DNA of 64,000 bases from Desulfovibrio sp. Lineage in GTDB: Bacteria; Desulfobacterota; Desulfovibrionia; Desulfovibrionales; Desulfovibrionaceae. This document shows positions 1 through 64,000 of the stretch, in pieces. The position numbers were made by a program, and so were the translations under genes. The notes beneath the pieces are model-generated. The model saw only the letters and a program-made list of their open reading frames with translations. It was not told the DNA's origin and made no database searches. The first letter of the stretch is position 1; every line of letters begins with the position of its first letter. The stretch covers positions 202,494-266,493 of the forward strand of contig JACQYS010000019.1 of assembly GCA_016208105.1 (NCBI GenBank). Direction: 5' to 3'.

Positions 1-1565
1 TCGGACACCAAGGCTTTGGCTGCCCTTTTCAGCCAGGAGGAACCCTTCAACGGAGACCGTGGCTTCACCAGTTTTGCAAGCTGAGGCATTTCCCTTTTGG
101 ACTCGAAGTACCCGGCGATCAGTTGCCTTGAAGCGGCCTGGTACTCATTGGTGATGCTTACAGGGCCGAAAAGTTTGCGGTATTTGGGCTCGCGGGCAAC
201 CAGCGTACCAATGCCCTTCCAGAGCAGGAGCAGGGCATTGTAACTTTTCTGATACTCAGGACACACGAAGGAACGGCCCATCTCAAGAGCAGGGCCGAGT
301 TCGAGCATGAAGCCCGTTTTGAGCTTGAACAAAGTGGAGACATAAAGCCCTTTCCCGCCATTTCCACTGAGAATCTCATCCGTTCTTCCCAAACGATAAG
401 CACCCGCCACTTCCAGCTTTTTGTTGTTCCAAATGAACACGTGGCTGTAGTGCTTGTCGAAGGCGTCCAGATCGCAAGATTTGCCCGTTCCCTCTCCCAC
501 CTTCCGGAAAGTGAGCTCTCTTAATCGACCTATCTCCCTGAGCACCAAGGGGATAGAGCTGGCTTTGGCCTCGTACACCGAAAACTCGCCGCTGGTGAGC
601 AGAAGGCCGCGCTCAGGAAGCCTGCCAACTTCGTTGGCCATGAGTCCCGGATCCACTGGAGCTATCAGGGCCTCCTGGCGGCTGATGGTACGGAGGGGGA
701 AGCGGCTGAATGTGATCTTGGGCTTCGCGGCTGCTTTGCCCATGATTTCCGTGCGAAGGCGCAAATAGTCGGCAGCCTGCTTGTCGCCCATTTCTTCAAG
801 TTGAGAGGGGGGGATTGGGGCCCCGATACGGACCTCTACGGTCTTGTGGGCTTTGTTCACGAACTCGCGCCCAAGCAGCATGGTGCGAAGCCTCGGGTGC
901 ACCAAACCGGCCAGATGAAACATGGGGCCATTGGCTCCGGAAAAATGCACGGGGACCACCGTGGCCCCGCAGGCCCTTATGATGCGTGCGATGGAAGGGC
1001 TCCAGACGGGTTCCGCCACTCGGCCCTCGCGCATGGTGAAATGAGCGACTTCTCCGGCCGGGAACACCCCGAGGCAGGCCCCATCGCGCAGCCAGGCGAT
1101 GCTCTCTCGCAGCGGGGCGATGTTTCGGCCCAGAGCTTTTTCAGTGCCGAACGGATCCACCAGGATGAACATGTCCCGAAGCTCCCGGATGTGCCCGAGC
1201 AGGTAGTTGGCCATTATCTTCACGTCCGGGCGTGCCTGGTGGAGCATCTCGGCCAGCAAAAGCCCCTCCATCCCTCCGAAGGGATGATTGGCCACAACCA
1301 CCAGTGGCCCTTGCTTGGGTATGCGCTCAATATCCTCAGGGGTTACGGTGCAGGTAAACCCAAAAGCCCGAATGACTTCGCGCAAGTAGTCCCGCCCTGT
1401 GGCACCTGCGGGGATGTTTCTGGAAAGCCGCGAGATCATGTCCAACGCCAAGACCCTGCCGAGAGGCTTCCCCACGGCTCTGAGCACCGTTCTGGCCAGA
1501 GGGTTCTTGACTTTGGATTCCAGTGTGAAAAGGTCGATTGTTTTCGGTTCTGTCACTTGGTTCAT
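1..1565 (-). CDS. Lysophospholipid acyltransferase-GNAT fusion, OlsF-like (partial, 3' end off window)
   Basis: About 521 residues are visible and the frame stays open to the window edge, so the C-terminus is missing. Residues about 60-260 are a PlsC-type acyltransferase with NHPFGG around His94 and a later FPAGE block. From about residue 330 a GNAT/Acetyltransf_5 domain follows (YRLGRTDEIL, LEMGRSFVCPEYQ), as in the ornithine N-acyltransferase OlsB. An O-acyltransferase in front of an N-acyltransferase is the architecture of OlsF, which makes ornithine lipids; a hemolysin-type acyltransferase of unknown substrate is the alternative. The ATG at 1565 follows GGAGG by a normal distance. The gene is divergent from the MerR gene. 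Family is well supported; substrate is inferred. Confidence 0.82.
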   Translation of the reverse strand, partial: MNQVTEPKTIDLFTLESKVKNPLARTVLRAVGKPLGRVLALDMISRLSRNIPAGATGRDYLREVIRAFGFTCTVTPEDIERIPKQGPLVVVANHPFGGMEGLLLAEMLHQARPDVKIMANYLLGHIRELRDMFILVDPFGTEKALGRNIAPLRESIAWLRDGACLGVFPAGEVAHFTMREGRVAEPVWSPSIARIIRACGATVVPVHFSGANGPMFHLAGLVHPRLRTMLLGREFVNKAHKTVEVRIGAPIPPSQLEEMGDKQAADYLRLRTEIMGKAAAKPKITFSRFPLRTISRQEALIAPVDPGLMANEVGRLPERGLLLTSGEFSVYEAKASSIPLVLREIGRLRELTFRKVGEGTGKSCDLDAFDKHYSHVFIWNNKKLEVAGAYRLGRTDEILSGNGGKGLYVSTLFKLKTGFMLELGPALEMGRSFVCPEYQKSYNALLLLWKGIGTLVAREPKYRKLFGPVSITNEYQAASRQLIAGYFESKREMPQLAKLVKPRSPLKGSSWLKRAAKALVS

Positions 1566-1732
1566 GGAGGCCTCCGGTGGTTGTGGAGAACTTTCCTTGC
1601 CGTCTAGCCGCTCCATGTTGCGAGTAGATGAAGGTTGCGTGAAGGTTGATTCCTGGAGGATTTTGCAGGCAGCGAAGTTGACTCTCCCTCCCGGGCGCAC
1701 TACTCACGAACAAACACCCCAAGGAAGAGTCC

Positions 1733-2347
1733 GTGTCACACGCCAAGCTTTATTCCATCTCCGCCATTGCCAAGCTCCTGGACTTGCCCGAGTCCACCCT
1801 GCACTATTGGAAGAACCGCTTCGACCAGCTCCTCCCCAGTGTGGGTCAAGGCCGGCACAGACGGTTTCGAGCCGAAGCGGTGGACATCTTCCGGTCCATT
1901 GGCAACCTCCTGGGGTCAGGACTGTCCGTTGCCGATGCCAAGGCCGAGCTCTCCAAAACCCTGCCGGTGAACATCACCCCCGACGAAACCGCCGTGGTTA
2001 CTCCCGTGCAGTTCCGAGGGATGGGCCAAGTTGATCAGGGCTGCGGCGAGGAGCTTGCCATGCGTATCGGCACGGCAATGGCCGAGGCTATCGGAGAGAA
2101 GCTTCAAGGGCTTCTCACACAGGCTGGTGGGCAGCCGGGACAGATGGCACTGCCGGACGAAACGGTGGACGCCCTCAAGGCTGAGTTAGCACGTGCCCGC
2201 TCCGAAATCGAGGAACTCAGGCTGTCCAAGGATGAAATGCAGGGCAAGCTCACAGTACTCGAGGCTGAGTTGATCCGGCTGCGCAAGGACGGACGTGAGA
2301 TGGAAAAACACTTGTTGGGGAAGATAAAGGCCGCCCAGCAGGCATAG
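1733..2347 (+). CDS. MerR-family transcriptional regulator with C-terminal coiled coil
   Basis: The 204-residue protein starts at GTG 1733 behind AAGGAAGAG. Residues about 5-75 form a MerR winged helix (YSISAIAKLLDLPESTLHYW, then GRHRRF in the wing). The middle is low in similarity to any effector domain I know, and residues about 145-200 are charged heptads typical of a coiled coil for dimerisation. No metal-binding cysteines of the MerR/CueR type are present. It diverges from the acyltransferase gene, with 167 bases between the two starts, so regulation of that gene is possible but not shown. Confidence 0.85.
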   Translation: MSHAKLYSISAIAKLLDLPESTLHYWKNRFDQLLPSVGQGRHRRFRAEAVDIFRSIGNLLGSGLSVADAKAELSKTLPVNITPDETAVVTPVQFRGMGQVDQGCGEELAMRIGTAMAEAIGEKLQGLLTQAGGQPGQMALPDETVDALKAELARARSEIEELRLSKDEMQGKLTVLEAELIRLRKDGREMEKHLLGKIKAAQQA

Positions 2348-2403
2348 CGCCCACAAATGAACGCCCTCAGTGACCAGAGGGCACTTGGTTGGCCAGCGAA
2401 CGG

Positions 2404-2730
2404 CTACCCGCCTGATTTGGCTCCCGGCCTGACAAACACCAATTCGCCCTCTCCGGGCAGGGCAATCCGCAATGCCCCGTCCGACCACACCCCACGCAAC
2501 ACACCGCCTCCTTTGGAGTGCAGCCAGATTTCCGACCCCCTCGCCTCCCATCGTACTGAGACTGCGTCGGTATGGGTTTCCCACTCTCCGGTGAAACCGG
2601 CCTTGAGTGTCAACGTGACGATTTTCCCATCCGCCCCTTGAGCAACATACTTTCCCTCCGCGCCAGAGGAGCCGCTGCATGAGGCGGCCATTGCGGCCAG
2701 GGCAAAAAGCAGGGCTATGATCTTTCTCAT
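2404..2730 (-). CDS. Small predicted lipoprotein
   Basis: The 108-residue protein has a short basic N-terminus, a hydrophobic stretch and a lipobox-like AAMAASC with the lipidated Cys at about 18. The mature part (about 90 residues) looks like a small beta-rich domain (GKYVAQGADGKIVTLTLKAG) with no cysteines or catalytic motif that I recognise. Its ATG shares one base with the TAA of the upstream MauE-like gene (TAATG), so the two are translationally coupled. It is the last gene of the operon that starts at 6217. Function unknown; a periplasmic or membrane-anchored partner of that redox operon is an inference from position. Confidence 0.75.
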   Translation of the reverse strand: MRKIIALLFALAAMAASCSGSSGAEGKYVAQGADGKIVTLTLKAGFTGEWETHTDAVSVRWEARGSEIWLHSKGGGVLRGVWSDGALRIALPGEGELVFVRPGAKSGG

Positions 2731-3215
2731 TACAGCTCCTTAACCCTTGCCAGGAAAAGGTTCTCCATGTGCAGCCTGCGGTCGTACAGGTATACGTGAA
2801 CCGTTATGGCCAACCAGGCGATGTCCCTAAAAAACGTTCTCCAGCTGATCTGATCCTCCAAAGAGTGAAAACAGCCGCATCCAATGGGAACCCCTCTGGC
2901 CAGCGTGATGACGATGGCCACGGTGAACAGGACCATAAGCCCCATCAGAACCAGGATGGCTGCCTTGGGGCGTATGCCCGCGATGACCAGCACGCCGCAA
3001 ATGAGTTCTGTCCATGGCATTATGACGGTCATCATTCCCACCGCCCAGTAGGGAACAAGCTCGTAGCTGGCGATGGAGTCGGCGAATTCCGCGGGATAAT
3101 TGATCTTGTAGACACTGGCGTAGATAAAGATTCCCCCGATGTATAGCCTGAACGCCACGGCCAGCCATGGATGCGTCAGAACGAACCGGATATGTTCGAA
3201 AATCCTTGAGCTCAT
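2730..3215 (-). CDS. MauE/DoxX-like redox membrane protein
   Basis: The 161-residue protein has four predicted membrane helices (about 19-36, 58-80, 84-106, 124-143) and the C-G-C pair at residues 113-115 in GVPIGCGCF, which matches the cysteine pair of the MauE branch of the DoxX superfamily. MauE proteins are thought to pass disulfide reducing equivalents across the membrane to a TlpA/MauD-type thioredoxin, and such a thioredoxin is encoded two genes upstream. The start ATG at 3215 overlaps the upstream TGA by four bases. Assignment to DoxX/MauE is firm; the electron-relay role is family knowledge plus context. Confidence 0.83.
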   Translation of the reverse strand: MSSRIFEHIRFVLTHPWLAVAFRLYIGGIFIYASVYKINYPAEFADSIASYELVPYWAVGMMTVIMPWTELICGVLVIAGIRPKAAILVLMGLMVLFTVAIVITLARGVPIGCGCFHSLEDQISWRTFFRDIAWLAITVHVYLYDRRLHMENLFLARVKEL

Positions 3216-4897
3216 GGTCGCAACGTTCCTCCCGCCAACTTCCAGGCTTCCATGCCTCCCCGCAGAATCCGTACGTCTTTGTGCCCCCGTTTTTTCAGAA
3301 GATCGGCCACAGTTTCATCGTAGAGCCTGCTCACCGTGCGCCCGTAGACCAGCACCGGCTTTTCAGGAGGAAGCTTGGCCAGCCGCATGCCGTACATGAA
3401 ATCAAACAGCGCCGAGGGCACATTCGTCGCCCCGTCGATATGCTTCACTTTAAATGACTCTTGGGGTCTGGCATCAATGAGAACGGCTTGCCCACTCTCC
3501 AAAAGCCTCCTGGACGTCCCCGCCTCTACCGTCACCGCCTCGGGGCGGGACCAGATGGATGGAAGCGGATCGACCCCCGAAGGGTTTGCCCAGTTGAACA
3601 GGAACCCTATTGCTGCCGCCACGGCCAGTATCAGACCGAAATCCATCCAGGTCGCTCTGGATACCCGATTCAATTCCTGGGCTACCAGATCTTTGATTCT
3701 TGCCTTGGCCCTTTGAAGTCCGTCAATCTCACCCTTCGCCGAGGTAAGCTCTTCAATGAGCCGGGCCAATTCGTTGTTGCTGGCCGCAAGCTCCTCGTTC
3801 CGCAGACGCTGGGCTTCAAGGAGCCTCACCATGCGCAGGCTGGTAAGAAAAGCGCCTGTCACGGCCAGCAGGGTTTCGCGTCTGCCTTGATCCAAAGGGG
3901 AACCGTCCAGGCGGGGGCCCAGGCCAACAAACCCAAAAGCATCCTCGCCAGCCACGAACCATATCCCAGGGCTGTCTTCCGGCAGACCGCATTCCGCCAA
4001 GTCATGCGGGGCTTCCAGCCAATCCGACTTGCGCCCGCCAGCGGTGAACAGCCCGCTGGTCACCACTTGCCGGAATCGGACCGGATCAAAACCTGAGATT
4101 TTGGCGCGCCCCCCTCCCCTGCCGACGAAAGACCGGATGGTACCAGAGCGATCGGCCAAAAAGACATAGGCGCTCCCTGCCCCCGCTGTCCCTGCCATGG
4201 AAAGCAGGTAACTCTCCAAGAGCTGCTCGGGGGAGGTCATGGCGCTCATTTCGGTGAGAGATTGGATCAGGGTGTCCTGTTGAAAGACCCGATTGTTGAG
4301 AAGCGCGTTGCGCAAGGCGAGATCCTGTCCCATGGCGGCGAGGCGCTGTGTGAGGAATGCTCTGGACAGGGCGCCGAGAAGCGTGTCGGTCAGGCTCAGA
4401 AGGAAATCCCTGTCCTCAGGTCCGTATTCGGAATTGCCAAGTCTGGGGCCCAGCATCAGGAGCCCTCCCAACCCGCCGTTTTGACTCCAGCGTGCCAGAA
4501 GCTTGGCCCCCTTCGGAAAGAGAGCGCTCTCACGGCTGGCTTCAGCGATGATGACTCGAGGTTTGCCGGGCAGACAGTCCCCGCCCCCCTTGGCCAGCCA
4601 CTGCCGCCAGACCTGGCCGGAGTCCTGTTCCAGCTTTCGTGCTTCCCCAGAAGGAATGCCACGGTGCATGACCAAATCTTCCCCAACAGATTGTTCATTC
4701 GCTCCAGCGAGCACGAAAAATGCCGATGACGCGCCGAGCCCCCCCATGGCGGTCAAGAGAAAAGCCTTACCTATCTGGCGGGGAGTCGTCAGGGTGGAGA
4801 GCTCGCGAGCCGCATCATGCAGAATTCTGAGATGAAACGTGTCCGCGCATGGGGCGTCCGCTCTGCCCACATTGTCTTGCGAGTCTGCGCCAGGCAT
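3212..4897 (-). CDS. GAF-like / coiled-coil / membrane protein with degenerate C-terminal rhodanese domain
   Basis: About 561 residues. The N-terminal 360 residues contain two GAF-like repeats (about 25-190 and 205-360), followed by a coiled coil (about 365-415), one membrane helix (about 421-440, GLILAVAAAIGFLFNW) and a rhodanese fold (about 455-561: VLIDARPQESF, then HIDGATNVPS). The active-site loop reads VYGRTVSRLYDE, so the catalytic Cys is replaced by Gly and sulfur transfer by the usual mechanism is not expected. The topology suggests a cytoplasmic sensor half and a rhodanese half on the other side of the membrane. ATG 4897 is preferred to the in-frame TTG at 4903. It lies between the thioredoxin and MauE genes in one operon. 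Confidence 0.78.
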   Translation of the reverse strand: MPGADSQDNVGRADAPCADTFHLRILHDAARELSTLTTPRQIGKAFLLTAMGGLGASSAFFVLAGANEQSVGEDLVMHRGIPSGEARKLEQDSGQVWRQWLAKGGGDCLPGKPRVIIAEASRESALFPKGAKLLARWSQNGGLGGLLMLGPRLGNSEYGPEDRDFLLSLTDTLLGALSRAFLTQRLAAMGQDLALRNALLNNRVFQQDTLIQSLTEMSAMTSPEQLLESYLLSMAGTAGAGSAYVFLADRSGTIRSFVGRGGGRAKISGFDPVRFRQVVTSGLFTAGGRKSDWLEAPHDLAECGLPEDSPGIWFVAGEDAFGFVGLGPRLDGSPLDQGRRETLLAVTGAFLTSLRMVRLLEAQRLRNEELAASNNELARLIEELTSAKGEIDGLQRAKARIKDLVAQELNRVSRATWMDFGLILAVAAAIGFLFNWANPSGVDPLPSIWSRPEAVTVEAGTSRRLLESGQAVLIDARPQESFKVKHIDGATNVPSALFDFMYGMRLAKLPPEKPVLVYGRTVSRLYDETVADLLKKRGHKDVRILRGGMEAWKLAGGTLRP

Positions 4898-4914
4898 TGC
4901 CAACCCGCTCTGAG

Positions 4915-5478
4915 CTAACGCACCAGTTTGGAAACTTGATCGTAAAAGGCGTTCACATCCTCGATGATGCCCATATGGGCGAAAAGCACCTTGCCTTTGG
5001 AATCGACCACCATTGTGAACGGCGTTTTGGGTTCCCCCAACTGCTTATGAACAGCGAAGTTTGGGTCCCAGGCCACGGGATATTTGTACACACCCGAATC
5101 CCGCAAATATTCCATTTCCTCTTTGGTTGCTCCCGCTGCCAGCCCAAGCATCTTCACCTTGCCACCAAGTTCGCTATCCTTGGTCAGCCTGGCGTAGAAC
5201 TTATCGAAAAGCGGCGCCTGGATATGGCACTGCGGGCAATACACACCCACGACTTCAATGATGACAAAGTCAGCTTTGACCGCCGAGAGTTTGAACGTGC
5301 CTCCATCCCCGCAGCCAAGATAGTTCCTCTCTTCCGCGCCAAGCGGCGCTGACAGCTGGAGCCCTTGCGGCAGCACCGCCCCAACCTTGGGCGGCTCAGC
5401 CCGGAGTATCGTTACAGTAGTGGCAACAAACGTAAGAATGGCAAACGCTGCCAGGGTTGCAGTCTTTAGCGTGGTCAT
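4915..5478 (-). CDS. TlpA/MauD-like periplasmic thioredoxin
   Basis: The 187-residue protein has an N-terminal signal anchor (about 5-26), then a thioredoxin fold with the redox motif CPQC at 81-84 (VVGVYCPQC), and a cis-proline in KTPFTMVVDSKG. A second Cys lies near the start of the fold (YLGCGDG, about 56). TlpA-type proteins reduce periplasmic disulfides and are usually recharged by a membrane partner such as MauE/CcdA/DsbD. The start at ATG 5478 is set by GGGAGGAC just upstream; longer frames would run into the response-regulator gene. It is 13 bases downstream of that gene and about 17 bases before the rhodanese gene. Confidence 0.88.
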   Translation of the reverse strand: MTTLKTATLAAFAILTFVATTVTILRAEPPKVGAVLPQGLQLSAPLGAEERNYLGCGDGGTFKLSAVKADFVIIEVVGVYCPQCHIQAPLFDKFYARLTKDSELGGKVKMLGLAAGATKEEMEYLRDSGVYKYPVAWDPNFAVHKQLGEPKTPFTMVVDSKGKVLFAHMGIIEDVNAFYDQVSKLVR

Positions 5479-5491
5479 GTCGTCCTCCCGG

Positions 5492-6217
5492 TCAGACTGT
5501 TTGTTCAGCAGTGCTTGCCAGCGCCTCGGCTTCAGAAGGAAAAATCTTGCCCGCATGTGCAACGCCGGCGTCCTGCAGCAATTGCCGCTGCTCTTCGGTG
5601 GCAGCGGCCACAACCGCCAAAGAGCCCGCATCGCGGCAGGCAAGAAGCAACTGTGTGATAAGGGCGATCCCCGCTCCCGTTAGCCGCGCTGACTCGTCCA
5701 GACTCACCACCACCTTTTGACCCAGCTCCGCCGCCTTGTCCCTTGCCGCGTCGAATGCGGTTTCGGAAGCAGCCGACAGCCTGCCACCAACCTCGACCAC
5801 CAGCACACCAGTCTCCCGCCGGACCTGGACATGCTCGACTGCCAGACCTTTGGAATCCAGACGTTCACGAGCCCTGGCCAGTTCCCGTTGCAGCACATCC
5901 TGCCGGATGGGCTTGTCAATAAAACCCGTGGCGTCCAAGCTCAGCGAATCCAGCGCCAGCTCCACGTCTCCATGCCCGGTGACGACGATGACCTGCGTCT
6001 CTGCATCCAATGCCTTGATGCGGGAAAGGACTTCCAGGCCGTCCATGTCGGGCATTTTGATATCGGTTAACACAATTTTTGGCCGTTTGGATTCAAACAG
6101 CTCAAGCCCCTCCGCACCGCTTTCCGCAGTGAGGACCTCGTAGCCCATCGCCTCGAGCAACAAGCAGAACATCGAAAGCGTGGGTTTCTCGTCGTCAATG
6201 ACAAGGACGGTCTTCAT
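5492..6217 (-). CDS. Response regulator with C-terminal STAS domain
   Basis: 241 residues. Residues 1-120 are a CheY-like receiver with the acidic pair at 8-9, phospho-acceptor Asp52 (VLTDIKMP), and the conserved Thr and Lys (VVTGHG, FIDKPI). Residues about 130-235 fold like a STAS/anti-anti-sigma domain (VLVVEVGGRLSAA; VVVSLDESARLTGAGIAL), with TGAG where SpoIIAA-type proteins carry the phosphorylatable DSSG. This output acts by protein-protein contact rather than DNA binding. ATG 6217 was chosen because the receiver begins there; no kinase gene is adjacent. It is the first gene of the redox operon running to 2404. Confidence 0.85.
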   Translation of the reverse strand: MKTVLVIDDEKPTLSMFCLLLEAMGYEVLTAESGAEGLELFESKRPKIVLTDIKMPDMDGLEVLSRIKALDAETQVIVVTGHGDVELALDSLSLDATGFIDKPIRQDVLQRELARARERLDSKGLAVEHVQVRRETGVLVVEVGGRLSAASETAFDAARDKAAELGQKVVVSLDESARLTGAGIALITQLLLACRDAGSLAVVAAATEEQRQLLQDAGVAHAGKIFPSEAEALASTAEQTV

Positions 6218-6458
6218 GTTCAGCCTCGTCTGCGCTGGGAGGATGAAGAGAAAATCCCGATACAAACTGTAAGATTGAACCAGTATGATAGCGGCTGGAA
6301 ATGAATCTGTCCACCGGCCTGGATATCAAACCAGCTCTTCGTCGGAACGCTAGAATCGCGTCCTGGTCTTGCAACAAACGTTCACCAGAACCTCAGGCCC
6401 GCTGTTGAGGGGGGGGCATCCGAATCAGAACAGGGATGGCAGCCAGACCTCCCACGCC

Positions 6459-7295
6459 TCAGTAGAGGGTACGGTACTGTTTTTTGACGAGCTCTTCGTA
6501 TTGTTTCTGGGCCTCGGTGCATTCCGCGACTTTGGCGTCCACCCACCCCTTGGTTTGAACCATGCGCTGATCGGCGGCCCTGCCGGCGTAGTTGGCGTTC
6601 CAATCCTCCACTATATTCACTGCCTTGCCGCAGCTCTCGTTTCGCTTGCGCATCAGGACGTCGGTCTCCTTGGCCTGACGGGGATTCGAGAAGATCAGGC
6701 CCTGATAGTAGTATTCAAAATTCTTGGTCTTCTCATTGACCACGACCCCCCCGGTACCCTCCAGTGCCGCATGGACACCCGGAGAAAGCTCCACCACCAC
6801 CCAGGCGTGGTCGAAGGTCCTAGCTCTTTTGGCCGGATCCATTCCCGCGACATCTGTTTTGACGTTTCCGGCCATAACTTTGGGGGAATATTGCTTGGTC
6901 TTGAGAATATTGAAGAGCTCCAAGGCCATATCAATGCAGACAAAGTAGTCCACCATGGAATAGGTATGGCTGCGCCGATACTCGTCGACGATCTTGTGCA
7001 GTTCAGCAAACTTGGGATCGTTCCTGGCTTGAGCCATCACATTGAGAATGATTTCCTTCCGGCTTCCCGAGCCCACGGGGAGGCTTGGGTTGCCTATTTC
7101 CGTTACATTCTTGCTCGGATCCTCGACCTTGCGGTCGGTCATGTGCACCACGCCCTTCTCGTCCGTCCATGTGTAGACGGCAGCGTGCAAAGGGCTGGCG
7201 ACGTCTGGTCCGAACGTTATTGCCAATATTGCGAACAAGAACGCGATGAGAAAATATGGAAGGTTGGAGCGCAGCCCACAGACATAAGCAAGCAT
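6459..7295 (-). CDS. Secreted DUF4124-like protein of unknown function
   Basis: About 278 residues with a signal peptide (hydrophobic about 15-30, likely cut after PLHA) and a DUF4124-type motif straight after it (VYTWTDEKGVVHMTD). The remainder (about 90-278) has no catalytic motif I recognise; two Cys (about 141 and 223) could pair in the periplasm. The ATG at 7295 is favoured because it gives a compact signal peptide; the frame also opens from a TTG at 7331. The same DUF4124 motif starts the lytic transglycosylase at 51.7 kb. Stand-alone transcription is likely since the flanking gaps are 240 and 170 bases. Confidence 0.7.
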   Translation of the reverse strand: MLAYVCGLRSNLPYFLIAFLFAILAITFGPDVASPLHAAVYTWTDEKGVVHMTDRKVEDPSKNVTEIGNPSLPVGSGSRKEIILNVMAQARNDPKFAELHKIVDEYRRSHTYSMVDYFVCIDMALELFNILKTKQYSPKVMAGNVKTDVAGMDPAKRARTFDHAWVVVELSPGVHAALEGTGGVVVNEKTKNFEYYYQGLIFSNPRQAKETDVLMRKRNESCGKAVNIVEDWNANYAGRAADQRMVQTKGWVDAKVAECTEAQKQYEELVKKQYRTLY

Positions 7296-7464
7296 GGTTT
7301 TTTGCTTACGGATGCTCCACAGAGCAGTCAAGCGGACACAATGAAGAACCTGCCTCGCACCGAGCGCGAGCAGGCATCCTTCCTGGCGCCAGCGGCCAAG
7401 TCATACTGGCACTCTCCCTCAGGCTTGGAGCCTCCCGGAAGATTCGAGGAGGCACTTTTGACCG

Positions 7465-7815
7465 TTACTGCGTGGTCGTTGTACCACCGACAGGCACGAA
7501 GGCCTGATTGCCTGTGGTGATGGCGAAAGGTCCCCTGGCCAGGATGGACTTTTCGAAAGATGTAAGCACATCCCCGTTCTGGAGCTTCTTTTCAGCTTGG
7601 CTGTATGCGGCGGCTGTAACCACTTGCGTGGAGTAGTTCATATACAGCTGAATGGCATTGTAGGTGTTCTGTTGCTGGGCCGTCATTCCAGAGTAAAGCA
7701 CGCCCTCCAGACCTGGGTAAGCAAAGGTGCTCGTCGTGGTTGTCGTTGTCGTTTGAGCCATTGCGCTGGCGGCGAAAACAAAAATGCAAGCGGTGACAAG
7801 CAGGCTTCTTTTCAT
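7465..7815 (-). CDS. Small secreted Thr-rich hypothetical protein
   Basis: The 116-residue protein begins with a clean signal peptide (MKRSLLVTACIFVFAASAMA, cut before QT). The mature protein starts with seven threonines and ends in a second Thr cluster (GGTTTTQ). Between them is a soluble, helix-prone middle (SGMTAQQQNTYNAIQLY). GGGGTAC before the ATG is a fair ribosome site. No family recognised. Its short length, signal peptide and the isolated position between two envelope genes suggest an abundant periplasmic or cell-surface protein, but that is inference. Confidence 0.65.
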   Translation of the reverse strand: MKRSLLVTACIFVFAASAMAQTTTTTTTSTFAYPGLEGVLYSGMTAQQQNTYNAIQLYMNYSTQVVTAAAYSQAEKKLQNGDVLTSFEKSILARGPFAITTGNQAFVPVGGTTTTQ

Positions 7816-7922
7816 GGCAGTACCCCCTGATTTGGCATTAATCTACCATGAATCGGAAAAGATGCAAGGAAACTTAAGGGTTGGGCACAATTATCCCGGA
7901 AAACCGATTTCTTGCCCGACGC

Positions 7923-9347
7923 TCAATTCTTGTCCGCAAAGCGTTCGATGCGTTCCTTGTAGCCTTTCACACCTTCGGCAATACCTTTGGCCAACCCGTC
8001 GAGATACTTCTCGTCCTTTAACTTGGCGCCTTCGGAGGGATTGGTGATGTAGCCGATCTCAACAAGGATGGCAGGCATCTTGGCACCGAGCAGAACATAG
8101 AATGGTGCCTCGTGCACGCCTCTATCCCGGAGATTAAGACTTTTGCGGGCCTGGGAAAGGGTTGTCTGATGGGCGGACTTGGCGAACTCCCGGGACTCGG
8201 TGAGCTTGGAGGCGTGCATGAGCTCGTCCAATATCTTCTGCATGTCCGAAATGCGCCTGGGATCCACGGCGTTTTCCCGGGCCGCCACGCGCACCTCGTC
8301 AGGGGTGGAGGCCAGGTTCAAAGAATAGGTCTCCATGCCGGACGAGTTCGGGTTGCCGTGGGCATTGCAGTGGACCGACACGAACAGGTCAGCCTTGCGG
8401 GCATTGGCCATGGCCGTGCGCATTTCCAGGGGGACGTACTTGTCCGTAGTGCGGGTGTAGAGCACCTCGAAGCCCATCTTCTCCAGGTGCTTGCCCAAAA
8501 GTTTGGCCACCTCGAGGGTCACGTTCTTCTCGTAGAGTCCGCCCACACCGCGCGCCCCGGAATCGCGCCCCCCGTGCCCGGCGTCAACCATCACGGTCCG
8601 CACCGTGAGCCCCAGCTGTTCCACCAGCTGTTTGGCCATTTTCTTGCGCTCTGGCGTGGCTAGATTCACGCCTGGCGAACCGGGTTTCTCTCCCTGAACG
8701 ACGGGAGAGGAGCCTTTTTTTCCGGATTTTTCCAGAGGGATGCCAGCCTTGCCGGCCTGAGCCTTGGGTTGGTCTTTAGGTGATTCCTTGCCCGGTTCCT
8801 TCCTGGAGGCTTCACCCTGCACGTCCACGATCACCCGATAGGGATTTTCCATCACGAACACATTCTGGTTTTTGAGGTTCTCCACCTCCACCACCAGACG
8901 GGTGACTCCGGGCTTGAACGGGGCCAGGCGCACCTTCCGGGCCACATCGCCGCGCACATCGAAGCGACTGGGCACCCCGGCCCTGACCACGGTTTCGTCC
9001 ATGTCCACGTAGAGGCGGCGCACTCCCCCGTCCTTGGGGTCCGGCGGCAGGAGCTGCCAGCGCCGTCCGGCTTCTCCGGAGAGAACCACCACGATGCGCG
9101 AGTAGTCACGGCCGGAATAGACCTGCACGTCCGTGACCACGGCTTTCTTCTGTGAGGAAGAAGGCTTGGCCGGAGTCTTAGCCTGCTGGCCGGCCTTGAG
9201 GTTTGTATCCGTTCCAGCTTTCTTGGCATCCGGCTTGGCTGTGGCGTCCTTGTCCCCGCTTGCATCCGCGGCCTGGGCGGAACCAGCCAGAGGCAGGCAC
9301 GCCACGAAGAAAGCCAAAAAAACCGCCAAAGACAGCCGACGTGTCAC
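7923..9347 (-). CDS. N-acetylmuramoyl-L-alanine amidase with AMIN domain
   Basis: The 474-residue protein has a signal peptide (about 1-26, cut near AQA), an Ala/Lys/Pro linker, an AMIN domain (about 70-180: VTDVQVYSGRDYSRIVV), a second low-complexity linker, and a C-terminal Amidase_3 zinc hydrolase domain (about 250-465). Zinc ligands are visible in VMVDAGHGGRDSGARG, YEKNVTLEVA and SVHCNAHGN, with the catalytic Glu in ILVEIGYITNP. It cleaves the peptide stem from peptidoglycan in the periplasm during division; AMIN targets it to the septum or envelope. Start is GTG 9347, six bases after the glmS stop, with a weak ribosome site, so coupling to glmS is likely. Confidence 0.93.
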   Translation of the reverse strand: MTRRLSLAVFLAFFVACLPLAGSAQAADASGDKDATAKPDAKKAGTDTNLKAGQQAKTPAKPSSSQKKAVVTDVQVYSGRDYSRIVVVLSGEAGRRWQLLPPDPKDGGVRRLYVDMDETVVRAGVPSRFDVRGDVARKVRLAPFKPGVTRLVVEVENLKNQNVFVMENPYRVIVDVQGEASRKEPGKESPKDQPKAQAGKAGIPLEKSGKKGSSPVVQGEKPGSPGVNLATPERKKMAKQLVEQLGLTVRTVMVDAGHGGRDSGARGVGGLYEKNVTLEVAKLLGKHLEKMGFEVLYTRTTDKYVPLEMRTAMANARKADLFVSVHCNAHGNPNSSGMETYSLNLASTPDEVRVAARENAVDPRRISDMQKILDELMHASKLTESREFAKSAHQTTLSQARKSLNLRDRGVHEAPFYVLLGAKMPAILVEIGYITNPSEGAKLKDEKYLDGLAKGIAEGVKGYKERIERFADKN

Positions 9348-9353
9348 GCCGGG

Positions 9354-11177
<1,824 letters not shown>

Positions 11178-11328
11178 GAATGGTCCTTTGTCGGAGTTTG
11201 TAAAAATCAGCTGGCGTCAGTTTGCGAAAAGCCGGGCGGCTGTCAAGACGCACGAAACCACGGCCGAACCAACCGGAGCGAAGAGACCGGAATATCCGCA
11301 AAAGGCTGGCCGTCCGAAAGTTTCCGCT

Positions 11329-12432
11329 CTACTCGTAGGTGATCTTCACCCGCCTTGAGAATGTCAGATAGGTCACGCACGCGGACGCTGCCATGAGCCC
11401 TGGCAAGGCGTTCGCCGTGATCTCTGTTTCGGCCATCTTCAGGATGTCCGGAGGATACGCCAGAAACTGGGCCACCACGTATTGGACCGCGCTAGCCACC
11501 GGGACGGCCAGCCAAGCAATCTTGGCCAGAAGCACTGCGCCCTTCCGGCGACGGTACAGCCGAAGCCCAGCAATAAATATGGAGACACCCAGTACCGAGG
11601 CCAGCACGATTTTCAGCATAAGGGCTTTCGCCACCTCGGCTACAATCTCCGCGGGGGGCCCGCCAGGGGCGTTCAGGGCCTTAATGAATGTCAGGTTTTG
11701 CGAGACGGTGAAAGCAGCGACCACCGGCACCAGTATGAGCATCACCATACACAAGACCTTGAGCAACCCCTTGACCCCGGTAAGCCTGGCACGAATCTCG
11801 CGCTCCTCAGGAGAAAAGGCGGCCTCGCGGGCCACGGTTTCCAGAAATCCTGGGAGATATTTGGTAAGTTCGCGCATGGCCCTCCCACGATGGCTGCGCT
11901 CGTTTTTCTGCTCCGGGCTCATTTCGGCAGCGGTAAGCTTAAGCTCGGGATCCAAAAATAGCGGATCATAGCCGAAACCGTTCTCGCCCTTGGGCTCGTT
12001 GGCCAGGCGGCCGAACCAGACCCCGTGGAAGACCAGTTCATAACCGTCCGGAGCGTGCGCAACGATGCACGATATGAACTTGCACCCGCGTTTGTCCGCC
12101 GGAACGTCCTTCATCTGCTCCAGGAGCTTTTCGTTGTTGGAGGCGTCCGTGGCGTTGTCGCCCGAATACCGCGCGGACAAGACTCCCGGAGCGCCGTCAA
12201 GAGCGTCCACTGCCAGTCCGGAGTCGTCGGCCAGGGCTATGAGCCCGGTTGCCTCGCTTACCGCCTTGGCCTTGATGCGCGCGTTCTCCTCGAACGTTGT
12301 TCCTGTCTCCTCGATTTCTCCGATCTGGGGGAACTGGTCCAGCCCCACCACCTCGACATCCTTGCCTTCCAGCATGGCCTGCAGTTCACGCACCTTGCCA
12401 AGATTTCGCGTTGCCAATACAACCCGCGTCAC
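11329..12432 (-). CDS. rdgB: RdgB/HAM1 dITP/XTP pyrophosphatase fused to a DUF2569-like membrane domain
   Basis: 367 residues, much longer than RdgB (about 200). Residues 1-205 are the complete house-cleaning NTP pyrophosphatase (VVLATRNLGKVREL, ADDSGLAVDAL, GFGYDPLF, SHRGRAM). Residues about 222-365 contain four membrane helices and end in a pattern typical of DUF2569 (LYRRRKGAVLLAKIAWL; YLTFSRRVKITY). There is no stop between them, so a genuine fusion tethers the enzyme to the membrane. The start is GTG 12432: it overlaps the histidine-kinase stop as GTGA and has GGTGGAG upstream. It removes deaminated purine nucleotides; why it is membrane-bound is unknown. Confidence 0.88.
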   Translation of the reverse strand: MTRVVLATRNLGKVRELQAMLEGKDVEVVGLDQFPQIGEIEETGTTFEENARIKAKAVSEATGLIALADDSGLAVDALDGAPGVLSARYSGDNATDASNNEKLLEQMKDVPADKRGCKFISCIVAHAPDGYELVFHGVWFGRLANEPKGENGFGYDPLFLDPELKLTAAEMSPEQKNERSHRGRAMRELTKYLPGFLETVAREAAFSPEEREIRARLTGVKGLLKVLCMVMLILVPVVAAFTVSQNLTFIKALNAPGGPPAEIVAEVAKALMLKIVLASVLGVSIFIAGLRLYRRRKGAVLLAKIAWLAVPVASAVQYVVAQFLAYPPDILKMAETEITANALPGLMAASACVTYLTFSRRVKITYE

Positions 12433-13625
12433 TCTCCACCTTCCTTCCCGTTCTTGCCGGCTATCCACTTTGAATCGTGGCGCGGCGAGGTCTGACCGGA
12501 TACATCGGTTTCATCAGCCGCAATAAGGGGGGGCATAACCAGCCGCACTGCGGTTCCCTTGCCCACCTCACTCTCAAGCTCCACCGAGCCGCCGATCTCG
12601 TCCAATATTTTCTTGGTCATGGCCAAGCCCAAGCCCGACCCCTTGTCCTTGGTTGAAAAGAACGGGTTGAACACCTGATCCAGATTTTCCGGCGCGATGC
12701 CCCGGCCGGTGTCCTCGAGCTCAATGACCACGTGGTCTGCGCGCAGAAAACAGCGCATGACCAAGCTGCCGCCCTCGGGCATGGCCTCCATGGAATTCTT
12801 CACCATATTGATGATGCACTGCTTCACCAATTCCGGATCGCCCTTGGCCAGGGGCAGGCCGGGGCTTACCTCGACCTTCACTTCAATTTCCTGCTTCTGG
12901 CAAGCCAGGCCCATGAGCTCCATGGTCTGCATTGCCACTTGGGCAACGTCCACCTGCCCTTCCATTCCCTGGGTGGGCCGGGAGAAGTTGAGCAGGCTCT
13001 TGAGAATCTTGTCCAACCGGTTGGATTCTTCCAAAATAATGGACACCTTGGCCCGAACCTTGTCGTCAAGGGTATTCGAGCGCAGCAGGGAATTGGCGAA
13101 ACCGGCTATGGCGAAAAGCGGATTCCTGATCTCGTGCGCCACATACGTGGAGAGTTCACCAACCGCCGCAAGCTTCTCCGACTGCTGCAAGCGCCTCTCC
13201 ATGTAGGTTCCCTGGGTGATGTCCCTGCGCAGCACCATCACGTGGGTCACTTCGCCACCCTCGTCCAGAACAGGGTACATGTAGACTCTGAAATACTGCA
13301 TGCGACCCTTGGCATCCACGGTGGTGAAGACTTCCTCGTGTTTTCCTCCCTTGCGAACGGTTTCCCAGCGTCTCACGTCCCCTTCCGGCTCGCAGATGCC
13401 TTTGAAACCGGTCAGGGCCTCCCAACACTGCTTGCCCAAAAAATCCTCACGATGTCCGCCAAGGCGGTCCATGGCCGCACGGTTGATGTCCACCACGCAC
13501 GACGACGCATCCAGAATCACGATGTCGTCCGGAATCTGGTCGATCACCGAGGAAAGCAGGTTGCGCTCCTGTATAAGCGTGAGGGCGCAGGCTTTGTCCT
13601 TGTAGGAGGCGGAGTTGTCGTTCAT
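12429..13625 (-). CDS. PAS-domain sensor histidine kinase
   Basis: 398 residues, soluble. Residues about 20-140 are a PAS domain (IDQIPDDIVILDASS; RDITQGT). The HisKA helix holds His164 in VAHEIRNPL, and the HATPase domain (about 270-375) has the N box (NMVKNSMEAM), G1 (DTGRGI), F (FNPFFSTKDKG) and G2 (GSGLGLA). There is no membrane segment, so the signal is cytoplasmic or comes from a partner. It overlaps the upstream MscS-like gene (ATGA at 13622-13625) and the downstream rdgB fusion gene (GTGA). No response regulator is adjacent, so the partner is elsewhere. Family certain, signal unknown. Confidence 0.93.
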   Translation of the reverse strand: MNDNSASYKDKACALTLIQERNLLSSVIDQIPDDIVILDASSCVVDINRAAMDRLGGHREDFLGKQCWEALTGFKGICEPEGDVRRWETVRKGGKHEEVFTTVDAKGRMQYFRVYMYPVLDEGGEVTHVMVLRRDITQGTYMERRLQQSEKLAAVGELSTYVAHEIRNPLFAIAGFANSLLRSNTLDDKVRAKVSIILEESNRLDKILKSLLNFSRPTQGMEGQVDVAQVAMQTMELMGLACQKQEIEVKVEVSPGLPLAKGDPELVKQCIINMVKNSMEAMPEGGSLVMRCFLRADHVVIELEDTGRGIAPENLDQVFNPFFSTKDKGSGLGLAMTKKILDEIGGSVELESEVGKGTAVRLVMPPLIAADETDVSGQTSPRHDSKWIAGKNGKEGGE

Positions 13626-15967
13626 CGAGTTTTTGTACCTTCTTCACCAGCCGAATCAAAGTCATTTTGCCCCTTGCCGTTCTGGGAAGCCTGCAGATTC
13701 GGGTCGCGCTGGGGAAATGGTATGGCTATGCCTTTTTGCTTGAACAGCCTGTCCACAGTCATGTGAATGTCCGACGAAGCGCGGGCTGCATTGTCCAGGT
13801 CGTCCACCCAGAAGAGCAGCTTGAACTTCAGGGCGGAATCCCCGAAGGCCACGAACTGGACTGAAGGCTTGGGGTCGGACAGAACTTTCGGGTGTCCGGA
13901 AGCGGCTTCCAAAAGCAGCTCCTGCACCTTGACAGTGTCCGTGCCCGGAGCCACGCCCACCTCCAGGGAACGCCGTATGCGGCGGTCCTTGTGGGACCAG
14001 TTGATGATCTTCTGGGCGATGAGGTCCGAATTGGGCACGAACAGGGTGGCGTTGTCGGACGTCTGAACGATGGTGTTGCGGATGTTCACCCGCTGCACCA
14101 CTCCCCAGGTGTCGCCTATCTGGAGGGTGTCCCCGGCCTGAACGGAGCGGCCGAAAAGCAGTATGAGCCCGGAAATGAAATTGTTGATGATGTTCTGCAT
14201 GCCAAAGCCGATGCCAACGGACAGGCCGCCGGCAACCACCGCCAGACTGGTGAAGCTGGCTCCGGCCAGACGCATGGCGATGAGCACATAGATTCCCCAG
14301 ATCAGATAGGTGGACATGGTCTCCAGCAGGTTGAGTACGCCGCGCTCCAGGTCCGGACGACGGGAAGGCAGTTCCAAGATGATGCGGTCCGCCACGCGAG
14401 TGGCCGCGCGAGCCAGGTAGAAGCCTATGAAGATCATGGCCAGGCGGCTCAGGTCCAGGTTGAGGTCGCCCTCTCCCACGTCGGCGTTGACCAGGGACCA
14501 GAACACGCTGCGCCCCCCCATGGCCAGAGACAGCCAGAACAGGAAGCACCCGGCCATGCCAATAGCGGTTAAGGGCAGGGCAAGCCCGCCGACCACGCTT
14601 TTGACCGCTTCCGAGGTGAGGTCGCCCGAGGGCCGGGCAATCATCTGCCCCACCAGGCCATACAGAGCCAGCCCGGCCTGAAAAAACACCAACAGAAGGA
14701 ACCAGCCCGCAGCGGCCAGCATGGTCATGTTCATCCACCCGAACAAAGCCGGGAGACACAGCAGAGGATAGAGCCAGCCTCCGGCAGCGGCCAGGCGGGA
14801 CACGACATCAGGTGACTCCTGAGATTGCATTCTCCGGATCATCCAGCCAGCCAGGAACATGAGCGCCACCCAGACGCCACCCCGAAGCGCGTCCGGCAGC
14901 CAGGGCATCTGCATAAGAAGTGCGCAGGCGAACATCCACCAGGACAGACCGGCCGGGTTCTTGGCGGGTGCGGTGCCGCCCAGTTGGAGGGTGCGTAAAA
15001 ACCAGGACAGCCCGAGTACGCCCCTGGCCAGGAGAATCTCCGCCACGGCGCTGGTCTCCGCGTGCACCAGCACGAAGGCCGGGCCAGATGTTGCCCAGAG
15101 CACGCCCGCTCCGGCGATCATCCAGGCCAGGCTCCCCAAGGGACGAGTCACGGAAAAGCCAGGGAAGACCTTCTCCAGCCGTTTGAGCCCCACGGCCGAA
15201 GCCACGACCAGAACCGCAATCAACCCCAGCAGTTTGACCAGAACGTCCTTGGCCTTGACCTCGCCGCTGTCGAAAAACGCCGCGTACATGGACACGAACT
15301 TGGACAGATCGCCCATGCGCTGCACGGCTTCCTGCCAGGCTCCCACTGAGAGGAGGGACTTGCCGGGAGCCAGGTAATAATCTTTCCAGGCGCGGGGGAT
15401 GCGGTCGGTGACGGTTTTTGCCGAGCGGTCGATGCCGGCCTGAAGGTCCCGGGTTGGGTTTAACCCCTGGTCGAGCACTGTCTTCACCCGGCCGAGCTTG
15501 CTTTTAAGCTTGCGAAGGTCACCAAGAAAATCTCCCAGGGCCTTGTTTATGTCCTGTGAGGGGCCTTCGGCGGCCTGACGGGCGAATTCAACCTCAAGCT
15601 CCGCCAGCCGTTCCTGGAATTTCCTCAGATCCGTGTCGGCCTTCTGAAACGGCTGGGTCACCACCTCAACCCGGGTCTGAAGCATCTCCAGTCCGGCCAA
15701 TACAGCCCGAAGCTCCATGGGGTTTCCCCCGGTGGTCCGGCCAAGCACCATGAGCTCATCAAGCTTCTTGCGGAGCGCGGCCAAATCCTGGCGAGTCTGC
15801 TTGACCATGCCCGGCAGGTTCTGGGAAACCCCGTCCACGTAGTCGATCTGGTATTGCAGCTCTTCGTAGTTGCGCTGGAGCATAAGCTTCCAGCTCTCGC
15901 CCTCTTCAGCCCGGGCGGGAAGACCAGCCGCCAGGATCATGGCGGCGAAAAGGACCCATCGTTTCAT
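13622..15967 (-). CDS. Large MscS-family mechanosensitive channel (MscK/YbdG-type architecture)
   Basis: 781 residues. A signal peptide (1-20, cut after ARA) is followed by a periplasmic, coiled-coil-rich region of about 200 residues. About eight to ten membrane helices follow between about 240 and 590, and the C-terminal MscS domain has the pore helix (GGLSVGIGFGMQNIINNFISG) and beta domain (GDTLQIGDTWGVVQRVNIRNT). Such proteins open under membrane tension to release solutes. It is the first gene of a coupled trio with the histidine kinase and rdgB fusion, which links membrane tension to signalling by position only. The rimO gene diverges 57 bases away. Confidence 0.92.
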   Translation of the reverse strand: MKRWVLFAAMILAAGLPARAEEGESWKLMLQRNYEELQYQIDYVDGVSQNLPGMVKQTRQDLAALRKKLDELMVLGRTTGGNPMELRAVLAGLEMLQTRVEVVTQPFQKADTDLRKFQERLAELEVEFARQAAEGPSQDINKALGDFLGDLRKLKSKLGRVKTVLDQGLNPTRDLQAGIDRSAKTVTDRIPRAWKDYYLAPGKSLLSVGAWQEAVQRMGDLSKFVSMYAAFFDSGEVKAKDVLVKLLGLIAVLVVASAVGLKRLEKVFPGFSVTRPLGSLAWMIAGAGVLWATSGPAFVLVHAETSAVAEILLARGVLGLSWFLRTLQLGGTAPAKNPAGLSWWMFACALLMQMPWLPDALRGGVWVALMFLAGWMIRRMQSQESPDVVSRLAAAGGWLYPLLCLPALFGWMNMTMLAAAGWFLLLVFFQAGLALYGLVGQMIARPSGDLTSEAVKSVVGGLALPLTAIGMAGCFLFWLSLAMGGRSVFWSLVNADVGEGDLNLDLSRLAMIFIGFYLARAATRVADRIILELPSRRPDLERGVLNLLETMSTYLIWGIYVLIAMRLAGASFTSLAVVAGGLSVGIGFGMQNIINNFISGLILLFGRSVQAGDTLQIGDTWGVVQRVNIRNTIVQTSDNATLFVPNSDLIAQKIINWSHKDRRIRRSLEVGVAPGTDTVKVQELLLEAASGHPKVLSDPKPSVQFVAFGDSALKFKLLFWVDDLDNAARASSDIHMTVDRLFKQKGIAIPFPQRDPNLQASQNGKGQNDFDSAGEEGTKTR

Positions 15968-16024
15968 GCTTTGCCCTCACGGGGGATTTGTCTTTCAGGC
16001 GATTCCTGATACCGTGCGGGCCTC

Positions 16025-17335
16025 ATGACGGCAAGAAGCACGGACATCCCCATTTTCACCATCTCGCTCGGCTGCCCCAAAAACCTGGTGGACTCCGAGT
16101 ACCTGCTGGGCGGCCTGCCCGGGCGGGCGCGTCCTGTTGACCGGCCCGAGGACGCGGCCGTGGTGCTCATCAATACCTGCGGTTTCATCCGCCCGGCCGT
16201 GGAGGAATCCCTCTCGGAAATCCTTGGCGCGGCTGAAGCGGTTCGCGAGCTCACCCCCAAGCCGCTCCTGGTGGTTGCCGGGTGTCTGGTAAGCCGCTAC
16301 GGCGACGACCTGAAAGCCGACCTGCCCGAGGTGGATCTGTGGCTTACCACCCACGAACTGCCGGACTGGCCCGCCAAAATCGCCCTGGCCCTGGACAGAA
16401 AGTCGTCCCCAGGGCCCAGAAGGCTGTTCTCCAGCCCGCCGAGCTACGCCTACTTGAAAATCAGCGAAGGCTGCCGCCACGCCTGCCGCTTCTGCACCAT
16501 CCCCTCCATACGTGGCAGACTGAGCAGCCGTCCAATCGCTGATCTGGTGCATGAGGCCTCGTCGATTTTGGATACCGGGCGCAAGGAGGTCATCCTGGTT
16601 GCCCAGGACCTTACGGCCTATGGCCAGGACCTGGCTCCGGCCACAGACCTCCGCTCGCTCCTGGAAAAGCTGCTCCCACTGTCTGGGCTTGAGCGACTGC
16701 GCCTGCTCTACCTCTATCCGGCCGGGCTCACTGCCGGACTTCTTGATTTCTTGAAGGACGCTGGGCCGCCCTTTGTCCCGTATTTCGACATTCCCCTTCA
16801 GCACGCCCACCCGGACGTGTTAAAATCCATGGGCCGGCCATTCGCCAAGGATCCGCGTCGGGTGATCGACCTGGTGCGCTCGCGCTTTCCCGAAGCGGCC
16901 ATGCGCACCAGCATCATCGTTGGCTACCCGGGAGAGACCAGGGCCCATTTCAACTATCTTCTGGATTTCGTGCGCCAGGTCCGGTTCCAGCACCTGGGTG
17001 TTTTCGCCTACCAGGCAGAGGACTCAACCCCTGCGGCCAGGATGCCCGGGCAGGTGGGCATGAAGACCCGTCAGGCAAGACGAGAGACCATCATGGCCGC
17101 CCAGGCTGAAATATCCGAAGAATGGCTGTCCGGCTTCGAGGGAAGTGAGCTGAACGTGCTGGTGGACGCGCCGCATCCGGAATGGCCCGGGCTGCACGTG
17201 GGGCGCACGTGGTTCCAGTCGCCCGAGATCGATGGAGTGACCTACATCTCCGGCCCTGGCGTCAAGCCCGGAGCCTTGGTGAAAGCCACCATCGAAGAGG
17301 CCAAGACCTACGACCTGGTGGCTCTGGCCGGATGA
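16025..17335 (+). CDS. rimO: Ribosomal protein uS12 Asp88 methylthiotransferase
   Basis: 436 residues, the family length. The N-terminal UPF0004 domain (about 10-110) supplies Cys ligands for the auxiliary 4Fe-4S cluster (SLGCPKN, NTCGF, AGCLVSRY). The radical-SAM domain (about 140-360) has CRHACRFC, and the C-terminus is a TRAM-like domain (about 365-436) that binds S12. RimO rather than MiaB is indicated by GCPKNLVDSE and IPSIRGRLSSR. It adds a methylthio group to Asp88 of ribosomal protein S12. Divergent from the MscS-like gene; a hairpin repeat lies 29 bases past its stop. Confidence 0.95.
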   Translation: MTARSTDIPIFTISLGCPKNLVDSEYLLGGLPGRARPVDRPEDAAVVLINTCGFIRPAVEESLSEILGAAEAVRELTPKPLLVVAGCLVSRYGDDLKADLPEVDLWLTTHELPDWPAKIALALDRKSSPGPRRLFSSPPSYAYLKISEGCRHACRFCTIPSIRGRLSSRPIADLVHEASSILDTGRKEVILVAQDLTAYGQDLAPATDLRSLLEKLLPLSGLERLRLLYLYPAGLTAGLLDFLKDAGPPFVPYFDIPLQHAHPDVLKSMGRPFAKDPRRVIDLVRSRFPEAAMRTSIIVGYPGETRAHFNYLLDFVRQVRFQHLGVFAYQAEDSTPAARMPGQVGMKTRQARRETIMAAQAEISEEWLSGFEGSELNVLVDAPHPEWPGLHVGRTWFQSPEIDGVTYISGPGVKPGALVKATIEEAKTYDLVALAG

Positions 17336-17363
17336 GGCGCGCTACGGAGTCGCGGAGTTTCAC

Positions 17364-17429
17364 GCCTCCGGCGGCCTGAGAGGGCGCCGCCCTCTCAGGA
17401 CTCTCCCGCCAGGGGGATGATCCCCCTGG
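17364..17429 (+). repeat. Dispersed hairpin repeat 3' of rimO (variant with two hairpins)
   Basis: Begins with the family signature GCCTCCGGCGGCC (17364-17376). It is followed by a hairpin with arms CTGAGAGGGCG and CCCTCTCAG (17376-17398) and a second hairpin CCAGGGGGA/TCCCCCTGG (17409-17429), then GACCC. This copy differs from the AAAGGG/CCCTTT copies elsewhere in the window. It sits 29 bases after the rimO stop, so it probably serves as a transcription terminator or RNA-stability element. Confidence 0.75.
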
Positions 17430-17506
17430 ACCCACAGTTTATTTCGCATCAGCCATCGGCATCCGCTGATGGACGCGAAGCTCGTTGAAAGTTTTTGAAG
17501 GAGGGT

Positions 17507-17554
17507 CCAGGGAGGAAACTTTTATAAAAAGTTTCCTCCCTGGCCGCCGGAGGC
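17507..17554 (-). repeat. Dispersed hairpin repeat immediately 5' of the menaquinone methyltransferase gene
   Basis: A long hairpin (17507-17543; arms begin CCAGGGAGGAAACTTT) is followed by the signature in inverse orientation, GGCCGCCGGAGGC (17542-17554). The GGAGG inside the signature lies 10 bases before the ATG at 17564 and is the only good Shine-Dalgarno sequence for that gene. With the inverted signature at 17364 it bounds a 191-base block with inverted ends. Confidence 0.7.
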
Positions 17555-17563
17555 CTCCCCGCC

Positions 17564-18268
17564 ATGCGCGACTTCGAAGTGAAGCGGATGTTCGACACCA
17601 TCGCCGAGGGCTACGACATGCAAAACAGCATGTTGTCGCTTCGCATCGACGTGCTCTGGCGCAAAAAGCTCGCCCGCCTCATAGCGGCGGACCGCCCGGT
17701 GACTGTGGTGGACGTAGCCGTGGGCACGGCAGAGGTGGCCATGGAGATCGCCCGGCAGCGCCCAAAAGCGCGCCTGGTCGGCGTGGACTTCACCCCGGCC
17801 ATGCTTCTCGTAGGCAAACGAAAGCTCGCCAAACGCGGCCTGTCCGAGCGCATCCGCATGCTAGCCGGAGACGCCAGGCGCTTGCCCCTGCCTGACGCCT
17901 GCGCCGACTACGTAACCATCTCGTTCGGCATCCGAAACGTCGAGGAACGCGACCAGGCCCTGGCCGAGTTTTATCGCGTCCTGAAACCGGGCGGCACGCT
18001 CTTCGTGATGGAATTCTCCCTGCCGGACAATCCCGCGCTGCGTTTCCTCTACCGTCTCTATTTCGACCACATTCTGCCGCCCTTCGGGAACTGGCTTTCC
18101 CGCACCGACTACGCCTATTCCTACCTTATGGAATCGGTGTATGCGTTCCCAGACCCCGAAAAGTTCAGCGGGGAAATCAAACAGGCTGGTTTCGAACAGG
18201 GAGCACAGGTGCCGTTAAGCGGCGGCATCGCCAGGATCCATTCTGGAATAAAACCCGCTCATTCGTGA
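17564..18268 (+). CDS. menG: Demethylmenaquinone methyltransferase (UbiE/MenG family)
   Basis: 234 residues, class I SAM methyltransferase of the UbiE family: FDTIAEGYDMQNSMLSL near the start, motif I VVDVAVGTAEVAM, GVDFTPAMLLVG, ISFGIRNVEERDQAL, and RVLKPGGTLFVMEFS. The enzyme methylates demethylmenaquinone in the last step of menaquinone synthesis; in an organism of this type menaquinone is expected rather than ubiquinone. Its ribosome site is supplied by a dispersed repeat (see 17507-17554). The next operon encodes a quinol oxidase, which fits. The Gly in motif I is partly replaced (VAVGTAE for D-x-G-x-G), still compatible with SAM binding. Confidence 0.9.
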   Translation: MRDFEVKRMFDTIAEGYDMQNSMLSLRIDVLWRKKLARLIAADRPVTVVDVAVGTAEVAMEIARQRPKARLVGVDFTPAMLLVGKRKLAKRGLSERIRMLAGDARRLPLPDACADYVTISFGIRNVEERDQALAEFYRVLKPGGTLFVMEFSLPDNPALRFLYRLYFDHILPPFGNWLSRTDYAYSYLMESVYAFPDPEKFSGEIKQAGFEQGAQVPLSGGIARIHSGIKPAHS

Positions 18269-18330
18269 AGCCTTCCCCTAATCCTTCCACTGTACATCAC
18301 CACCCGTTGCGCGCGAACCATCCTTCCACC

Positions 18331-18366
18331 TTGACACTCGCCCCTGGGCGGGTCATGAATATATAG
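18331..18366 (+). promoter_or_regulatory. Candidate promoter of the methyltransferase-cydAB-UbiA operon
   Basis: TTGACA at 18331-18336 is a perfect -35 box, followed by an inverted repeat CGCCC-CT-GGGCG and the AT-rich ATGAATATATAGTAAT, which offers several imperfect -10 boxes. The first start codon is at 18404. The inverted repeat lies in the spacer and could be an operator. The -10 assignment is uncertain. Confidence 0.4.
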
Positions 18367-18403
18367 TAATGGAAAGACGCGCCTTTAGCCCCGGATTGCC
18401 CCT

Positions 18404-18997
18404 ATGTTAGTCAACTGGCCGGAACGCTTCTTCTGCAATTCCGTGGTCCGGCGCCTCATCCAGCGCCGCCAGGCGGGACAGCTGCGTTCCATGCGGCCCA
18501 TGGCCCCGGGAGGAGATATCCTGGAAATCGGTTGCGGCAATGGAGCCGGGGCGCGCATCATTCTGGAATACTTTTCGCCTAAGTCGCTTCACGCTCTGGA
18601 CCCCGACCCTGCCATGCTGCGCCTGGCGCGCAAACGTCTGGCCGGAACCCCGGCCGTGGTGGTGGAAGGCGACGCCCAAAGTCTCCCCTTCGAGTCCTCC
18701 CGGTTCGATGCCGTGTTCAACTTCGGCATCATCCACCACCTGGAGGACTGGCGAAAAGGTATCGCGGAGGTGGCGCGCGTCCTCAAGCCCGGTGGAGCCT
18801 TTTACACCGAGGAGATCTTCGCGGGCCTCTACGCCAACGCCTTCTGGCGCCACATCGTGGCCCACCCCGAACACGACCGGTTCCAGGGCCCGGAATTCAG
18901 GGCGGCACTTGAGAACAACGGCCTGAAGCTTCTGCCGGGATACCACGAGTCGCGCCTGACCATGCTCGGCGTGGCCGTAAAAAGGGAGGACGCATGA
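18404..18997 (+). CDS. Class I SAM-dependent methyltransferase
   Basis: 197 residues with motif I ILEIGCGNGAGARIIL, an acidic loop (HALDPDPAML), motif II FDAVFNFGIIHHLEDW and post-II RVLKPGGAFYTEEIF. It resembles small-molecule methyltransferases of the UbiE/arsenite/quinone group, but no residue fixes the substrate. The stop overlaps the cydA start by four bases (ATGA at 18994), so it is translationally coupled to the bd oxidase. A role in quinone modification or in maturing the oxidase is plausible from context only. The start at ATG 18404 has a poor ribosome site. Confidence 0.82.
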   Translation: MLVNWPERFFCNSVVRRLIQRRQAGQLRSMRPMAPGGDILEIGCGNGAGARIILEYFSPKSLHALDPDPAMLRLARKRLAGTPAVVVEGDAQSLPFESSRFDAVFNFGIIHHLEDWRKGIAEVARVLKPGGAFYTEEIFAGLYANAFWRHIVAHPEHDRFQGPEFRAALENNGLKLLPGYHESRLTMLGVAVKREDA

Positions 18998-20376
18998 TCC
19001 AGGTTCTTTCCGACCCGGTCTTCCTTTCGCGCCTGCAGTTTGCCGCCACCACCATGTTCCACATCATCTGGCCGCTGACCACCATAGGGCTTTCGGTGTT
19101 TCTGGTGGCCCTCGAAGCCCTGTGGCTCAAAACGGGCGACCCGGACTATTACCTTCACTTCCGGTTCTGGGCCAGAATCTTCGCTGTGGGCTTTGCCATT
19201 GGCGTGGTCAGCGGCATACCCCTGGAATTCCAGTTCGGCACCAACTGGGCCCCCTTCTCCGTGGCCGCAGGCAACTTCTTCGGCCAAGTGCTCTCTTTCG
19301 AAGGAGCCATGGCCTTCATGCTGGAATCGGCCTTTCTATCCATCATGCTGTTCGGCTGGAAGCGCGTGGGCCCAAAGGCGCACTTCGTTTCCACCATCCT
19401 GGTGTGTTTTGCCGCCTCGCTTTCGGCCTTCTGGATCATGGCCGCGAACTCCTGGATGCAAACCCCGGCTGGTGGGCATTTCGCAGGCGGGATCTTCCAT
19501 CTCGACGATTTTTGGGGCGCCGTCTTCAATCCGGACACCGTGATCTCCTTCACCCACATGTGGCTGGCCTGCCTGGAGACCAGCCTGTTTCTGGTCGGAG
19601 GCATAAGCGCCTTCTACATCTGGCGCCAAACCCAGACCGCCTTTTTCCTGCGCTCCTTCAAGCTGGCCCTGGTCATGGCCGTGGTTGTCGCTCCCCTGCA
19701 GGCGCTCATAGGCGACACCTCTGGCGTGCATATAGGCAAGCTCCAGCCAGCAAAGGTAGCGGCCATCGAATCCCATTGGGAGACCAACAAGCCCGGAACC
19801 GGGGCACCCTGGAACATGCTGGCCTGGCCGGACACTGAAAACGAAAGGAACTCCTTCGAAATTCCCATCCCCTACGTGCTTTCCCTGCTCATCACCCACA
19901 CTCCCACCGGCAAGGTCCCCGGACTCAAGGACTTCCCCAAGGACCAGCGCCCGCCCATCGTCATTCCCTTTTACTCCTTCCGGGTAATGGTGGGCATCGG
20001 CTTCGTGATGATCGCGGTGATGCTTGGCACCCTCTACGCCTGGAAAAAGGGGATGCTCTGCCCCGAGCAGGTGTCCAGACACACGCTTCTCATGGGAATC
20101 TGGATGGCCATGGCCCCAATGGGGTACCTGGCCACGGAAATGGGCTGGGTGACACGCGAGGTGGGCCGCCAGCCCTGGATCATCTACGGGTGGCTGCGCA
20201 CCCAGGAAGGGGCTTCGATTCTTCCCCCCGCTGCCGTGGGCTCAACCCTGGCCATGTATTTCGCGGTGTACACCCTGCTTCCCCTGGCCGCTGGCTGGTT
20301 CTACTACAAAATACTCGCCAAGGGACCCGACCTGACTCTCGCCCCGCCAGCCTCCCACCCAGGCCAAGGAGGATAG
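18994..20376 (+). CDS. cydA: Cytochrome bd quinol oxidase subunit I
   Basis: 460 residues with about nine membrane helices. Hallmarks are RLQFAATTMFHIIWP with the heme ligand His near residue 23, the second helical block GTNWAPF, a heme-binding His region (SFTHMWLACLE), and the Q-loop signature GRQPWIIYGWLRT near residue 390. The Q loop is of the short type. With CydB it oxidises menaquinol and reduces oxygen to water, protecting an otherwise anaerobic cell. It sits between the methyltransferase gene (four-base overlap) and cydB (two-base gap). No cydX-sized frame with a ribosome site follows cydB. Confidence 0.97.
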   Translation: MIQVLSDPVFLSRLQFAATTMFHIIWPLTTIGLSVFLVALEALWLKTGDPDYYLHFRFWARIFAVGFAIGVVSGIPLEFQFGTNWAPFSVAAGNFFGQVLSFEGAMAFMLESAFLSIMLFGWKRVGPKAHFVSTILVCFAASLSAFWIMAANSWMQTPAGGHFAGGIFHLDDFWGAVFNPDTVISFTHMWLACLETSLFLVGGISAFYIWRQTQTAFFLRSFKLALVMAVVVAPLQALIGDTSGVHIGKLQPAKVAAIESHWETNKPGTGAPWNMLAWPDTENERNSFEIPIPYVLSLLITHTPTGKVPGLKDFPKDQRPPIVIPFYSFRVMVGIGFVMIAVMLGTLYAWKKGMLCPEQVSRHTLLMGIWMAMAPMGYLATEMGWVTREVGRQPWIIYGWLRTQEGASILPPAAVGSTLAMYFAVYTLLPLAAGWFYYKILAKGPDLTLAPPASHPGQGG

Positions 20377-20378
20377 CC

Positions 20379-21332
20379 ATGGACCACGGCATGCTCGCTG
20401 AAATCTGGCTCTGGATCCTGGCCATGGTTCTGGCCGCCACCGTCATCCTGGACGGTTTCGACCTGGGTGTGGGCATCTTGTGCCTGATCGAGAAGGATGA
20501 ATCCAAGCGCCAGTCCATGGTGGCCAGTATCGAGGGCGTCTGGCACGCCAACCAGACATGGCTGGTTGTGGCCGGAGGCGTGCTGTTCGGGGCGTTCCCC
20601 AGGGCTTACGGCATGCTCCTGTCGAGCCTCTACATTCCTAGCGGGATTTTGCTCCTTGGGCTCATGGCTCGCGGAGTGGGGTTGGAATACTATGAACAGT
20701 CCGAATCAAAACGCGCCTGGTCCACCCTGTTCGGACTGGGCAGCTTGGTGGTAGCGCTGGCCCAGGGAGCCATGCTTGGCGCGGTGATGCAGGGGCTGCC
20801 CATGGCAGGGCATCAGCAGTTTCTGACCCCGTTCGCCTGGGTCACCCCCGGGGCGTTCCTGGGAGCCATGGCAATGGTCTGCGTGGTCGCCACGTTGGGA
20901 GCCGGCTGGTTAGCGGCCACCGTACAGGACTTCGGACTTCGCAAGGCGGCCATCCTATTTTCCTTGGCTGGCCTTCTCTTCCAGGCAGGACTCGCCATCT
21001 GCGTTCCGGCCACCGGGATCGTGGCCCTGGCTTTTGGAGCCGTGTCAGCAGCATACCTGGCCTGGGCCGTGACAGCCATGGCCTCCGGAGCCGTTTTTTT
21101 CCTGCCGGCCTGCCTGCATGTACTGTTCGGGCTGGTGGCGTGGCTCATCGCCCTGCGCCCGGGCTTTGTGGAACCCGGCCTGACTCCTCTCAACGCATCC
21201 GCGGCCTTCGGTTCGCTTAAGATCATGCTCTGGGGCTTCGGCCTCACCCTGCCGGTAATCATTGGCTACACAATTTATCAGTATCGGGTGTTCATGGGCC
21301 AAGGCGCCTACTCGCCCGGGCACGACCACTGA
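20379..21332 (+). CDS. cydB: Cytochrome bd quinol oxidase subunit II
   Basis: 317 residues and about eight membrane helices. ILDGFDLGVG near the N-terminus and GVWHANQTWLVVAGG are diagnostic of CydB, and ARGVGLEYY is the usual third motif. The ATG at 20379 lies two bases past the cydA stop, with GGAGGA eight bases before it; longer in-frame starts inside cydA are not needed. The protein forms the structural partner of CydA in the inner membrane. The C-terminus ends in a His-rich tail (SPGHDH). Confidence 0.96.
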   Translation: MDHGMLAEIWLWILAMVLAATVILDGFDLGVGILCLIEKDESKRQSMVASIEGVWHANQTWLVVAGGVLFGAFPRAYGMLLSSLYIPSGILLLGLMARGVGLEYYEQSESKRAWSTLFGLGSLVVALAQGAMLGAVMQGLPMAGHQQFLTPFAWVTPGAFLGAMAMVCVVATLGAGWLAATVQDFGLRKAAILFSLAGLLFQAGLAICVPATGIVALAFGAVSAAYLAWAVTAMASGAVFFLPACLHVLFGLVAWLIALRPGFVEPGLTPLNASAAFGSLKIMLWGFGLTLPVIIGYTIYQYRVFMGQGAYSPGHDH

Positions 21333-21348
21333 GCTGCAAGGAGTTTTC

Positions 21349-22287
21349 ATGCCTTTGACCGCGGCCCTTCCCGCAGGGGCTTTGAGCCGAATGAAGCTTT
21401 TTCTGGCCTTGTCCCGCACTCCCCATGGTGTCCTGGACATGGCCATGCCCGTGGCCGCAGCCCTTCTCTGGTTGGGGAATGCTCCCTCGCTGGGAGTGAT
21501 GTTCCTTGGCCTGCTCACGGTTTTCGCGGGTTACACCGCAGTGTATGCGGTCAACGACCTGGCCGACTACAAGACCGACCGCGCCAACTACCTGGACGGC
21601 CCAAGCGACAATACCGGCTACCTGGACGCTGTGTATGCCCGCCACCCCATGGCCATGGGCCTTCTGACCCCGCGCCAAGGCATTGTCTGGGCCTGCTGCT
21701 GGGCAGTGGCCTCGCTTCTGGGAGCGTACATTCTCAATCCTGTGTGCGCCCTTCTTCTGTTGGCCGGTTGCGCCCTGGAGGTGATCTACTGCCTGCTGCT
21801 CAAGGTCAGCCACTTGCGGGCCCTGGTCAACGGAGTGGTGAAATCGCTCGGGGGAGTGGCGGCCGTGCTCGCGGTGGATCCGAACGCGCCGTTCTGGTTT
21901 CCGGCGCTTCTGTTTGCCATGACCTTCTGCTGGGAGATTGGTGGCCAGAACATACCGGCCGACTGGTTCGACCTGGAGCTGGACCGCAAGCAGGGGGCCA
22001 AGACCATGTGCGTGGTGCTGGGGCTTGAACGCGCTGCGCGAGTGAGCGTGTGGACGCTAAGCGCCTCCACCGCGCTGGCGGGGCTGCTGCTGGCGCTCTC
22101 GCCAGCCAAGCTGCCCACCGTTCTGGTGCTGGCCGCCACGGCGCTTACCGCCTGGATAATGCCCTGGCCAGCAAGCAGGCTTCTCACCGAGCCGTCCAGG
22201 CAGAACGCCTCGCGGCTGTTCACCAGGGCCAGCTATTTTCCGGTGGTGATGCTGGTGACGGTGGTTGCCTGGTTGGTTTTTCGCTGA
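21349..22287 (+). CDS. UbiA-family prenyltransferase
   Basis: 312 residues, polytopic (about eight or nine helices). The two Asp-rich motifs of UbiA prenyltransferases are present: NDLADYKTDR (about 65-74) and DWFDLELDRKQG (about 205-216), which bind Mg-diphosphate. Such enzymes attach a polyprenyl chain to an aromatic ring or to heme; the substrate cannot be read from the sequence. ATG 21349 lies behind AAGGAG. Position after cydAB, 16 bases downstream, suggests quinone or heme supply for the oxidase; MenA-like or CtaB-like roles are both possible. Confidence 0.85.
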   Translation: MPLTAALPAGALSRMKLFLALSRTPHGVLDMAMPVAAALLWLGNAPSLGVMFLGLLTVFAGYTAVYAVNDLADYKTDRANYLDGPSDNTGYLDAVYARHPMAMGLLTPRQGIVWACCWAVASLLGAYILNPVCALLLLAGCALEVIYCLLLKVSHLRALVNGVVKSLGGVAAVLAVDPNAPFWFPALLFAMTFCWEIGGQNIPADWFDLELDRKQGAKTMCVVLGLERAARVSVWTLSASTALAGLLLALSPAKLPTVLVLAATALTAWIMPWPASRLLTEPSRQNASRLFTRASYFPVVMLVTVVAWLVFR

Positions 22288-22370
22288 GGAAGACGAGGTG
22301 CCCACCCCTGGACCCTCAATAAATATTGCGCCCGCCACCGGCATGCCGATGGCGAGCGCATACTCTATTT

Positions 22371-22409
22371 GGGATTCCAAAGGGCCTAGGCCCTTTGGCC
22401 GCCGGAGGC
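22371..22409 (-). repeat. Dispersed hairpin repeat 3' of the cytochrome b5-like gene
   Basis: Read on the minus strand it is GCCTCCGGCGGCC followed by a perfect palindrome (22377-22398, core AAAGGGCCTAGGCCCTTT) and GAATCCC. It ends nine bases before the stop of the minus-strand gene at 22418, with the signature nearest the gene. It lies between two convergent genes and probably acts as a terminator. Confidence 0.8.
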
Positions 22410-22417
22410 CCTTCCCT

Positions 22418-23149
22418 CTACTCGTGCATGGGAAACGTGAGCCCCGCCCCGAACCAGCCGATAACTCCCATAACGGGCATCATGGAAAGCACCAGAAGAG
22501 AGAACAGGGCTCCGCTCGTTCCGCCACCCGCAAGCACTCCCGGGCACATCCCCCACCACACCACACATGCCATGAACTGACCAAGAAGAATCGGAGAGAG
22601 GATCAGCTTGATGCGCACAGGCATGATGGAACTCGCCCCGTAATTGTACTTCCAGGTGGCTAGCCCGGTGAGAATAGCCACCGGCGTGAACAAAACCCCG
22701 ACAATGTTCATGGCGTGCACGGCCGATTCGAACAGGGGATGGCCAGAAATCAGGTAGAGAAAAAGGCACAGCACCGCTCCGGTGGCGAAGGCTATGGGAA
22801 AATGCACCGTCATGGGATGCGGATGGCGGCGGAAAAACGGACTCTTTCGCAAGAGCCAGGGAAGCTCCTGGTCGTGTCCGTCTGCCCTTCTTTCCACGGT
22901 GCAGGTCTCGGCCACCACGCCCACCTGGGGGTAGCGTTCAAGCCTGTCTTCACCATGTGGAGCCTGGCAGAGATCCACGGAAAGATCCAGGCCGGCGTTG
23001 TGGCGGTTCATATGGCGCCCGGCCTTCCAGAGCTTGCTGCCCGAAACGTCGTAGACCTTGCCTTTGTAGGCCACGTAGACCGGTTGTCCATCCTTGCCGT
23101 CAAACGCGGCCAGTTCATCCAAAGTGAAGGTTATGAGTTCATCTGGCAT
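22418..23149 (-). CDS. Cytochrome b5-like heme domain fused to a DUF2231-like membrane domain
   Basis: 243 residues. Residues about 3-80 are a cytochrome b5-like fold (FTLDELAAFDGKDGQPVYVAYKGKVYDVSGS; heme-ligand candidates in GRHMNRHNAG and CQAPHGEDRL). Residues about 115-243 hold four membrane helices of the DUF2231 type (PHPMTVHFPIAFATGAVL). The start at ATG 23149 follows AAAGGAG. The protein is likely a membrane electron carrier or redox sensor. It converges on the cydAB-UbiA operon, and the two may share a respiratory role, although they are on opposite strands. Confidence 0.83.
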   Translation of the reverse strand: MPDELITFTLDELAAFDGKDGQPVYVAYKGKVYDVSGSKLWKAGRHMNRHNAGLDLSVDLCQAPHGEDRLERYPQVGVVAETCTVERRADGHDQELPWLLRKSPFFRRHPHPMTVHFPIAFATGAVLCLFLYLISGHPLFESAVHAMNIVGVLFTPVAILTGLATWKYNYGASSIMPVRIKLILSPILLGQFMACVVWWGMCPGVLAGGGTSGALFSLLVLSMMPVMGVIGWFGAGLTFPMHE

Positions 23150-23302
23150 TGATGCTCCTTTCATGAGGCTGTTTAGATGGTTACACGACACAACGCCTGG
23201 ATGTCCAGAGAACGCGCTTCACACTGGCACGATGCAGCCTTGCCCTTGTCCTTGTCCTGCCGTAAATTGTCTTGAAATCCACTTACAGAAGTCCCCTGCA
23301 CC

Positions 23303-24604
23303 ATGCTCGCATTCATCCTGCAATCCTTGACTGTGTTCGCACTCATCCTGCTCAACGGTTTTTTTGCCGCCGCGGAGATGGCTGTGCTCACCTCACGCAA
23401 GCCTCGCCTGTCCCAGATGGCTGCCAAGGGGCATCCTGGAGCGCGCACGGCCCTCCAACTGGCCGAGAAACCCGAAGGATTCTTGGCGGCCCTCCAGATC
23501 GGCATCACCCTTCTCACCATCCTCTCCGGCGCCTATGGAGAAGCGTCGCTGGCCAGCTATGTCCAATCCGCGCTGGAGCGAATCCCACTATTGGCCGCCT
23601 ATGCCAAGCCTGTGGGCTTTGGCTTGGTGGTGGCAGGCATCACCTTGGTTTCGCTCATCGCAGGAGAACTGGTCCCCAAGCGCCTGGCCATCGCCCGGCC
23701 CGAGGCCATCGCAGTGAGAGTGTCCCGGCCCATGGCTCTTCTGCTAAGGCTTTCCGCTCCGATCGTGTGGCTGCTCTCGGTATCCACCAGGCTGGTGATG
23801 CGGCTCCTGCGGGTGTCGGAGCAATCCGGCTCTCATGTAAGCGAGGAGGAAATAAAACTTCTGGTTCGCCAGGCCGCAACGGCCGGGGTGCTGGAAGAGG
23901 CAGAGCGGGATATGATGGAACGGGTGATGACCCTGGGCGACCGTCCCGTGGGCACGCTTATGACCCACCGTTCCAAAATCGTGTGCCTGGATCTGGAGCA
24001 CCCGGACAGCATTCCGGAGATCATCCGGGCCATGCCCTTCAACCGTTTTCCTGTGGTGCGCGGCGGACTGGAGAACCTGATCGGCGTGGCCGAGGCCAAG
24101 GATCTCCTGGCGGTCAACGTCTGTTTGAATGCCCTGGATGTCCTCCCCGTTCTTCTCCAGCCGCCCCATGTGCTGGAGACCACCACCACCTTCAAATTGA
24201 TGGAACAGCTCAAGCTCTCGGGCCAGACCCTTGCCGTGGTGGTGGACGAATTCGGTGCGGTGCAAGGCTTGGTGACCTTCACCGACATACTGCGGGCCAT
24301 CGTGGGGGATCTGGTTCTGCCCGACGACACCCATGAGCCGCGCATAGCGGAACGCAAGGACGGCTCGCTGCTCATCGACGGCATGACCCCTGTATCCGAG
24401 GTGTTCGAACGTTTGGACCAGGAGGCCCCGGAAGGAGACTTTCAGACCCTGGCCGGGTTTGTTCTGCACCGGCTGGGGCGCATTCCCGCCGTGGCGGAGG
24501 GATTCGATCACGGATGCTGCCATTTCGAGGTGGTGGACATGGACGGCCGGCGTGTGGACCGGGTGCTTGTTCGAAAACTCTCAAGCGCCCCGGAAAAGGC
24601 TTGA
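23303..24604 (+). CDS. CNNM/CorC-type transporter-associated protein (HlyC/CorC family)
   Basis: 433 residues. Three to four N-terminal membrane helices form the CNNM/DUF21 domain (LLNGFFAAAEMAVLTSRKPRL; ELVPKRLAIARPE), followed by a CBS pair (about 210-330; GTLMTHRSKIVCLD, VVVDEFGAVQGLVTFTDIL) and a CorC_HlyC transporter-associated domain (about 345-425). Family members take part in Mg/Co homeostasis or Na-coupled Mg export; the hemolysin name is historical. Start at ATG 23303 is preceded by a weak site. It stands alone, and its promoter should lie in the 150 bases upstream. Confidence 0.92.
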   Translation: MLAFILQSLTVFALILLNGFFAAAEMAVLTSRKPRLSQMAAKGHPGARTALQLAEKPEGFLAALQIGITLLTILSGAYGEASLASYVQSALERIPLLAAYAKPVGFGLVVAGITLVSLIAGELVPKRLAIARPEAIAVRVSRPMALLLRLSAPIVWLLSVSTRLVMRLLRVSEQSGSHVSEEEIKLLVRQAATAGVLEEAERDMMERVMTLGDRPVGTLMTHRSKIVCLDLEHPDSIPEIIRAMPFNRFPVVRGGLENLIGVAEAKDLLAVNVCLNALDVLPVLLQPPHVLETTTTFKLMEQLKLSGQTLAVVVDEFGAVQGLVTFTDILRAIVGDLVLPDDTHEPRIAERKDGSLLIDGMTPVSEVFERLDQEAPEGDFQTLAGFVLHRLGRIPAVAEGFDHGCCHFEVVDMDGRRVDRVLVRKLSSAPEKA

Positions 24605-24697
24605 AATGGGCGTTTTACCGGTTGTCAGCACCAGTCTTTTCGGGTAGGGGTCTGAATCCTTTTGCGAGGGAATATCCTGTTGGAGGTCAACCAAGTC

Positions 24698-26425
24698 ATG
24701 GTCAACAACGAACAATTTGAATCTTCTACCCCCACGGACATGGAGGTCAACTTCGAGGACGCGCTCGAGAACTACCTGAACGAAGATTTCGGGGATCTCG
24801 AGGAAGGCGTCATCACCAAAGGCGTGGTGGTGCGCGTCGGCAAGGAACACATCCTGGTGGATGTGAACTTCAAGTCCGAGGGCCAGATCCCTGTTTCGGA
24901 ATTCACCGATCCCGAGGGCAATGTCACCGTCAACGTGGGCGAGGAAATCGACGTCTACGTGGTGGGCAAGAACGAGTCCGAGGGAACCATCCACCTTTCG
25001 CGCGATCGCGCCAAGCGGATGCAGCTCTTCGACAAGCTTGAAGACCTCCAAGACAAAGACGACATCATCACCGGCCGCATCCAGCGGCGCATCAAGGGCG
25101 GTTACACCGTGGACCTGGGCGGCGTCGAAGCCTTCCTGCCCGGCTCCCACGTGGACCTGCGCCCCGTGCCCGACATGGACGCCCTGGTGGGCAAGGAATT
25201 CGAATTCCGCGTATTGAAGATCAACCGCCGCCGCTCCAACGTCATCGTTTCGCGCCGCGTGCTGCTCGAAGAGCGCCGCGAGTCCCTGCGCAGCGAACTG
25301 CTCACCACGCTCGACGAAGGCCAGACTGTTGTCGGCCGCGTCAAGAACATCACCGAATACGGTGTTTTCGTGGACCTGGGGGGCCTGGACGGCCTTATGC
25401 ATATAACCGACATGTCCTGGAAGCGCGTGAAGCACCCCAAGGAGATGGTCGGTCTTGGCGATGAGCTGGAACTGAAGGTTCTGTCCTTTGACAAGGACAA
25501 GCAGAAGGTTTCGCTCGGCATGAAGCAGCTCACTCCCGATCCCTGGCAGAACATCGCCGACAAGTACCCCGTGGACCGCCGCATGTCCGGAAAGGTCACC
25601 AACCTGGTGGACTACGGTGCGTTCGTGGAACTCGAGGCCGGCGTCGAAGGTCTGGTGCACATCTCCGAGATGAGCTGGACCCGCAAGCTTCGTCATCCGT
25701 CCCAGATGGTCCACCTTGGCGACGAGGTCGAAGTGGTGGTTCTGGGCGTGGATCCCGACAAGAAGCGTATCAGCCTCGGCATGAAGCAGGTGAAGCCCAA
25801 CCCGTGGGACCTGGTAGCCGACCGCTATCCCGAAGGCGCGGTGCTCGAAGGCACTGTGAAGAACATCACCGAGTTCGGCATCTTCATCGGCATCGAGGAC
25901 GGCATCGACGGCCTGATCCACGTTTCCGACATCTCCTGGACCAAGAAAGTCCGCCACCCCGGCGAGATGTTCAAGGTGGGCGATGTGGTGCGTGCCAAGG
26001 TGCTCACCGTTGACAAGCAGAGCGAGAAGTTCACCCTGGGCATCAAGCAGCTCTCCGACGATCCCTGGCACGACGTGCCCGCCCGCTACCCGGTGGGCGC
26101 CCTTGTGAAGGGCATCGTGACCAACATCACCGATTTCGGTCTGTTCGTGGAAGTGGAAGAAGGCATCGAAGGCCTGGTCCACGTCTCCGAGATCAGCCGC
26201 AAGAAGGTGAAGACACCGGCCGAGCTCTACAAGGAAAGCGACCAGATCGAAGCCCGCGTCATCCACGTGAGCGCCGACGAGCGTCGCCTGGGCCTGTCCA
26301 TCAAGTCCCTCAAGGAGGACGAGGACAAGCGCAAGGCCAAAGAGTACCGTACTTCGGGCCCCGAAGTGGGCGTCGGCCTTGGCGACCTGCTGCGTCAGAA
26401 GCAAGAGCAAGAGGATGCTCAATAA
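24698..26425 (+). CDS. rpsA: 30S ribosomal protein S1
   Basis: 575 residues with six S1 (OB-fold) RNA-binding repeats, the gammaproteobacterial/deltaproteobacterial arrangement; the repeats recur as GRVKNITEYGVFVDLG, GKVTNLVDYGAFVELE, GTVKNITEFGIFIGIE and GIVTNITDFGLFVEVE. The start is ATG 24698, set by GGAGGTC nine bases upstream; a TTG at 24662 in the same frame lacks a site. S1 recruits mRNA to the ribosome. Codon use is biased to favoured C-ending codons, as expected for a highly expressed gene. The gene overlaps sppA by 11 bases. Confidence 0.97.
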   Translation: MVNNEQFESSTPTDMEVNFEDALENYLNEDFGDLEEGVITKGVVVRVGKEHILVDVNFKSEGQIPVSEFTDPEGNVTVNVGEEIDVYVVGKNESEGTIHLSRDRAKRMQLFDKLEDLQDKDDIITGRIQRRIKGGYTVDLGGVEAFLPGSHVDLRPVPDMDALVGKEFEFRVLKINRRRSNVIVSRRVLLEERRESLRSELLTTLDEGQTVVGRVKNITEYGVFVDLGGLDGLMHITDMSWKRVKHPKEMVGLGDELELKVLSFDKDKQKVSLGMKQLTPDPWQNIADKYPVDRRMSGKVTNLVDYGAFVELEAGVEGLVHISEMSWTRKLRHPSQMVHLGDEVEVVVLGVDPDKKRISLGMKQVKPNPWDLVADRYPEGAVLEGTVKNITEFGIFIGIEDGIDGLIHVSDISWTKKVRHPGEMFKVGDVVRAKVLTVDKQSEKFTLGIKQLSDDPWHDVPARYPVGALVKGIVTNITDFGLFVEVEEGIEGLVHVSEISRKKVKTPAELYKESDQIEARVIHVSADERRLGLSIKSLKEDEDKRKAKEYRTSGPEVGVGLGDLLRQKQEQEDAQ

Positions 26426-27344
26426 CACTACCAACGAACCAAAGAAGGGGTTCAGGCAGCGCCACCCGGTGCTGTTCACCTTCAGTGTTCTTATAGCGGC
26501 CATGGTCCTCACAATGGGGGCCATAGCCCTTCTCTCTTCAGCTTATCTGGACGACGAGGAATTCGCCTTCAGCCTCCCCGACTCCGAGCAGATCGGCATA
26601 GCCTACCTGGATGGAACCATTGAGTCCTCCAGCCGCCTGGTCACCTATCTGCGCAAGCTGCGCGAGGACCAGGACGTCAAGGGAGTTCTCCTTCGCGTGA
26701 ACTCCGGAGGTGGTGGATTCGGGCCTTCCCAGGAAATTTTCCGCGCAGTGAAAAAACTGGCCGAGAAAAAGCCAGTGGTGGCCTCCTTCGGTTCCGTGGC
26801 TGCCAGCGGGGGGTATTACGCCGCCTGCCCGGCCAAGGTCATTTTCGCCCTGCCCGGCACCATCACCGGCTCCATCGGGGTTCGCAGCATGTTTCCCAAC
26901 GTGCGCGGGGCTTCCGAAAAGCTCGGCTTCACCTTCTTCAGCTTCACCACCGGCAAGTTAAAAGACGCCGGTTCCCCCTTCAGGGATATGACCGAAGAGG
27001 ACAGGGCGTACCTTCAGGAAATGATCACCGACCTGCGCGACATCTTCGTGGCCGATGTTGCCCAGGCCAGGAACTTGAACCCCACGGACATAAACGCACT
27101 GCAAGGCAAAGCCATGACCGCTGCCAACGCCCTGACCATCGGCCTGGTGGATAAAATGGGCGGCCAGGAAGAGGCCATGGAAGAGCTCAAAAAGCTTGCC
27201 GGAATCACCAAGAAGCGCCCCAAGCTGATCCGCGGTCCCAAGAAGGACCAGTCCCGCCTGGAGGAGTTCTTCGGCCGGCTTGGCGCCTCCTTCGTGCATG
27301 GCATGACCGCTTCCGAACCCGGCCTCGAACTGCGGGCCGAATGA
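26415..27344 (+). CDS. sppA: Signal peptide peptidase SppA (short form)
   Basis: 309 residues with one N-terminal membrane helix (about 20-42) and a single peptidase S49 domain, as in Bacillus-type SppA. The catalytic Ser is in SFGSVAASGGYYAA and the Lys in TTGKLKDAGSPFRD; GSIGVRS is the usual third motif. It degrades cleaved signal peptides in the membrane. The ATG 26415 lies inside the last codons of rpsA and uses its AGAGG as a ribosome site, so expression should be coupled to rpsA. The C-terminal tail after 280 is basic and shows no further domain. Confidence 0.92.
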   Translation: MLNNTTNEPKKGFRQRHPVLFTFSVLIAAMVLTMGAIALLSSAYLDDEEFAFSLPDSEQIGIAYLDGTIESSSRLVTYLRKLREDQDVKGVLLRVNSGGGGFGPSQEIFRAVKKLAEKKPVVASFGSVAASGGYYAACPAKVIFALPGTITGSIGVRSMFPNVRGASEKLGFTFFSFTTGKLKDAGSPFRDMTEEDRAYLQEMITDLRDIFVADVAQARNLNPTDINALQGKAMTAANALTIGLVDKMGGQEEAMEELKKLAGITKKRPKLIRGPKKDQSRLEEFFGRLGASFVHGMTASEPGLELRAE

Positions 27345-27450
27345 TTATGCCTCTTCGGTAACCATCCCGCTGCTTTCCCCACGTTCCATTGACACCTTGT
27401 ATTCTTTCATGAAATCGTGACTGCAACATTGTCAGGCACGGTATTATCAG

Positions 27451-28782
27451 ATGACGCAACACTGCTTGCGAAGCTTAACTGTCCTGCTCGTTGAGGACGA
27501 CAACACCGCCCGGCAGGGCTTGGCCCTTGCCCTCGAAGCGAAGGTCTCCCGTGTATTCCAGGCGGATAACGGAGACTCGGGCTTTTCGCAGTACGCAAGC
27601 ATTCGCCCCGATATCATCATCACCGACATCCGCATGCCCCGCATGGACGGATTGGCCATGGTCAGGGCCATCCGCGACAGCGGCGGCGACCCGTTCATCA
27701 TCATCGCTTCCGGAGCGGGCGAGGAGCAGGCGTTTCTTGAAGCCATCGAACTCGGGGTGAACCTGTTCATAAAAAAGCCCTACAACGCAGAGGACATTTT
27801 CACAGGACTCGAACGCGCGGCCGCAGAAATCGCCAGGCGCCGCCACGACACCTACCGCCGGGCCCTATCCGACGGTTTGCTGGCCCATGTGCCGAACTGC
27901 CACCTTCTCTCAGACGGCGCAGCCGTCCTGTACTTCAACGATCCCCAAGCCATACTTCAATACCCGGCGCATGAGGGCCAGGAACTCGGGCCCTACCTTC
28001 GCGAAAATTTCACGGTTTCCATGCGCCAGGGAGTCGAGCAGTCGTCCCTTCCTTTGAACATGGATGCCTGGCTCACCAAGCACTCCGGGAGCGAATTCGT
28101 CCTGGCGGGCAACGGACAGAGCCGGAACGGCCATCCCGTCAGGTATCTGCTGAGGCTTGACCGGGTCCGCATCCACAGCCAGGAACGCCACCTCCTCACC
28201 TTCACGGACATCTCCCTTATCGAATCCGAACGTGAGCGCTTCTACCAGTTGGCGGGCCGGGATTACCTGACAGGAGTCGGCAACCGGCAGGCCTTTGAAA
28301 CCGAACTCGCCAGGGAGATCGAACGGTCCAAGCGCTACGGTTCAGACTTAAGCCTTGTGATGTTGGACATCGACGATTTCAAATCCGTGAACGACACCTT
28401 GGGGCATCAGACCGGAGACGCCGTGCTGGTCGCCCTGGCCCGGTGCATGGCCGCCGAGGTGCGCGTCACGGACATCATCTGCCGTTTCGGGGGGGAAGAA
28501 TTCATGGTGATCATGCCCCAGAGCGAGCTGGAAGGGGCTCTCAGCTGCGCGGGCAAGCTCGGACATTCCATCGCCGAGTACGATTTCGGCATCGGCAGGC
28601 GGATCACGGTCAGTTTGGGCGTGGCCCAATACCAACCGGGCGAATCGTCCCACACCCTGGTCCGCCGCGTGGACACGGCGCTCTACGAGGCCAAGGGGAC
28701 AGGAAAAAACCGGGTGGTCACCGCCCTGGACGCACCCTTTTCTTGCAGCGACAATGAAGAGGCAGGCCCATCCTCAAGGTAG
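27451..28782 (+). CDS. Response regulator with GGDEF diguanylate cyclase output
   Basis: 443 residues. A receiver (about 8-125; acidic pair 16-17, Asp59 in IIITDIRMP, Lys in FIKKPY) is followed by a PAS-like middle region (about 130-260) and a GGDEF domain (about 275-430). The active site reads GGEEF, and RVTD five residues before it is a canonical I-site for product inhibition, so an active, feedback-controlled c-di-GMP synthase is expected. It is followed 41 bases later by a convergent gene. The cognate kinase is not in this stretch; the orphan PAS kinase at 12.4 kb is one candidate by inference only. Confidence 0.93.
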   Translation: MTQHCLRSLTVLLVEDDNTARQGLALALEAKVSRVFQADNGDSGFSQYASIRPDIIITDIRMPRMDGLAMVRAIRDSGGDPFIIIASGAGEEQAFLEAIELGVNLFIKKPYNAEDIFTGLERAAAEIARRRHDTYRRALSDGLLAHVPNCHLLSDGAAVLYFNDPQAILQYPAHEGQELGPYLRENFTVSMRQGVEQSSLPLNMDAWLTKHSGSEFVLAGNGQSRNGHPVRYLLRLDRVRIHSQERHLLTFTDISLIESERERFYQLAGRDYLTGVGNRQAFETELAREIERSKRYGSDLSLVMLDIDDFKSVNDTLGHQTGDAVLVALARCMAAEVRVTDIICRFGGEEFMVIMPQSELEGALSCAGKLGHSIAEYDFGIGRRITVSLGVAQYQPGESSHTLVRRVDTALYEAKGTGKNRVVTALDAPFSCSDNEEAGPSSR

Positions 28783-28822
28783 AAAGAGCCGGCATTACCT
28801 TATATTCCTCTGCTAGCAGCAC

Positions 28823-29641
28823 CTATCCCAAGGCATTCACATTGGCCGGCCCCCGTCTGACGGGACGGTGGTATTCGACGTCCGGTCTTCCAAACAGCAT
28901 GGCGTACCCAAGGACATGATCGTTGGGGATGCCGAGCTTGGCCACCAGGTCGGGGCACACGGCAAGGGCCATCATGAACAAGCCGTCCCACAGGGTTCCA
29001 AGCCCGTTCGCGCTCGCCAGAAGCTCAAAGGTGGCCAGGGCAATATGAGTGTCCTGGACAGGACACGGGGCGTCCTTGGGGGCGCTGGTCACGAGCATAT
29101 GAGGAGCGCCCCGAAAGATGACGTCCTTGCCTTCGCTCCTCCAGGCGTTGACCACCCAACCGAGGTACTGGCCGACCAGACCATCCGGGAATCCACCGGC
29201 TTCATCCAGCGTCATGAGCCTGGTCAGGGTTTCCTGACGAAGGGTGGCCATGAACTCGCGGCTCTTGACCACCGTGAACAAAACGTCACGCGCATTCACC
29301 CCTGTAGGGGCGTGGCATGAAGCCTCCAGGAGTTCGTCAATAACGGCTGGGGGCAAGTTCTCATCCTTGTAGCGGCGTACCGAACGTCGCCATTTCACCA
29401 GATTTTCCATCTGCCCTGGACCAGGCAGGCTCTTGGCCAGTGAAGAGCTTGCATCAGGTTTCAGTCCCAGAATGGACAGGGCTCCCTCGGGGCAGACAGC
29501 GTAACAATGCTGACAGCGAAAGCACCGGGCTTCATCCGTCAGATCCGGAAGGTCGTTCATTACGATGATTCCGGCCGGACAGTCTGCCGCGCATTCACCG
29601 CAACGCACGCACCGGGTTTCATCAATACTGAACTGGAGCAT
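28823..29641 (-). CDS. Ferredoxin-domain nitroreductase
   Basis: 272 residues. Residues 1-60 are a 2[4Fe-4S] ferredoxin (CVRCGECAADCPAG and CFRCQHCYAVCPEG). The remainder (about 85-272) is an FMN-dependent nitroreductase domain (WRRSVRRYKDENLP; GAPHMLVTSAP; NGLGTLWDGLF). Ferredoxin-linked nitroreductases are common in anaerobes and reduce flavins or nitro/quinone compounds, with electrons entering through the clusters. ATG 29641 was chosen because of the upstream GGGAGAAAG and because it starts the ferredoxin directly. Single gene; convergent with the GGDEF gene. Confidence 0.92.
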   Translation of the reverse strand: MLQFSIDETRCVRCGECAADCPAGIIVMNDLPDLTDEARCFRCQHCYAVCPEGALSILGLKPDASSSLAKSLPGPGQMENLVKWRRSVRRYKDENLPPAVIDELLEASCHAPTGVNARDVLFTVVKSREFMATLRQETLTRLMTLDEAGGFPDGLVGQYLGWVVNAWRSEGKDVIFRGAPHMLVTSAPKDAPCPVQDTHIALATFELLASANGLGTLWDGLFMMALAVCPDLVAKLGIPNDHVLGYAMLFGRPDVEYHRPVRRGPANVNALG

Positions 29642-29820
29642 CGCTTCTTTCTCCCTCAGTAACCTGCCCAACAGGGCGGGGATTGAAATCACTCACTGCA
29701 ACAACGCGTTCTTCCAACGGACACGCTTGCCAGGCCCGCAAAAGCTCCTCCGCTTGGTCCGGGCTGCCCTGCTTCAAAACGGCAAGAGGTGCCCATTTAT
29801 CAAACCGTTGCCCAGCGGAT

Positions 29821-32730
29821 CTACATGGCCCTGGTGATCGCGAGCCCTCCTATTTCCTTGGCCGCCCCTTCCAGTTGCTCCTGCGAACCGAGCACCACCA
29901 CCGGCGCGTCCTGCATGGCCCTGCGCATCACTTCTCCCGCGCCACGCAGATCATCCAGGGTGGTGTTCATCACTTGGCGGCGTACTTCCTGGCGTGCCTG
30001 GTCCGAATCGCCCGCCCAGTGTCTGGCGATGGCGGCATGGCCCTTGGCGTCGGGGAGCATGTAGGAATCGATGTCTCCCACTGTGCCGATAATGGCCCGC
30101 TCAAGCTCTTCAGCGCCAATATCAAGCCCTGCCAGGAAATCCCCGGCCTGCGCAAAGGCGTCCAGGGTTTTGGTGATGTTGGGGTCGCGGTAGGAGAGCA
30201 TGGTCAGCACGCCGGACCAGCGGTCATACGAGCAGAAGGACCCGTAGGCGCCACCGCGCACGCGGACCCGCTCCCACAAATAGGCGTTGCGAAGATAACG
30301 GCAGGCCACCAGCATGGAACCGTGAGGCTCGTACCCGAGCTGGCTCAAATCGCGACCCTGAGCCACGAAGTTCACCTGCACCGGGGCCGAGAGTCCCTCT
30401 CGCCCGGCAAGCTCAAGTTCCGGCCAGTCAACGGGATCATACCCCCCATCCGGCAGCTTGGAGAGCATGTCGATCAGCCTTGGCTCGAATGCCTCGAAGT
30501 TTTTGGCGTCCAGGGTGACGTTCACGTGCAGGTTGCCCCTTCTTAGAATCTGTCTGCGAAGCTCGAACAGGCCGTCGCGAAGCCACGGCCAAGATTGGTC
30601 GAACCCGTTGGCCCAAGACCGCAGGGACTCGATGCCCGTAAGTCCGGACAGACGTTCCTCCGCCAGGGCGGCCCTGTGGAATCTGGCCTTGAGCCTGCGC
30701 GCCGCGTAAGCATGCCCGGAGGGCGCTATGCGGCGCTCAGCCCTGGCCTTGGCCTCGAAAAGCATCTCCCGGAAACGGGTTTCGTCTGCGAGATTGGAAT
30801 TGGTCAGGGCGTCGGAGAGGATACCCAAGAAGTCAGCCGCCCTGTCAGGAGTGGCCTTGCCGGCAACAATAAGCCGCGAGGAAGCCGCTTGCGGCCCAGC
30901 TCCCCGCACCGCTGAAAGCGACACCTCCCGCCCGATCCCGCCTGTCTTTCGGGCCATGCGGTTGAGGAAAGCCGCGAAGTCCTCCCGGTCTGTTCCCATT
31001 TCGATAAGGCCCCTGCCGAACAGGGGAACCAAGGGCAAGAGCTCTGGGCTCACCCCGGACAGATCGAAACCCAACTCCAGGTAGATGACCCCGTTTGTGG
31101 GAAGGTCGTGGAAAAAGACGTTGCCGTCGCGCCAGACACCGGGAATCGCCTTGTTCTGTGTGGGCAGATCCTTCAAATGCAGCTTCGGGATGGCCGCCAA
31201 GGCTTCCGGGGAGTCCGGAGTATCCTGGAAAGCCTGAATTCGCGTAGCCAAATCCAGGGCCCGCTCTCGCTCCCTGGGCGTAAGCGCGGACTGGGCCGCC
31301 TCCAGGCGCTCGTTCTCTTTGGCCACCAGGCGTTCCCCCATCTCGGGATCAGGCAAGAGTTCCACCAGGACGCGGTGGGGGTTTTCCAAGAAATGTTCGC
31401 GCAGGAGCTCTTCCAGCACGTTCTTTTGTGATGCGAGCCTGGCTTTGAGCGCATCGAGCGGGGCCTGGAAACGGATTGGAGCCAGAGGGTCACCGCCGTG
31501 CAGCCAGGTGGTGAGCGCCCGGAGCATGAGCGAGAGTCCCCTGGGATAGGCCCCGGTGTTGTTCTCGCGCAGCCTGAATTCGATGGTGTTGATGGCCGCT
31601 TCGGCAGCATCCGGGTCCAGACCGTTTTTGTGAATTTCCTCCAAAGCGTTCAGCAAAAACGCTTCCGCTTCCGGCAGCCGGGCGGGTTCCACCCCTTTGA
31701 GCCCCAGGGAGAAATACATCTGGCGGAGTTCGGTTTCCAGGCCGCCACCGGACAGATCCTCGCCGAGCCCGGAACCGATGAGCGCCCTGCGTAGCGGCGA
31801 GCCCGGAAGGCCGATCAGGGCATGTTCGAGCACGGACAGGGCCAGCACCTGTTCCATGTCGCGTACCTCGGGCAGAAGCCAGTTCATTGTGAAGTACGCC
31901 TTGGGAGCGCTCCCTTCTTGCAGCTTGCCGCAATCGTAGAACGCCTCCACCTTCCTGGGCTCGCTGGCCCGTGCCTGGAGTCCTACCGCGGAATCGACCT
32001 GAATCGATTCGAAGTCCTTGAGGTACTCCTCCAGTATTTCCAGGCGGCGTTCTGGAGCATCGTCGCCGTAGAAGAAAAACTTGGCATTGGAAGGATGGTA
32101 GTAGCGGCGATGGAAGTCCTTGAACTGGGCGTAGGTGAGGCTTGGGATCACGGCCGGGTCTCCGCCGGAATCCACGCCGTAGGTCACGTCGGGAAACGTC
32201 TGTCTCTGGGACTGCTCGGACAGCAGGCTTTCCGGAGAGGAGTACGCTCCCTTCATTTCGTTGTAGACCACGCCCTTGAAGACGAGTCCGCCGTTTTGAG
32301 GATGAAAATGCCAGCCTTCCTGGCCAAAAATTTCTTCCGGGATGCGCGGGTAAAATACGGCGTCAAGATAGACGTCCACCAGGTTATAGAAGTCCGAGAG
32401 GTTGGCGCTGGCCACCGGGTAGCAGGTCTTGTCCGGGTAGGTGAAGGCGTTCAGAAAAGTCTGCAAGGAGCTTTTCAAAAGCTCCACGAACGGTTCCTTT
32501 ACCGGGTACTTGCGTGACCCGCACAGCACCGAATGTTCCAGGATGTGTGGCAGGCCCGTGGAATCACTGGGGGGGGTGCGGAAACTCACCCCAAAGACCT
32601 TGTTGTCGTCAGGGCACGACAAGGAAAGCACTTCGGCTCCGGTGCGAGTATGGCGATAGAGCCTGGCATGAATGGCGTACTCCTCGATGGAGCCTTCGTG
32701 GACGAGTTCAAAAGCATGTGTGGCGGACAT
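29821..32730 (-). CDS. Presequence protease-like M16C zinc metallopeptidase
   Basis: 969 residues, the length of PreP/Cym1. The inverted zinc motif HILEH (HXXEH) lies near residue 70 in STGLPHILEHSVLCGS, and the distal Glu is in the following EMKGAYSSPE region. Two M16 halves are joined by the M16C-associated linker helix. It is a cytosolic or periplasmic oligopeptidase that encloses peptides in a chamber. There is no signal peptide, so the cytoplasm is favoured. ATG 32730 is preceded by TGGAGAG; the open frame reaches 32844 but lacks a better site. The gene is divergent from the VWA-OmpA gene. Confidence 0.93.
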   Translation of the reverse strand: MSATHAFELVHEGSIEEYAIHARLYRHTRTGAEVLSLSCPDDNKVFGVSFRTPPSDSTGLPHILEHSVLCGSRKYPVKEPFVELLKSSLQTFLNAFTYPDKTCYPVASANLSDFYNLVDVYLDAVFYPRIPEEIFGQEGWHFHPQNGGLVFKGVVYNEMKGAYSSPESLLSEQSQRQTFPDVTYGVDSGGDPAVIPSLTYAQFKDFHRRYYHPSNAKFFFYGDDAPERRLEILEEYLKDFESIQVDSAVGLQARASEPRKVEAFYDCGKLQEGSAPKAYFTMNWLLPEVRDMEQVLALSVLEHALIGLPGSPLRRALIGSGLGEDLSGGGLETELRQMYFSLGLKGVEPARLPEAEAFLLNALEEIHKNGLDPDAAEAAINTIEFRLRENNTGAYPRGLSLMLRALTTWLHGGDPLAPIRFQAPLDALKARLASQKNVLEELLREHFLENPHRVLVELLPDPEMGERLVAKENERLEAAQSALTPRERERALDLATRIQAFQDTPDSPEALAAIPKLHLKDLPTQNKAIPGVWRDGNVFFHDLPTNGVIYLELGFDLSGVSPELLPLVPLFGRGLIEMGTDREDFAAFLNRMARKTGGIGREVSLSAVRGAGPQAASSRLIVAGKATPDRAADFLGILSDALTNSNLADETRFREMLFEAKARAERRIAPSGHAYAARRLKARFHRAALAEERLSGLTGIESLRSWANGFDQSWPWLRDGLFELRRQILRRGNLHVNVTLDAKNFEAFEPRLIDMLSKLPDGGYDPVDWPELELAGREGLSAPVQVNFVAQGRDLSQLGYEPHGSMLVACRYLRNAYLWERVRVRGGAYGSFCSYDRWSGVLTMLSYRDPNITKTLDAFAQAGDFLAGLDIGAEELERAIIGTVGDIDSYMLPDAKGHAAIARHWAGDSDQARQEVRRQVMNTTLDDLRGAGEVMRRAMQDAPVVVLGSQEQLEGAAKEIGGLAITRAM

Positions 32731-32965
32731 TGTCTCTCCAGTGAATGACGATGTCTGTTTGTAGCCCAGGGGGGGGCTTTCGCCAATACCAGCCGGTCCA
32801 CCCTCGCCCAGAGTTGGCGAAAAGCGGGGCGAGCACAGCAACAAAACATTAAACTTTGTTCACATTTCACACAGGATTGTTCTTGCCTAACAGTCTGGGA
32901 ACCTGCGCTATTGCTCGAAAAGCAGCGTTCTCGCAAAAATTTTGCCCGGCAATGTGACCAATTAC

Positions 32966-32994
32966 TTGCTTAAACTTTTGAAATGAACTAGAGA
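32966..32994 (+). promoter_or_regulatory. Candidate sigma-70 promoter of the VWA-OmpA gene
   Basis: TTGCTT (32966-32971), a 17-base spacer and TAGAGA (32989-32994). It would give a leader of about 165 bases before ATG 33166. Neither box is perfect. Confidence 0.35.
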
Positions 32995-33063
32995 CAAAAC
33001 TGTCTTCGGGAAAATCGCTTGCCCAGCAGGTGTTTTTTCAGGTAGTATTTTTGGGAGGAAACG

Positions 33064-33096
33064 TGCGATCCAGTGGGAAGTGTTCCCATGCGATCC
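33064..33096 (+). promoter_or_regulatory. Palindrome flanked by direct repeats in the VWA-OmpA leader
   Basis: TGCGATCC occurs at 33064-33071 and again at 33089-33096. Between them is the perfect inverted repeat TGGGAA-GTG-TTCCCA (33074-33088). The element lies about 70 bases before the start codon. It could be an operator or an mRNA hairpin; neither is shown. Confidence 0.4.
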
Positions 33097-33165
33097 GCGT
33101 CTTACTGGTTTTCTAGGGTGGCTCATTTTTTACGCGACAATCACATTGATTCGGAAGGAGGACTT

Positions 33166-34206
33166 ATGTCGGGCATGAAAAAAATGCGTATTATCGTGGC
33201 CATGCTGATCATGGCCCTGGTCGGCACGGCTCTTCCGGCCGCTGCCAAGAAGATGGTCCCGAAGGTGGACAACTTCATCCTGTTCGTCGACCACTCCAGC
33301 TCCATGGCGTTTTCCTACAAGGGTCAGCGCTATGTGCAGTTTGGCGGCGTGTCCAAGATCATGATGGCCAAGTCCACCTTGGTCGAACTCAACAAGCTGA
33401 TCCCCGCCCTGCCCTACAAGGCCGGCCTGGCCACCTTCGCTCCTTACAAGGAATACGCGAAGGTTGCTCCTTACGACAAGGCCGCCATGGATAAGGCCAT
33501 CGCCCCCATCAAGACCGACTACGAGCCCTATGGCCGCATGACCCCCATGGGTGTTGGCCTGCAGGACCTCGACAAGGTTGTGGGCGGCCTGTCCGGCAAG
33601 ACCGCTGTCATCATCCTCTCTGACGGCGACTCCAACCGTGGCGTCGACCCCGTTGCCGTTGCCAAGCAGATGCAGGCCAAATACGGCGACAAGATCTGCT
33701 TCAGCGTGATCAGCTACGCTGACAACAAGAACGGCGAGCGCATCAACAAGGAAATCGCCGCTCTGTCCAAGTGCGGCTGCTTCGCCCTGGGCGAAGAGAT
33801 CCTTCGCAACCAGGCCGCTCGCGAAGACTTCCTGAAGTGCGCCCTGTACGACTTCATCGACGACGAAGTGGTGATCTTCCGCTCCATCTACTTCGACTTC
33901 GACAAGTACAACATCAAGAAGGAATTCATCCCGGTTCTTGACGAAGGCGTCGCCATCATCAAGTCCAAGCCCAACCTGGCCGTGATCCTCGAGGGCCACA
34001 CCGACTCCATCGGCTCCGAGAAGTACAACATGGCTCTGTCCATCCGCCGCGCCAACAGCGTGAAGGCCTACTTCGTGAAGAAGGGCATTGACGCCGGCCG
34101 CATCACCGCAGTGGGCTTTGGCAAGATGAACCCCCGCTACGACAACAAGACCGCCGAAGGCCGCAAGATGAACCGCCGCGTGGAGATCAAGTTCAAGTCG
34201 AACTAG
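33166..34206 (+). CDS. VWA domain-OmpA fusion envelope protein
   Basis: 346 residues: signal peptide (about 1-27, cut after PAAA), a von Willebrand A domain (about 35-215) with an intact MIDAS (DHSSS at 42-46; Thr in RMTPMG; Asp in LSDGDS), and a C-terminal OmpA/peptidoglycan-binding domain (about 240-346; FDFDKYNIKKEF, EGHTDSIGSEKYN, NRRVEIKF). It has no beta-barrel, so it is probably a periplasmic or outer-membrane-associated protein that links metal-dependent adhesion to peptidoglycan. Codon use is strongly biased, which suggests high expression. Start at 33166 is fixed by a near-ideal GGAAGGAGGA. A strong terminator follows. Confidence 0.92.
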   Translation: MSGMKKMRIIVAMLIMALVGTALPAAAKKMVPKVDNFILFVDHSSSMAFSYKGQRYVQFGGVSKIMMAKSTLVELNKLIPALPYKAGLATFAPYKEYAKVAPYDKAAMDKAIAPIKTDYEPYGRMTPMGVGLQDLDKVVGGLSGKTAVIILSDGDSNRGVDPVAVAKQMQAKYGDKICFSVISYADNKNGERINKEIAALSKCGCFALGEEILRNQAAREDFLKCALYDFIDDEVVIFRSIYFDFDKYNIKKEFIPVLDEGVAIIKSKPNLAVILEGHTDSIGSEKYNMALSIRRANSVKAYFVKKGIDAGRITAVGFGKMNPRYDNKTAEGRKMNRRVEIKFKSN

Positions 34207-34233
34207 TCTCCCCTGGTTGATCAGCGAAACATG

Positions 34234-34267
34234 CAGGCGGGGCCGAAAGGCCCCGCCTGTTTTTTTG
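34234..34267 (+). terminator. Rho-independent terminator after the VWA-OmpA gene
   Basis: An 11-pair stem CAGGCGGGGCC/GGCCCCGCCTG with a GAAA tetraloop (34234-34259), followed by seven T after G. Confidence 0.93.
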
Positions 34268-34375
34268 GGGCCCGGTTGCGGTTGCCCTGAAGGCCTTCAT
34301 GGCTTATTTGTCTCAGCACTGCCAAGCTTGTGTTTGAAGGCGGAAAATCCGTCTGGACCTTATGGAGGTGCGTTC

Positions 34376-35176
34376 ATGGTCAAACCCATTATCACTGTTC
34401 TAAGCTTAAGCCTTATACTTTCCGGCTGCGGCCTGCTCGGAGAGAAGCCTGCCCCGGCGCCTGTTGCACAGGTTCAACCCGAACCGACTCCGCCGCCGCC
34501 ACCTCCGCCGCCGCCACCGCTTACTCATACTGTCAAGAAAGGCGACACCATCGCCGCTCTGGCCAAGAAATACGCAGTTCCTGCCAACCAGATCCTCGCA
34601 GCCAACAACCTGGCCAATGCCAAGGCAGTTAAGGCCGGAATGGTGCTGACAATACCCGGCAAGACAGCCCCCACTCCCAAACCGGTTGAAGACAAATCCG
34701 CACCCGTAGCGGCAAAAGAGAAAGAGCCCAAAGCCGGAAAGGGTTCCAAGAATGATCCGTACGGGGTCGAAGCTGCCACTGCGCCGACCAAAGGCAAGAA
34801 GTCGAGTTCGAAATTCGTCGACGACGACGCCACCTATGAGAGAACCAAGAGCGAGTTCCATGAATACGCCAAGAAGTGGCTGCAAAAATCAGCGGCTCTT
34901 GCTCAGAACACCAAAGATCGCAAGGAAGTAAAACAAGAAGACGGCCGCTATGTGGCCAGCTATTCCGTGATCATACTCGATACCATGCAGACCGAGGTCA
35001 AGCGGGTGCAGTATGACGATACTCCGTATGTCGGGCACATCACCTATCAGATCGAGGTCCATCGCACCTACGGTCCATCCGCGCAGGCCGCCGCCGCGTC
35101 CAAGGATGAAGAAGTCAAACAGGAATCCATGCGCGAGATATTCAGTTTTTCAAGGCAAAAACACGCCTGGCGCTAG
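34376..35176 (+). CDS. LysM-domain lipoprotein with polyproline linker
   Basis: 266 residues. The lipobox SGCG puts the lipidated Cys at about 18. A linker of ten consecutive prolines (about 39-48) leads to a LysM domain (about 50-95: THTVKKGDTIAALAKKYAVPANQ), a Lys/Ala/Pro-rich stretch, and a C-terminal domain (about 150-255) of unknown type with a helical start and beta-like second half (YVASYSVIILDTMQ). LysM binds peptidoglycan, so the protein probably stands between membrane and wall. ATG 34376 follows TGGAGG. It is separated from the VWA-OmpA gene by a terminator and closed by its own terminator. Confidence 0.87.
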   Translation: MVKPIITVLSLSLILSGCGLLGEKPAPAPVAQVQPEPTPPPPPPPPPPLTHTVKKGDTIAALAKKYAVPANQILAANNLANAKAVKAGMVLTIPGKTAPTPKPVEDKSAPVAAKEKEPKAGKGSKNDPYGVEAATAPTKGKKSSSKFVDDDATYERTKSEFHEYAKKWLQKSAALAQNTKDRKEVKQEDGRYVASYSVIILDTMQTEVKRVQYDDTPYVGHITYQIEVHRTYGPSAQAAAASKDEEVKQESMREIFSFSRQKHAWR

Positions 35177-35188
35177 TCCGCCCTTTTC

Positions 35189-35228
35189 AAGGCCCGTCCG
35201 CATACCAACGCGGACGGGCCTTTTGTTT
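35189..35228 (+). terminator. Rho-independent terminator after the LysM lipoprotein gene
   Basis: A 13-pair stem AAGGCCCGTCCGC/GCGGACGGGCCTT (35189-35222) with an eight-base loop, then TTGTTTT. Confidence 0.92.
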
Positions 35229-35367
35229 TCCGCATTATTCATTCCCTTGCTACGGCCAGAAAGCGGACGCGAAGAACTGCTTCCCCAAAAGCTGTTCTTT
35301 AGACTATTTTCCATGTAGCCATTTTTCTGGATGATTTTTTTATCAAAATGTGTAGGATCGATCCCGC

Positions 35368-35382
35368 TAGGAATAATTCCTA
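35368..35382 (+). promoter_or_regulatory. 7-1-7 palindrome upstream of peroxiredoxin (Fur/PerR-type candidate)
   Basis: TAGGAAT-A-ATTCCTA is a perfect 15-base dyad 30 bases before the peroxiredoxin start. Its 7-1-7 form with an AAT-N-ATT core is that of Fur/PerR-family boxes, and a peroxiredoxin is a usual PerR target. The regulator gene is not in the window. Confidence 0.5.
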
Positions 35383-35411
35383 TTAAGAACGCGCCATCTC
35401 TGGAGGTTTGT

Positions 35412-36068
35412 ATGTCCTGCGATAATAATGAGCATCATCACCACAAGCATCATGGGCATTGCTGCTGCGAGAAGCAGGCCCGGGTTGGTAAAGCCGTGGA
35501 AGACTTCACTATGGAGGTCTTCGATCCTGAGGAAGGCTTCTTTGGAGAAGTAAGCCTGGAAAAACTTAAGGCTGATAAGAAATGGACCGTACTGGTCTTC
35601 TACCCAGCTGATTTTACATTCGTATGCCCCACGGAATTGGCCGATCTGGCTGAAAAGCATGAGGCCTTGAAAAAGTTTGGATGCGAGGTGCTGGCGGTAT
35701 CCACTGACACCAAGTTCAGCCATATGGCCTGGAAGACCAGCGAAAAGCTCTTGGAGAAGGTCCGTTACAAAATGGCGGCCGATCCCACTGGCAAGGTCTC
35801 CCGCTATTTTGGAGTCTATGACGACGAGTCCGGCCTGGCCCTGCGTGGCACGTTCGTCATCAATCCGGAGGGAGTCCTCGTCTGCTCTGAGGTCAACTTC
35901 TACAATGTCGGCCGCAATGCCGACGAACTGGTCCGCAAAATGGAAGCCAACCATTACCTGAAAGACCATCCGGCAGAGGCCTGCCCTGCCAAGTGGACCC
36001 CGGGCCAAAAGACCCTTACCCCTTCTGAGAAGTTGGTGGGCAAGGTTTACGAGGCTTTGAACAGCTGA
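35412..36068 (+). CDS. 2-Cys peroxiredoxin (AhpC/TSA) with His/Cys-rich N-terminal extension
   Basis: 218 residues. The AhpC/Prx1 fold spans about 25-210, with peroxidatic Cys72 in DFTFVCPTE and a C-terminal resolving Cys191 in EACPAKW. It reduces H2O2 and organic peroxides in the cytoplasm with thiol donors. Unusual is the first 20 residues: seven His within residues 8-16 and three consecutive Cys at 17-19 (HHGHCCC), outside the catalytic fold and suited to binding metal. ATG 35412 follows TGGAGG. The gene stands alone under a 7-1-7 palindrome. No reductase (AhpF) is adjacent. Confidence 0.94.
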   Translation: MSCDNNEHHHHKHHGHCCCEKQARVGKAVEDFTMEVFDPEEGFFGEVSLEKLKADKKWTVLVFYPADFTFVCPTELADLAEKHEALKKFGCEVLAVSTDTKFSHMAWKTSEKLLEKVRYKMAADPTGKVSRYFGVYDDESGLALRGTFVINPEGVLVCSEVNFYNVGRNADELVRKMEANHYLKDHPAEACPAKWTPGQKTLTPSEKLVGKVYEALNS

Positions 36069-36209
36069 CGGTATATTCCTGGATGACACCGGCGTGTGCT
36101 TTACAGCGCCGGTGTCACTCTCCTTCTTTCCCGCTGCAAAGCGCCCCATCTCCCTTCAGTCTATCAGCCACAACCGGCTCCCTCTAGTTCAGCATCCGAG
36201 CTTTTCATC

Positions 36210-36238
36210 TTGACGCAACTAGACGACCGGTCTACTAA
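36210..36238 (+). promoter_or_regulatory. Sigma-70 promoter with embedded TetR operator (autoregulatory)
   Basis: TTGACG (36210-36215), a 17-base spacer and TACTAA (36233-36238). The dyad TAGACGACCGGTCTACTA (36220-36237) covers the spacer and -10 box. Bound repressor would block RNA polymerase. The predicted transcript start is about 36245, next to the GTG at 36246. Confidence 0.72.
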
Positions 36239-36245
36239 AGGCCCC

Positions 36246-36824
36246 GTGAGGAAAGACTCGCGAAACACCATACTCGAGGCGGCTGCGCCCCTCATCCACA
36301 GCCAAGGCTTCCACAAGACCGGGCTCAAGGAAATTCTGGACGCGGCCGGAGTACCTAAAGGCTCGTTCTACTTCTACTTCAAGTCAAAGGAGGAGTTCGG
36401 GCTGGCTCTTGTGGACTATCTGGCCCAGTCCATGCGCCAACTTTCCGCGCCGATTTTGCAAGACAAAACAGTGCCTCCGCTCGAAAGGCTCTCACGCTTT
36501 TTTACCATGCTCTCCCAGAGCCTTAAAGCCGCAGGCTTCGAACGTGGTTGCCCCATCGGTAACTTGGCCCAGGAGATGAGCGATCTCTCGCCTGGGATGC
36601 GCGAACACTTGAAAAACGCAATGGCGGCTTTCTGCAAAGGGACAACGGCTGTACTCCAGGAGGCGATGGAGAGCGGCGAATTGAGCGGAAACCTCGATCC
36701 GGCTGAGGCCGCTTCATTCATATTCGACGCATGGGAAGGAGCGCTATTGCGCATGAAGGCCGAAAAGAGCTCCGCGCCTTTGGAGCGGTTCCATTCTTTT
36801 ATTTTCAATCGGTTGTTACGGTAG
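36246..36824 (+). CDS. TetR-family transcriptional repressor
   Basis: 192 residues from GTG 36246. The N-terminal helix-turn-helix (about 4-50) reads NTILEAAAPLIHSQGFHKTG then LKEILDAAGVPKGSFYFYFKSKEEF, the AcrR/NemR-like form. The C-terminal ligand domain has one Cys (about 97, ERGCPIGNLAQEMSD), similar to YcdC/NemR-type regulators that sense electrophiles, but that is only suggestive. The start is inferred from the promoter: transcription should begin at about 36245, so the mRNA would be leaderless. A matching operator lies before the next gene at 36845, so the protein probably controls itself and that gene. Confidence 0.85.
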   Translation: MRKDSRNTILEAAAPLIHSQGFHKTGLKEILDAAGVPKGSFYFYFKSKEEFGLALVDYLAQSMRQLSAPILQDKTVPPLERLSRFFTMLSQSLKAAGFERGCPIGNLAQEMSDLSPGMREHLKNAMAAFCKGTTAVLQEAMESGELSGNLDPAEAASFIFDAWEGALLRMKAEKSSAPLERFHSFIFNRLLR

Positions 36825-36844
36825 TTTTTTCTTTGCCGGCACAA

Positions 36845-36862
36845 TAGACGACCGGTCAACTA
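36845..36862 (+). promoter_or_regulatory. Second TetR operator, upstream of the carboxymuconolactone decarboxylase-like gene
   Basis: TAGACGACCGGTCAACTA matches the site at 36220-36237 in 17 of 18 positions and keeps the outer TAG/CTA and inner GACC/GGTC dyad arms. It precedes the ATG at 36880 by 18 bases and overlaps TATAAA at 36861-36866. Confidence 0.75.
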
Positions 36863-36879
36863 TAAACCAGGAGACACCT

Positions 36880-37398
36880 ATGTTCTTACTGAAGACGCAA
36901 AGCCCAGAGAAGGCCACAGGCAAAACCGCCGAGGTTTACTCCGTGTTCCCCAAGCAGATCGGCGTGCCCATCCCCCTGCAGCTTCTTTCGGCAAGTCCTG
37001 GCATCCTTGAGCGCCAGGCAGATATGATCCGCTACTTCATGGGGCACCCTCGCCTGACGCCCGGCCTCCTGGCCTCCATCCGGTATGCAGTGGCTGCCAA
37101 GACCGGGCATAGCGCATGCGAAGCCCTCAACCAGGGATTGCTCAAGCAGATGGGGATGACCGAGGATGAGATAAAGGCGCTTCACATGTCACCTTCCACC
37201 GCTCCATTGGAAGAAAGTGAAGAAAAGATGTTCGCCTTCGTGATGCGGGCCTTTAACGACCCGGCTTCGGTAACACAGGCCGATATCGAATCCCTGCGTC
37301 ATGCGGGATATACTGACGGGGACATCCTGGACGCCATGTACCACGCTTCGGGAATGTTGGCGGGATCGGTGCTGTTCAAGGCTTTCGTCAGGATGTAA
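36880..37398 (+). CDS. Carboxymuconolactone decarboxylase/AhpD-like protein
   Basis: 172 residues, all-helical alkylhydroperoxidase-D/CMD-like fold: TGHSACEALNQGLLKQMG occupies the place of the CxxC...H motif of AhpD, but only one Cys (about 80) remains. The rest (TDGDILDAMYHASGMLAGSVLFKAF) matches the second helical half. Members act in antioxidant thiol chemistry or aromatic ring decarboxylation; a single Cys makes AhpD chemistry uncertain. It has CAGGAG before ATG 36880, and a TetR operator that matches the one at the upstream repressor gene, so it is the likely target of that repressor. Confidence 0.8.
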   Translation: MFLLKTQSPEKATGKTAEVYSVFPKQIGVPIPLQLLSASPGILERQADMIRYFMGHPRLTPGLLASIRYAVAAKTGHSACEALNQGLLKQMGMTEDEIKALHMSPSTAPLEESEEKMFAFVMRAFNDPASVTQADIESLRHAGYTDGDILDAMYHASGMLAGSVLFKAFVRM

Positions 37399-37407
37399 CA
37401 ATAATAA

Positions 37408-37439
37408 GAGCCGGGGTCCCGGTAAAGCGGCCCCGGCTC
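37408..37439 (-). terminator. Hairpin terminator between convergent genes
   Basis: Stem GAGCCGGGG/CCCCGGCTC (37408-37416 and 37431-37439). On the minus strand it is followed by TTATTATTG, so it suits the geranylgeranyl-reductase-like gene that ends at 37521; it may act both ways. Confidence 0.65.
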
Positions 37440-37520
37440 AATCCGAAATAAAGAGCGTTTCTTTGCGTTCCGCGGGGTAATCGCACCGGACACCCAAGGT
37501 ACGCTGCCGCGCGCTCGCAA

Positions 37521-38684
37521 TCAGTTGAGCTTGCGCAGCAGCCTGAAAGAGCGCATGCCGTGCACCATCTCCTGCAGCCTGGTCCCGCCGCCACCGAGAA
37601 AGGCTTTCACCGGCAAGACCATTCCGGTGCGCACAAAACAGTAGAGCACGTTACGCAAGCGCTTTGCCCATGTGAGCTCCGGAAAAATCTCCTGTTTTAG
37701 CACCAACTCATAGGCCAGGGTCGGGTCGCCCCCTTGCTTGAGGGTTCCCAGGCAGGCATCGGCCGCCATCTCCCCCGTGCGCAGAGCGTAGTGGATACCT
37801 TCCCCGAAAAACGGTTCCACCAATCCTCCGGCATCCCCAACCAGCAGGGTTCGGCCTGAAAATGGGCGCTCAAGCCAGTTGCCGTAGGGAAGGGGGTGGC
37901 CTTTCACAGCCAGGCCGTGGTCTTCAGGCAAGCCGAGAAACCTCAAAAAATCCGACAGACAGTTGCGGATCATGCCGCTTGGTTTGTTTCTGTAGAGCCC
38001 GCAGATGCCCACGATGACCCGGTCCCGGTGGGGGAACGTCCAGCAGTAGCCCGCGTCGATGAAACCCGAATAGATGGTGGGGAAGTCGGCCAGCACGTCT
38101 TCGTGCAATCCCAACCGTGCAGCCAGCCAGTCTCGGGGAAGATAGATCTCCAAACCCATGCCCTGTTCCTGCCGCCATTTGTCCTGGTCGACTCGGCAGT
38201 GGGCTCGCACAACGCTCAACGCTCCGTCCGCTCCGATCAGAAATTGCCCGCGATATTCTCTTCCTAGCGAGGAGCGTACCACCGCGTTCACCGGATCGGC
38301 CCAGACCACGGCCTCGCCCTGGTGGACCCGCGCCCCGGCCTTCTCAGCGCGGTCCAGGCACCAGGCATCGAAAACCCTGCGCTCCACGAAATGAAAAGGA
38401 TACACCAGCTCGCCCTCGGAAAGCGACGTCTGGCGATGGCGGATACGGTAATAAGAGCTCTTGTGGTTGATGATACCCAAAGACAGCAGATTCTCGGCGG
38501 ACTCCCCGAACACCCGCCCGAGGGTGCGCACCGTCTTCCAGGTGAGAAGACCCGCGCAGAGTTTGTCCCGAGGAAATGTGGCCTTGTCCAGCACCAGCAC
38601 CTTGGCCCCGGCCCCGGCCAGAACTGTGGCCGCTGCGGCCCCGGCAGGGCCTGCGCCCGCAATGAGTACGTCGTAGCCTGTCAT
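37521..38684 (-). CDS. Geranylgeranyl reductase-family FAD-dependent oxidoreductase
   Basis: 387 residues. The Rossmann FAD motif is at the N-terminus (VLIAGAGPAGAAAATVLAGAG), with the group-typical DKLCAGLLTWKT near residue 45 and the second FAD motif TLLVGDAGGLVEPFFGEGIHYAL (about 285-307). These enzymes reduce isoprenoid double bonds (geranylgeranyl groups, archaeal-type lipids, menaquinone side chains). In this non-photosynthetic context a menaquinone or lipid substrate is likeliest. ATG 38684 lies behind a G-rich site; longer openings would overlap the divergent HAD gene. The two starts are 52 bases apart. Confidence 0.86.
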   Translation of the reverse strand: MTGYDVLIAGAGPAGAAAATVLAGAGAKVLVLDKATFPRDKLCAGLLTWKTVRTLGRVFGESAENLLSLGIINHKSSYYRIRHRQTSLSEGELVYPFHFVERRVFDAWCLDRAEKAGARVHQGEAVVWADPVNAVVRSSLGREYRGQFLIGADGALSVVRAHCRVDQDKWRQEQGMGLEIYLPRDWLAARLGLHEDVLADFPTIYSGFIDAGYCWTFPHRDRVIVGICGLYRNKPSGMIRNCLSDFLRFLGLPEDHGLAVKGHPLPYGNWLERPFSGRTLLVGDAGGLVEPFFGEGIHYALRTGEMAADACLGTLKQGGDPTLAYELVLKQEIFPELTWAKRLRNVLYCFVRTGMVLPVKAFLGGGGTRLQEMVHGMRSFRLLRKLN

Positions 38685-38735
38685 CTTGCCCCCAGAGGGT
38701 CCACCTGATACCCGGTTGAGGGCTTGGAGGCAACG

Positions 38736-39401
38736 ATGCACAATGGCAAGCGCCTGCGCGCGGTCGTGTTCGACTTCGACGGCACCCTGGCCCGCCCGGC
38801 CCTGGATTTCCCCCTGATGAAGCGCCGAATCGCCGCGCTGGCCCAGGAATACCTGAACACACCCGAGCCTGGCCAGACTCCCGCCCTGGAGTGGATAGAG
38901 GCACTGGCAAAGAACTTGGACGCAGACCAAGCTCGATCCTTCCGGGACCGGTCCCACGCCTTGATACAGGACATGGAGGAGGAAGCCGCCTCGCGCACAA
39001 GCCTTTTCGAGTTCGTCCGTCCGGCGCTCAGGCGCCTGAGCAGCCGGGGCATCGCCCCGGCGGTGATCACCCGGAACAACCGTCAGGCCGTGGCCACCGT
39101 TTTCCCGGACGCAAAAGACTACCTGTCAGCGCTTCTTACCCGCGAGGATGTCGGCGCCGTGAAACCAGACCCGACCCACCTGCTGGCCGCGCTGCAGGCT
39201 GTGGGAGTTGGTCCGTCCGAGGCACTCATGGTGGGCGACCACCCCTCGGATGTGCTCACGGCCAGACGGGCCGGAACGTTCGCCGGAGCCGTGGCCAGCG
39301 GAGGAACCCCGATGGAGGAGCTCCTGCGTGACGGGCCGGATTTCTTCGCGCCAGACGTGGGCGAGTTGCTGCGTAGCCTGGAAAAAGCAGGATGGGTCTA
39401 A
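38736..39401 (+). CDS. HAD-superfamily phosphatase (phosphoglycolate phosphatase-like)
   Basis: 221 residues. Motif I is VVFDFDGTLARP (nucleophile Asp near 14), motif II includes VITRNN, motif III Lys is in GAVKPDPTH, and motif IV is VGDHPSDV. A helical cap (about 22-85) is of the Gph type. It dephosphorylates a small phosphorylated metabolite; substrate not determined. ATG 38736 is preceded by TTGGAGG. The start is divergent from the FAD oxidoreductase and the two could share control. A hairpin repeat follows 12 bases past the stop. Confidence 0.88.
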   Translation: MHNGKRLRAVVFDFDGTLARPALDFPLMKRRIAALAQEYLNTPEPGQTPALEWIEALAKNLDADQARSFRDRSHALIQDMEEEAASRTSLFEFVRPALRRLSSRGIAPAVITRNNRQAVATVFPDAKDYLSALLTREDVGAVKPDPTHLLAALQAVGVGPSEALMVGDHPSDVLTARRAGTFAGAVASGGTPMEELLRDGPDFFAPDVGELLRSLEKAGWV

Positions 39402-39412
39402 GATAATAAGAC

Positions 39413-39453
39413 GCCTCCGGCGGCCAAAGGGACCAGTCCCTTTGGAATCCCAT
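39413..39453 (+). repeat. Dispersed hairpin repeat 3' of the HAD gene
   Basis: GCCTCCGGCGGCC, then AAAGGGAC-CA-GTCCCTTT and GGAATCCCAT. It begins 12 bases after the HAD stop, with the signature nearest the gene, and is followed by TATGGCTTCGCGG. The central hairpin matches that at 51618 exactly. Confidence 0.85.
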
Positions 39454-39513
39454 ATGGCTTCGCGGTGATCAATGCGGACACGGCCTGAACCGAAACCCCG
39501 GCAGGATAAACGT

Positions 39514-39891
39514 TTAGATCTCCTTGAACTCCAGCTGTCTGCACAAGGTCTTGTGCACCGGGCAGGCCTTGACCGCGCGCTTCAGTTTCTCGATGTTTTC
39601 CGGACTAAGAGCCCCCTGGTATTCCACCGAATACTCGAACACTGCCTTGGCCGGGTCTTGCCGGTCGAGATTCACTTGGACTCTCACCCCTTCCAAAGCG
39701 AGCCCATGTTTTTTCGCGTACATACGCGAAATGATGACGATGCAGTTGCCCAGCGCCGCTTCCAAGAGATCGTGGGGTTTGAAGCCTTCGCCCGAGCCCC
39801 CATGCTCCGGGGTGGTATCGGAAACCGCAAAGTTCTCTCCGTCGCTGAATCGGACCTGGAAATCCTTCTCCAGGCTTTCGCAGACAATCAT
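39514..39891 (-). CDS. OsmC-family peroxidase
   Basis: 125 residues, the short OsmC/YhfA form. The two family Cys are visible: the first in LEAALGNCIVIISRMYAKK (about 50) and the second in ACPVHKTLCRQL (about 109). OsmC proteins reduce organic hydroperoxides via these thiols. GGAGG precedes ATG 39891. It lies 30 bases after a methyltransferase gene on the same strand, and the two are probably co-transcribed. A hairpin repeat on the far side belongs to the HAD gene. Confidence 0.9.
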   Translation of the reverse strand: MIVCESLEKDFQVRFSDGENFAVSDTTPEHGGSGEGFKPHDLLEAALGNCIVIISRMYAKKHGLALEGVRVQVNLDRQDPAKAVFEYSVEYQGALSPENIEKLKRAVKACPVHKTLCRQLEFKEI

Positions 39892-39921
39892 GATTCCTCC
39901 ACGTTCACTGTATTGAGTCCC

Positions 39922-40548
39922 TTAAACTGGCCGGCGAATAAGCGCCAAACCAGCGATCCCCAGCAGACACCGCCGGATTTCGTACGGAACGATCCCAAGC
40001 TTTGATAGAAAAGCTTCCAGACCGCCACCGGCCATGAATTCGCGGTAATGAGCGTAATGCTCCCGCCCGGCCAGACGCTCAACTGCCTTTATACCAAAGC
40101 CCGCAAACACCTGACCGGATGTTTTCGGACAAAGGTAGTCCACCACTGCGATCAGCCCGCCAGGGGCTGTGACCCTGATTATTTCGAAAACTATGGCCGG
40201 GCGCGCCTCTGGCGGCTTCTCGTGCAGGGCCATGGAAATGGATGTGAACCGGAACGTTCCGTCCGTGAAGGGTAGCCGCCCGGCATCTCCTTGAACCAGC
40301 CTGAGAAATCCGGACTGAGAGGCGCGGGCCAGCATGGAAGGAGAAAGATCAAGCCCAGTGGAGGGGATTCCTGCCCGGGCCAGGAACAGGCATTGCCTCC
40401 CTGTTCCGCAGCACACATCCAGCGCGCTGTCCGCGCCCGCAGCCACCGCAATGTTTGCCAGCTCCCGGCGCAAGGGATCGAGGGCCCATGCGGTGGCAGG
40501 ATCGTAAAGCCGCGCCACCGAGGAATACTCGTCTGTGAGGAGGTGCAT
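39922..40548 (-). CDS. Class I SAM-dependent methyltransferase
   Basis: 208 residues. Motif I reads ALDVCCGTGRQCLFLARAG, and GLDLSPSMLARA, FRFTSISMALHE and VTAPGGLIAVVDYL follow. It belongs to the Methyltransf_11/25 group; the CC pair in motif I replaces the usual GC. Substrate not predictable; small quinone- or arsenic-type molecules are common for such genes. The start ATG 40548 is followed downstream by osmC in the same orientation. There is no evident promoter consensus in the 70 bases before it. Confidence 0.82.
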   Translation of the reverse strand: MHLLTDEYSSVARLYDPATAWALDPLRRELANIAVAAGADSALDVCCGTGRQCLFLARAGIPSTGLDLSPSMLARASQSGFLRLVQGDAGRLPFTDGTFRFTSISMALHEKPPEARPAIVFEIIRVTAPGGLIAVVDYLCPKTSGQVFAGFGIKAVERLAGREHYAHYREFMAGGGLEAFLSKLGIVPYEIRRCLLGIAGLALIRRPV

Positions 40549-40622
40549 GCCTCATGCTCGCCGGTCAGTGGGAGACTAGGCCCGCCAAGGGAAAAACAGA
40601 CGGCCCGTATCCCGTGTCAGGC

Positions 40623-42125
40623 TCATCTCCCACGCCCGTAGAGCGTTGCCAGGGCTTCAAGCCTCGTGGCCAGCACGTCGTTCAGTCCCTCTTCCCCGCA
40701 CCGCCAAGTCCAGTTGCCCTTGGCCTTGGAGGGCATGTTCATGCGGGCCTCCTGGCCCAGTCCGAGCAGGTCCTGCATGGGCACGATGGCCAGTTTGGAC
40801 ACGCTCATGTAGGCCAGACGCACCATGGCCCAGGGCACGTCTTCCCGGGGCATCTCGCGGCCGATGTAGTCGAAGAAGATCTTCCTGTCCGCCTCGCTCG
40901 CGTCGTTTTTGAACCAACCCAGGGTGGTGTTGTTGTCGTGGGTGCCGGTATACGCCACGCTGTTCTCCACGTGGTGGTGCGGCGCGTCGCGATTTTCACC
41001 CACACCGTGCCCGAAAGCGAACTGCAGGACCTTCATCCCCGGAAAGCCGAAGCCGTCGCGTAGCTCGCGCACGTCCGGGGTGATAACTCCAAGGTCTTCA
41101 GCCAATATTGGCAGCACAGGGAAATGCCTGAGCATGGCCTTGAAAAAGGCCGGCCCGGGCGCATCCACCCAGGAACCATTTTCCGCGGTTTCTTCCTCTG
41201 CCGGAATCTCCCAATACCCGGCGAACCCCCGGAAGTGGTCCAACCGGACCAGATCGTAGAGCTTGAAATTGTGGGCAAGGCGCTTGATCCACCAGGAGAA
41301 TCCCTCGGTCTTGTGAGCCGCCCAGTCGTAGACAGGGTTTCCCCAGCGCTGTCCGGTCTTGCTGAAGTAGTCCGGCGGCACTCCGGCCACGAAGAGAGGC
41401 TCCTTGTCCGGCCCGAGCTTGAAAAGTCCCGGATTGGACCACACGTCGGCGCTGTCCTGGGTGACGTAGATGGGTGCGTCACCGATGATCAGGATGTCGA
41501 GTTTTGAGGCGTATTCCTTGAGCCTGGACCACTGCTCGCTGAACAGGAACTGGACGAAGGCTTCCTTTACTACCTTGGCGGACAGCGCTTCGGCTCGTTC
41601 GGCCAAAGCGGCGGGGTCGCGGTCGCGCAGCTCACGAGGCCAGCGCGTCCAGGAAAGCCCGCCCAGGGAATGCTTGATGGCCTTGAACAGGCAGTAATCG
41701 TCAAGCCAGTGGGCGTTCTCTGTCCTGAAAATGGTGAAGGGGCAGTGCTGCTCAAGCGATGCTCCGTGCTTGGCGAATGCCGCATCCAGAAGCCGGTTCT
41801 TGAAGGAGGCCGCTTCCGGATAGGCCGCCCGGGAGGGGTCCAGATCTGGCAGAACGCCCAAATCTTGAGAAGTGATCCACCCGTCCTCGGCCATGAGTTC
41901 GGGGCTTATGAGCAGCGGGTTCCCGGCGAAAGCCGAGTCTGACGAATAGGGCGAGTCTCCGATGAAGCTGGAGGTCGGTGTGAGCGGCAGAATCTGCCAG
42001 CAGGACTGCCCGGCCCGAGCCAGAAAATCCAAAAAGACCCGAGCCCCGGGGCCCATGTCGCCCAGGCCGTAGGGTGACGGCAGGCTCGTGATATGGAGAA
42101 GAACTCCCGCGCCTCGTTTGTGCAT
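40623..42125 (-). CDS. malQ: 4-alpha-glucanotransferase (amylomaltase)
   Basis: 500 residues, GH77. RGAGVLLHITSLPSPYGLGDMG is the family N-terminus. Catalytic residues are the nucleophile Asp in RLDHFRGF, acid/base Glu in ILAEDLGVITPDV, and transition-state Asp in GTHDNNT. It transfers maltodextrin segments between glucans and works with branching enzyme and phosphorylase in glycogen turnover; glgB lies 3.3 kb away on the same strand. The start was moved from an upstream TTG to ATG 42125, behind CAGGAGACG. It is adjacent to, but 15 bases from, the ferritin-like-GGDEF gene. Confidence 0.95.
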   Translation of the reverse strand: MHKRGAGVLLHITSLPSPYGLGDMGPGARVFLDFLARAGQSCWQILPLTPTSSFIGDSPYSSDSAFAGNPLLISPELMAEDGWITSQDLGVLPDLDPSRAAYPEAASFKNRLLDAAFAKHGASLEQHCPFTIFRTENAHWLDDYCLFKAIKHSLGGLSWTRWPRELRDRDPAALAERAEALSAKVVKEAFVQFLFSEQWSRLKEYASKLDILIIGDAPIYVTQDSADVWSNPGLFKLGPDKEPLFVAGVPPDYFSKTGQRWGNPVYDWAAHKTEGFSWWIKRLAHNFKLYDLVRLDHFRGFAGYWEIPAEEETAENGSWVDAPGPAFFKAMLRHFPVLPILAEDLGVITPDVRELRDGFGFPGMKVLQFAFGHGVGENRDAPHHHVENSVAYTGTHDNNTTLGWFKNDASEADRKIFFDYIGREMPREDVPWAMVRLAYMSVSKLAIVPMQDLLGLGQEARMNMPSKAKGNWTWRCGEEGLNDVLATRLEALATLYGRGR

Positions 42126-42140
42126 CAAGCGTCTCCTGAC

Positions 42141-43190
42141 TTAATCCGATGGGTTGGAGCACTCCAGGAATACCCGGTTGCGACCTTCCCGCTTGGCGGA
42201 ATACAGACACTTGTCCGCCATGGTGATGAGACGCTCCATTTCCCCTGAGGAGCGGACCCGTTCGAGATACGCAGCACCTACGCTCACCGTTACGCCTATT
42301 CCGTGGTGGAGTGTTTTCTCAACCGCATCCCGGACCTTCTCCGCAACAACGTTCATATAGGCCCGTTCACACCCGGGCAGATAGACGATGAACTCCTCCC
42401 CGCCATACCTGCCCACCACGTCCGATCGACGAAGCACGCGACGCAGTGATCCTGCCACCGAAGCCAGCACCTTGTCACCCGTTTGGTGGCCATGGAGGTC
42501 GTTGACGTCCTTAAACCGGTCCACATCGATCATGAGAAGCCCGGCAGGCTGAACGTTTCGGACATTCAGAAACACCAGCGGCTCGATGACCCTGAAAAAA
42601 CCCCTCCGGTTTAAAATACCAGTGAGCGGGTCCGTGTGCACCTGGACCACAAACAAGCGGGTCTCTTCCCAAATGCGAGCAAGAAGCTCCCCGATGAGTT
42701 CCATTTCCGGTGTAAGACGCCCGAAACGCTTGAGACCGTCCACAAAATGCTGAATATGGTCCTCATATTGGGTGTCGGGGCTGGTCATGGGCATGGGCAG
42801 GTTGGAGTCGTCGGCAAAGCGGAAGAGCGTTTCGAAGGCCGGGTGCATGAGTGCCGATTCAAGCCGGTAACAGAGCACAAAGGCCCTGTTCACGTCGTCA
42901 CACCCCTGACAGAGAAACACCAGGCGTTCGACCTCGGCTCGCCCATGGGCCAGGCCTTGAAGCATTTTTTCGGGGTTCTCGAAAACCTGAGGCAAATGTC
43001 CATCCAGGGCGAAGGCTTTGAGTGCCTCCCAGAAGAGGACATGCTCCCTTTCTTCGTCGGCCATACTCCGCCAGAAAGCGGCCAGGTCTGGGTCTTTGAA
43101 TGTGATTGAAAATTGTGAGTACACTTCCGATGCCTGACGGTCCATCGCAAGGCATGAATCGATGATGTCGATCAGAAGAATGTCTGTCAT
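42141..43190 (-). CDS. Ferritin-like domain-GGDEF diguanylate cyclase
   Basis: 349 residues. Residues about 8-165 are four amphipathic helices like rubrerythrin: Glu22 (SEVYSQF), ExxH at 47-50 (EEREHVLFW), Glu111 (YRLESAL), and Glu143/His145/His148 (YEDHIQHF). These could hold a diiron site, although the last set is not a perfect ExxH. Residues about 190-340 are a GGDEF domain with active-site GGEEF and an I-site RRSD five residues before it. A cytoplasmic iron-, oxygen- or peroxide-responsive c-di-GMP synthase is inferred. ATG 43190 has AAAGGTG upstream. It lies 15 bases before malQ on the same strand. Confidence 0.83.
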   Translation of the reverse strand: MTDILLIDIIDSCLAMDRQASEVYSQFSITFKDPDLAAFWRSMADEEREHVLFWEALKAFALDGHLPQVFENPEKMLQGLAHGRAEVERLVFLCQGCDDVNRAFVLCYRLESALMHPAFETLFRFADDSNLPMPMTSPDTQYEDHIQHFVDGLKRFGRLTPEMELIGELLARIWEETRLFVVQVHTDPLTGILNRRGFFRVIEPLVFLNVRNVQPAGLLMIDVDRFKDVNDLHGHQTGDKVLASVAGSLRRVLRRSDVVGRYGGEEFIVYLPGCERAYMNVVAEKVRDAVEKTLHHGIGVTVSVGAAYLERVRSSGEMERLITMADKCLYSAKREGRNRVFLECSNPSD

Positions 43191-43243
43191 ACACACCTTT
43201 TTGGTAGGAATTACCAAGTAAGATGCATCAGCAATCAGTCCTG

Positions 43244-44179
43244 TCAACCGGCGTTTTCGGAAAAACCGTCAACCACCTGGGCGATCCGCCCTTTGAAGGT
43301 TTCAATGAGCTTCAGGCTGTTTCTCAAAATAGCGGTTCGACTGCGCTCGGCCTTGTCTTTACGAGCCATGGCCTGTTCAATGGCCTCGCCAGCCAACCCT
43401 ATCTGACGCTCAAGGCATAGCTCGGCTCGATCCGCATCCACTTGACCTGAAGCCACCAGGTACACCAAAGCCGGGACGAATGGCAGATCCAGACTTCCGT
43501 TGCCCTTAATGGCCAGGAGGATCTCAGAAAGGCTTGGCAGGGGAGTGAAATTCGCCGAGGCCATGCCGTAATAGGGCACAAACTGTGAATCGCGAGCAAT
43601 GGTCTCCTGTCTGGCCTGGAGCAACTCCCGGTGCTTTTCGCTTACAAGCTTACCGTCGCTCCACAGAGGGGGAGCGGCTTCGGAAAAATCGCAGGCCAGC
43701 CGTTGGCTCAAGGCGCTCAGGGGCACATTCTGGAGCATCTCAGGAAACTTGGGGTCCAGGGGGAACGCCCGGCAGACCTGGGGACGGCGCTCATACATGC
43801 CGCAGGTATTGTTTTTGAGAAGTGCCGGACACTTGGTTGCGCCCGCCTCAAAGTTCCCAAGACTGCAAGCAGTTACTGACAAAAAAGTGATCACCCTCTC
43901 CCCAGTGGATTTGATCCGCCCAACCTGGAAGACCGTGTCGCGGCTCAGATCCGTGGCCAGTTTGTCCTTGCGGTATGCCAGGGCAGTGAGCAGGTCGTCA
44001 TGGGAGATGGGGTAGTCCGGACGGTTCTTTTTAAAGTCGCCCAGATTCCACGTTTCCATGGAGAACACCAAGGCCAGAAGGAATTCCTGGTCGTAGTCCA
44101 GAGCCTCGGCCAGACCCAGCGGGATGCTGGCCCGGCAACACGATCCGCAGCGAGTACACTCGAAGTGCTTGGTTTCCAT
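43244..44179 (-). CDS. YkgJ-family cysteine cluster protein
   Basis: 311 residues. The N-terminal CTRCGSCC cluster (about 8-15) and later Cys in TACSLGNFEAGATKCPALLKN and CGMYERRPQVCRAFP define a YkgJ/Fe-S or zinc cluster protein. The fold is thought to bind a metal or iron-sulfur centre; function in the cell is unknown. The C-terminal 120 residues are helical and poorly conserved. Start at ATG 44179 removes an unlikely Arg-rich extension. It lies 54 bases upstream of the GGDEF gene and 240 bases after the DUF429 gene. Confidence 0.82.
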   Translation of the reverse strand: METKHFECTRCGSCCRASIPLGLAEALDYDQEFLLALVFSMETWNLGDFKKNRPDYPISHDDLLTALAYRKDKLATDLSRDTVFQVGRIKSTGERVITFLSVTACSLGNFEAGATKCPALLKNNTCGMYERRPQVCRAFPLDPKFPEMLQNVPLSALSQRLACDFSEAAPPLWSDGKLVSEKHRELLQARQETIARDSQFVPYYGMASANFTPLPSLSEILLAIKGNGSLDLPFVPALVYLVASGQVDADRAELCLERQIGLAGEAIEQAMARKDKAERSRTAILRNSLKLIETFKGRIAQVVDGFSENAG

Positions 44180-44268
44180 GTCCCGAAGGTGCCTTTTTTT
44201 GAGGATTGATCTCTCGATGGGCCAAACTGCTATTCTGGACACAGCTGGACGCAGCGTCAACCAAAAGA

Positions 44269-44371
44269 GCCTCCGCGGCCAGGGGGAAAGCCTACCCCCA
44301 GGATCATTACAGCTCCAACGCCTCTACCGGAGGCAAGAATCCGTAAGCCTCTGGACCCGACAATTTGCTTC
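44269..44371 (+). repeat. Degenerate composite copy of the dispersed repeat
   Basis: Starts with GCCTCCGCGGCC (44269-44280), then AGGGGGAAAG...CCCCC, a small hairpin GCCTC-TAC-CGGAGGC (44320-44334), and CTCTGGACCCGACAATTTGCTTCGCG (44349 on; shown in part). The GGACCC and TTTGCTTCGCG blocks recur near the copies at 17429, 39453 and 51657. It fills most of the 240-base gap between two genes. Confidence 0.55.
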
Positions 44372-44403
44372 GCGGATCGCCAAGCCGCCACACAGAGCAA
44401 AAA

Positions 44404-44442
44404 GGGAGTCCAGAGGGCACTAGCCCTTTGGCCGCCGGAGGC
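44404..44442 (-). repeat. Dispersed hairpin repeat overlapping the DUF429 stop codon
   Basis: Minus-strand reading: GCCTCCGGCGGCCAAAGGG, loop containing CTAG, then CCCTCTGGACTCCC. The TAG stop of the minus-strand gene (44420-44422) is in the hairpin loop, so the repeat encodes the last residues LRRPKG. Confidence 0.75.
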
Positions 44443-45316
44443 TTTTTCGCTGCTTATTCACCCGGCAGTGCGTATCAAATATCCAGCCCTCGAAAGCCAG
44501 AACGTCCGGGTCGACCTCGTCCGGTCCCGGCAGGCCGTAGTTCTCGTGGTGCCTGCTCCAGGCCCAGGCGGCCTGGACAGCACAGATGAGCGAGTCCAGG
44601 AAGTCTCCTTTGGCGTCTTCAACCATATGTCGGACATGAAGATCGTCCATCTTCACGGTGAAACCGTAGGTTTCACGCAATCCCTCCCCGAGCATCAGCC
44701 CGATCATGCGTTCGCGTTTTGCGACGCGCTCCAAGACCAGGTCTCGTTTGCCATCCTTGTACCCCTTGTCCCCGCAGAAACGCTCGGCAAAAACGCCAGG
44801 ATACACCTCGAAAAGCTTGCGCGAATCGCCATTGGGGCGTTGCGGCACCACTTCGCAAGGACACTCCAGCAGAAGTCTTGCCCCTTGATGGAACATAAGC
44901 CCCACTGGCGGGAAATCCACGTGCTGGGGGCTGCAGGCATTGGCGGCATGCCCGGCGACGCGTTTTCGCTCGCGCACTCCCCGTGCGTCCGGCGGGCAGG
45001 TTTTCATGAGTGTCTTGAATTCGGCCTGGGTGAGACCAGAGATCGCCGTGAGATACTCTTCCCAGGCCACGGGCCACCGCAAATCCCGGATGTGTTCCGG
45101 AGCCTCCTGAAGAAGCCTGGCTGACTGGGAGAACGGAAAATCGCAGCCCATTGCCCAGGGGCCTGGGGAACGCAAAAGGTCAATCAGGGGGTCATAGCTG
45201 GCAAATGCTTCGAGGCTTTCGAGAACAAGTTCTTTCTGCTCCAGCCAGCAACGCGATATGGCAAGGGGTTTACCCCGCCCCGGGGCACTGGTGAAATCGA
45301 GACCGTAGATTCGCAT
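44420..45316 (-). CDS. DUF429-family protein (predicted RNase H-fold)
   Basis: 298 residues. MRIYGLDFTSAPGRGKPLA is the start of DUF429 proteins, and Asp/Glu residues in the RNase H-like positions are kept (GLDF, GCDFPFS, DAKGDFLDSLICAVQAAW). The family is predicted to be a nuclease; no activity is established. ATG 45316 is used in place of an upstream GTG. The final six or seven residues (SLRRPKG) are encoded by a dispersed repeat, an unusual 3' end that probably arose when the repeat inserted and supplied a new stop. It is not obviously in an operon with glgB, because a repeat lies between them. Confidence 0.82.
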   Translation of the reverse strand: MRIYGLDFTSAPGRGKPLAISRCWLEQKELVLESLEAFASYDPLIDLLRSPGPWAMGCDFPFSQSARLLQEAPEHIRDLRWPVAWEEYLTAISGLTQAEFKTLMKTCPPDARGVRERKRVAGHAANACSPQHVDFPPVGLMFHQGARLLLECPCEVVPQRPNGDSRKLFEVYPGVFAERFCGDKGYKDGKRDLVLERVAKRERMIGLMLGEGLRETYGFTVKMDDLHVRHMVEDAKGDFLDSLICAVQAAWAWSRHHENYGLPGPDEVDPDVLAFEGWIFDTHCRVNKQRKSLRRPKG

Positions 45317-45353
45317 TGCCACCGCCCAACGCTCAAACCCCGCAAAGCGATAT

Positions 45354-45392
45354 GGGATTCCAACGGGACGCGTCCCTTTGGCCGCCGGAGGC
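45354..45392 (-). repeat. Dispersed hairpin repeat 3' of glgB
   Basis: On the minus strand: GCCTCCGGCGGCC, AAAGGGAC-GC-GTCCCGTT and GGAATCCC. It starts nine bases past the glgB stop, signature nearest the gene. The hairpin has one mismatch. Confidence 0.8.
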
Positions 45393-45400
45393 TTCTTCTC

Positions 45401-47326
45401 TTATTCTTCCGCCTTCGCGGGCTTCAAAATAACCACCCCGAGCGGCGGCAGGGTGAGCCTGAGCGAGTACGGCCTGCCGTGGATCTCACTGTGCTGCGCC
45501 ATCACGGCTCCTGCATTGCCCACTCCGGAGCCGTGGTACCACTGGGAGTCGGAGTTGAGCACTTCCCTCCACAGGCCGTCCTTGGGCACGCCAACCAGAT
45601 AGTTCTCGCGCACTATGGGGGTGAAGTTGAAGCAGGCCAGGGTCATGTTCTGGTGCTCCTTGTCGAAACGCAGGAAAGAGAGAACGCTGGCTTCTGAGTC
45701 GTGAAAATCCACCCACTCGAAGCCTTTGTGCTGAAAGTCGGTCTGATGCAGGGCCGGATCGCTCTTGTAGTGTGCGTTCAAGTCCGAAAGCCAGCGGCGC
45801 ACGCCGGCATGCCCTGGGTAGTCGAGCAGGTTCCACTCCACTTCGCCGTCGTGGTTCCACTCGGACCACTGGGCCAGTTCGCACCCCTGGAACAGAAGTT
45901 TCTTTCCAGGGTGAGACCACATGTAGCCGTAGAGCAGGCGAAGACCCGCGAACTTCTGCCAATCGTCGCCGGGCATCTTACGCACAAGCGAGCCTTTGCC
46001 GTGCACAACTTCGTCGTGGGAGAGAGGCAGCACGAAGTTCTCGTTGAAAGCGTACCAGATGGAGAAGGAGAGCTGGCCGTGATGATATTTGCGAAAGACG
46101 GGGTCCTTGGAGAAGTAGTTCAGGGTGTCGTGCATCCAGCCCATGTTCCACTTCATGCCGAAGCCAAGCCCCCCAAGGTAGGGGGGACGCGAGACCATAC
46201 CCCAGTCCGTGGATTCCTCGGCGATGGTCTGGATGCCGGGGAAGTTGGTGTAGGCGGCCTCGTTCAAGCGGCGAAGCAGTTCGATGGCGCCCAGGTTCTC
46301 CTTGCCGCCGAAGCAGTTGGGTACCCACTCTCCGTCTTTGCGGGAGTAGTCCAGGTAGAGCATGGAAGCCACGGCGTCCACGCGCAGGCCGTCGGCATGG
46401 TAGCGGTCCAGCCAGAAGAGTGCCGAGGAGATCACGAAGGCGCGCACTTCATGGCGTTCGTAGTTGAAGATGTAGCTCTTCCAGTCCGGATGGTAGCCTT
46501 GGCGGGGGTCTTCGTGCTCGTAGAGGCAGGTGCCGTCGAAGCGTCCGAGGCCGTGGCCGTCGGTTGGAAAGTGCGAGGGCACCCAGTCCAGAATGACCCC
46601 GATACCCGCCCGGTGCAGGCAATCCATCAGGTACATGAAGTCCTGTGGAGTACCGAAACGGCTGGACGGCGCGAAATAACCCAAGGTCTGATAGCCCCAG
46701 GAGCCGTAAAAGGGGTGCTCCATCACGGGCAGGAACTCCACGTGGGTGAAGCCCATCTCCGTGAGGTAGCCGGGCAGCTGCTCGGCCAGCTCACGGTAAG
46801 AGAGCGAATCCCAGGTGTCGTGGTGGCGTTTCCAGGAACCGATGTGCATCTCGTAGACGGACATCGGAGCGTCGAAGGCGTTTCGCTCGGCGCGTTTGCC
46901 CATCCACTCCGCATCGTTCCATGTGAAGTCCATGTCCCAGACCACCGAGGCGGACCTGGGGGGGATCTCCCAGGCCATGGCGAATGGGTCGGCCTTTTCC
47001 AGGTGCTTGCCGTGCACCCGGGAGGTGATGTGGTACTTGTACACCGTGCCGGACCCGAGCCCCGGTACGAAACCTTCCCATATGCCGGAGCCGTCGAGGC
47101 GAACTGTCATGGGATGCCTTTTGCGATCCCACCCGTTGAAATCCCCAATGACCGACACCTGACGGGCGTTGGGGGCCCACACGGCAAAGAGCGTTCCCTC
47201 CTGGCCCTCCACGGTCATGGGGTGGGAACCCAGCTTCTCGTAGAGCCTGAAGTGGGTGCCTTCCTTGAAAAGGTAGATATCATGCTCGGTGAGCAGGCTC
47301 ACCCCGTGAATGACGTTGCCGGACAT
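45401..47326 (-). CDS. glgB: 1,4-alpha-glucan branching enzyme
   Basis: 641 residues. An N-terminal CBM48 domain (about 25-125; LFAVWAPNARQVSVIGDFNGW) precedes the GH13 barrel. Catalytic residues: nucleophile Asp in GLRVDAVASML, Glu in TIAEESTDW, and Asp in LSHDEVVHGKGSL. The C-terminal beta domain closes the protein. It makes alpha-1,6 branches in glycogen. The start at ATG 47326 follows GGAGACGACATG. The nearby malQ suggests glycogen storage, though no glgA, glgC or glgP lies in the window. Confidence 0.96.
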   Translation of the reverse strand: MSGNVIHGVSLLTEHDIYLFKEGTHFRLYEKLGSHPMTVEGQEGTLFAVWAPNARQVSVIGDFNGWDRKRHPMTVRLDGSGIWEGFVPGLGSGTVYKYHITSRVHGKHLEKADPFAMAWEIPPRSASVVWDMDFTWNDAEWMGKRAERNAFDAPMSVYEMHIGSWKRHHDTWDSLSYRELAEQLPGYLTEMGFTHVEFLPVMEHPFYGSWGYQTLGYFAPSSRFGTPQDFMYLMDCLHRAGIGVILDWVPSHFPTDGHGLGRFDGTCLYEHEDPRQGYHPDWKSYIFNYERHEVRAFVISSALFWLDRYHADGLRVDAVASMLYLDYSRKDGEWVPNCFGGKENLGAIELLRRLNEAAYTNFPGIQTIAEESTDWGMVSRPPYLGGLGFGMKWNMGWMHDTLNYFSKDPVFRKYHHGQLSFSIWYAFNENFVLPLSHDEVVHGKGSLVRKMPGDDWQKFAGLRLLYGYMWSHPGKKLLFQGCELAQWSEWNHDGEVEWNLLDYPGHAGVRRWLSDLNAHYKSDPALHQTDFQHKGFEWVDFHDSEASVLSFLRFDKEHQNMTLACFNFTPIVRENYLVGVPKDGLWREVLNSDSQWYHGSGVGNAGAVMAQHSEIHGRPYSLRLTLPPLGVVILKPAKAEE

Positions 47327-47471
47327 GTCGTCTCCTGGATGCTGTGAAGATCAAACCATACAATAGGACAATTGCCCGGTGAGGGAAAGGGGCGTCGCGG
47401 TTCTTTCGCCGGATGCCCGCCAGCGCTGATGAGTCCGGCGTATCGGAAAAAGAGGAAACTTCGCGCGGATT

Positions 47472-48215
47472 TCAGCCTCGGGCCCAGGCGGGCACGTAAC
47501 GGCGGGCGGTCCTGAGGTGACGGTCCAGTTCCATGGCTCCGGGCCGGATCGATTCCAAAAAACTCCAGAACTTGCCGGAATGGTTCAGGTGGACGGTATG
47601 GGCCAGCTCATGGGCCAGTACGTATCCGGCCAGTTCCGGAGGGAGAAAAAGCAGACGGGCGTTTAACGATATGACCCCTTTGGCGGAGCAGCTGCCCCAC
47701 CGGGTACGTTGCAACCGTATCGTCACTGCAGAGAAGGTAAGATTGGTCCGGGCGGCCTCGGCTTCTAGCAAGGGAGGAAGCAGGCGGCCTGCCTCGCGTT
47801 TGAGCCATGTCCGCAGAGCCTGTGTCACCGAGTCCCGGCAGGCGATGTCCCCGGTAACGCCGAGACTCGAAAAGCCTTCGCTGCGCACCCGGACGCCTCC
47901 TCCTGTTTGGGGGGACAACCCGTTGGCGCCACAGTTCTTCGCCCTGTAGCGCACCGTCAGGAGGCTGCCCACCGCGCGCAGTTCCACCGTGGCTGGCGCA
48001 AGCGTTGCCTCCTCTCGCGCGGCCTGGGCCTTGTCCAAATGATGGTTCACCCAATTGAGGCGTTCCCGGACGATACCGGGGACCAGCCCGGGGTCGAACC
48101 CCTGGGGTGTGACCACCGTGAGCCCGGACTCTGGCGTGATCACCAGCCGGACTCTCTTGGCGCGAGCCGAAACACGCAGGGCAAAGGCCGGTAGAGGAGG
48201 GACATATGCCAACAC
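47472..48215 (-). CDS. YgjP-like (SprT/DUF45) metallopeptidase
   Basis: 247 residues from GTG 48215. The zinc motif HELAHTVHLNHSGKFW (about 203-218) is the DUF45/YgjP signature, and RWGSCSAKGVISLNARLLFLP precedes it as in that family. Members are predicted zinc peptidases of unknown substrate. The frame is open to a TTG at 48278, but that part would lie across a promoter (48251-48222) and lacks a ribosome site. With a transcript start at about 48215 the mRNA would be leaderless or nearly so; the start is therefore uncertain by up to 21 codons. It diverges from the chemoreceptor gene. Confidence 0.82.
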   Translation of the reverse strand: MLAYVPPLPAFALRVSARAKRVRLVITPESGLTVVTPQGFDPGLVPGIVRERLNWVNHHLDKAQAAREEATLAPATVELRAVGSLLTVRYRAKNCGANGLSPQTGGGVRVRSEGFSSLGVTGDIACRDSVTQALRTWLKREAGRLLPPLLEAEAARTNLTFSAVTIRLQRTRWGSCSAKGVISLNARLLFLPPELAGYVLAHELAHTVHLNHSGKFWSFLESIRPGAMELDRHLRTARRYVPAWARG

Positions 48216-48221
48216 GCTGGG

Positions 48222-48251
48222 ATTATGGCCCAAGGCGGCTCTTGCTGTCAA
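48222..48251 (-). promoter_or_regulatory. Sigma-70 promoter of the YgjP-like gene
   Basis: Minus strand TTGACA (48251-48246), 18-base spacer, CATAAT (48227-48222). The expected transcript start is about 48215, at the GTG codon. Confidence 0.6.
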
Positions 48252-48322
48252 AAATGGGATGCCGTATGGAAACGCCAAACAATCGCACAGAATTGTAAAT
48301 TTCTTGTAGTAGGAGCCGTACC

Positions 48323-50701
48323 ATGTCGTTCAGTATTCGAAGCCTCAGCATCCCCGGCAAACTGACCGCAAGCAGTCTGGCATTCGCTTTGCCCATCGCA
48401 CTGTTGACCTATTACACCGTGCACGGCCTGGAAAAGGATATCGCATTCGCTCAGATGGAGATCAAAGGGAATGCCTACCTGAGGCCCCTCGTCAAATTGC
48501 TGGAACATGCTCCCAGGGGTGCTGAAAGCAAGAATGAGATGGACCAGGCCTTTACGGCGCTGGGGAAGGCCCAGTCTGAATTTGGAGCCGAACTCCAGTT
48601 TACGAATTCCGAGTTGGCAAAACGCGGACGGGAAAAGCTTCATCCAACCAAAGTGGAAACTGCCTGGCGCCAAACTAAGGACAAGCCGACTCCGGAATCC
48701 GTCGACGCAGTCATGGCAGATGTTAGGGGAATGATCGCCCATGCAGGAGACACCTCCAACCTCATCCTCGACCCTGACCTGGACAGCTACTACATGATGG
48801 ACGTGGTGCTGCTGGCCCTGCCCCAGACCCAGGAACGTTTGGCAAAAGCCCTTCGCGACGCTCTGCCGCTCACCGGCGGCAACGACTTGACCACCGCTGA
48901 ACGCAGCACGCTTCTGGTGTATGCGGCCATGCTGCGTGAATCAGACCTTGAACGCATAGTGGCCAGCATCAACACAGCCCTCAAGGAAGACGAGAACTTC
49001 TACGGCAGGTCCGAATCCCTCCAGGCCAACATCCCGGCCAAACTCGAAGCGTACTCCAAAGCGAACGAGGCATTCATCTCAGCCCTGAACCGGATGGCCA
49101 AAGGGGGCAAGCTAACAGACAAGGAACTCGCCAAACTGGGCGCCGAAGCCTTGTCTGCCAGTTTTTCCCTGTGGGAGGCCTCTTCGCGGGAACTCGACGT
49201 GCTGCTCGCCAAACGCATCGCCCACTACACTTCCAACAAACTATGGGCCCTGGGTTTGAGTCTTGCGGCCGTGGCGGTAGCGGGACTCAGTGTCATCCTC
49301 GTGGCCCGGGGCATCGTGAGGCAACTCGCCGGGATTCGCTCCTACTCCAGACAGGTGGCCAAGGGGGACCTCTCCGCGGCTCCCTGCACCGAGTGCGAAG
49401 CGGAGTTAGGCGAACTCTCCAACGACATTCAGGCAATGGTCAAAGAGTTGCGCAGCCGCCTAGGGTACACCCTTGGTTTGCAGAAGGCGTTCAAGGTCCC
49501 ACTGCTTGTGGCTGACAGCGAGGCCCGGGTGACCTTCACCAACCGCGAGCTGCTCGACTTCATTGAGGTGACCGGAGAGCCCGAGGCCTGGGTAGGGCTC
49601 ACAGTGGCTGAGCTGGTGCGCAACGACGCCACCAAGGAAACGGTCATGAGCAATTGCCTCAAAAAGAATCAGTGCGTGTACAAGGCCGAAATCGCCTTCA
49701 CCACGCGCAAGGGCAACATCCGCCACGCCCTCGTTGATTCCGACCTCCTGCACGACCTCGACGGCAACACTATCGGCGTGGTGGGCGTCCTCTCTGACAT
49801 AACAGACATTAAGCGCCACGAATCGGAGTTGGAACAGCGCAACAACTCTCTGGCCCAGGCCGTGGCCACATCCCAGGAAATTGCCGAGGGGCTGGGGCAA
49901 GCCATGCGCCGCCTGGCTGAATGCATCGCCGAAGCAGCCGAGGGAGCCACCTTGCAGAACCAGCGAGCCTCCCAGACCGTGGAGGCCATGGCCGCAATGA
50001 ACGCCTCCGCCCAGCAGGTGTCCGACCTGGCCGGCGAAGCCTCACACGGCGCGGACAGTGCCAAAAGCACCGCGCTTGAAGGCGAGAACATGGTCCGCAC
50101 CGCTGTGAAATCCATCTCCGAGGTGCAGAGCCAGGTGCTGGAGCTTCAGGAAAAGATGCGCGAACTGGGTGCCCAGGCTGAAAACGTGGGCAAGATTCTC
50201 CAAGTGATAGGCGACATTGCGGACCAGACAAACCTTCTGGCCTTAAACGCCGCCATCGAAGCCGCAAGGGCGGGCGAGGCCGGGCGTGGCTTCGCCGTGG
50301 TGGCCGACGAGGTACGCAAACTGGCTGAGAAGACCATGCAAGCCACCCACGAGGTGGGCTCCACCCTGGACAGCATCCGCACCGGAGCGGCCCAGACTCT
50401 TTCCGCTACCGAGCAAGCCGCCAGGGAGATAGTGGATTCCACGCGCCTGGCGCAGTCCTCGGGCGACTACCTGGGCCAGATCGTTTCCATCGTGCAGGGT
50501 TCTTCCGAACAAACCAAGGCAATCGCCCAGGCCGCCGGTGAACAGGCTCGGGCCAGCTCCCAGGCCAACCAGGCCATGGCGGAAATCGAGAACATCTCCT
50601 CACGCACAGCCCACGGAATGGAAGAGGCTTCCAAGGCCCTCGAGGATGTGAACCATCAGGCCACCAGCCTGGAAGAACTCATCAGGGGCATGCGCAGCTA
50701 G
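48323..50701 (+). CDS. Methyl-accepting chemotaxis protein with PAS domain
   Basis: 792 residues. Two membrane helices (about 20-40 and 305-328) enclose a periplasmic sensor region of about 260 residues, mostly helical. HAMP (about 330-385), a PAS domain (about 390-495: [24 protein letters not shown]) and the cytoplasmic signalling hairpin (tip near 635-665: [31 protein letters not shown], given in part) follow. No C-terminal NWETF-type CheR tether is present. The ligand is unknown. TAGGAG precedes ATG 48323. It is single; the divergent neighbour is the peptidase. Confidence 0.95.
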
Positions 50702-50803
50702 AAGCGGGCCAAGCCGTCAAACATCGTGTTTATTGGTTTCGATAGCAGATGTTGTTGGCGAAGCGTCGTTAGCGTACAGAGATAAAAACTCCGGGAAGGT
50801 GTA

Positions 50804-51586
50804 ATGGTGCCACCAGAAATCGTAACGTTTTTCCCTTGGATCGCTGGCATTCTGGGACTTGTTTTCGGCAGTTTCTACACCGTCTGCGTGCACCGTTATC
50901 TTTCCGAGCAATCCATCGTGCTGCCGGGTTCGCACTGCCCGGCGTGCAAGCACCCCCTCAGGTGGTGGGAGAATATTCCGCTTCTCTCGTTTCTCCTGCT
51001 CCGCGGCCGGTGTTCAAACTGCAAAGCTCCCATCTCCTGGCGTTACCCCCTGCTGGAGGCGATAAGCTGCGCCTGGGCAGTGGCTTTAGCCATGCGCTTT
51101 GGACCAAGTCTGCCCTGGCTGGCCCTCATGGCCGTGGGCGGGGTTTTTCTGGTGACCTCGTTCATCGATCTTGAAATCTATATCCTGCCCAATATTCTCA
51201 CCTATCCGGGCGCGCTCCTGGGCATTGCCACAGGAGTGTTCGCCCTGGGACTCACCTGGGAACAAAGCCTGATCGGGGCGGCTGTTGGTTCAGGCCTGTT
51301 CGGGCTGCTCCGCTTCGTGCACATGCGGGCAAGGGGAGTGGAAGGACTGGGACTTGGCGACGTGAAGCTGATGGCCATGATCGGGGGGCTTACGGGCTGG
51401 ATCGGTCTGCCCCCGGCCATATTATTTGCCGCCCTAGGCGCGCTTGTTTTGGCGCCAGCTTTTAGGCTCGCTTCGAAAGAGTCCGGGCCGCTGCGCATCC
51501 CCTTCGGCCCGTTTTTGTGCCTCGGGTGCATGGTTTCCCTTCTGTGGGGCGACGCCTTCATGAGGCTTTTGGCTGGCAGGCTTTAG
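50804..51586 (+). CDS. pilD: Type IV prepilin peptidase/N-methyltransferase
   Basis: 260 residues. The N-terminal methyltransferase domain has paired cysteines HCPACKHPL and RCSNCKAPI (about 46-49 and 69-72), and eight membrane helices carry the A24 catalytic aspartates in SFIDLEIYILP (about 122) and GLGLGDVKLM (about 186). It cuts the leader from type IV prepilins at G|F-type sites and methylates the new N-terminus. It is next to the pilin cluster at 52-64 kb, although on the opposite strand, and is its probable processing enzyme. A hairpin repeat follows 31 bases past the stop. Confidence 0.95.
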   Translation: MVPPEIVTFFPWIAGILGLVFGSFYTVCVHRYLSEQSIVLPGSHCPACKHPLRWWENIPLLSFLLLRGRCSNCKAPISWRYPLLEAISCAWAVALAMRFGPSLPWLALMAVGGVFLVTSFIDLEIYILPNILTYPGALLGIATGVFALGLTWEQSLIGAAVGSGLFGLLRFVHMRARGVEGLGLGDVKLMAMIGGLTGWIGLPPAILFAALGALVLAPAFRLASKESGPLRIPFGPFLCLGCMVSLLWGDAFMRLLAGRL

Positions 51587-51617
51587 GAATGTCAGCGGGG
51601 ATGAGGGGAGAAAAGAA

Positions 51618-51656
51618 GCTTCCGGCGGCCAAAGGGACCAGTCCCTTTGGAATCCC
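51618..51656 (+). repeat. Dispersed hairpin repeat 3' of the prepilin peptidase gene
   Basis: GCTTCCGGCGGCC, then AAAGGGAC-CA-GTCCCTTT, then GGAATCCCA. It is almost identical to 39413-39453, including the following GCTTCGCG. The signature is nearest the gene. Confidence 0.85.
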
Positions 51657-51715
51657 ATGTTGCTTCGCGTCTTGCTCGCAGGCGTGGCGCTCAGGCAGAC
51701 CTCACCGGTCCGTTC

Positions 51716-52306
51716 TTAAAGAGCCTTGCCGTATTTTGCCGTGACCTTTTCCACGTAGTTCTTGGTCTCGGCTATGGGCGGAACGCCTCCATGCTTGCTC
51801 ACCGCTCCAGGCCCCGCATTGTATGCGGCCACGGCCAGCTTCACGTTCCCGCCGAATCGGTCCAGAAGCTGACGCATATAGCGCGTGCCAGCCTCTATGT
51901 TCTTGGACGCGTCGAAGCTGTCTTTGAGTTTCAAGTCCTTGGCCGTGCCGGGCATGATCTGCATGAGCCCCTGCGCCCCCTTGGGCGAGACCGCCCGGAT
52001 GTCGAACCCGGACTCCACCTCCACCATGGCCCGGACCAGGGCCGGGTCCAGACCGTAGGTCTTGGCGTTGCGGTTGATGAGATACAGTACCTGGCGCTTG
52101 TCCACATTCTGCGGCAAGCGGAAATAAAAAAATGGTTTGAAGTCTTTGGTCGTCTGCGTGTCGCTCAAATGCACCACGCCGCTGGAATCCTGGTAATGAT
52201 AGATTGTTTGCGCGTGAACGAGCTCTGCGGAAAAGAAGATTGCCACGACAATGGAAAAAACCGCCAGGAAGCGGAACGTCTGAAAATTCGCATTCCGCAT
52301 CCTCAT
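51716..52306 (-). CDS. SLT-type lytic transglycosylase with N-terminal DUF4124 motif
   Basis: About 196 residues: signal peptide (cut after LVHA), a DUF4124-like motif (IYHYQDSSGVVHLSDTQT), then an SLT domain (about 75-190) with the catalytic Glu in RAMVEVESGFD, and GAQGLMQIMPGTA and AAYNAGPGAVSK downstream. It cleaves peptidoglycan glycan strands with 1,6-anhydro ends. Next to the pilus cluster, it probably opens the wall for the pilus machine. The start is not settled: ATG codons at 52342, 52321 and 52306 share the frame, and the last best fits a signal peptide. Confidence 0.9.
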   Translation of the reverse strand: MRMRNANFQTFRFLAVFSIVVAIFFSAELVHAQTIYHYQDSSGVVHLSDTQTTKDFKPFFYFRLPQNVDKRQVLYLINRNAKTYGLDPALVRAMVEVESGFDIRAVSPKGAQGLMQIMPGTAKDLKLKDSFDASKNIEAGTRYMRQLLDRFGGNVKLAVAAYNAGPGAVSKHGGVPPIAETKNYVEKVTAKYGKAL

Positions 52307-52465
52307 TGTCTTGTTGCCCATGAAACGCCAATAACCAGCCATACGCGCATTGGCAAGGTTTGGACTGAAACTCGATCCAGATTGAGAATAACTTTAGTGA
52401 TCCGAAACGAAGAATTGAACCTATGCTGCTTCAGTTATTAGGCACTTTTCAAAGAAGTTTTGAGG

Positions 52466-53905
52466 CTAGCGCATCCCAATTTTGGGGATGGAGAAGTAAT
52501 ACTGCCCTGTCGAAGCTCCAGTGGAAACCTGGTAGCCATACACGAAGAACTGAAACATTGTGTGCTCTGCAGCCGTCATATATACGGTGTACTGTAGTGT
52601 AGGGCTAGACCCCGTATAATCCACAGTAATATCATCACACCCCGTTCCTGTGCAGCCGTGCCACGTCTTTATCACATAAGCGTACATGTTATAATGGGCA
52701 TTGCTGGAGTTGGTTGACACCACCGCGGATGGACGGACCAGCTCGATGCGCACGGGCACGGGGCTCGCCGTACCAACCATCAGGGTCCTGGTTATGGACA
52801 GCAGCCCAGGAAGGCCTGAGCCGCCCGGGTCGGTTGACGAGGCGGAGGGATTAAAGGGTTTGTAGTCTGTTTTGTCATTAGCGCCGCCAAGATTGTGTAC
52901 GTTGTCGTCGTATGCGAACGAGGATGACGTGGTGTATGTGTTGGTCGGTGGGGTAGTCGCGTTAGTGATATTCCAGGTGGTTCCCCAGAATATGTTGGCG
53001 ATGTGGTGGTTGTCCGGGTCGTTGCGGCCGTCGTCGCTTACCCCGCTATGGCCACTGTTGGTATAGATGTCGAACTCTATTCCTATTTTCGGAGGACGGA
53101 TTCCCTTACCATTTCCCCAATAGGGATACCCCGGCCCGGAATAGCCCAAGAACGATCCGTGTGAGACACTTGCCAACGGCCCACCCGCGTCTTGCGGCGT
53201 GTTCCAGGTGCCATTTTTTATGGCAAACACGAAACCGTCGGCTGCGGACCCCGAAGTGATGCTGTACGTGAAGTACACCCGAATGCCGTTTAATAGGCTC
53301 CCGATACCGTTGTTGAAGTTGGCAGAGGTAACGGAGTTGTTCGGCGCGCCGGCAAATCGCGGGTCGAAGCTTATGCCTGCGGTGTAGTTGGTGAGCGCGG
53401 AAGCATTGACGGACACTGACGTCGGAGAGGCAACAGCTGTCCCGGGTTTGGATTGAACGATGAAGATACCCGAATCCACAGGGGAGTTTATTACGTTCGT
53501 GACCTGATAGTTGGCCTCGAAAGGGGTACCTACATTCACGCTGCCTATGGACTTGACAGTGTAGTCATAGGTGTTTGGGCTGTTTTGCTTCACATCCAGG
53601 GTTATCTTCTGGTTCGTCCCCAGGTCAGTGGTGATCACCCTTCCATCGAGATCCTGCTCCATGGTCCGGCCACTATGATGCCCGATGTTGACTTCCCCGG
53701 CATAGGCCGAGGCGTAGTTTATGCCGGACTCCGCCAGCATCCGAGCCTGAGTGTCGAAGGTGAGCATCATCTCGTTTTTCTTTGATGTGTTGGAAACGGA
53801 CAAAACGCCTGCCGTCAACGAAGCGATAATCGTGATGGCGGCCACCACCCACACCAGAGAGTAGCCCGCTTGGTTTGTCGTCGCCCTGAACCTCAGCCTC
53901 GACAT
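52466..53905 (-). CDS. Tip-type pseudopilin with L-type lectin-like domain
   Basis: 479 residues. The N-terminus is prepilin-like: a basic leader, AG|YSLVWV and a hydrophobic helix of about 23 residues, but the Glu5 of ordinary pilins is absent, as in GspK or MshP-type tip subunits. From about 155 the sequence has the order of L-type (legume/bacterial) lectins: ADGFVFAIKNG, GGPLASVSHGSFLGYSG, IGIEFDIYTN, NDPDNHHIANIFWG. Eight N-X-S/T sequons are present. The gene is the last of five pilin-type genes in a row, at the position of mshP/mshQ in MSHA loci. An adhesive tip that binds glycans is inferred. Confidence 0.8.
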   Translation of the reverse strand: MSRLRFRATTNQAGYSLVWVVAAITIIASLTAGVLSVSNTSKKNEMMLTFDTQARMLAESGINYASAYAGEVNIGHHSGRTMEQDLDGRVITTDLGTNQKITLDVKQNSPNTYDYTVKSIGSVNVGTPFEANYQVTNVINSPVDSGIFIVQSKPGTAVASPTSVSVNASALTNYTAGISFDPRFAGAPNNSVTSANFNNGIGSLLNGIRVYFTYSITSGSAADGFVFAIKNGTWNTPQDAGGPLASVSHGSFLGYSGPGYPYWGNGKGIRPPKIGIEFDIYTNSGHSGVSDDGRNDPDNHHIANIFWGTTWNITNATTPPTNTYTTSSSFAYDDNVHNLGGANDKTDYKPFNPSASSTDPGGSGLPGLLSITRTLMVGTASPVPVRIELVRPSAVVSTNSSNAHYNMYAYVIKTWHGCTGTGCDDITVDYTGSSPTLQYTVYMTAAEHTMFQFFVYGYQVSTGASTGQYYFSIPKIGMR

Positions 53906-53916
53906 GGCGCCCAACC

Positions 53917-54417
53917 TTATTGGAAGCGCTGGGTATTCAGCGCGATGTTCGTGTTATAGGTCTTATTGACATTGCCCTTCCACGTTGGGACTCGAACGGT
54001 GAGTTGAATCACAACGGGGGTTGGCGGGTTTGCTCCAAAATTCTGCTGTGTGGCAACAAATCCCGTCCCGCTGACCACGTTCCCCACCAACGTATTGTTG
54101 TTTATTTGGAGATTTGTTCCATTAAGTTGTATTATTGTCTGAGACACATCTGTCATGTAATAGTATGTCAAAACATTGCTCGAGATCCATGAGGATGTAA
54201 GCCGCTTTGTATCGGCATTCGCTATCTCATGGGTAATACGCGTCAAAGCTGCTTGAATGTTTTCTTCCGCAGCGGCCTCGTTCTTAGCCAAGAGCCATCC
54301 CTGCAACACATTCATCAACACGGGCAAAGCACCAGCAGCGACAATTCCCAAGATGACCAATGTCACAATCAGCTCAATAAGAGTCGTTCCCCGTTGGTTT
54401 TCTCTAGCACTAATCAT
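53917..54417 (-). CDS. Type IV pseudopilin (PilW/MshO-like)
   Basis: 166 residues from ATG 54417. Leader MISARENQRG ends in the cleavage site G|TTLIELIVTLVILGIVAAG, with Glu at position 5. A coiled-coil helix (NEAAAEENIQAALTRITHEIA) follows, then a beta-rich globular domain with few cysteines. Three N-X-S/T sequons (NGT, NNT, NKT). AGGATGAAGAC precedes the start; ATGs at 54435 and 54459 are possible but give a longer leader. It lies 12 bases before the lectin pseudopilin, and follows another pseudopilin by 38 bases, so the row is one operon. Confidence 0.86.
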   Translation of the reverse strand: MISARENQRGTTLIELIVTLVILGIVAAGALPVLMNVLQGWLLAKNEAAAEENIQAALTRITHEIANADTKRLTSSWISSNVLTYYYMTDVSQTIIQLNGTNLQINNNTLVGNVVSGTGFVATQQNFGANPPTPVVIQLTVRVPTWKGNVNKTYNTNIALNTQRFQ

Positions 54418-54455
54418 GTCTTCATCCTGGCTCATTACGTTTGTAACACACCAGA

Positions 54456-54851
54456 TCAAAACTGCTGAGTAAAAATATACGTTAGCGACTGACCAGTTGC
54501 CTTATCCGTAACAGTAAGCCGGAGAGACGGGTTGATGTCATTGGCGTTAAAGCGATAATTTGCATTCGTATTTATTGTATACAGTGAGTTCAACTTGTAG
54601 ACACTGCTATTTGAAACAACTATGTTGCTGTTAAGCTGCGTGAGATTATGTAAATACGTCCCGCTATTGCTGTAATCCGTAATAATATTGGCCATCACAA
54701 GCTGCAAGCGAAGGGGCGGAGGCATCTGATCAAAGGGCTTCGAACTCGTGGTCACACCGGACAAAAAATAGGGCACGACCATGGCGGCCATTATCCCAAC
54801 CAAAAGGATAGTGACGATCAGCTCGATAAGTGTGAAGCCCTTGTTGTTCAT
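54456..54851 (-). CDS. Type IV pseudopilin (MshD/GspH-like size)
   Basis: 131 residues. A very short leader MNNKG is followed by FTLIELIVTILLVGIMAAMVV with Glu5, so processing by the prepilin peptidase is expected. The globular part is small, Asn-rich and contains two N-X-S/T sequons (NLT, NSS). ATG 54851 is used; a GTG three bases upstream is less likely. It is the third of five pilin-type genes and of a size with minor pilins that build the tip complex. Confidence 0.86.
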   Translation of the reverse strand: MNNKGFTLIELIVTILLVGIMAAMVVPYFLSGVTTSSKPFDQMPPPLRLQLVMANIITDYSNSGTYLHNLTQLNSNIVVSNSSVYKLNSLYTINTNANYRFNANDINPSLRLTVTDKATGQSLTYIFTQQF

Positions 54852-54865
54852 CACTTACACCTTGA

Positions 54866-55405
54866 TCAGGGCACGTAACCCGTGCCTGGGGTGATCACCA
54901 CGGGACTATATGAACAGTCTGTCACGGCAAAAGACATGGTCCCCGATGGCACACCACGCGTACTGAAAGTAACGGTTCCGGCTGCCACGCCACCAGTGGC
55001 GAAAGTGATGGTACTGTGGTCGACACCATTTCGCTGAAGCGTCCCGGTTTGCCCGCTCACCACGAAGGACCAGGGGACGATGTCAGCCATAGCTCTCGTC
55101 CTGGTGTTTCGCAAAGCACCTTTGAGGGTTTCAGCATCGGCATAGGCGTCGTAATTGGTGGTGGACCTGCGGGACATGACCACCACGCCGATGATGGCCA
55201 CGAGCACCAAAGTTACGGCCAACTCCTTGAGCGTAAAACCCTGGCTCGCCGATTGGCCCCGGATATCCCGCGGCACAGATGCATGAATTCCTTGAAGGAG
55301 GGGCTCCGCACACACGCCTTGCGGCCCCAATTCAGGGGCCCAGGCTCCAGCCTCAGCTGGCAGCGTTTCAATGAAGAATATTTTTTCAAGCCATCGAGAC
55401 AGCAT
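54866..55405 (-). CDS. Type IV pseudopilin with unusually long leader
   Basis: 179 residues. The pilin motif SASQG|FTLKELAVTLVLVAIIGVVV begins only at residue 57, giving a 56-residue leader, far longer than the usual 5-25. The leader start is nevertheless well supported: GGAGGG lies eight bases before ATG 55405. An internal GTG at 55276 (VPRDIRG) would give a 13-residue leader, with AAGGA 12 bases upstream. Position 5 is Glu; Lys4 is odd. The globular domain has one Cys and no N-X-S/T sequon, unlike its neighbours. Size suggests a GspH/MshC-like minor pilin. Confidence 0.78.
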   Translation of the reverse strand: MLSRWLEKIFFIETLPAEAGAWAPELGPQGVCAEPLLQGIHASVPRDIRGQSASQGFTLKELAVTLVLVAIIGVVVMSRRSTTNYDAYADAETLKGALRNTRTRAMADIVPWSFVVSGQTGTLQRNGVDHSTITFATGGVAAGTVTFSTRGVPSGTMSFAVTDCSYSPVVITPGTGYVP

Positions 55406-55474
55406 CGTGACACCCTCCGGCGCGATTACCCCAACCGGTTCACGCGAAACCTAGCAAGTCTCTTTGCGCACTTA

Positions 55475-55507
55475 AGCCGGGCGGTACCCCCTTGGTCCCG
55501 CCCGGCT
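55475..55507 (-). terminator. Hairpin between major pilin and minor pilin genes
   Basis: Stem AGCCGGGCGG/CCGCCCGGCT with a 13-base loop. On the minus strand it is 36 bases past the major-pilin stop and is followed by TAAGTGC, with no T run. It may attenuate transcription so that the major pilin is made in excess over minor pilins. Confidence 0.5.
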
Positions 55508-55543
55508 CGGGCTTACGCCCTTTAACTCAAACTTCCGAAGAAG

Positions 55544-55960
55544 TTATTGCAGTACGACCGTCTTGCCCTTGTCGGTGGCGGGGATATTGGCCAGCCTTTG
55601 ACTGATGGAGTTCACAAGGCTGTTGGTTACCAGGATATCAACGCCAGTCGAGTTGTTCGAAGTGTTAGCGGTGTAACTGAGCGTGAAGTCGCCCACGTTG
55701 TTGTACGGAGCGCTGCTCAGAGTGGTTACCAGGTTGGTAAGGTTGAAGTTACCGGCGATCAACTGCTGGGAATAGACCATGGTGACGTTAGAGGCACCGG
55801 CCGCCACAGCACCCTTCACTGCGCCCGCAGCCGCCTGGTCCTGCATGTCCAGGTACCTGGGGATGGCCACGGCTGCCAGCATGCCCACGATAACCAGAAC
55901 CGCGATAACTTCGATAAGGGTAAAGCCGCCCTGGCCGCTTCCGATGGTACGAGTCTTCAT
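55544..55960 (-). CDS. Major type IV pilin (MshA/PilA-like)
   Basis: 138 residues. The 12-residue leader MKTRTIGSGQGG precedes FTLIEVIAVLVIVGMLAAVA with Glu5. The mature protein (about 126 residues) has no Cys pair and five N-X-S/T sequons, three of them overlapping (NTSNNST). Its start is fixed by GAGGAG nine bases upstream. It has its own sigma-54-type promoter at 56093-56109 and is followed by a hairpin, as expected for an abundant subunit. It is the first of five pilin-type genes. Confidence 0.93.
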   Translation of the reverse strand: MKTRTIGSGQGGFTLIEVIAVLVIVGMLAAVAIPRYLDMQDQAAAGAVKGAVAAGASNVTMVYSQQLIAGNFNLTNLVTTLSSAPYNNVGDFTLSYTANTSNNSTGVDILVTNSLVNSISQRLANIPATDKGKTVVLQ

Positions 55961-56092
55961 GATGTCTTCTCCTCTAATGGTGATTTGTATTCGCCTTCCC
56001 TGAGGCGTCCCTCTTCTCGCCTTTTCGCCCCAGGGTGGTGAAGTTTCCTGTCTGGGGGCCGGGCAGGATGTCCCGCGCCGATGCCCGACTTA

Positions 56093-56109
56093 AGCATTCA
56101 CCGTGCCAA
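56093..56109 (-). promoter_or_regulatory. Sigma-54 (-24/-12) promoter of the major pilin gene
   Basis: Minus strand TTGGCACGGTGAATGCT: GG at 56107-56106, ten bases, GC at 56095-56094. It matches TGGCACG-N4-TTGCW with one change (ATGC for TTGC). The predicted transcript start is about 56083, 123 bases before the pilin ATG. A sigma-54 activator is encoded at 58668-60002. Confidence 0.82.
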
Positions 56110-56212
56110 CTTCCACCATGACAAGATAAGACAGCAAAATTATTGAGCTTTACCTCTCAACAAGTACCCAAAACAACTCCCGGCGCCCCTCTCTCCTACA
56201 AATTTTGGAGGT

Positions 56213-56232
56213 CCTTCAACGCGCTTTGAAGG
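56213..56232 (-). promoter_or_regulatory. Candidate upstream activator site for the sigma-54 activator
   Basis: A 20-base dyad CCTTCAA-CGCGCT-TTGAAGG, centred about 140 bases upstream of the predicted pilin transcript start, the usual distance for enhancer-binding-protein sites. No second copy was found nearby. Confidence 0.42.
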
Positions 56233-56458
56233 CCCGCACGCCTTCTTTCGCATTGCTCGTGGCACCAAAAAGGGGAAGAAACGCACTTTCTACTTCGCTA
56301 GCCGGGGGATATTTGTACAGTGGAACAAACGGTTAAGAATCGTCGTCCCTACTCCCCTGGGGCAACTCTGGTTTTCAGAAGTGTAGGGCTGGCAACAATC
56401 CGCGGTTTTGAACCGCAGGTTCCTGTATACAGGGAGATGGCCCGGCAGATTGGATAAC

Positions 56459-58576
56459 TTAGCGTCCGATGGCAGAGTTTAATTTCGTCCTATACTTTTC
56501 AATTTCCTTGATCAGCTCTTCATCCTCAGCAGGGGCTTTTGTCAGGGCCATATCTAGCAAAAGAAGGCCTTCCCGGCCCTTGCCCGATAAAGCAGCCACA
56601 ATTCCCAGATCGTAGAGGTCTTTGGCCGGAGTATTCCATACCAACGGATTGGCAACATCCTTCAACGCCTCGTACCCCTTGGAATACTCTTCAAGCCTAA
56701 CATACGCAGCATAAAGGTTGCGTTTGATGCTCACCCCTTCAACCGGGTTGGCTCGGTCAAGGGCCTTGAGGTTTAGTTTGACCGCTCGTTTAAAGTCGTT
56801 CTGCTCGAACGCGACTTGTGCACCCAGGGCATACCCCATGAAATGCTCTGGGTGCCTGCTTACCATCATTTCAGCATGAACAGCAGCTTTCTCCAATTGT
56901 CCTTCGGCCATGAGAATCTTTGTCACCACCGCGTTTGCCACAAGCCCTTCCGGATACACCGCCAGGAGCCTTTGTGCTTCCACAAGGGCCTTTGCCCTGG
57001 TTTCGCTATTCATCGCCTTGTAGTCGGCGCTTGCCATGCCGGCTATCGGCAAAGCTTCCATGCGGTATTTGCCCACAAGGCCAGGGTGTTTGTCCGAGTC
57101 GGCGTAGAGAACGGCGTAATCATCAAGAAAAACCGGCACGAGACGAGGGAAACCAGCCATTGTTTCAGCGAAGCCCTGGTCATCCTTGGCGATCATGATG
57201 AAATCGGGCGCATAACGCTCAAGCATTTTCCCCAAAACCGTTTTGTCGTGTGCGAAGTTGGAGCTTTGAAAGAAATCAAAGCTGCTAAAGAGCATGGTCT
57301 CCATGTCCATGAACAAACTGTATTTGGGATGCAGTCTCCAAACCAAATAACCGCCCGAGTTTGGTTCGTTCAGAATGCGGCCGCCGGGACCCTCTTTCTC
57401 AAGGAAGTCGCACACGCCTACCGGCAGTTGGCCATGGCTCAAGGGGAAATGCGGCCTGTATCCAAGATATCCAACCACAACAAATATGGTTCCGCAAACC
57501 ATGGCCAGCCCGGTGGATACGGCGGCCCTCCAGGATATATCGCGAGTCTTTTGGCTCAACAGGAAAAGGGCATCCCCTATCAGAGGCAGCAGCAGCAGCA
57601 CGAACTCATAAGTGAACCGGCGTGACTGAGGCAGCAGGAGGAGGCCTCCAGCAATGAGGATAAGGCGGCTTAAGCGAATCCGGCGCATTACGCACAGAAC
57701 CGTGGCACTTACCCCCAGGATCACCATGAGCAGATTTGCCAGGGAACCTACTGCGTTGCTCACGGGATAGAGTGAGAACACCACAAGGTCGCTCAGTTTC
57801 GTGGCGCGGAGTTCGTTGATAACCAGTTCGTGGAACAAGGGCGCGGCAAATGGTTTGAGCAGAAGACCCGTCCCCGCCGGGGTGGCCAGCACCGTGTACA
57901 TTGTGGCGATCAACGGCCACCGGAGCTGCCGCAACTCGTTCGGGACAGGACGGCGCAAAAGCTTCGCGATGAAATACTCGCAGAGATAGGCTCCGCAGAT
58001 AAGAAGCATCACCGGATACTCGACTCCGTGCAGATTTACCCACACGACTCCGATGGCCGGCAGGAGCCACCCCAACTGCGGACGTTGATTGATAATCAGC
58101 ATGAATACAGCAATGCCCATGTAGGAAAAAACGTGAGGCCGCAGAAGAAGATCACGGGGGAGTATGGCCATGGCGTACAAAATGGTGAGGCTCAGGACCA
58201 GCAGCGTGGCACCGTTTCCGCCCTGCCGGGCCTGCCCGGACAGATACCGGTAAACGAACCATACCGTGAGGATAAACAGAGCAGCCCGCACCAACACCAG
58301 GGCTTCGTACCCACCCAGTTTGAAAAACGTGTACAGGAACACCTGGTGAAGCCAGTAATAGTCCACCCAGGTACCTGCTGAAGCAAGGTAGGAGAAATAC
58401 GGTCCGTCGGGCAGGCGGAGGTTTTCAAATATGTATCGCCCGCCAGCCAGATGATAGAAAAGGTCATTATCATAGGCGACTATTGGCCATAGCGCTAAGA
58501 GCACTCCCATACCGGCCAAGAGCGTCAAGACAAGGTAGGATCGGAAGGAATTAGCTCCTGGGTGCCCAAAATTCAT
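56459..58576 (-). CDS. Polytopic GT-C-like membrane protein with C-terminal TPR region
   Basis: 705 residues. About ten to twelve membrane helices lie between 12 and 400, and the first loop has acidic residues (YDNDLFYHLAGGRYIFEN; WVDYYWLHQVF) as in GT-C oligosaccharyl/mannosyl-type transferases. The soluble C-terminal 200 residues (about 505-705) form TPR-like helices (AEGQLEKAAVHAEMMVSRHPEHF; NDFKRAVKLNLKALD). ATG 58576 follows AAGGAG. It lies between the sigma-54 activator and major pilin. Enzyme activity is not shown; it could glycosylate pilins, or be a structural component like MshN, which is also TPR-rich. Confidence 0.72.
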   Translation of the reverse strand: MNFGHPGANSFRSYLVLTLLAGMGVLLALWPIVAYDNDLFYHLAGGRYIFENLRLPDGPYFSYLASAGTWVDYYWLHQVFLYTFFKLGGYEALVLVRAALFILTVWFVYRYLSGQARQGGNGATLLVLSLTILYAMAILPRDLLLRPHVFSYMGIAVFMLIINQRPQLGWLLPAIGVVWVNLHGVEYPVMLLICGAYLCEYFIAKLLRRPVPNELRQLRWPLIATMYTVLATPAGTGLLLKPFAAPLFHELVINELRATKLSDLVVFSLYPVSNAVGSLANLLMVILGVSATVLCVMRRIRLSRLILIAGGLLLLPQSRRFTYEFVLLLLPLIGDALFLLSQKTRDISWRAAVSTGLAMVCGTIFVVVGYLGYRPHFPLSHGQLPVGVCDFLEKEGPGGRILNEPNSGGYLVWRLHPKYSLFMDMETMLFSSFDFFQSSNFAHDKTVLGKMLERYAPDFIMIAKDDQGFAETMAGFPRLVPVFLDDYAVLYADSDKHPGLVGKYRMEALPIAGMASADYKAMNSETRAKALVEAQRLLAVYPEGLVANAVVTKILMAEGQLEKAAVHAEMMVSRHPEHFMGYALGAQVAFEQNDFKRAVKLNLKALDRANPVEGVSIKRNLYAAYVRLEEYSKGYEALKDVANPLVWNTPAKDLYDLGIVAALSGKGREGLLLLDMALTKAPAEDEELIKEIEKYRTKLNSAIGR

Positions 58577-58633
58577 CACTGAAACTCCTTAGCCCCTGCC
58601 AAACTCGTTTTTATGCGCTCGTTTCAAAAGCAC

Positions 58634-58656
58634 GCACCGGCCATGAAGACCGGTGC
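58634..58656 (-). terminator. Hairpin after the sigma-54 activator gene
   Basis: Stem GCACCGG/CCGGTGC with a nine-base loop, 12 bases past the minus-strand stop at 58668, followed by GTGCTTTTG. It may separate the machinery operon from the GT-C-like gene. Confidence 0.5.
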
Positions 58657-58667
58657 ACTTGTTCAGG

Positions 58668-60002
58668 TCAGTTCGGCTTGTAGGCAGCGGGGTCCAACCC
58701 GAGCTTTTTGATGCGATGCCAAAGACTGCGCTCTTTTATGCCAAGCATCTCGGCCGCCCGAACCTGAACCCCATGACTTTTGATAAGTGCCGCTATGATA
58801 AGGCTCTTCTCTATCTCTTCAAGACGCTCGTCCAAGTCCTTGGCCCTGCTCTCGGGCATTACTGGCAGTTGCGGCTCAGTGGCGGAAACGAGCCTGAGCT
58901 GTGCGGGCAAATGCTCGGGCAGAACCATGCCATGTTCATCTGCCAGGACCGCCGCCCGCTCCAGAGAGTTGCGCAATTCACGTACATTTCCCGGCCAGGA
59001 ATACGCCATCAGCAGCTGCAGTGCTTCCGTTGAAAGAGTGAGCCCAGGCCCGAAGCGCTCAAGAAAGTGCGAGCACAGCATCGGAATGTCCTCAGGCCGG
59101 ACGCGTAATGGCGGCAAGAGAATCGGGAAGACGTTCAAGCGATGGTAGAGATCTTCCCGGAACTCGTTGCGAGTGATCATTTCCTGGAGATTTTTGTTGG
59201 TGGCCGCAACCAGCCGGACATTGAACCGAACCGGCTTGGCCCCACCGACCCTCTCGGCCTCCCCGTTTTCAAGGGCACGCAAAATTTTGGCCTGTGTCTC
59301 CAAAGGCATGTCGCCTATCTCATCCAGAAAGAGTGTACCGTTGCTGGCCTGCTCGAACTTGCCTTTTTTTACGGCGATTGCCCCGGTGAAGGCCCCTTTT
59401 TCGTGCCCGAACAGCTCGCTCTCCATGAGTCCGGGGGGGATGGCCGCGCAGTTCACCGCCACGAAAGCCCTATCTTTGCGTTTGGAGTGGGAATGGATGG
59501 TGTTGGCGAACAAATCCTTGCCCGTTCCGGATTCCCCGGTCAGCAATACAGTTGCTTCCGAAGGAGCAACCTTGGCTACCTGGGACATCACTCCCCGCAA
59601 GGGTCTGCTCTCACCAATGACGCCCGGGAAAAGCGCCTTTGCGTCCAGGCTTTCCATCACCTGGGTGACGTGCTCGAACATTTGGCCCAGAGCTTCAATT
59701 TCTGCGCCACGGGCCCGTTCCATCCGTTCCGCTGGTTCCTTGAGCATCGGCAGTTTCTTGGCCCTTTCCAGAAACTCCTTTACGGGCTTCAACACCAGAG
59801 TTCCAAGCAGCATGGCTACGCCGAAAACAGCAAGACCGGTAACAGCCGCCGTGATGTAGCCGTTGCGGGCCGAAGCCCCTCCCTCAAGAAAACCGAATCG
59901 CCAAGCAGCCTCCGTTCCCAATACGCACAGCGAGGCGATCCCCCCCAGGATGAAGGGAATGAGCACGCCAAGGGATATGTCCACACGCACTCGCTGAAAC
60001 AT
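58668..60002 (-). CDS. Membrane-anchored sigma-54-dependent activator
   Basis: 444 residues. Two membrane helices (about 9-29 and 49-71) with a short loop between, a HAMP-like linker (about 72-120), then the AAA+ sigma-54 interaction domain (about 125-355): Walker A GESGTGKD at 156-163, the sigma-54-contact loop GAFTGA at 203-208, Walker B TLFLDEIGD. A Fis-type HTH (VRAAEMLGIKERSLWHRIKKLG) ends the protein. It has no receiver domain, so no phosphorelay is expected; signalling by the membrane segment is inferred. ATG 60002 abuts the TAG of the GspF-like gene. Its target is probably the promoter at 56093. Confidence 0.92.
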   Translation of the reverse strand: MFQRVRVDISLGVLIPFILGGIASLCVLGTEAAWRFGFLEGGASARNGYITAAVTGLAVFGVAMLLGTLVLKPVKEFLERAKKLPMLKEPAERMERARGAEIEALGQMFEHVTQVMESLDAKALFPGVIGESRPLRGVMSQVAKVAPSEATVLLTGESGTGKDLFANTIHSHSKRKDRAFVAVNCAAIPPGLMESELFGHEKGAFTGAIAVKKGKFEQASNGTLFLDEIGDMPLETQAKILRALENGEAERVGGAKPVRFNVRLVAATNKNLQEMITRNEFREDLYHRLNVFPILLPPLRVRPEDIPMLCSHFLERFGPGLTLSTEALQLLMAYSWPGNVRELRNSLERAAVLADEHGMVLPEHLPAQLRLVSATEPQLPVMPESRAKDLDERLEEIEKSLIIAALIKSHGVQVRAAEMLGIKERSLWHRIKKLGLDPAAYKPN

Positions 60003-61226
60003 CTATTTCACCATCTTGGTCAAATCCCACATGGGGAGGAAAATGGCCAAAGCAAAAAAACCGACCACCCCGGCCAAACCGACTACCAGTATTGGATTGA
60101 TTGCTTCCGACAACGAACTTACCGCATACTCCACTTCCGCATCATAATGGTTGGCCACGGCCATAAGCATCTCTTCCAGATTGCCGGTTTCCTCGCCCAC
60201 GGCCACCATATTGATGACCATCGGAGTGAAGTATTTTGCCTGGCGTAGCGGAGAGGAAAGTCCGCGCCCTTCCTTGAGCAGCTCCTTGATGCGCGAGAAC
60301 TCCAAGGCAATGGCCGCATTGCCTATAGTTCCTTCTAAGATATCCAGGGTGGCCAGCACGCTTATGCCGCTGGCCTGGAGAATGGAGAAGATGGAAGCAA
60401 AGCGGGACATAGCCGCCTTAGTAAAAAGAGGCCCGAAAATTGGGATGCGTAACCACAGGTTGTCCCACCAAAGACGGCCCCCTTTTGTTCTTAGAAATCT
60501 GATAAAAAGAAATATTCCAACAATGATTCCGCCTAAGAGATAATATCCGTAAGCATCGAAAAATTCATACAGATTTATTGCAATCACAGTTGGCGCTGGC
60601 AGTTCGATTTGAGCCCTTTTAAAACTAACCACAAACTTGGGCACCACGAAGTTTAACAACACGTAGAAAGCAGTACCCAAAGCAACGACTATTGTAGCCG
60701 GATACTGTAAAGCGGAGCGTATGTCCGATTTCACCTTATGTTCGTGCTCTATGAGATAGATGAGGCGGTTGAGCACCTCCGGGAGTGCTCCGGACTGCTC
60801 ACCCGCCAGAACCATATTCTGGTAAAGCCCGGAAAATACCTTGGGATGGTTTGAAAAAGCCTCAAACAAGGTTTTGCCCTGTTTGATGTCCGCATTCATG
60901 ATCGTGCAGACTTGCTTAAGCTTTTTATTCTCGGTTTGCTCTTCTAAGATACGCAAGATTTCGAGAATGGAAAGTCCGGCTTGCACCATGGTCCGGAACT
61001 GTTTGGTAAAAAGGATGAGATCTTTAAGCTTTACTGCGGTAAGCTTTATCTCGGTTTCTTCCCACCATCCCTCCAAGCCGCCTTTCACCCTGCCCCGGGA
61101 AATTGAAACAGGAATGTACCCCAAAGCCATAAGCTTCTGGCGTGCCTGATCAACCGACTCGGCTTCGATCACTCCGGATATGGTCCGGCCGGATTCGTTC
61201 AGGACTTGGTAGGAAAAAGAGGCCAT
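60003..61226 (-). CDS. Pilus inner-membrane platform protein (GspF/PilC/MshG)
   Basis: 407 residues. Two GspF domains (about 70-195 and 272-395) and three membrane helices, with the N-terminal FSYQVLNESGRTISGVIEA typical of the family. Motifs FTKQFRTMVQAGLSI and GEETGNLEEMLMAVA match. It forms the base on which the assembly ATPase works; that ATPase (GspE/PilB/MshE) is not in the window and should be to the right, or elsewhere. The gene is four bases after the ExeA-like gene and abuts the sigma-54 activator gene. Confidence 0.94.
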   Translation of the reverse strand: MASFSYQVLNESGRTISGVIEAESVDQARQKLMALGYIPVSISRGRVKGGLEGWWEETEIKLTAVKLKDLILFTKQFRTMVQAGLSILEILRILEEQTENKKLKQVCTIMNADIKQGKTLFEAFSNHPKVFSGLYQNMVLAGEQSGALPEVLNRLIYLIEHEHKVKSDIRSALQYPATIVVALGTAFYVLLNFVVPKFVVSFKRAQIELPAPTVIAINLYEFFDAYGYYLLGGIIVGIFLFIRFLRTKGGRLWWDNLWLRIPIFGPLFTKAAMSRFASIFSILQASGISVLATLDILEGTIGNAAIALEFSRIKELLKEGRGLSSPLRQAKYFTPMVINMVAVGEETGNLEEMLMAVANHYDAEVEYAVSSLSEAINPILVVGLAGVVGFFALAIFLPMWDLTKMVK

Positions 61227-61230
61227 GGAA

Positions 61231-62814
61231 TTATTTGAGGATGATCTTGAGTCCCGAAGGAGTCTTTTCCACCACCGGCCGGATCGGAGCCGCCGAGGCG
61301 TCCTTGAGATAGACTGCCACCCTCAGTTTATCTGGATGAACGGCGCTGCGTACTTTGTCAATGCGTGAGGACCCGACGGACAATTCTCGTTCCGTTTTCC
61401 TTTCCCAGGCCCCGAAAAGATCCACCACGATTCTGGACGGGTTCGGCTTGAAGCCAGCCTCAAAGCGCTCGACAGGTTTGTCTGTAAGTATATCTAAGGT
61501 TTGCATTCCATCCGCAAAGTCCGCGCGAACTCCGGTGAAGCGAGGCAGGCCCCCAGAACGATTATTTCCCGGCTGTTCAGGAACGGTTGGTTCGGCACCC
61601 AGGAGGGAGGGGGCGTTCAGGTCCTGCGTCGGTTTAAAGGCATTGGGTTCTGTTTTTCCCTCTACAGACGTCTGATAATCCGGTTGCGGACCTGTAATGC
61701 CTTGAGCGGGCGTTCCCGTCTTATCCTGTCCGACAGTGGACAACTCCGCAGCCGGTTTGGTCTCCTGAGCAGGCGCGGACGCATCGGTGGGCACGCTCTC
61801 CTGCCTGGATGCCACGCTGGAGCGAAACCACGAAGCCACATCCGGCATGTGTACCTCCGGCATGGAAGCCCTGATCCGCCCGACTTCAAAAGGCACAAGC
61901 CCCAGATAAACCGCCGCACCCGCCACCGCCAGCAGGATGCAGAGCGCTCCGGCCAACGCCCATGGCCAGCGTCTGTGCCGAGGCAATCCCAAGGTACGCC
62001 AGCGCATGCAGCTGCGCACCACGCCCCACGTTACCCGTGGCCTTTCTTTTATTATAACAGCCAGAAGCGCTTGGTGGCACAACTGCACGATCTGACGCGG
62101 GAAACCGTCCGTGGCCAGAAATACAGCGAGCAACGCCCCAAAGCTGAAAAGCCCTTCCGGAGAAATATCCTTTGAGCACATGGCCAGCCGGGCCTGGATC
62201 AGCTCACGCGTGTCCTGGAAGTCCAGAGGCTCTATCCTGTAGCGCAAGTTCACCCTGTCAGCCAGGTTGGCCTTGGCTTCCAAAATCGGCTCAAATTCCA
62301 ACTGGCCGAAGATGACGATCTGCAACAGCTTGTTTTCGTTGGTTTCGAAGTTGAGAAGCTCCCGGAGGATCTCCAGACACTCGAGAGACATCTTCTGGCC
62401 TTCGTCCACAATGAGGACCACGAGTTGGTCCTCTTCGACTGCAAGCCCCCACAGGGCATTTTTGATGTTTTCCCGAAGCTGCCAGTCGCTGGCCTGCCCC
62501 GCCGCCTGTGCATCCACCCCGAAAAAACCATTCAATTGGACAAGCAGCTCTCTGGCGTCTGAAAAGGTCGGGTCCAGAATGAGATGGGTGACTACTCCCT
62601 GGCGCTCCGCTAGCACCCGGATGAGCTGACGGCACAAGGTGGTCTTGCCCGTTCCCACGTGCCCCGTGACCACGGACAAGCCCCTCTTGAGGCGAATGGC
62701 TATCTCAAGAGCCTGCAGACATTCCCGGTGCTGTTTGGTGCGATAGAACAGCTCCGGGTCCGGGGAGTTGGAAAAAGGCTCCCGGCGAAGATTCAACACC
62801 TCGAAATACCGCAT
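61231..62814 (-). CDS. ExeA/MshM-like AAA ATPase with membrane helix and C-terminal AMIN domain
   Basis: 527 residues. Residues 1-270 are the ExeA-type ATPase (Walker A GHVGTGKT at 51-58; Walker B VLIVDEGQ near 135). One membrane helix (about 286-305) and a Pro/Thr-rich linker follow. Residues about 420-527 are an AMIN domain (RIVVDLFGAWER). ExeA-type ATPases help secretins assemble; AMIN binds peptidoglycan and in PilQ sits on the secretin itself. Here it is on the ATPase, giving a protein that can link cytoplasmic ATP hydrolysis to periplasmic wall binding. It is one base from the secretin gene. Confidence 0.9.
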   Translation of the reverse strand: MRYFEVLNLRREPFSNSPDPELFYRTKQHRECLQALEIAIRLKRGLSVVTGHVGTGKTTLCRQLIRVLAERQGVVTHLILDPTFSDARELLVQLNGFFGVDAQAAGQASDWQLRENIKNALWGLAVEEDQLVVLIVDEGQKMSLECLEILRELLNFETNENKLLQIVIFGQLEFEPILEAKANLADRVNLRYRIEPLDFQDTRELIQARLAMCSKDISPEGLFSFGALLAVFLATDGFPRQIVQLCHQALLAVIIKERPRVTWGVVRSCMRWRTLGLPRHRRWPWALAGALCILLAVAGAAVYLGLVPFEVGRIRASMPEVHMPDVASWFRSSVASRQESVPTDASAPAQETKPAAELSTVGQDKTGTPAQGITGPQPDYQTSVEGKTEPNAFKPTQDLNAPSLLGAEPTVPEQPGNNRSGGLPRFTGVRADFADGMQTLDILTDKPVERFEAGFKPNPSRIVVDLFGAWERKTERELSVGSSRIDKVRSAVHPDKLRVAVYLKDASAAPIRPVVEKTPSGLKIILK

Positions 62815-62815
62815 G

Positions 62816-64000
62816 TCAGCTGCCGGGTCTTCCAGGCTGCGGAACGGTTGGAGCCGGCCCCAAGGGTATCGGCTGCCGGTCTGGGGACCCTGGACGACCT
62901 GATGGAGTCTGGGGGGCCTGGGACATGGGCTGAGGCCCCTCAGCTATTGCCGTTCCGCCTTTGAGGATAGTGGGAGTGATGAATATGAGGACATCCTGCT
63001 TCGTGTCTTGCTTGCTCTTGTCGCCGAACAGATAACCGGCTGCGGGAATATCCTTGAGCCCGGGGAAACCCTGGCTCGATTTTGATTTGGTGTGTTTGGC
63101 CAGCCCTGAAATGATGATGGTGGAACCGTCCTCCACGATGAGTGTGGTGTTGGTCTCCTTCTTGCGGATGGGCGGATTGCCCTGCACCCATTGCGTCTGA
63201 TCCGTGACCACTTCATCATTTTTTATGATGAGCTTCATACGCAGATTCCTGCCGTCGATGACATGCGGCGTCATTTCCAGGCGCAGCACCGCATCTATGA
63301 ACTGCACGTTAGTACCGTTCTGAGAAACTGAGACATACGGCACCTTCTCGCCATTTTCGGTGAAGGCCATGCTGTTGTCCAAGGTGGTGAGCGATGGCTC
63401 GGAGAGGATGCTGACCTTGCCGTCCCGGGCCAGCGCGGTAAGCTGCATCTGGAGAATGTTGTTGTTGATATTGCCCCAAAGGAAGTTGATGGCCGCTCCC
63501 TGCGCCCCCAGGCCCGCACCCGGAGGCGAGCCTGTGTTTGTGATTGCGGCAGGGAAATTGAAGGCGTACCCGCGACTGGAAGGCCCAAGCCCGTAGGTGT
63601 TGGTATAGGTGACGGTACCGTCCGACGCAACGGTCCTATCGGTTGAGGACTGTATAAAGGCACTGTTGCCGCTGGGGTCCGCGATGGACTTGAAAAAGCC
63701 GCCCCATTGAAAACCTATGTCTTGCAAAGAGTCCTTGGTGGCCTCCACGATGAACGCCTTCAGGTGCACCTGGAGCCTTGGCTCGTCGAGTTTTTCAACG
63801 AGTTTCACCAGCATCTCAGCATGTTCTCTGGGGGCCTGGATGACGATGGAACTTGAATGCCTGTCGGCCACGACCAATCCCTTGATCTTCCCTGCAAGTT
63901 CATCGCTGCCCGAGGCGGCGCCAGCAGCCGGGGCGCCTGGCGCTCCGGGAGCAGCGCCGGGAGCACCACCTGGAGCCGCCCCAGAGGAAGCCAGGTATCC
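62816..64000 (-). CDS. Type II/IV pilus secretin, MshL/PilQ/GspD family (partial, 5' end off window)
   Basis: 394 C-terminal residues, open to the window edge. Gly/Ala/Pro-rich linker (first about 30 visible residues), an N3-type domain (VVADRHSSSIVIQAPREHAE, VEKLDEPRLQVHLKAFIVEA), then the secretin core (about 120-330; TSTLTTLDNS type block, LRMKLIIKNDEVV, and LFGDKSKQDTKQDVLIFITPTIL at the end of the barrel). A Pro-rich tail follows. It forms the outer-membrane gate for the pilus. The next gene (ExeA-like) starts one base after its stop, so they are co-translated. Confidence 0.92.
   Translation of the reverse strand, partial: GYLASSGAAPGGAPGAAPGAPGAPAAGAASGSDELAGKIKGLVVADRHSSSIVIQAPREHAEMLVKLVEKLDEPRLQVHLKAFIVEATKDSLQDIGFQWGGFFKSIADPSGNSAFIQSSTDRTVASDGTVTYTNTYGLGPSSRGYAFNFPAAITNTGSPPGAGLGAQGAAINFLWGNINNNILQMQLTALARDGKVSILSEPSLTTLDNSMAFTENGEKVPYVSVSQNGTNVQFIDAVLRLEMTPHVIDGRNLRMKLIIKNDEVVTDQTQWVQGNPPIRKKETNTTLIVEDGSTIIISGLAKHTKSKSSQGFPGLKDIPAAGYLFGDKSKQDTKQDVLIFITPTILKGGTAIAEGPQPMSQAPQTPSGRPGSPDRQPIPLGPAPTVPQPGRPGS

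Follow-up and report, generated by a model that had tools for sequence, protein, structure and literature searches.

A Glu5-less minor pilin with an L-type-lectin-like module, a putative tip adhesin of type IV pili in a sulfate-reducing bacterium

Little is known of how sulfate reducers use type IV pili to recognise surfaces and partners. The 64,000-nucleotide stretch of Desulfovibrionaceae DNA analysed here (the window) encodes a minor pilin whose C-terminal module is well supported as a distant relative of the legume-lectin sugar-binding domain, and through which the pili of this bacterium probably grip sugars. The explanation that we consider likely is that the protein occupies the K position, that of the tip-capping subunit without Glu5, in a retractile type IVa-like Fundidesulfovibrio pilus and serves as a glycan adhesin at its tip. 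Computation establishes its prepilin site, the fold class of its module, the conservation of metal and sugar residues, its operon position and a pairing of fused and split genes in related bacteria. A tip subunit with a recognisable putative glycan-binding site represents a directly testable adhesin.

The gene and its pilin part

The gene occupies 52466..53905 on the minus strand and, read from its ATG, encodes 479 aa. An AAGG precedes the ATG at 53905, just past the stop codon of the pilin gene before it, and an alternative TTG start at 53914 would lengthen the product to 482 aa (open reading frame 52466-53914, minus strand); on the plus strand, stops interrupt the frame. Four of six congeneric genomes carry orthologs with 71-75% identity to the window protein, and the best named relative is Fundidesulfovibrio agrisoli (79% over the module), for which reason the genome probably belongs to Fundidesulfovibrio (Desulfovibrionaceae). 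The lectin was not found in congeners G002 and G006, where the GspF of the locus was not matched either (G006 is 66% complete, and the search had no positive control). Within the source genome there is no sign of a second lectin, as a search with the module returned only the window gene and a PF18483 search returned none. The orthologs are under purifying selection (module dN 0.12-0.21, dS at least 1.5), and the constraint is stronger on the module (75-82% identity) than on the pilin part (53-62% identity, dN 0.32-0.41), a contrast drawn from dN only because dS is near saturation.

An earlier note on this DNA had claimed, from the sequence alone, a prepilin-type N-terminal helix lacking Glu5 followed by lectin blocks, and both are indeed present in the gene. 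The leader (residues 1-14; 53864..53905, minus strand) ends at Gly14, which is invariant in 42 homologues, and the prepilin site, QAG/YSLVWVVAAITIIASL, is of class III with Trp instead of Glu at +5; among the 42 aligned homologues, 35 have an aromatic residue here (Tyr, Phe or Trp) and 3 have Glu. The full-length AlphaFold model, built with 42 homologues, consists of a long pilin helix (residues 15-76; 53678..53863), a pilin-type beta sheet (residues 90-140; 53486..53638), a low-confidence and probably flexible linker (residues 143-195; 53321..53479; pLDDT below 50) and a beta-rich module, all on the minus strand. The protein thus has the make-up of a modular type IV pilin, with a class III leader, a hydrophobic helix and an extra C-terminal module on the pilin part. 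Searches of the pilin part against Pfam and NCBIfam gave no match to the GspK or PilX models, and its profile found nothing useful in the PDB.

The L-type-lectin-like module and its putative binding site

The module spans residues 196-479 (about 285 residues; 52469..53320, minus strand) and contains four lectin blocks in order, namely A222-D-G-F, LGYSG (253), IGIEFDIYTN (with E277, D279, Y281 and N283) and NDPDNHH (D296...H301). A regular expression for these ordered motifs matched this gene alone among the 273 open segments of the window, and it matched no sequence in 200,000 shuffles of the protein; as it was written after the sequence was known, this test shows only that the pattern is not an effect of composition. 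The earlier note had assigned residues 155-479, some 300 in number, to a lectin domain, a reading that holds in its substance and needs correction in its limits, since residues 143-195 form the linker and the module covers about 196-479.

Structure prediction returned the L-type lectin fold, the jelly roll that had been anticipated. In Foldseek searches against the PDB, the matches listed for the module-only AlphaFold model (67 homologues; pLDDT 84.1, pTM 0.87) were L-type lectins throughout, with a probability of 1.00, among them legume seed lectins, the lectin domain 7elv of M. jannaschii, ERGIC-53 and VIP36, to which the full-length model added the SasG/Aap and Emp46 lectins. The TM-scores are moderate (for 7elv, 0.43 by query and 0.60 by target), and long insertions may be the reason. 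At the level of sequence families, where a profile check had been proposed, profile-profile alignment by hhalign with three true L-type lectin domains of the same phylum, two of them above the PF18483 cut-off, reached a probability of 97.2 (E 2.8e-11), and the window protein itself scored against PF18483 with E 4e-4 and 20.7 bits, below the curated cut-off of 78.3, so that the module is to be regarded as a distant relative of L-type lectins and is not filed as a member of PF18483. PF18483 is matched by 23 of 42 homologues (best 6.6e-7) and Lectin_legB by three, and a deep profile of the module found lectins in all 15 of its 15 matches to PDB sequences, each of them weak (E 0.02-1.5). Taken together, these predictions and alignments provide good computational support for the lectin reading of the module. 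An unrelated fold was ruled out, as the structural matches listed are L-type lectins, and neither a model without a jelly roll nor homologues with an unrelated C-terminal pilus fold, which the earlier note had named as evidence against it, emerged. A similarity to the fimbrillin EcpD/MatB (E 0.025) vanished with a deeper profile, and a match to CapA/CapB (E 0.45) was due to chance.

Within the module, conservation among 67 homologues is highest at the metal and sugar residues. On the minus strand, the putative site comprises Asp223, the candidate sugar-binding Asp (53237..53239; kept in 59 of 67 homologues, and corresponding to Asp117 of YwfG), the putative sugar-loop glycines Gly241-Gly242 (53180..53185; 64 of 67), the segment E277-F-D279-I-Y281-T-N283, which would contribute to both metal and sugar binding (53057..53077; E277 and D279 in 67 of 67, N283 in 62), and D296...H301, the rest of the putative metal site (53003..53020; D296 in 66 and H301 in 58 of 67). 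The Asp and Asn residues expected of a Ca/Mn site are therefore present, with E277 and D279 invariant. All eight site residues (D223, G242, E277, D279, Y281, N283, D296 and H301) occur in the window protein and in 50 of 67 homologues; the site is incomplete in some homologues, one group of which has lost parts of it. In YwfG of L. lactis, Ca2+ is bound by Asp152, the main chain of Tyr154, Asn156 and Asp166, and mannose is contacted by Asn156, Asp117 and glycine main chain, with stacking of Tyr154 (PMC9815576). The equivalents here are D279, Y281, N283, D296 and D223, a correspondence that derives from the shared D-x-Y-x-N pattern and from profile alignments, without direct superposition. Binding of Ca2+ and of a sugar ligand is what these residues would predict.

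Two further observations concern the module. A DDNVH block (D333-D334-N-x-H337; 52895-52909, minus strand) is near-invariant, with D334 and H337 in 67 of 67 homologues, and has been matched to no known lectin site. Moreover, the lectin module also occurs on Glu5-bearing pilins of other families (loci L025, L026 and L055), in several of which Ser or His replaces the sugar and metal residue Asn283.

The pilus locus and the place of the lectin gene

The lectin gene lies directly after a minor-pilin series on the minus strand, in which synteny and domain matches assign a J-like (53917..54459) and an I-like prepilin (54456..54854), both with Glu5 and an N_methyl domain, and an H-like prepilin (54866..55405) with a weak GspH match, whose translation probably starts further downstream than the listed ATG. 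Domain and profile matches identify a probable GspG-like major pilin (55544..55960), a GspF/PilC platform protein (60003..61226; PF00482, E 1.7e-56), an ExeA/MshM-like ATPase with an AMIN domain (61231..62814) and a PilQ-like secretin (62816..64000), which runs beyond the window end and has 604 aa in locus L111. The same strand encodes PilM-like, PilO/GspM-like and GspB-like proteins, a PilB/GspE ATPase is encoded further upstream, and the prepilin peptidase PilD (50804..51586; PF06750 and PF01478) and two PilT/PilU ATPases beside the locus are on the plus strand. An attribution of the locus to the MSHA type, made earlier, stands only in part: the locus does have the ExeA/MshM-like ATPase, but nothing resembling mshQ was identified in it and the secretin scores 279 bits against PilQ (cut-off 284) and 97 bits against MshL (cut-off 250), and this PilQ-like secretin sets the locus apart from classical MSHA.

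Several neighbouring genes deserve mention in their own right. A lytic transglycosylase (SLT) gene (51716-52342, minus strand) directly follows the lectin pilin, likewise in F. agrisoli and Solidesulfovibrio loci, and its product may open the peptidoglycan for the pilus. Inside the pilus locus, 58668-60002 (minus strand) encodes a sigma-54 activator that is anchored in the membrane by its N-terminus and has no receiver domain, and an NtrC-type gene recurs beside pilins in many related loci. Between the major and minor pilins, 56459-58579 (minus strand) encodes a polytopic membrane protein of 706 aa, whose C-terminus carries TPR-like repeats and which recurs among the pilins of five Solidesulfovibrio loci (L023, L074, L077, L078, L083).

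The lectin gene closes the minor-pilin cassette, immediately behind a GspJ-like pilin, in nearly every related locus from Desulfovibrionales, Syntrophaceae and Desulfobacterales. With no Glu at +5 and the last place in the cassette, the protein shares two features with GspK/PilK, and in tip complexes the capping subunit is likewise one that lacks Glu5 (PMC10191384). In five Syntrophaceae-type loci (L070, L071, L072, L075, L084), a gene for a Glu5-less K-slot pilin is closely followed by one that encodes the same lectin module in a secreted protein, so that pilin and lectin, which are two adjacent genes there, look fused in the window gene. This pairing provides independent support for pilin and lectin acting together, and favours the general idea of the K pilin as a platform for adhesive modules. 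Other arrangements have been observed as well: in two Solidesulfovibrio-type loci (L023 7336-10429, L079 5500-8700), a single pilin cassette ends in a tandem pair of lectin pilins, and L021, L022 and about 15 further loci encode longer homologues with about 230 extra C-terminal residues, which in L021 and L022 form a second ConA-like domain, Laminin_G_3.

Proposed function, alternatives and known systems

In the proposed mechanism, the lectin pilin would lose its leader to the prepilin peptidase and then take the outermost place in a complex with the H-I-J minor pilins, a place proposed because the protein lacks Glu5, the residue through which a subunit docks beneath the one before it. The PilB-like ATPase would extend the pilus through the PilQ-like secretin, and the flexible linker would display the Ca2+-dependent L-type-lectin-like module for the binding of a glycan. 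We infer from this arrangement a tip location, adhesion and an adhesin role in place of PilY1.

In type IVa pili, the tip adhesin is usually PilY1. It was not detected in the source genome, in a search in which the positive controls were silent too. Among sampled genomes, the PilY1 search was positive in 72 of 148 from the phylum and in 34 of 247 from the order, and none of these 34 belongs to the Desulfovibrionaceae genomes sampled, the family that holds 37 of the 42 lectin-positive genomes of the order. This distribution suggests a replacement but is no proof of it, and lectin and PilY1 are not strictly exclusive, as four genomes of other families (G040, G042, G091, G103) have both lectin and PilY1. 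A broader and still tentative reading, somewhat less credible to us than the tip adhesin itself, is that of a tip-lectin family in several bacterial groups, fused to or beside the K pilin, which would replace PilY1 in Desulfovibrionaceae and in which the conserved aromatic residue at +5 would mark a class of tip pilins.

The module might have the lectin fold and metal site and bind the glycans of the bacterium itself or of its matrix, such as its own exopolysaccharide or a glycosylated pilin, thereby serving aggregation or matrix anchoring and not attachment to foreign surfaces. We regard this as unlikely, although free-living anaerobes offer no obvious host glycan and the recurrent polytopic membrane protein among the pilin genes, which we take to resemble GT-C-type membrane glycosyltransferases, is a possible pilin-glycosylating enzyme; domain searches recognised no glycosyltransferase domain in it, and the analysis points to no particular ligand. 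That the lectin subunit lies along the shaft is quite improbable: the minor pilins PilX, ComP and PilV are distributed in this way (PMC10191384) and Glu5-bearing pilins carry lectin modules as well, but the missing Glu5, the bulky module and the K-slot synteny favour the tip.

Very improbable, in our judgement, is a secretion-type pseudopilus whose module recognises a secreted substrate, or a purely structural fold without sugar binding. The GspG-H-I-J-K gene order, several T2SS-like scores and the partial loss of the site in one homologue group would suit such a role; the two retraction ATPases adjoining the locus, however, argue for a retractile type IV pilus over a pure secretion pseudopilus, and the strong conservation of the metal and sugar residues speaks against loss of binding. 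Finally, the sub-threshold Pfam score could indicate a C-terminal half that is not lectin-like and motif blocks that arose by chance, an idea with almost no probability left, as structure, profile and residue conservation agree and the hhalign and Foldseek results largely refute it.

The tip adhesin that we favour shares features with several known systems. Like GspK/PilK, it lacks Glu5 and is encoded by the final gene of a GspG-H-I-J-K-like cassette, but GspK has an inserted alpha-domain in place of a C-terminal lectin, and the window protein has no GspK/PilX sequence match (PMC10191384). With PilY1 (PilC1/PilC2) it shares the proposed role of a tip adhesin presented by minor pilins; PilY1, however, is a separate secreted beta-propeller protein, an arrangement closer to the split Syntrophaceae lectins. 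The Asp, Tyr, Asn, Asp series that serves Ca2+ and mannose in YwfG recurs in the window protein, but YwfG is a sortase-anchored Gram-positive wall protein, and its module carries fewer insertions and is not joined to a pilin part (PMC9815576).

A survey of modular pilins counted over 1,200 in 264 architectures, some with PF13385 lectins (PMC8179133); Pfam-based surveys would tend to miss the lectin pilin described here, as its prepilin motif goes unrecognised and its lectin stays below the curated cut-off. Our search of the literature available to us found no description of an L-type lectin on a minor pilin. The closest precedent is PilC of Streptococcus sanguinis, a pilin with a ConA-like lectin module and a proposed tip location, which has been shown to bind sialylated glycans and sulfated glycosaminoglycans (PMC9934059). 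PilC, however, keeps Glu5, has an Ig-like domain ahead of its lectin and a lectin compared with galectin-7, whereas the window protein lacks Glu5 and its module resembles Ca2+-dependent L-type lectins. Lectin-bearing pilins are thus already known from streptococci, and what is new here is a widespread L-type-lectin variant in the gene slot of the tip subunit.
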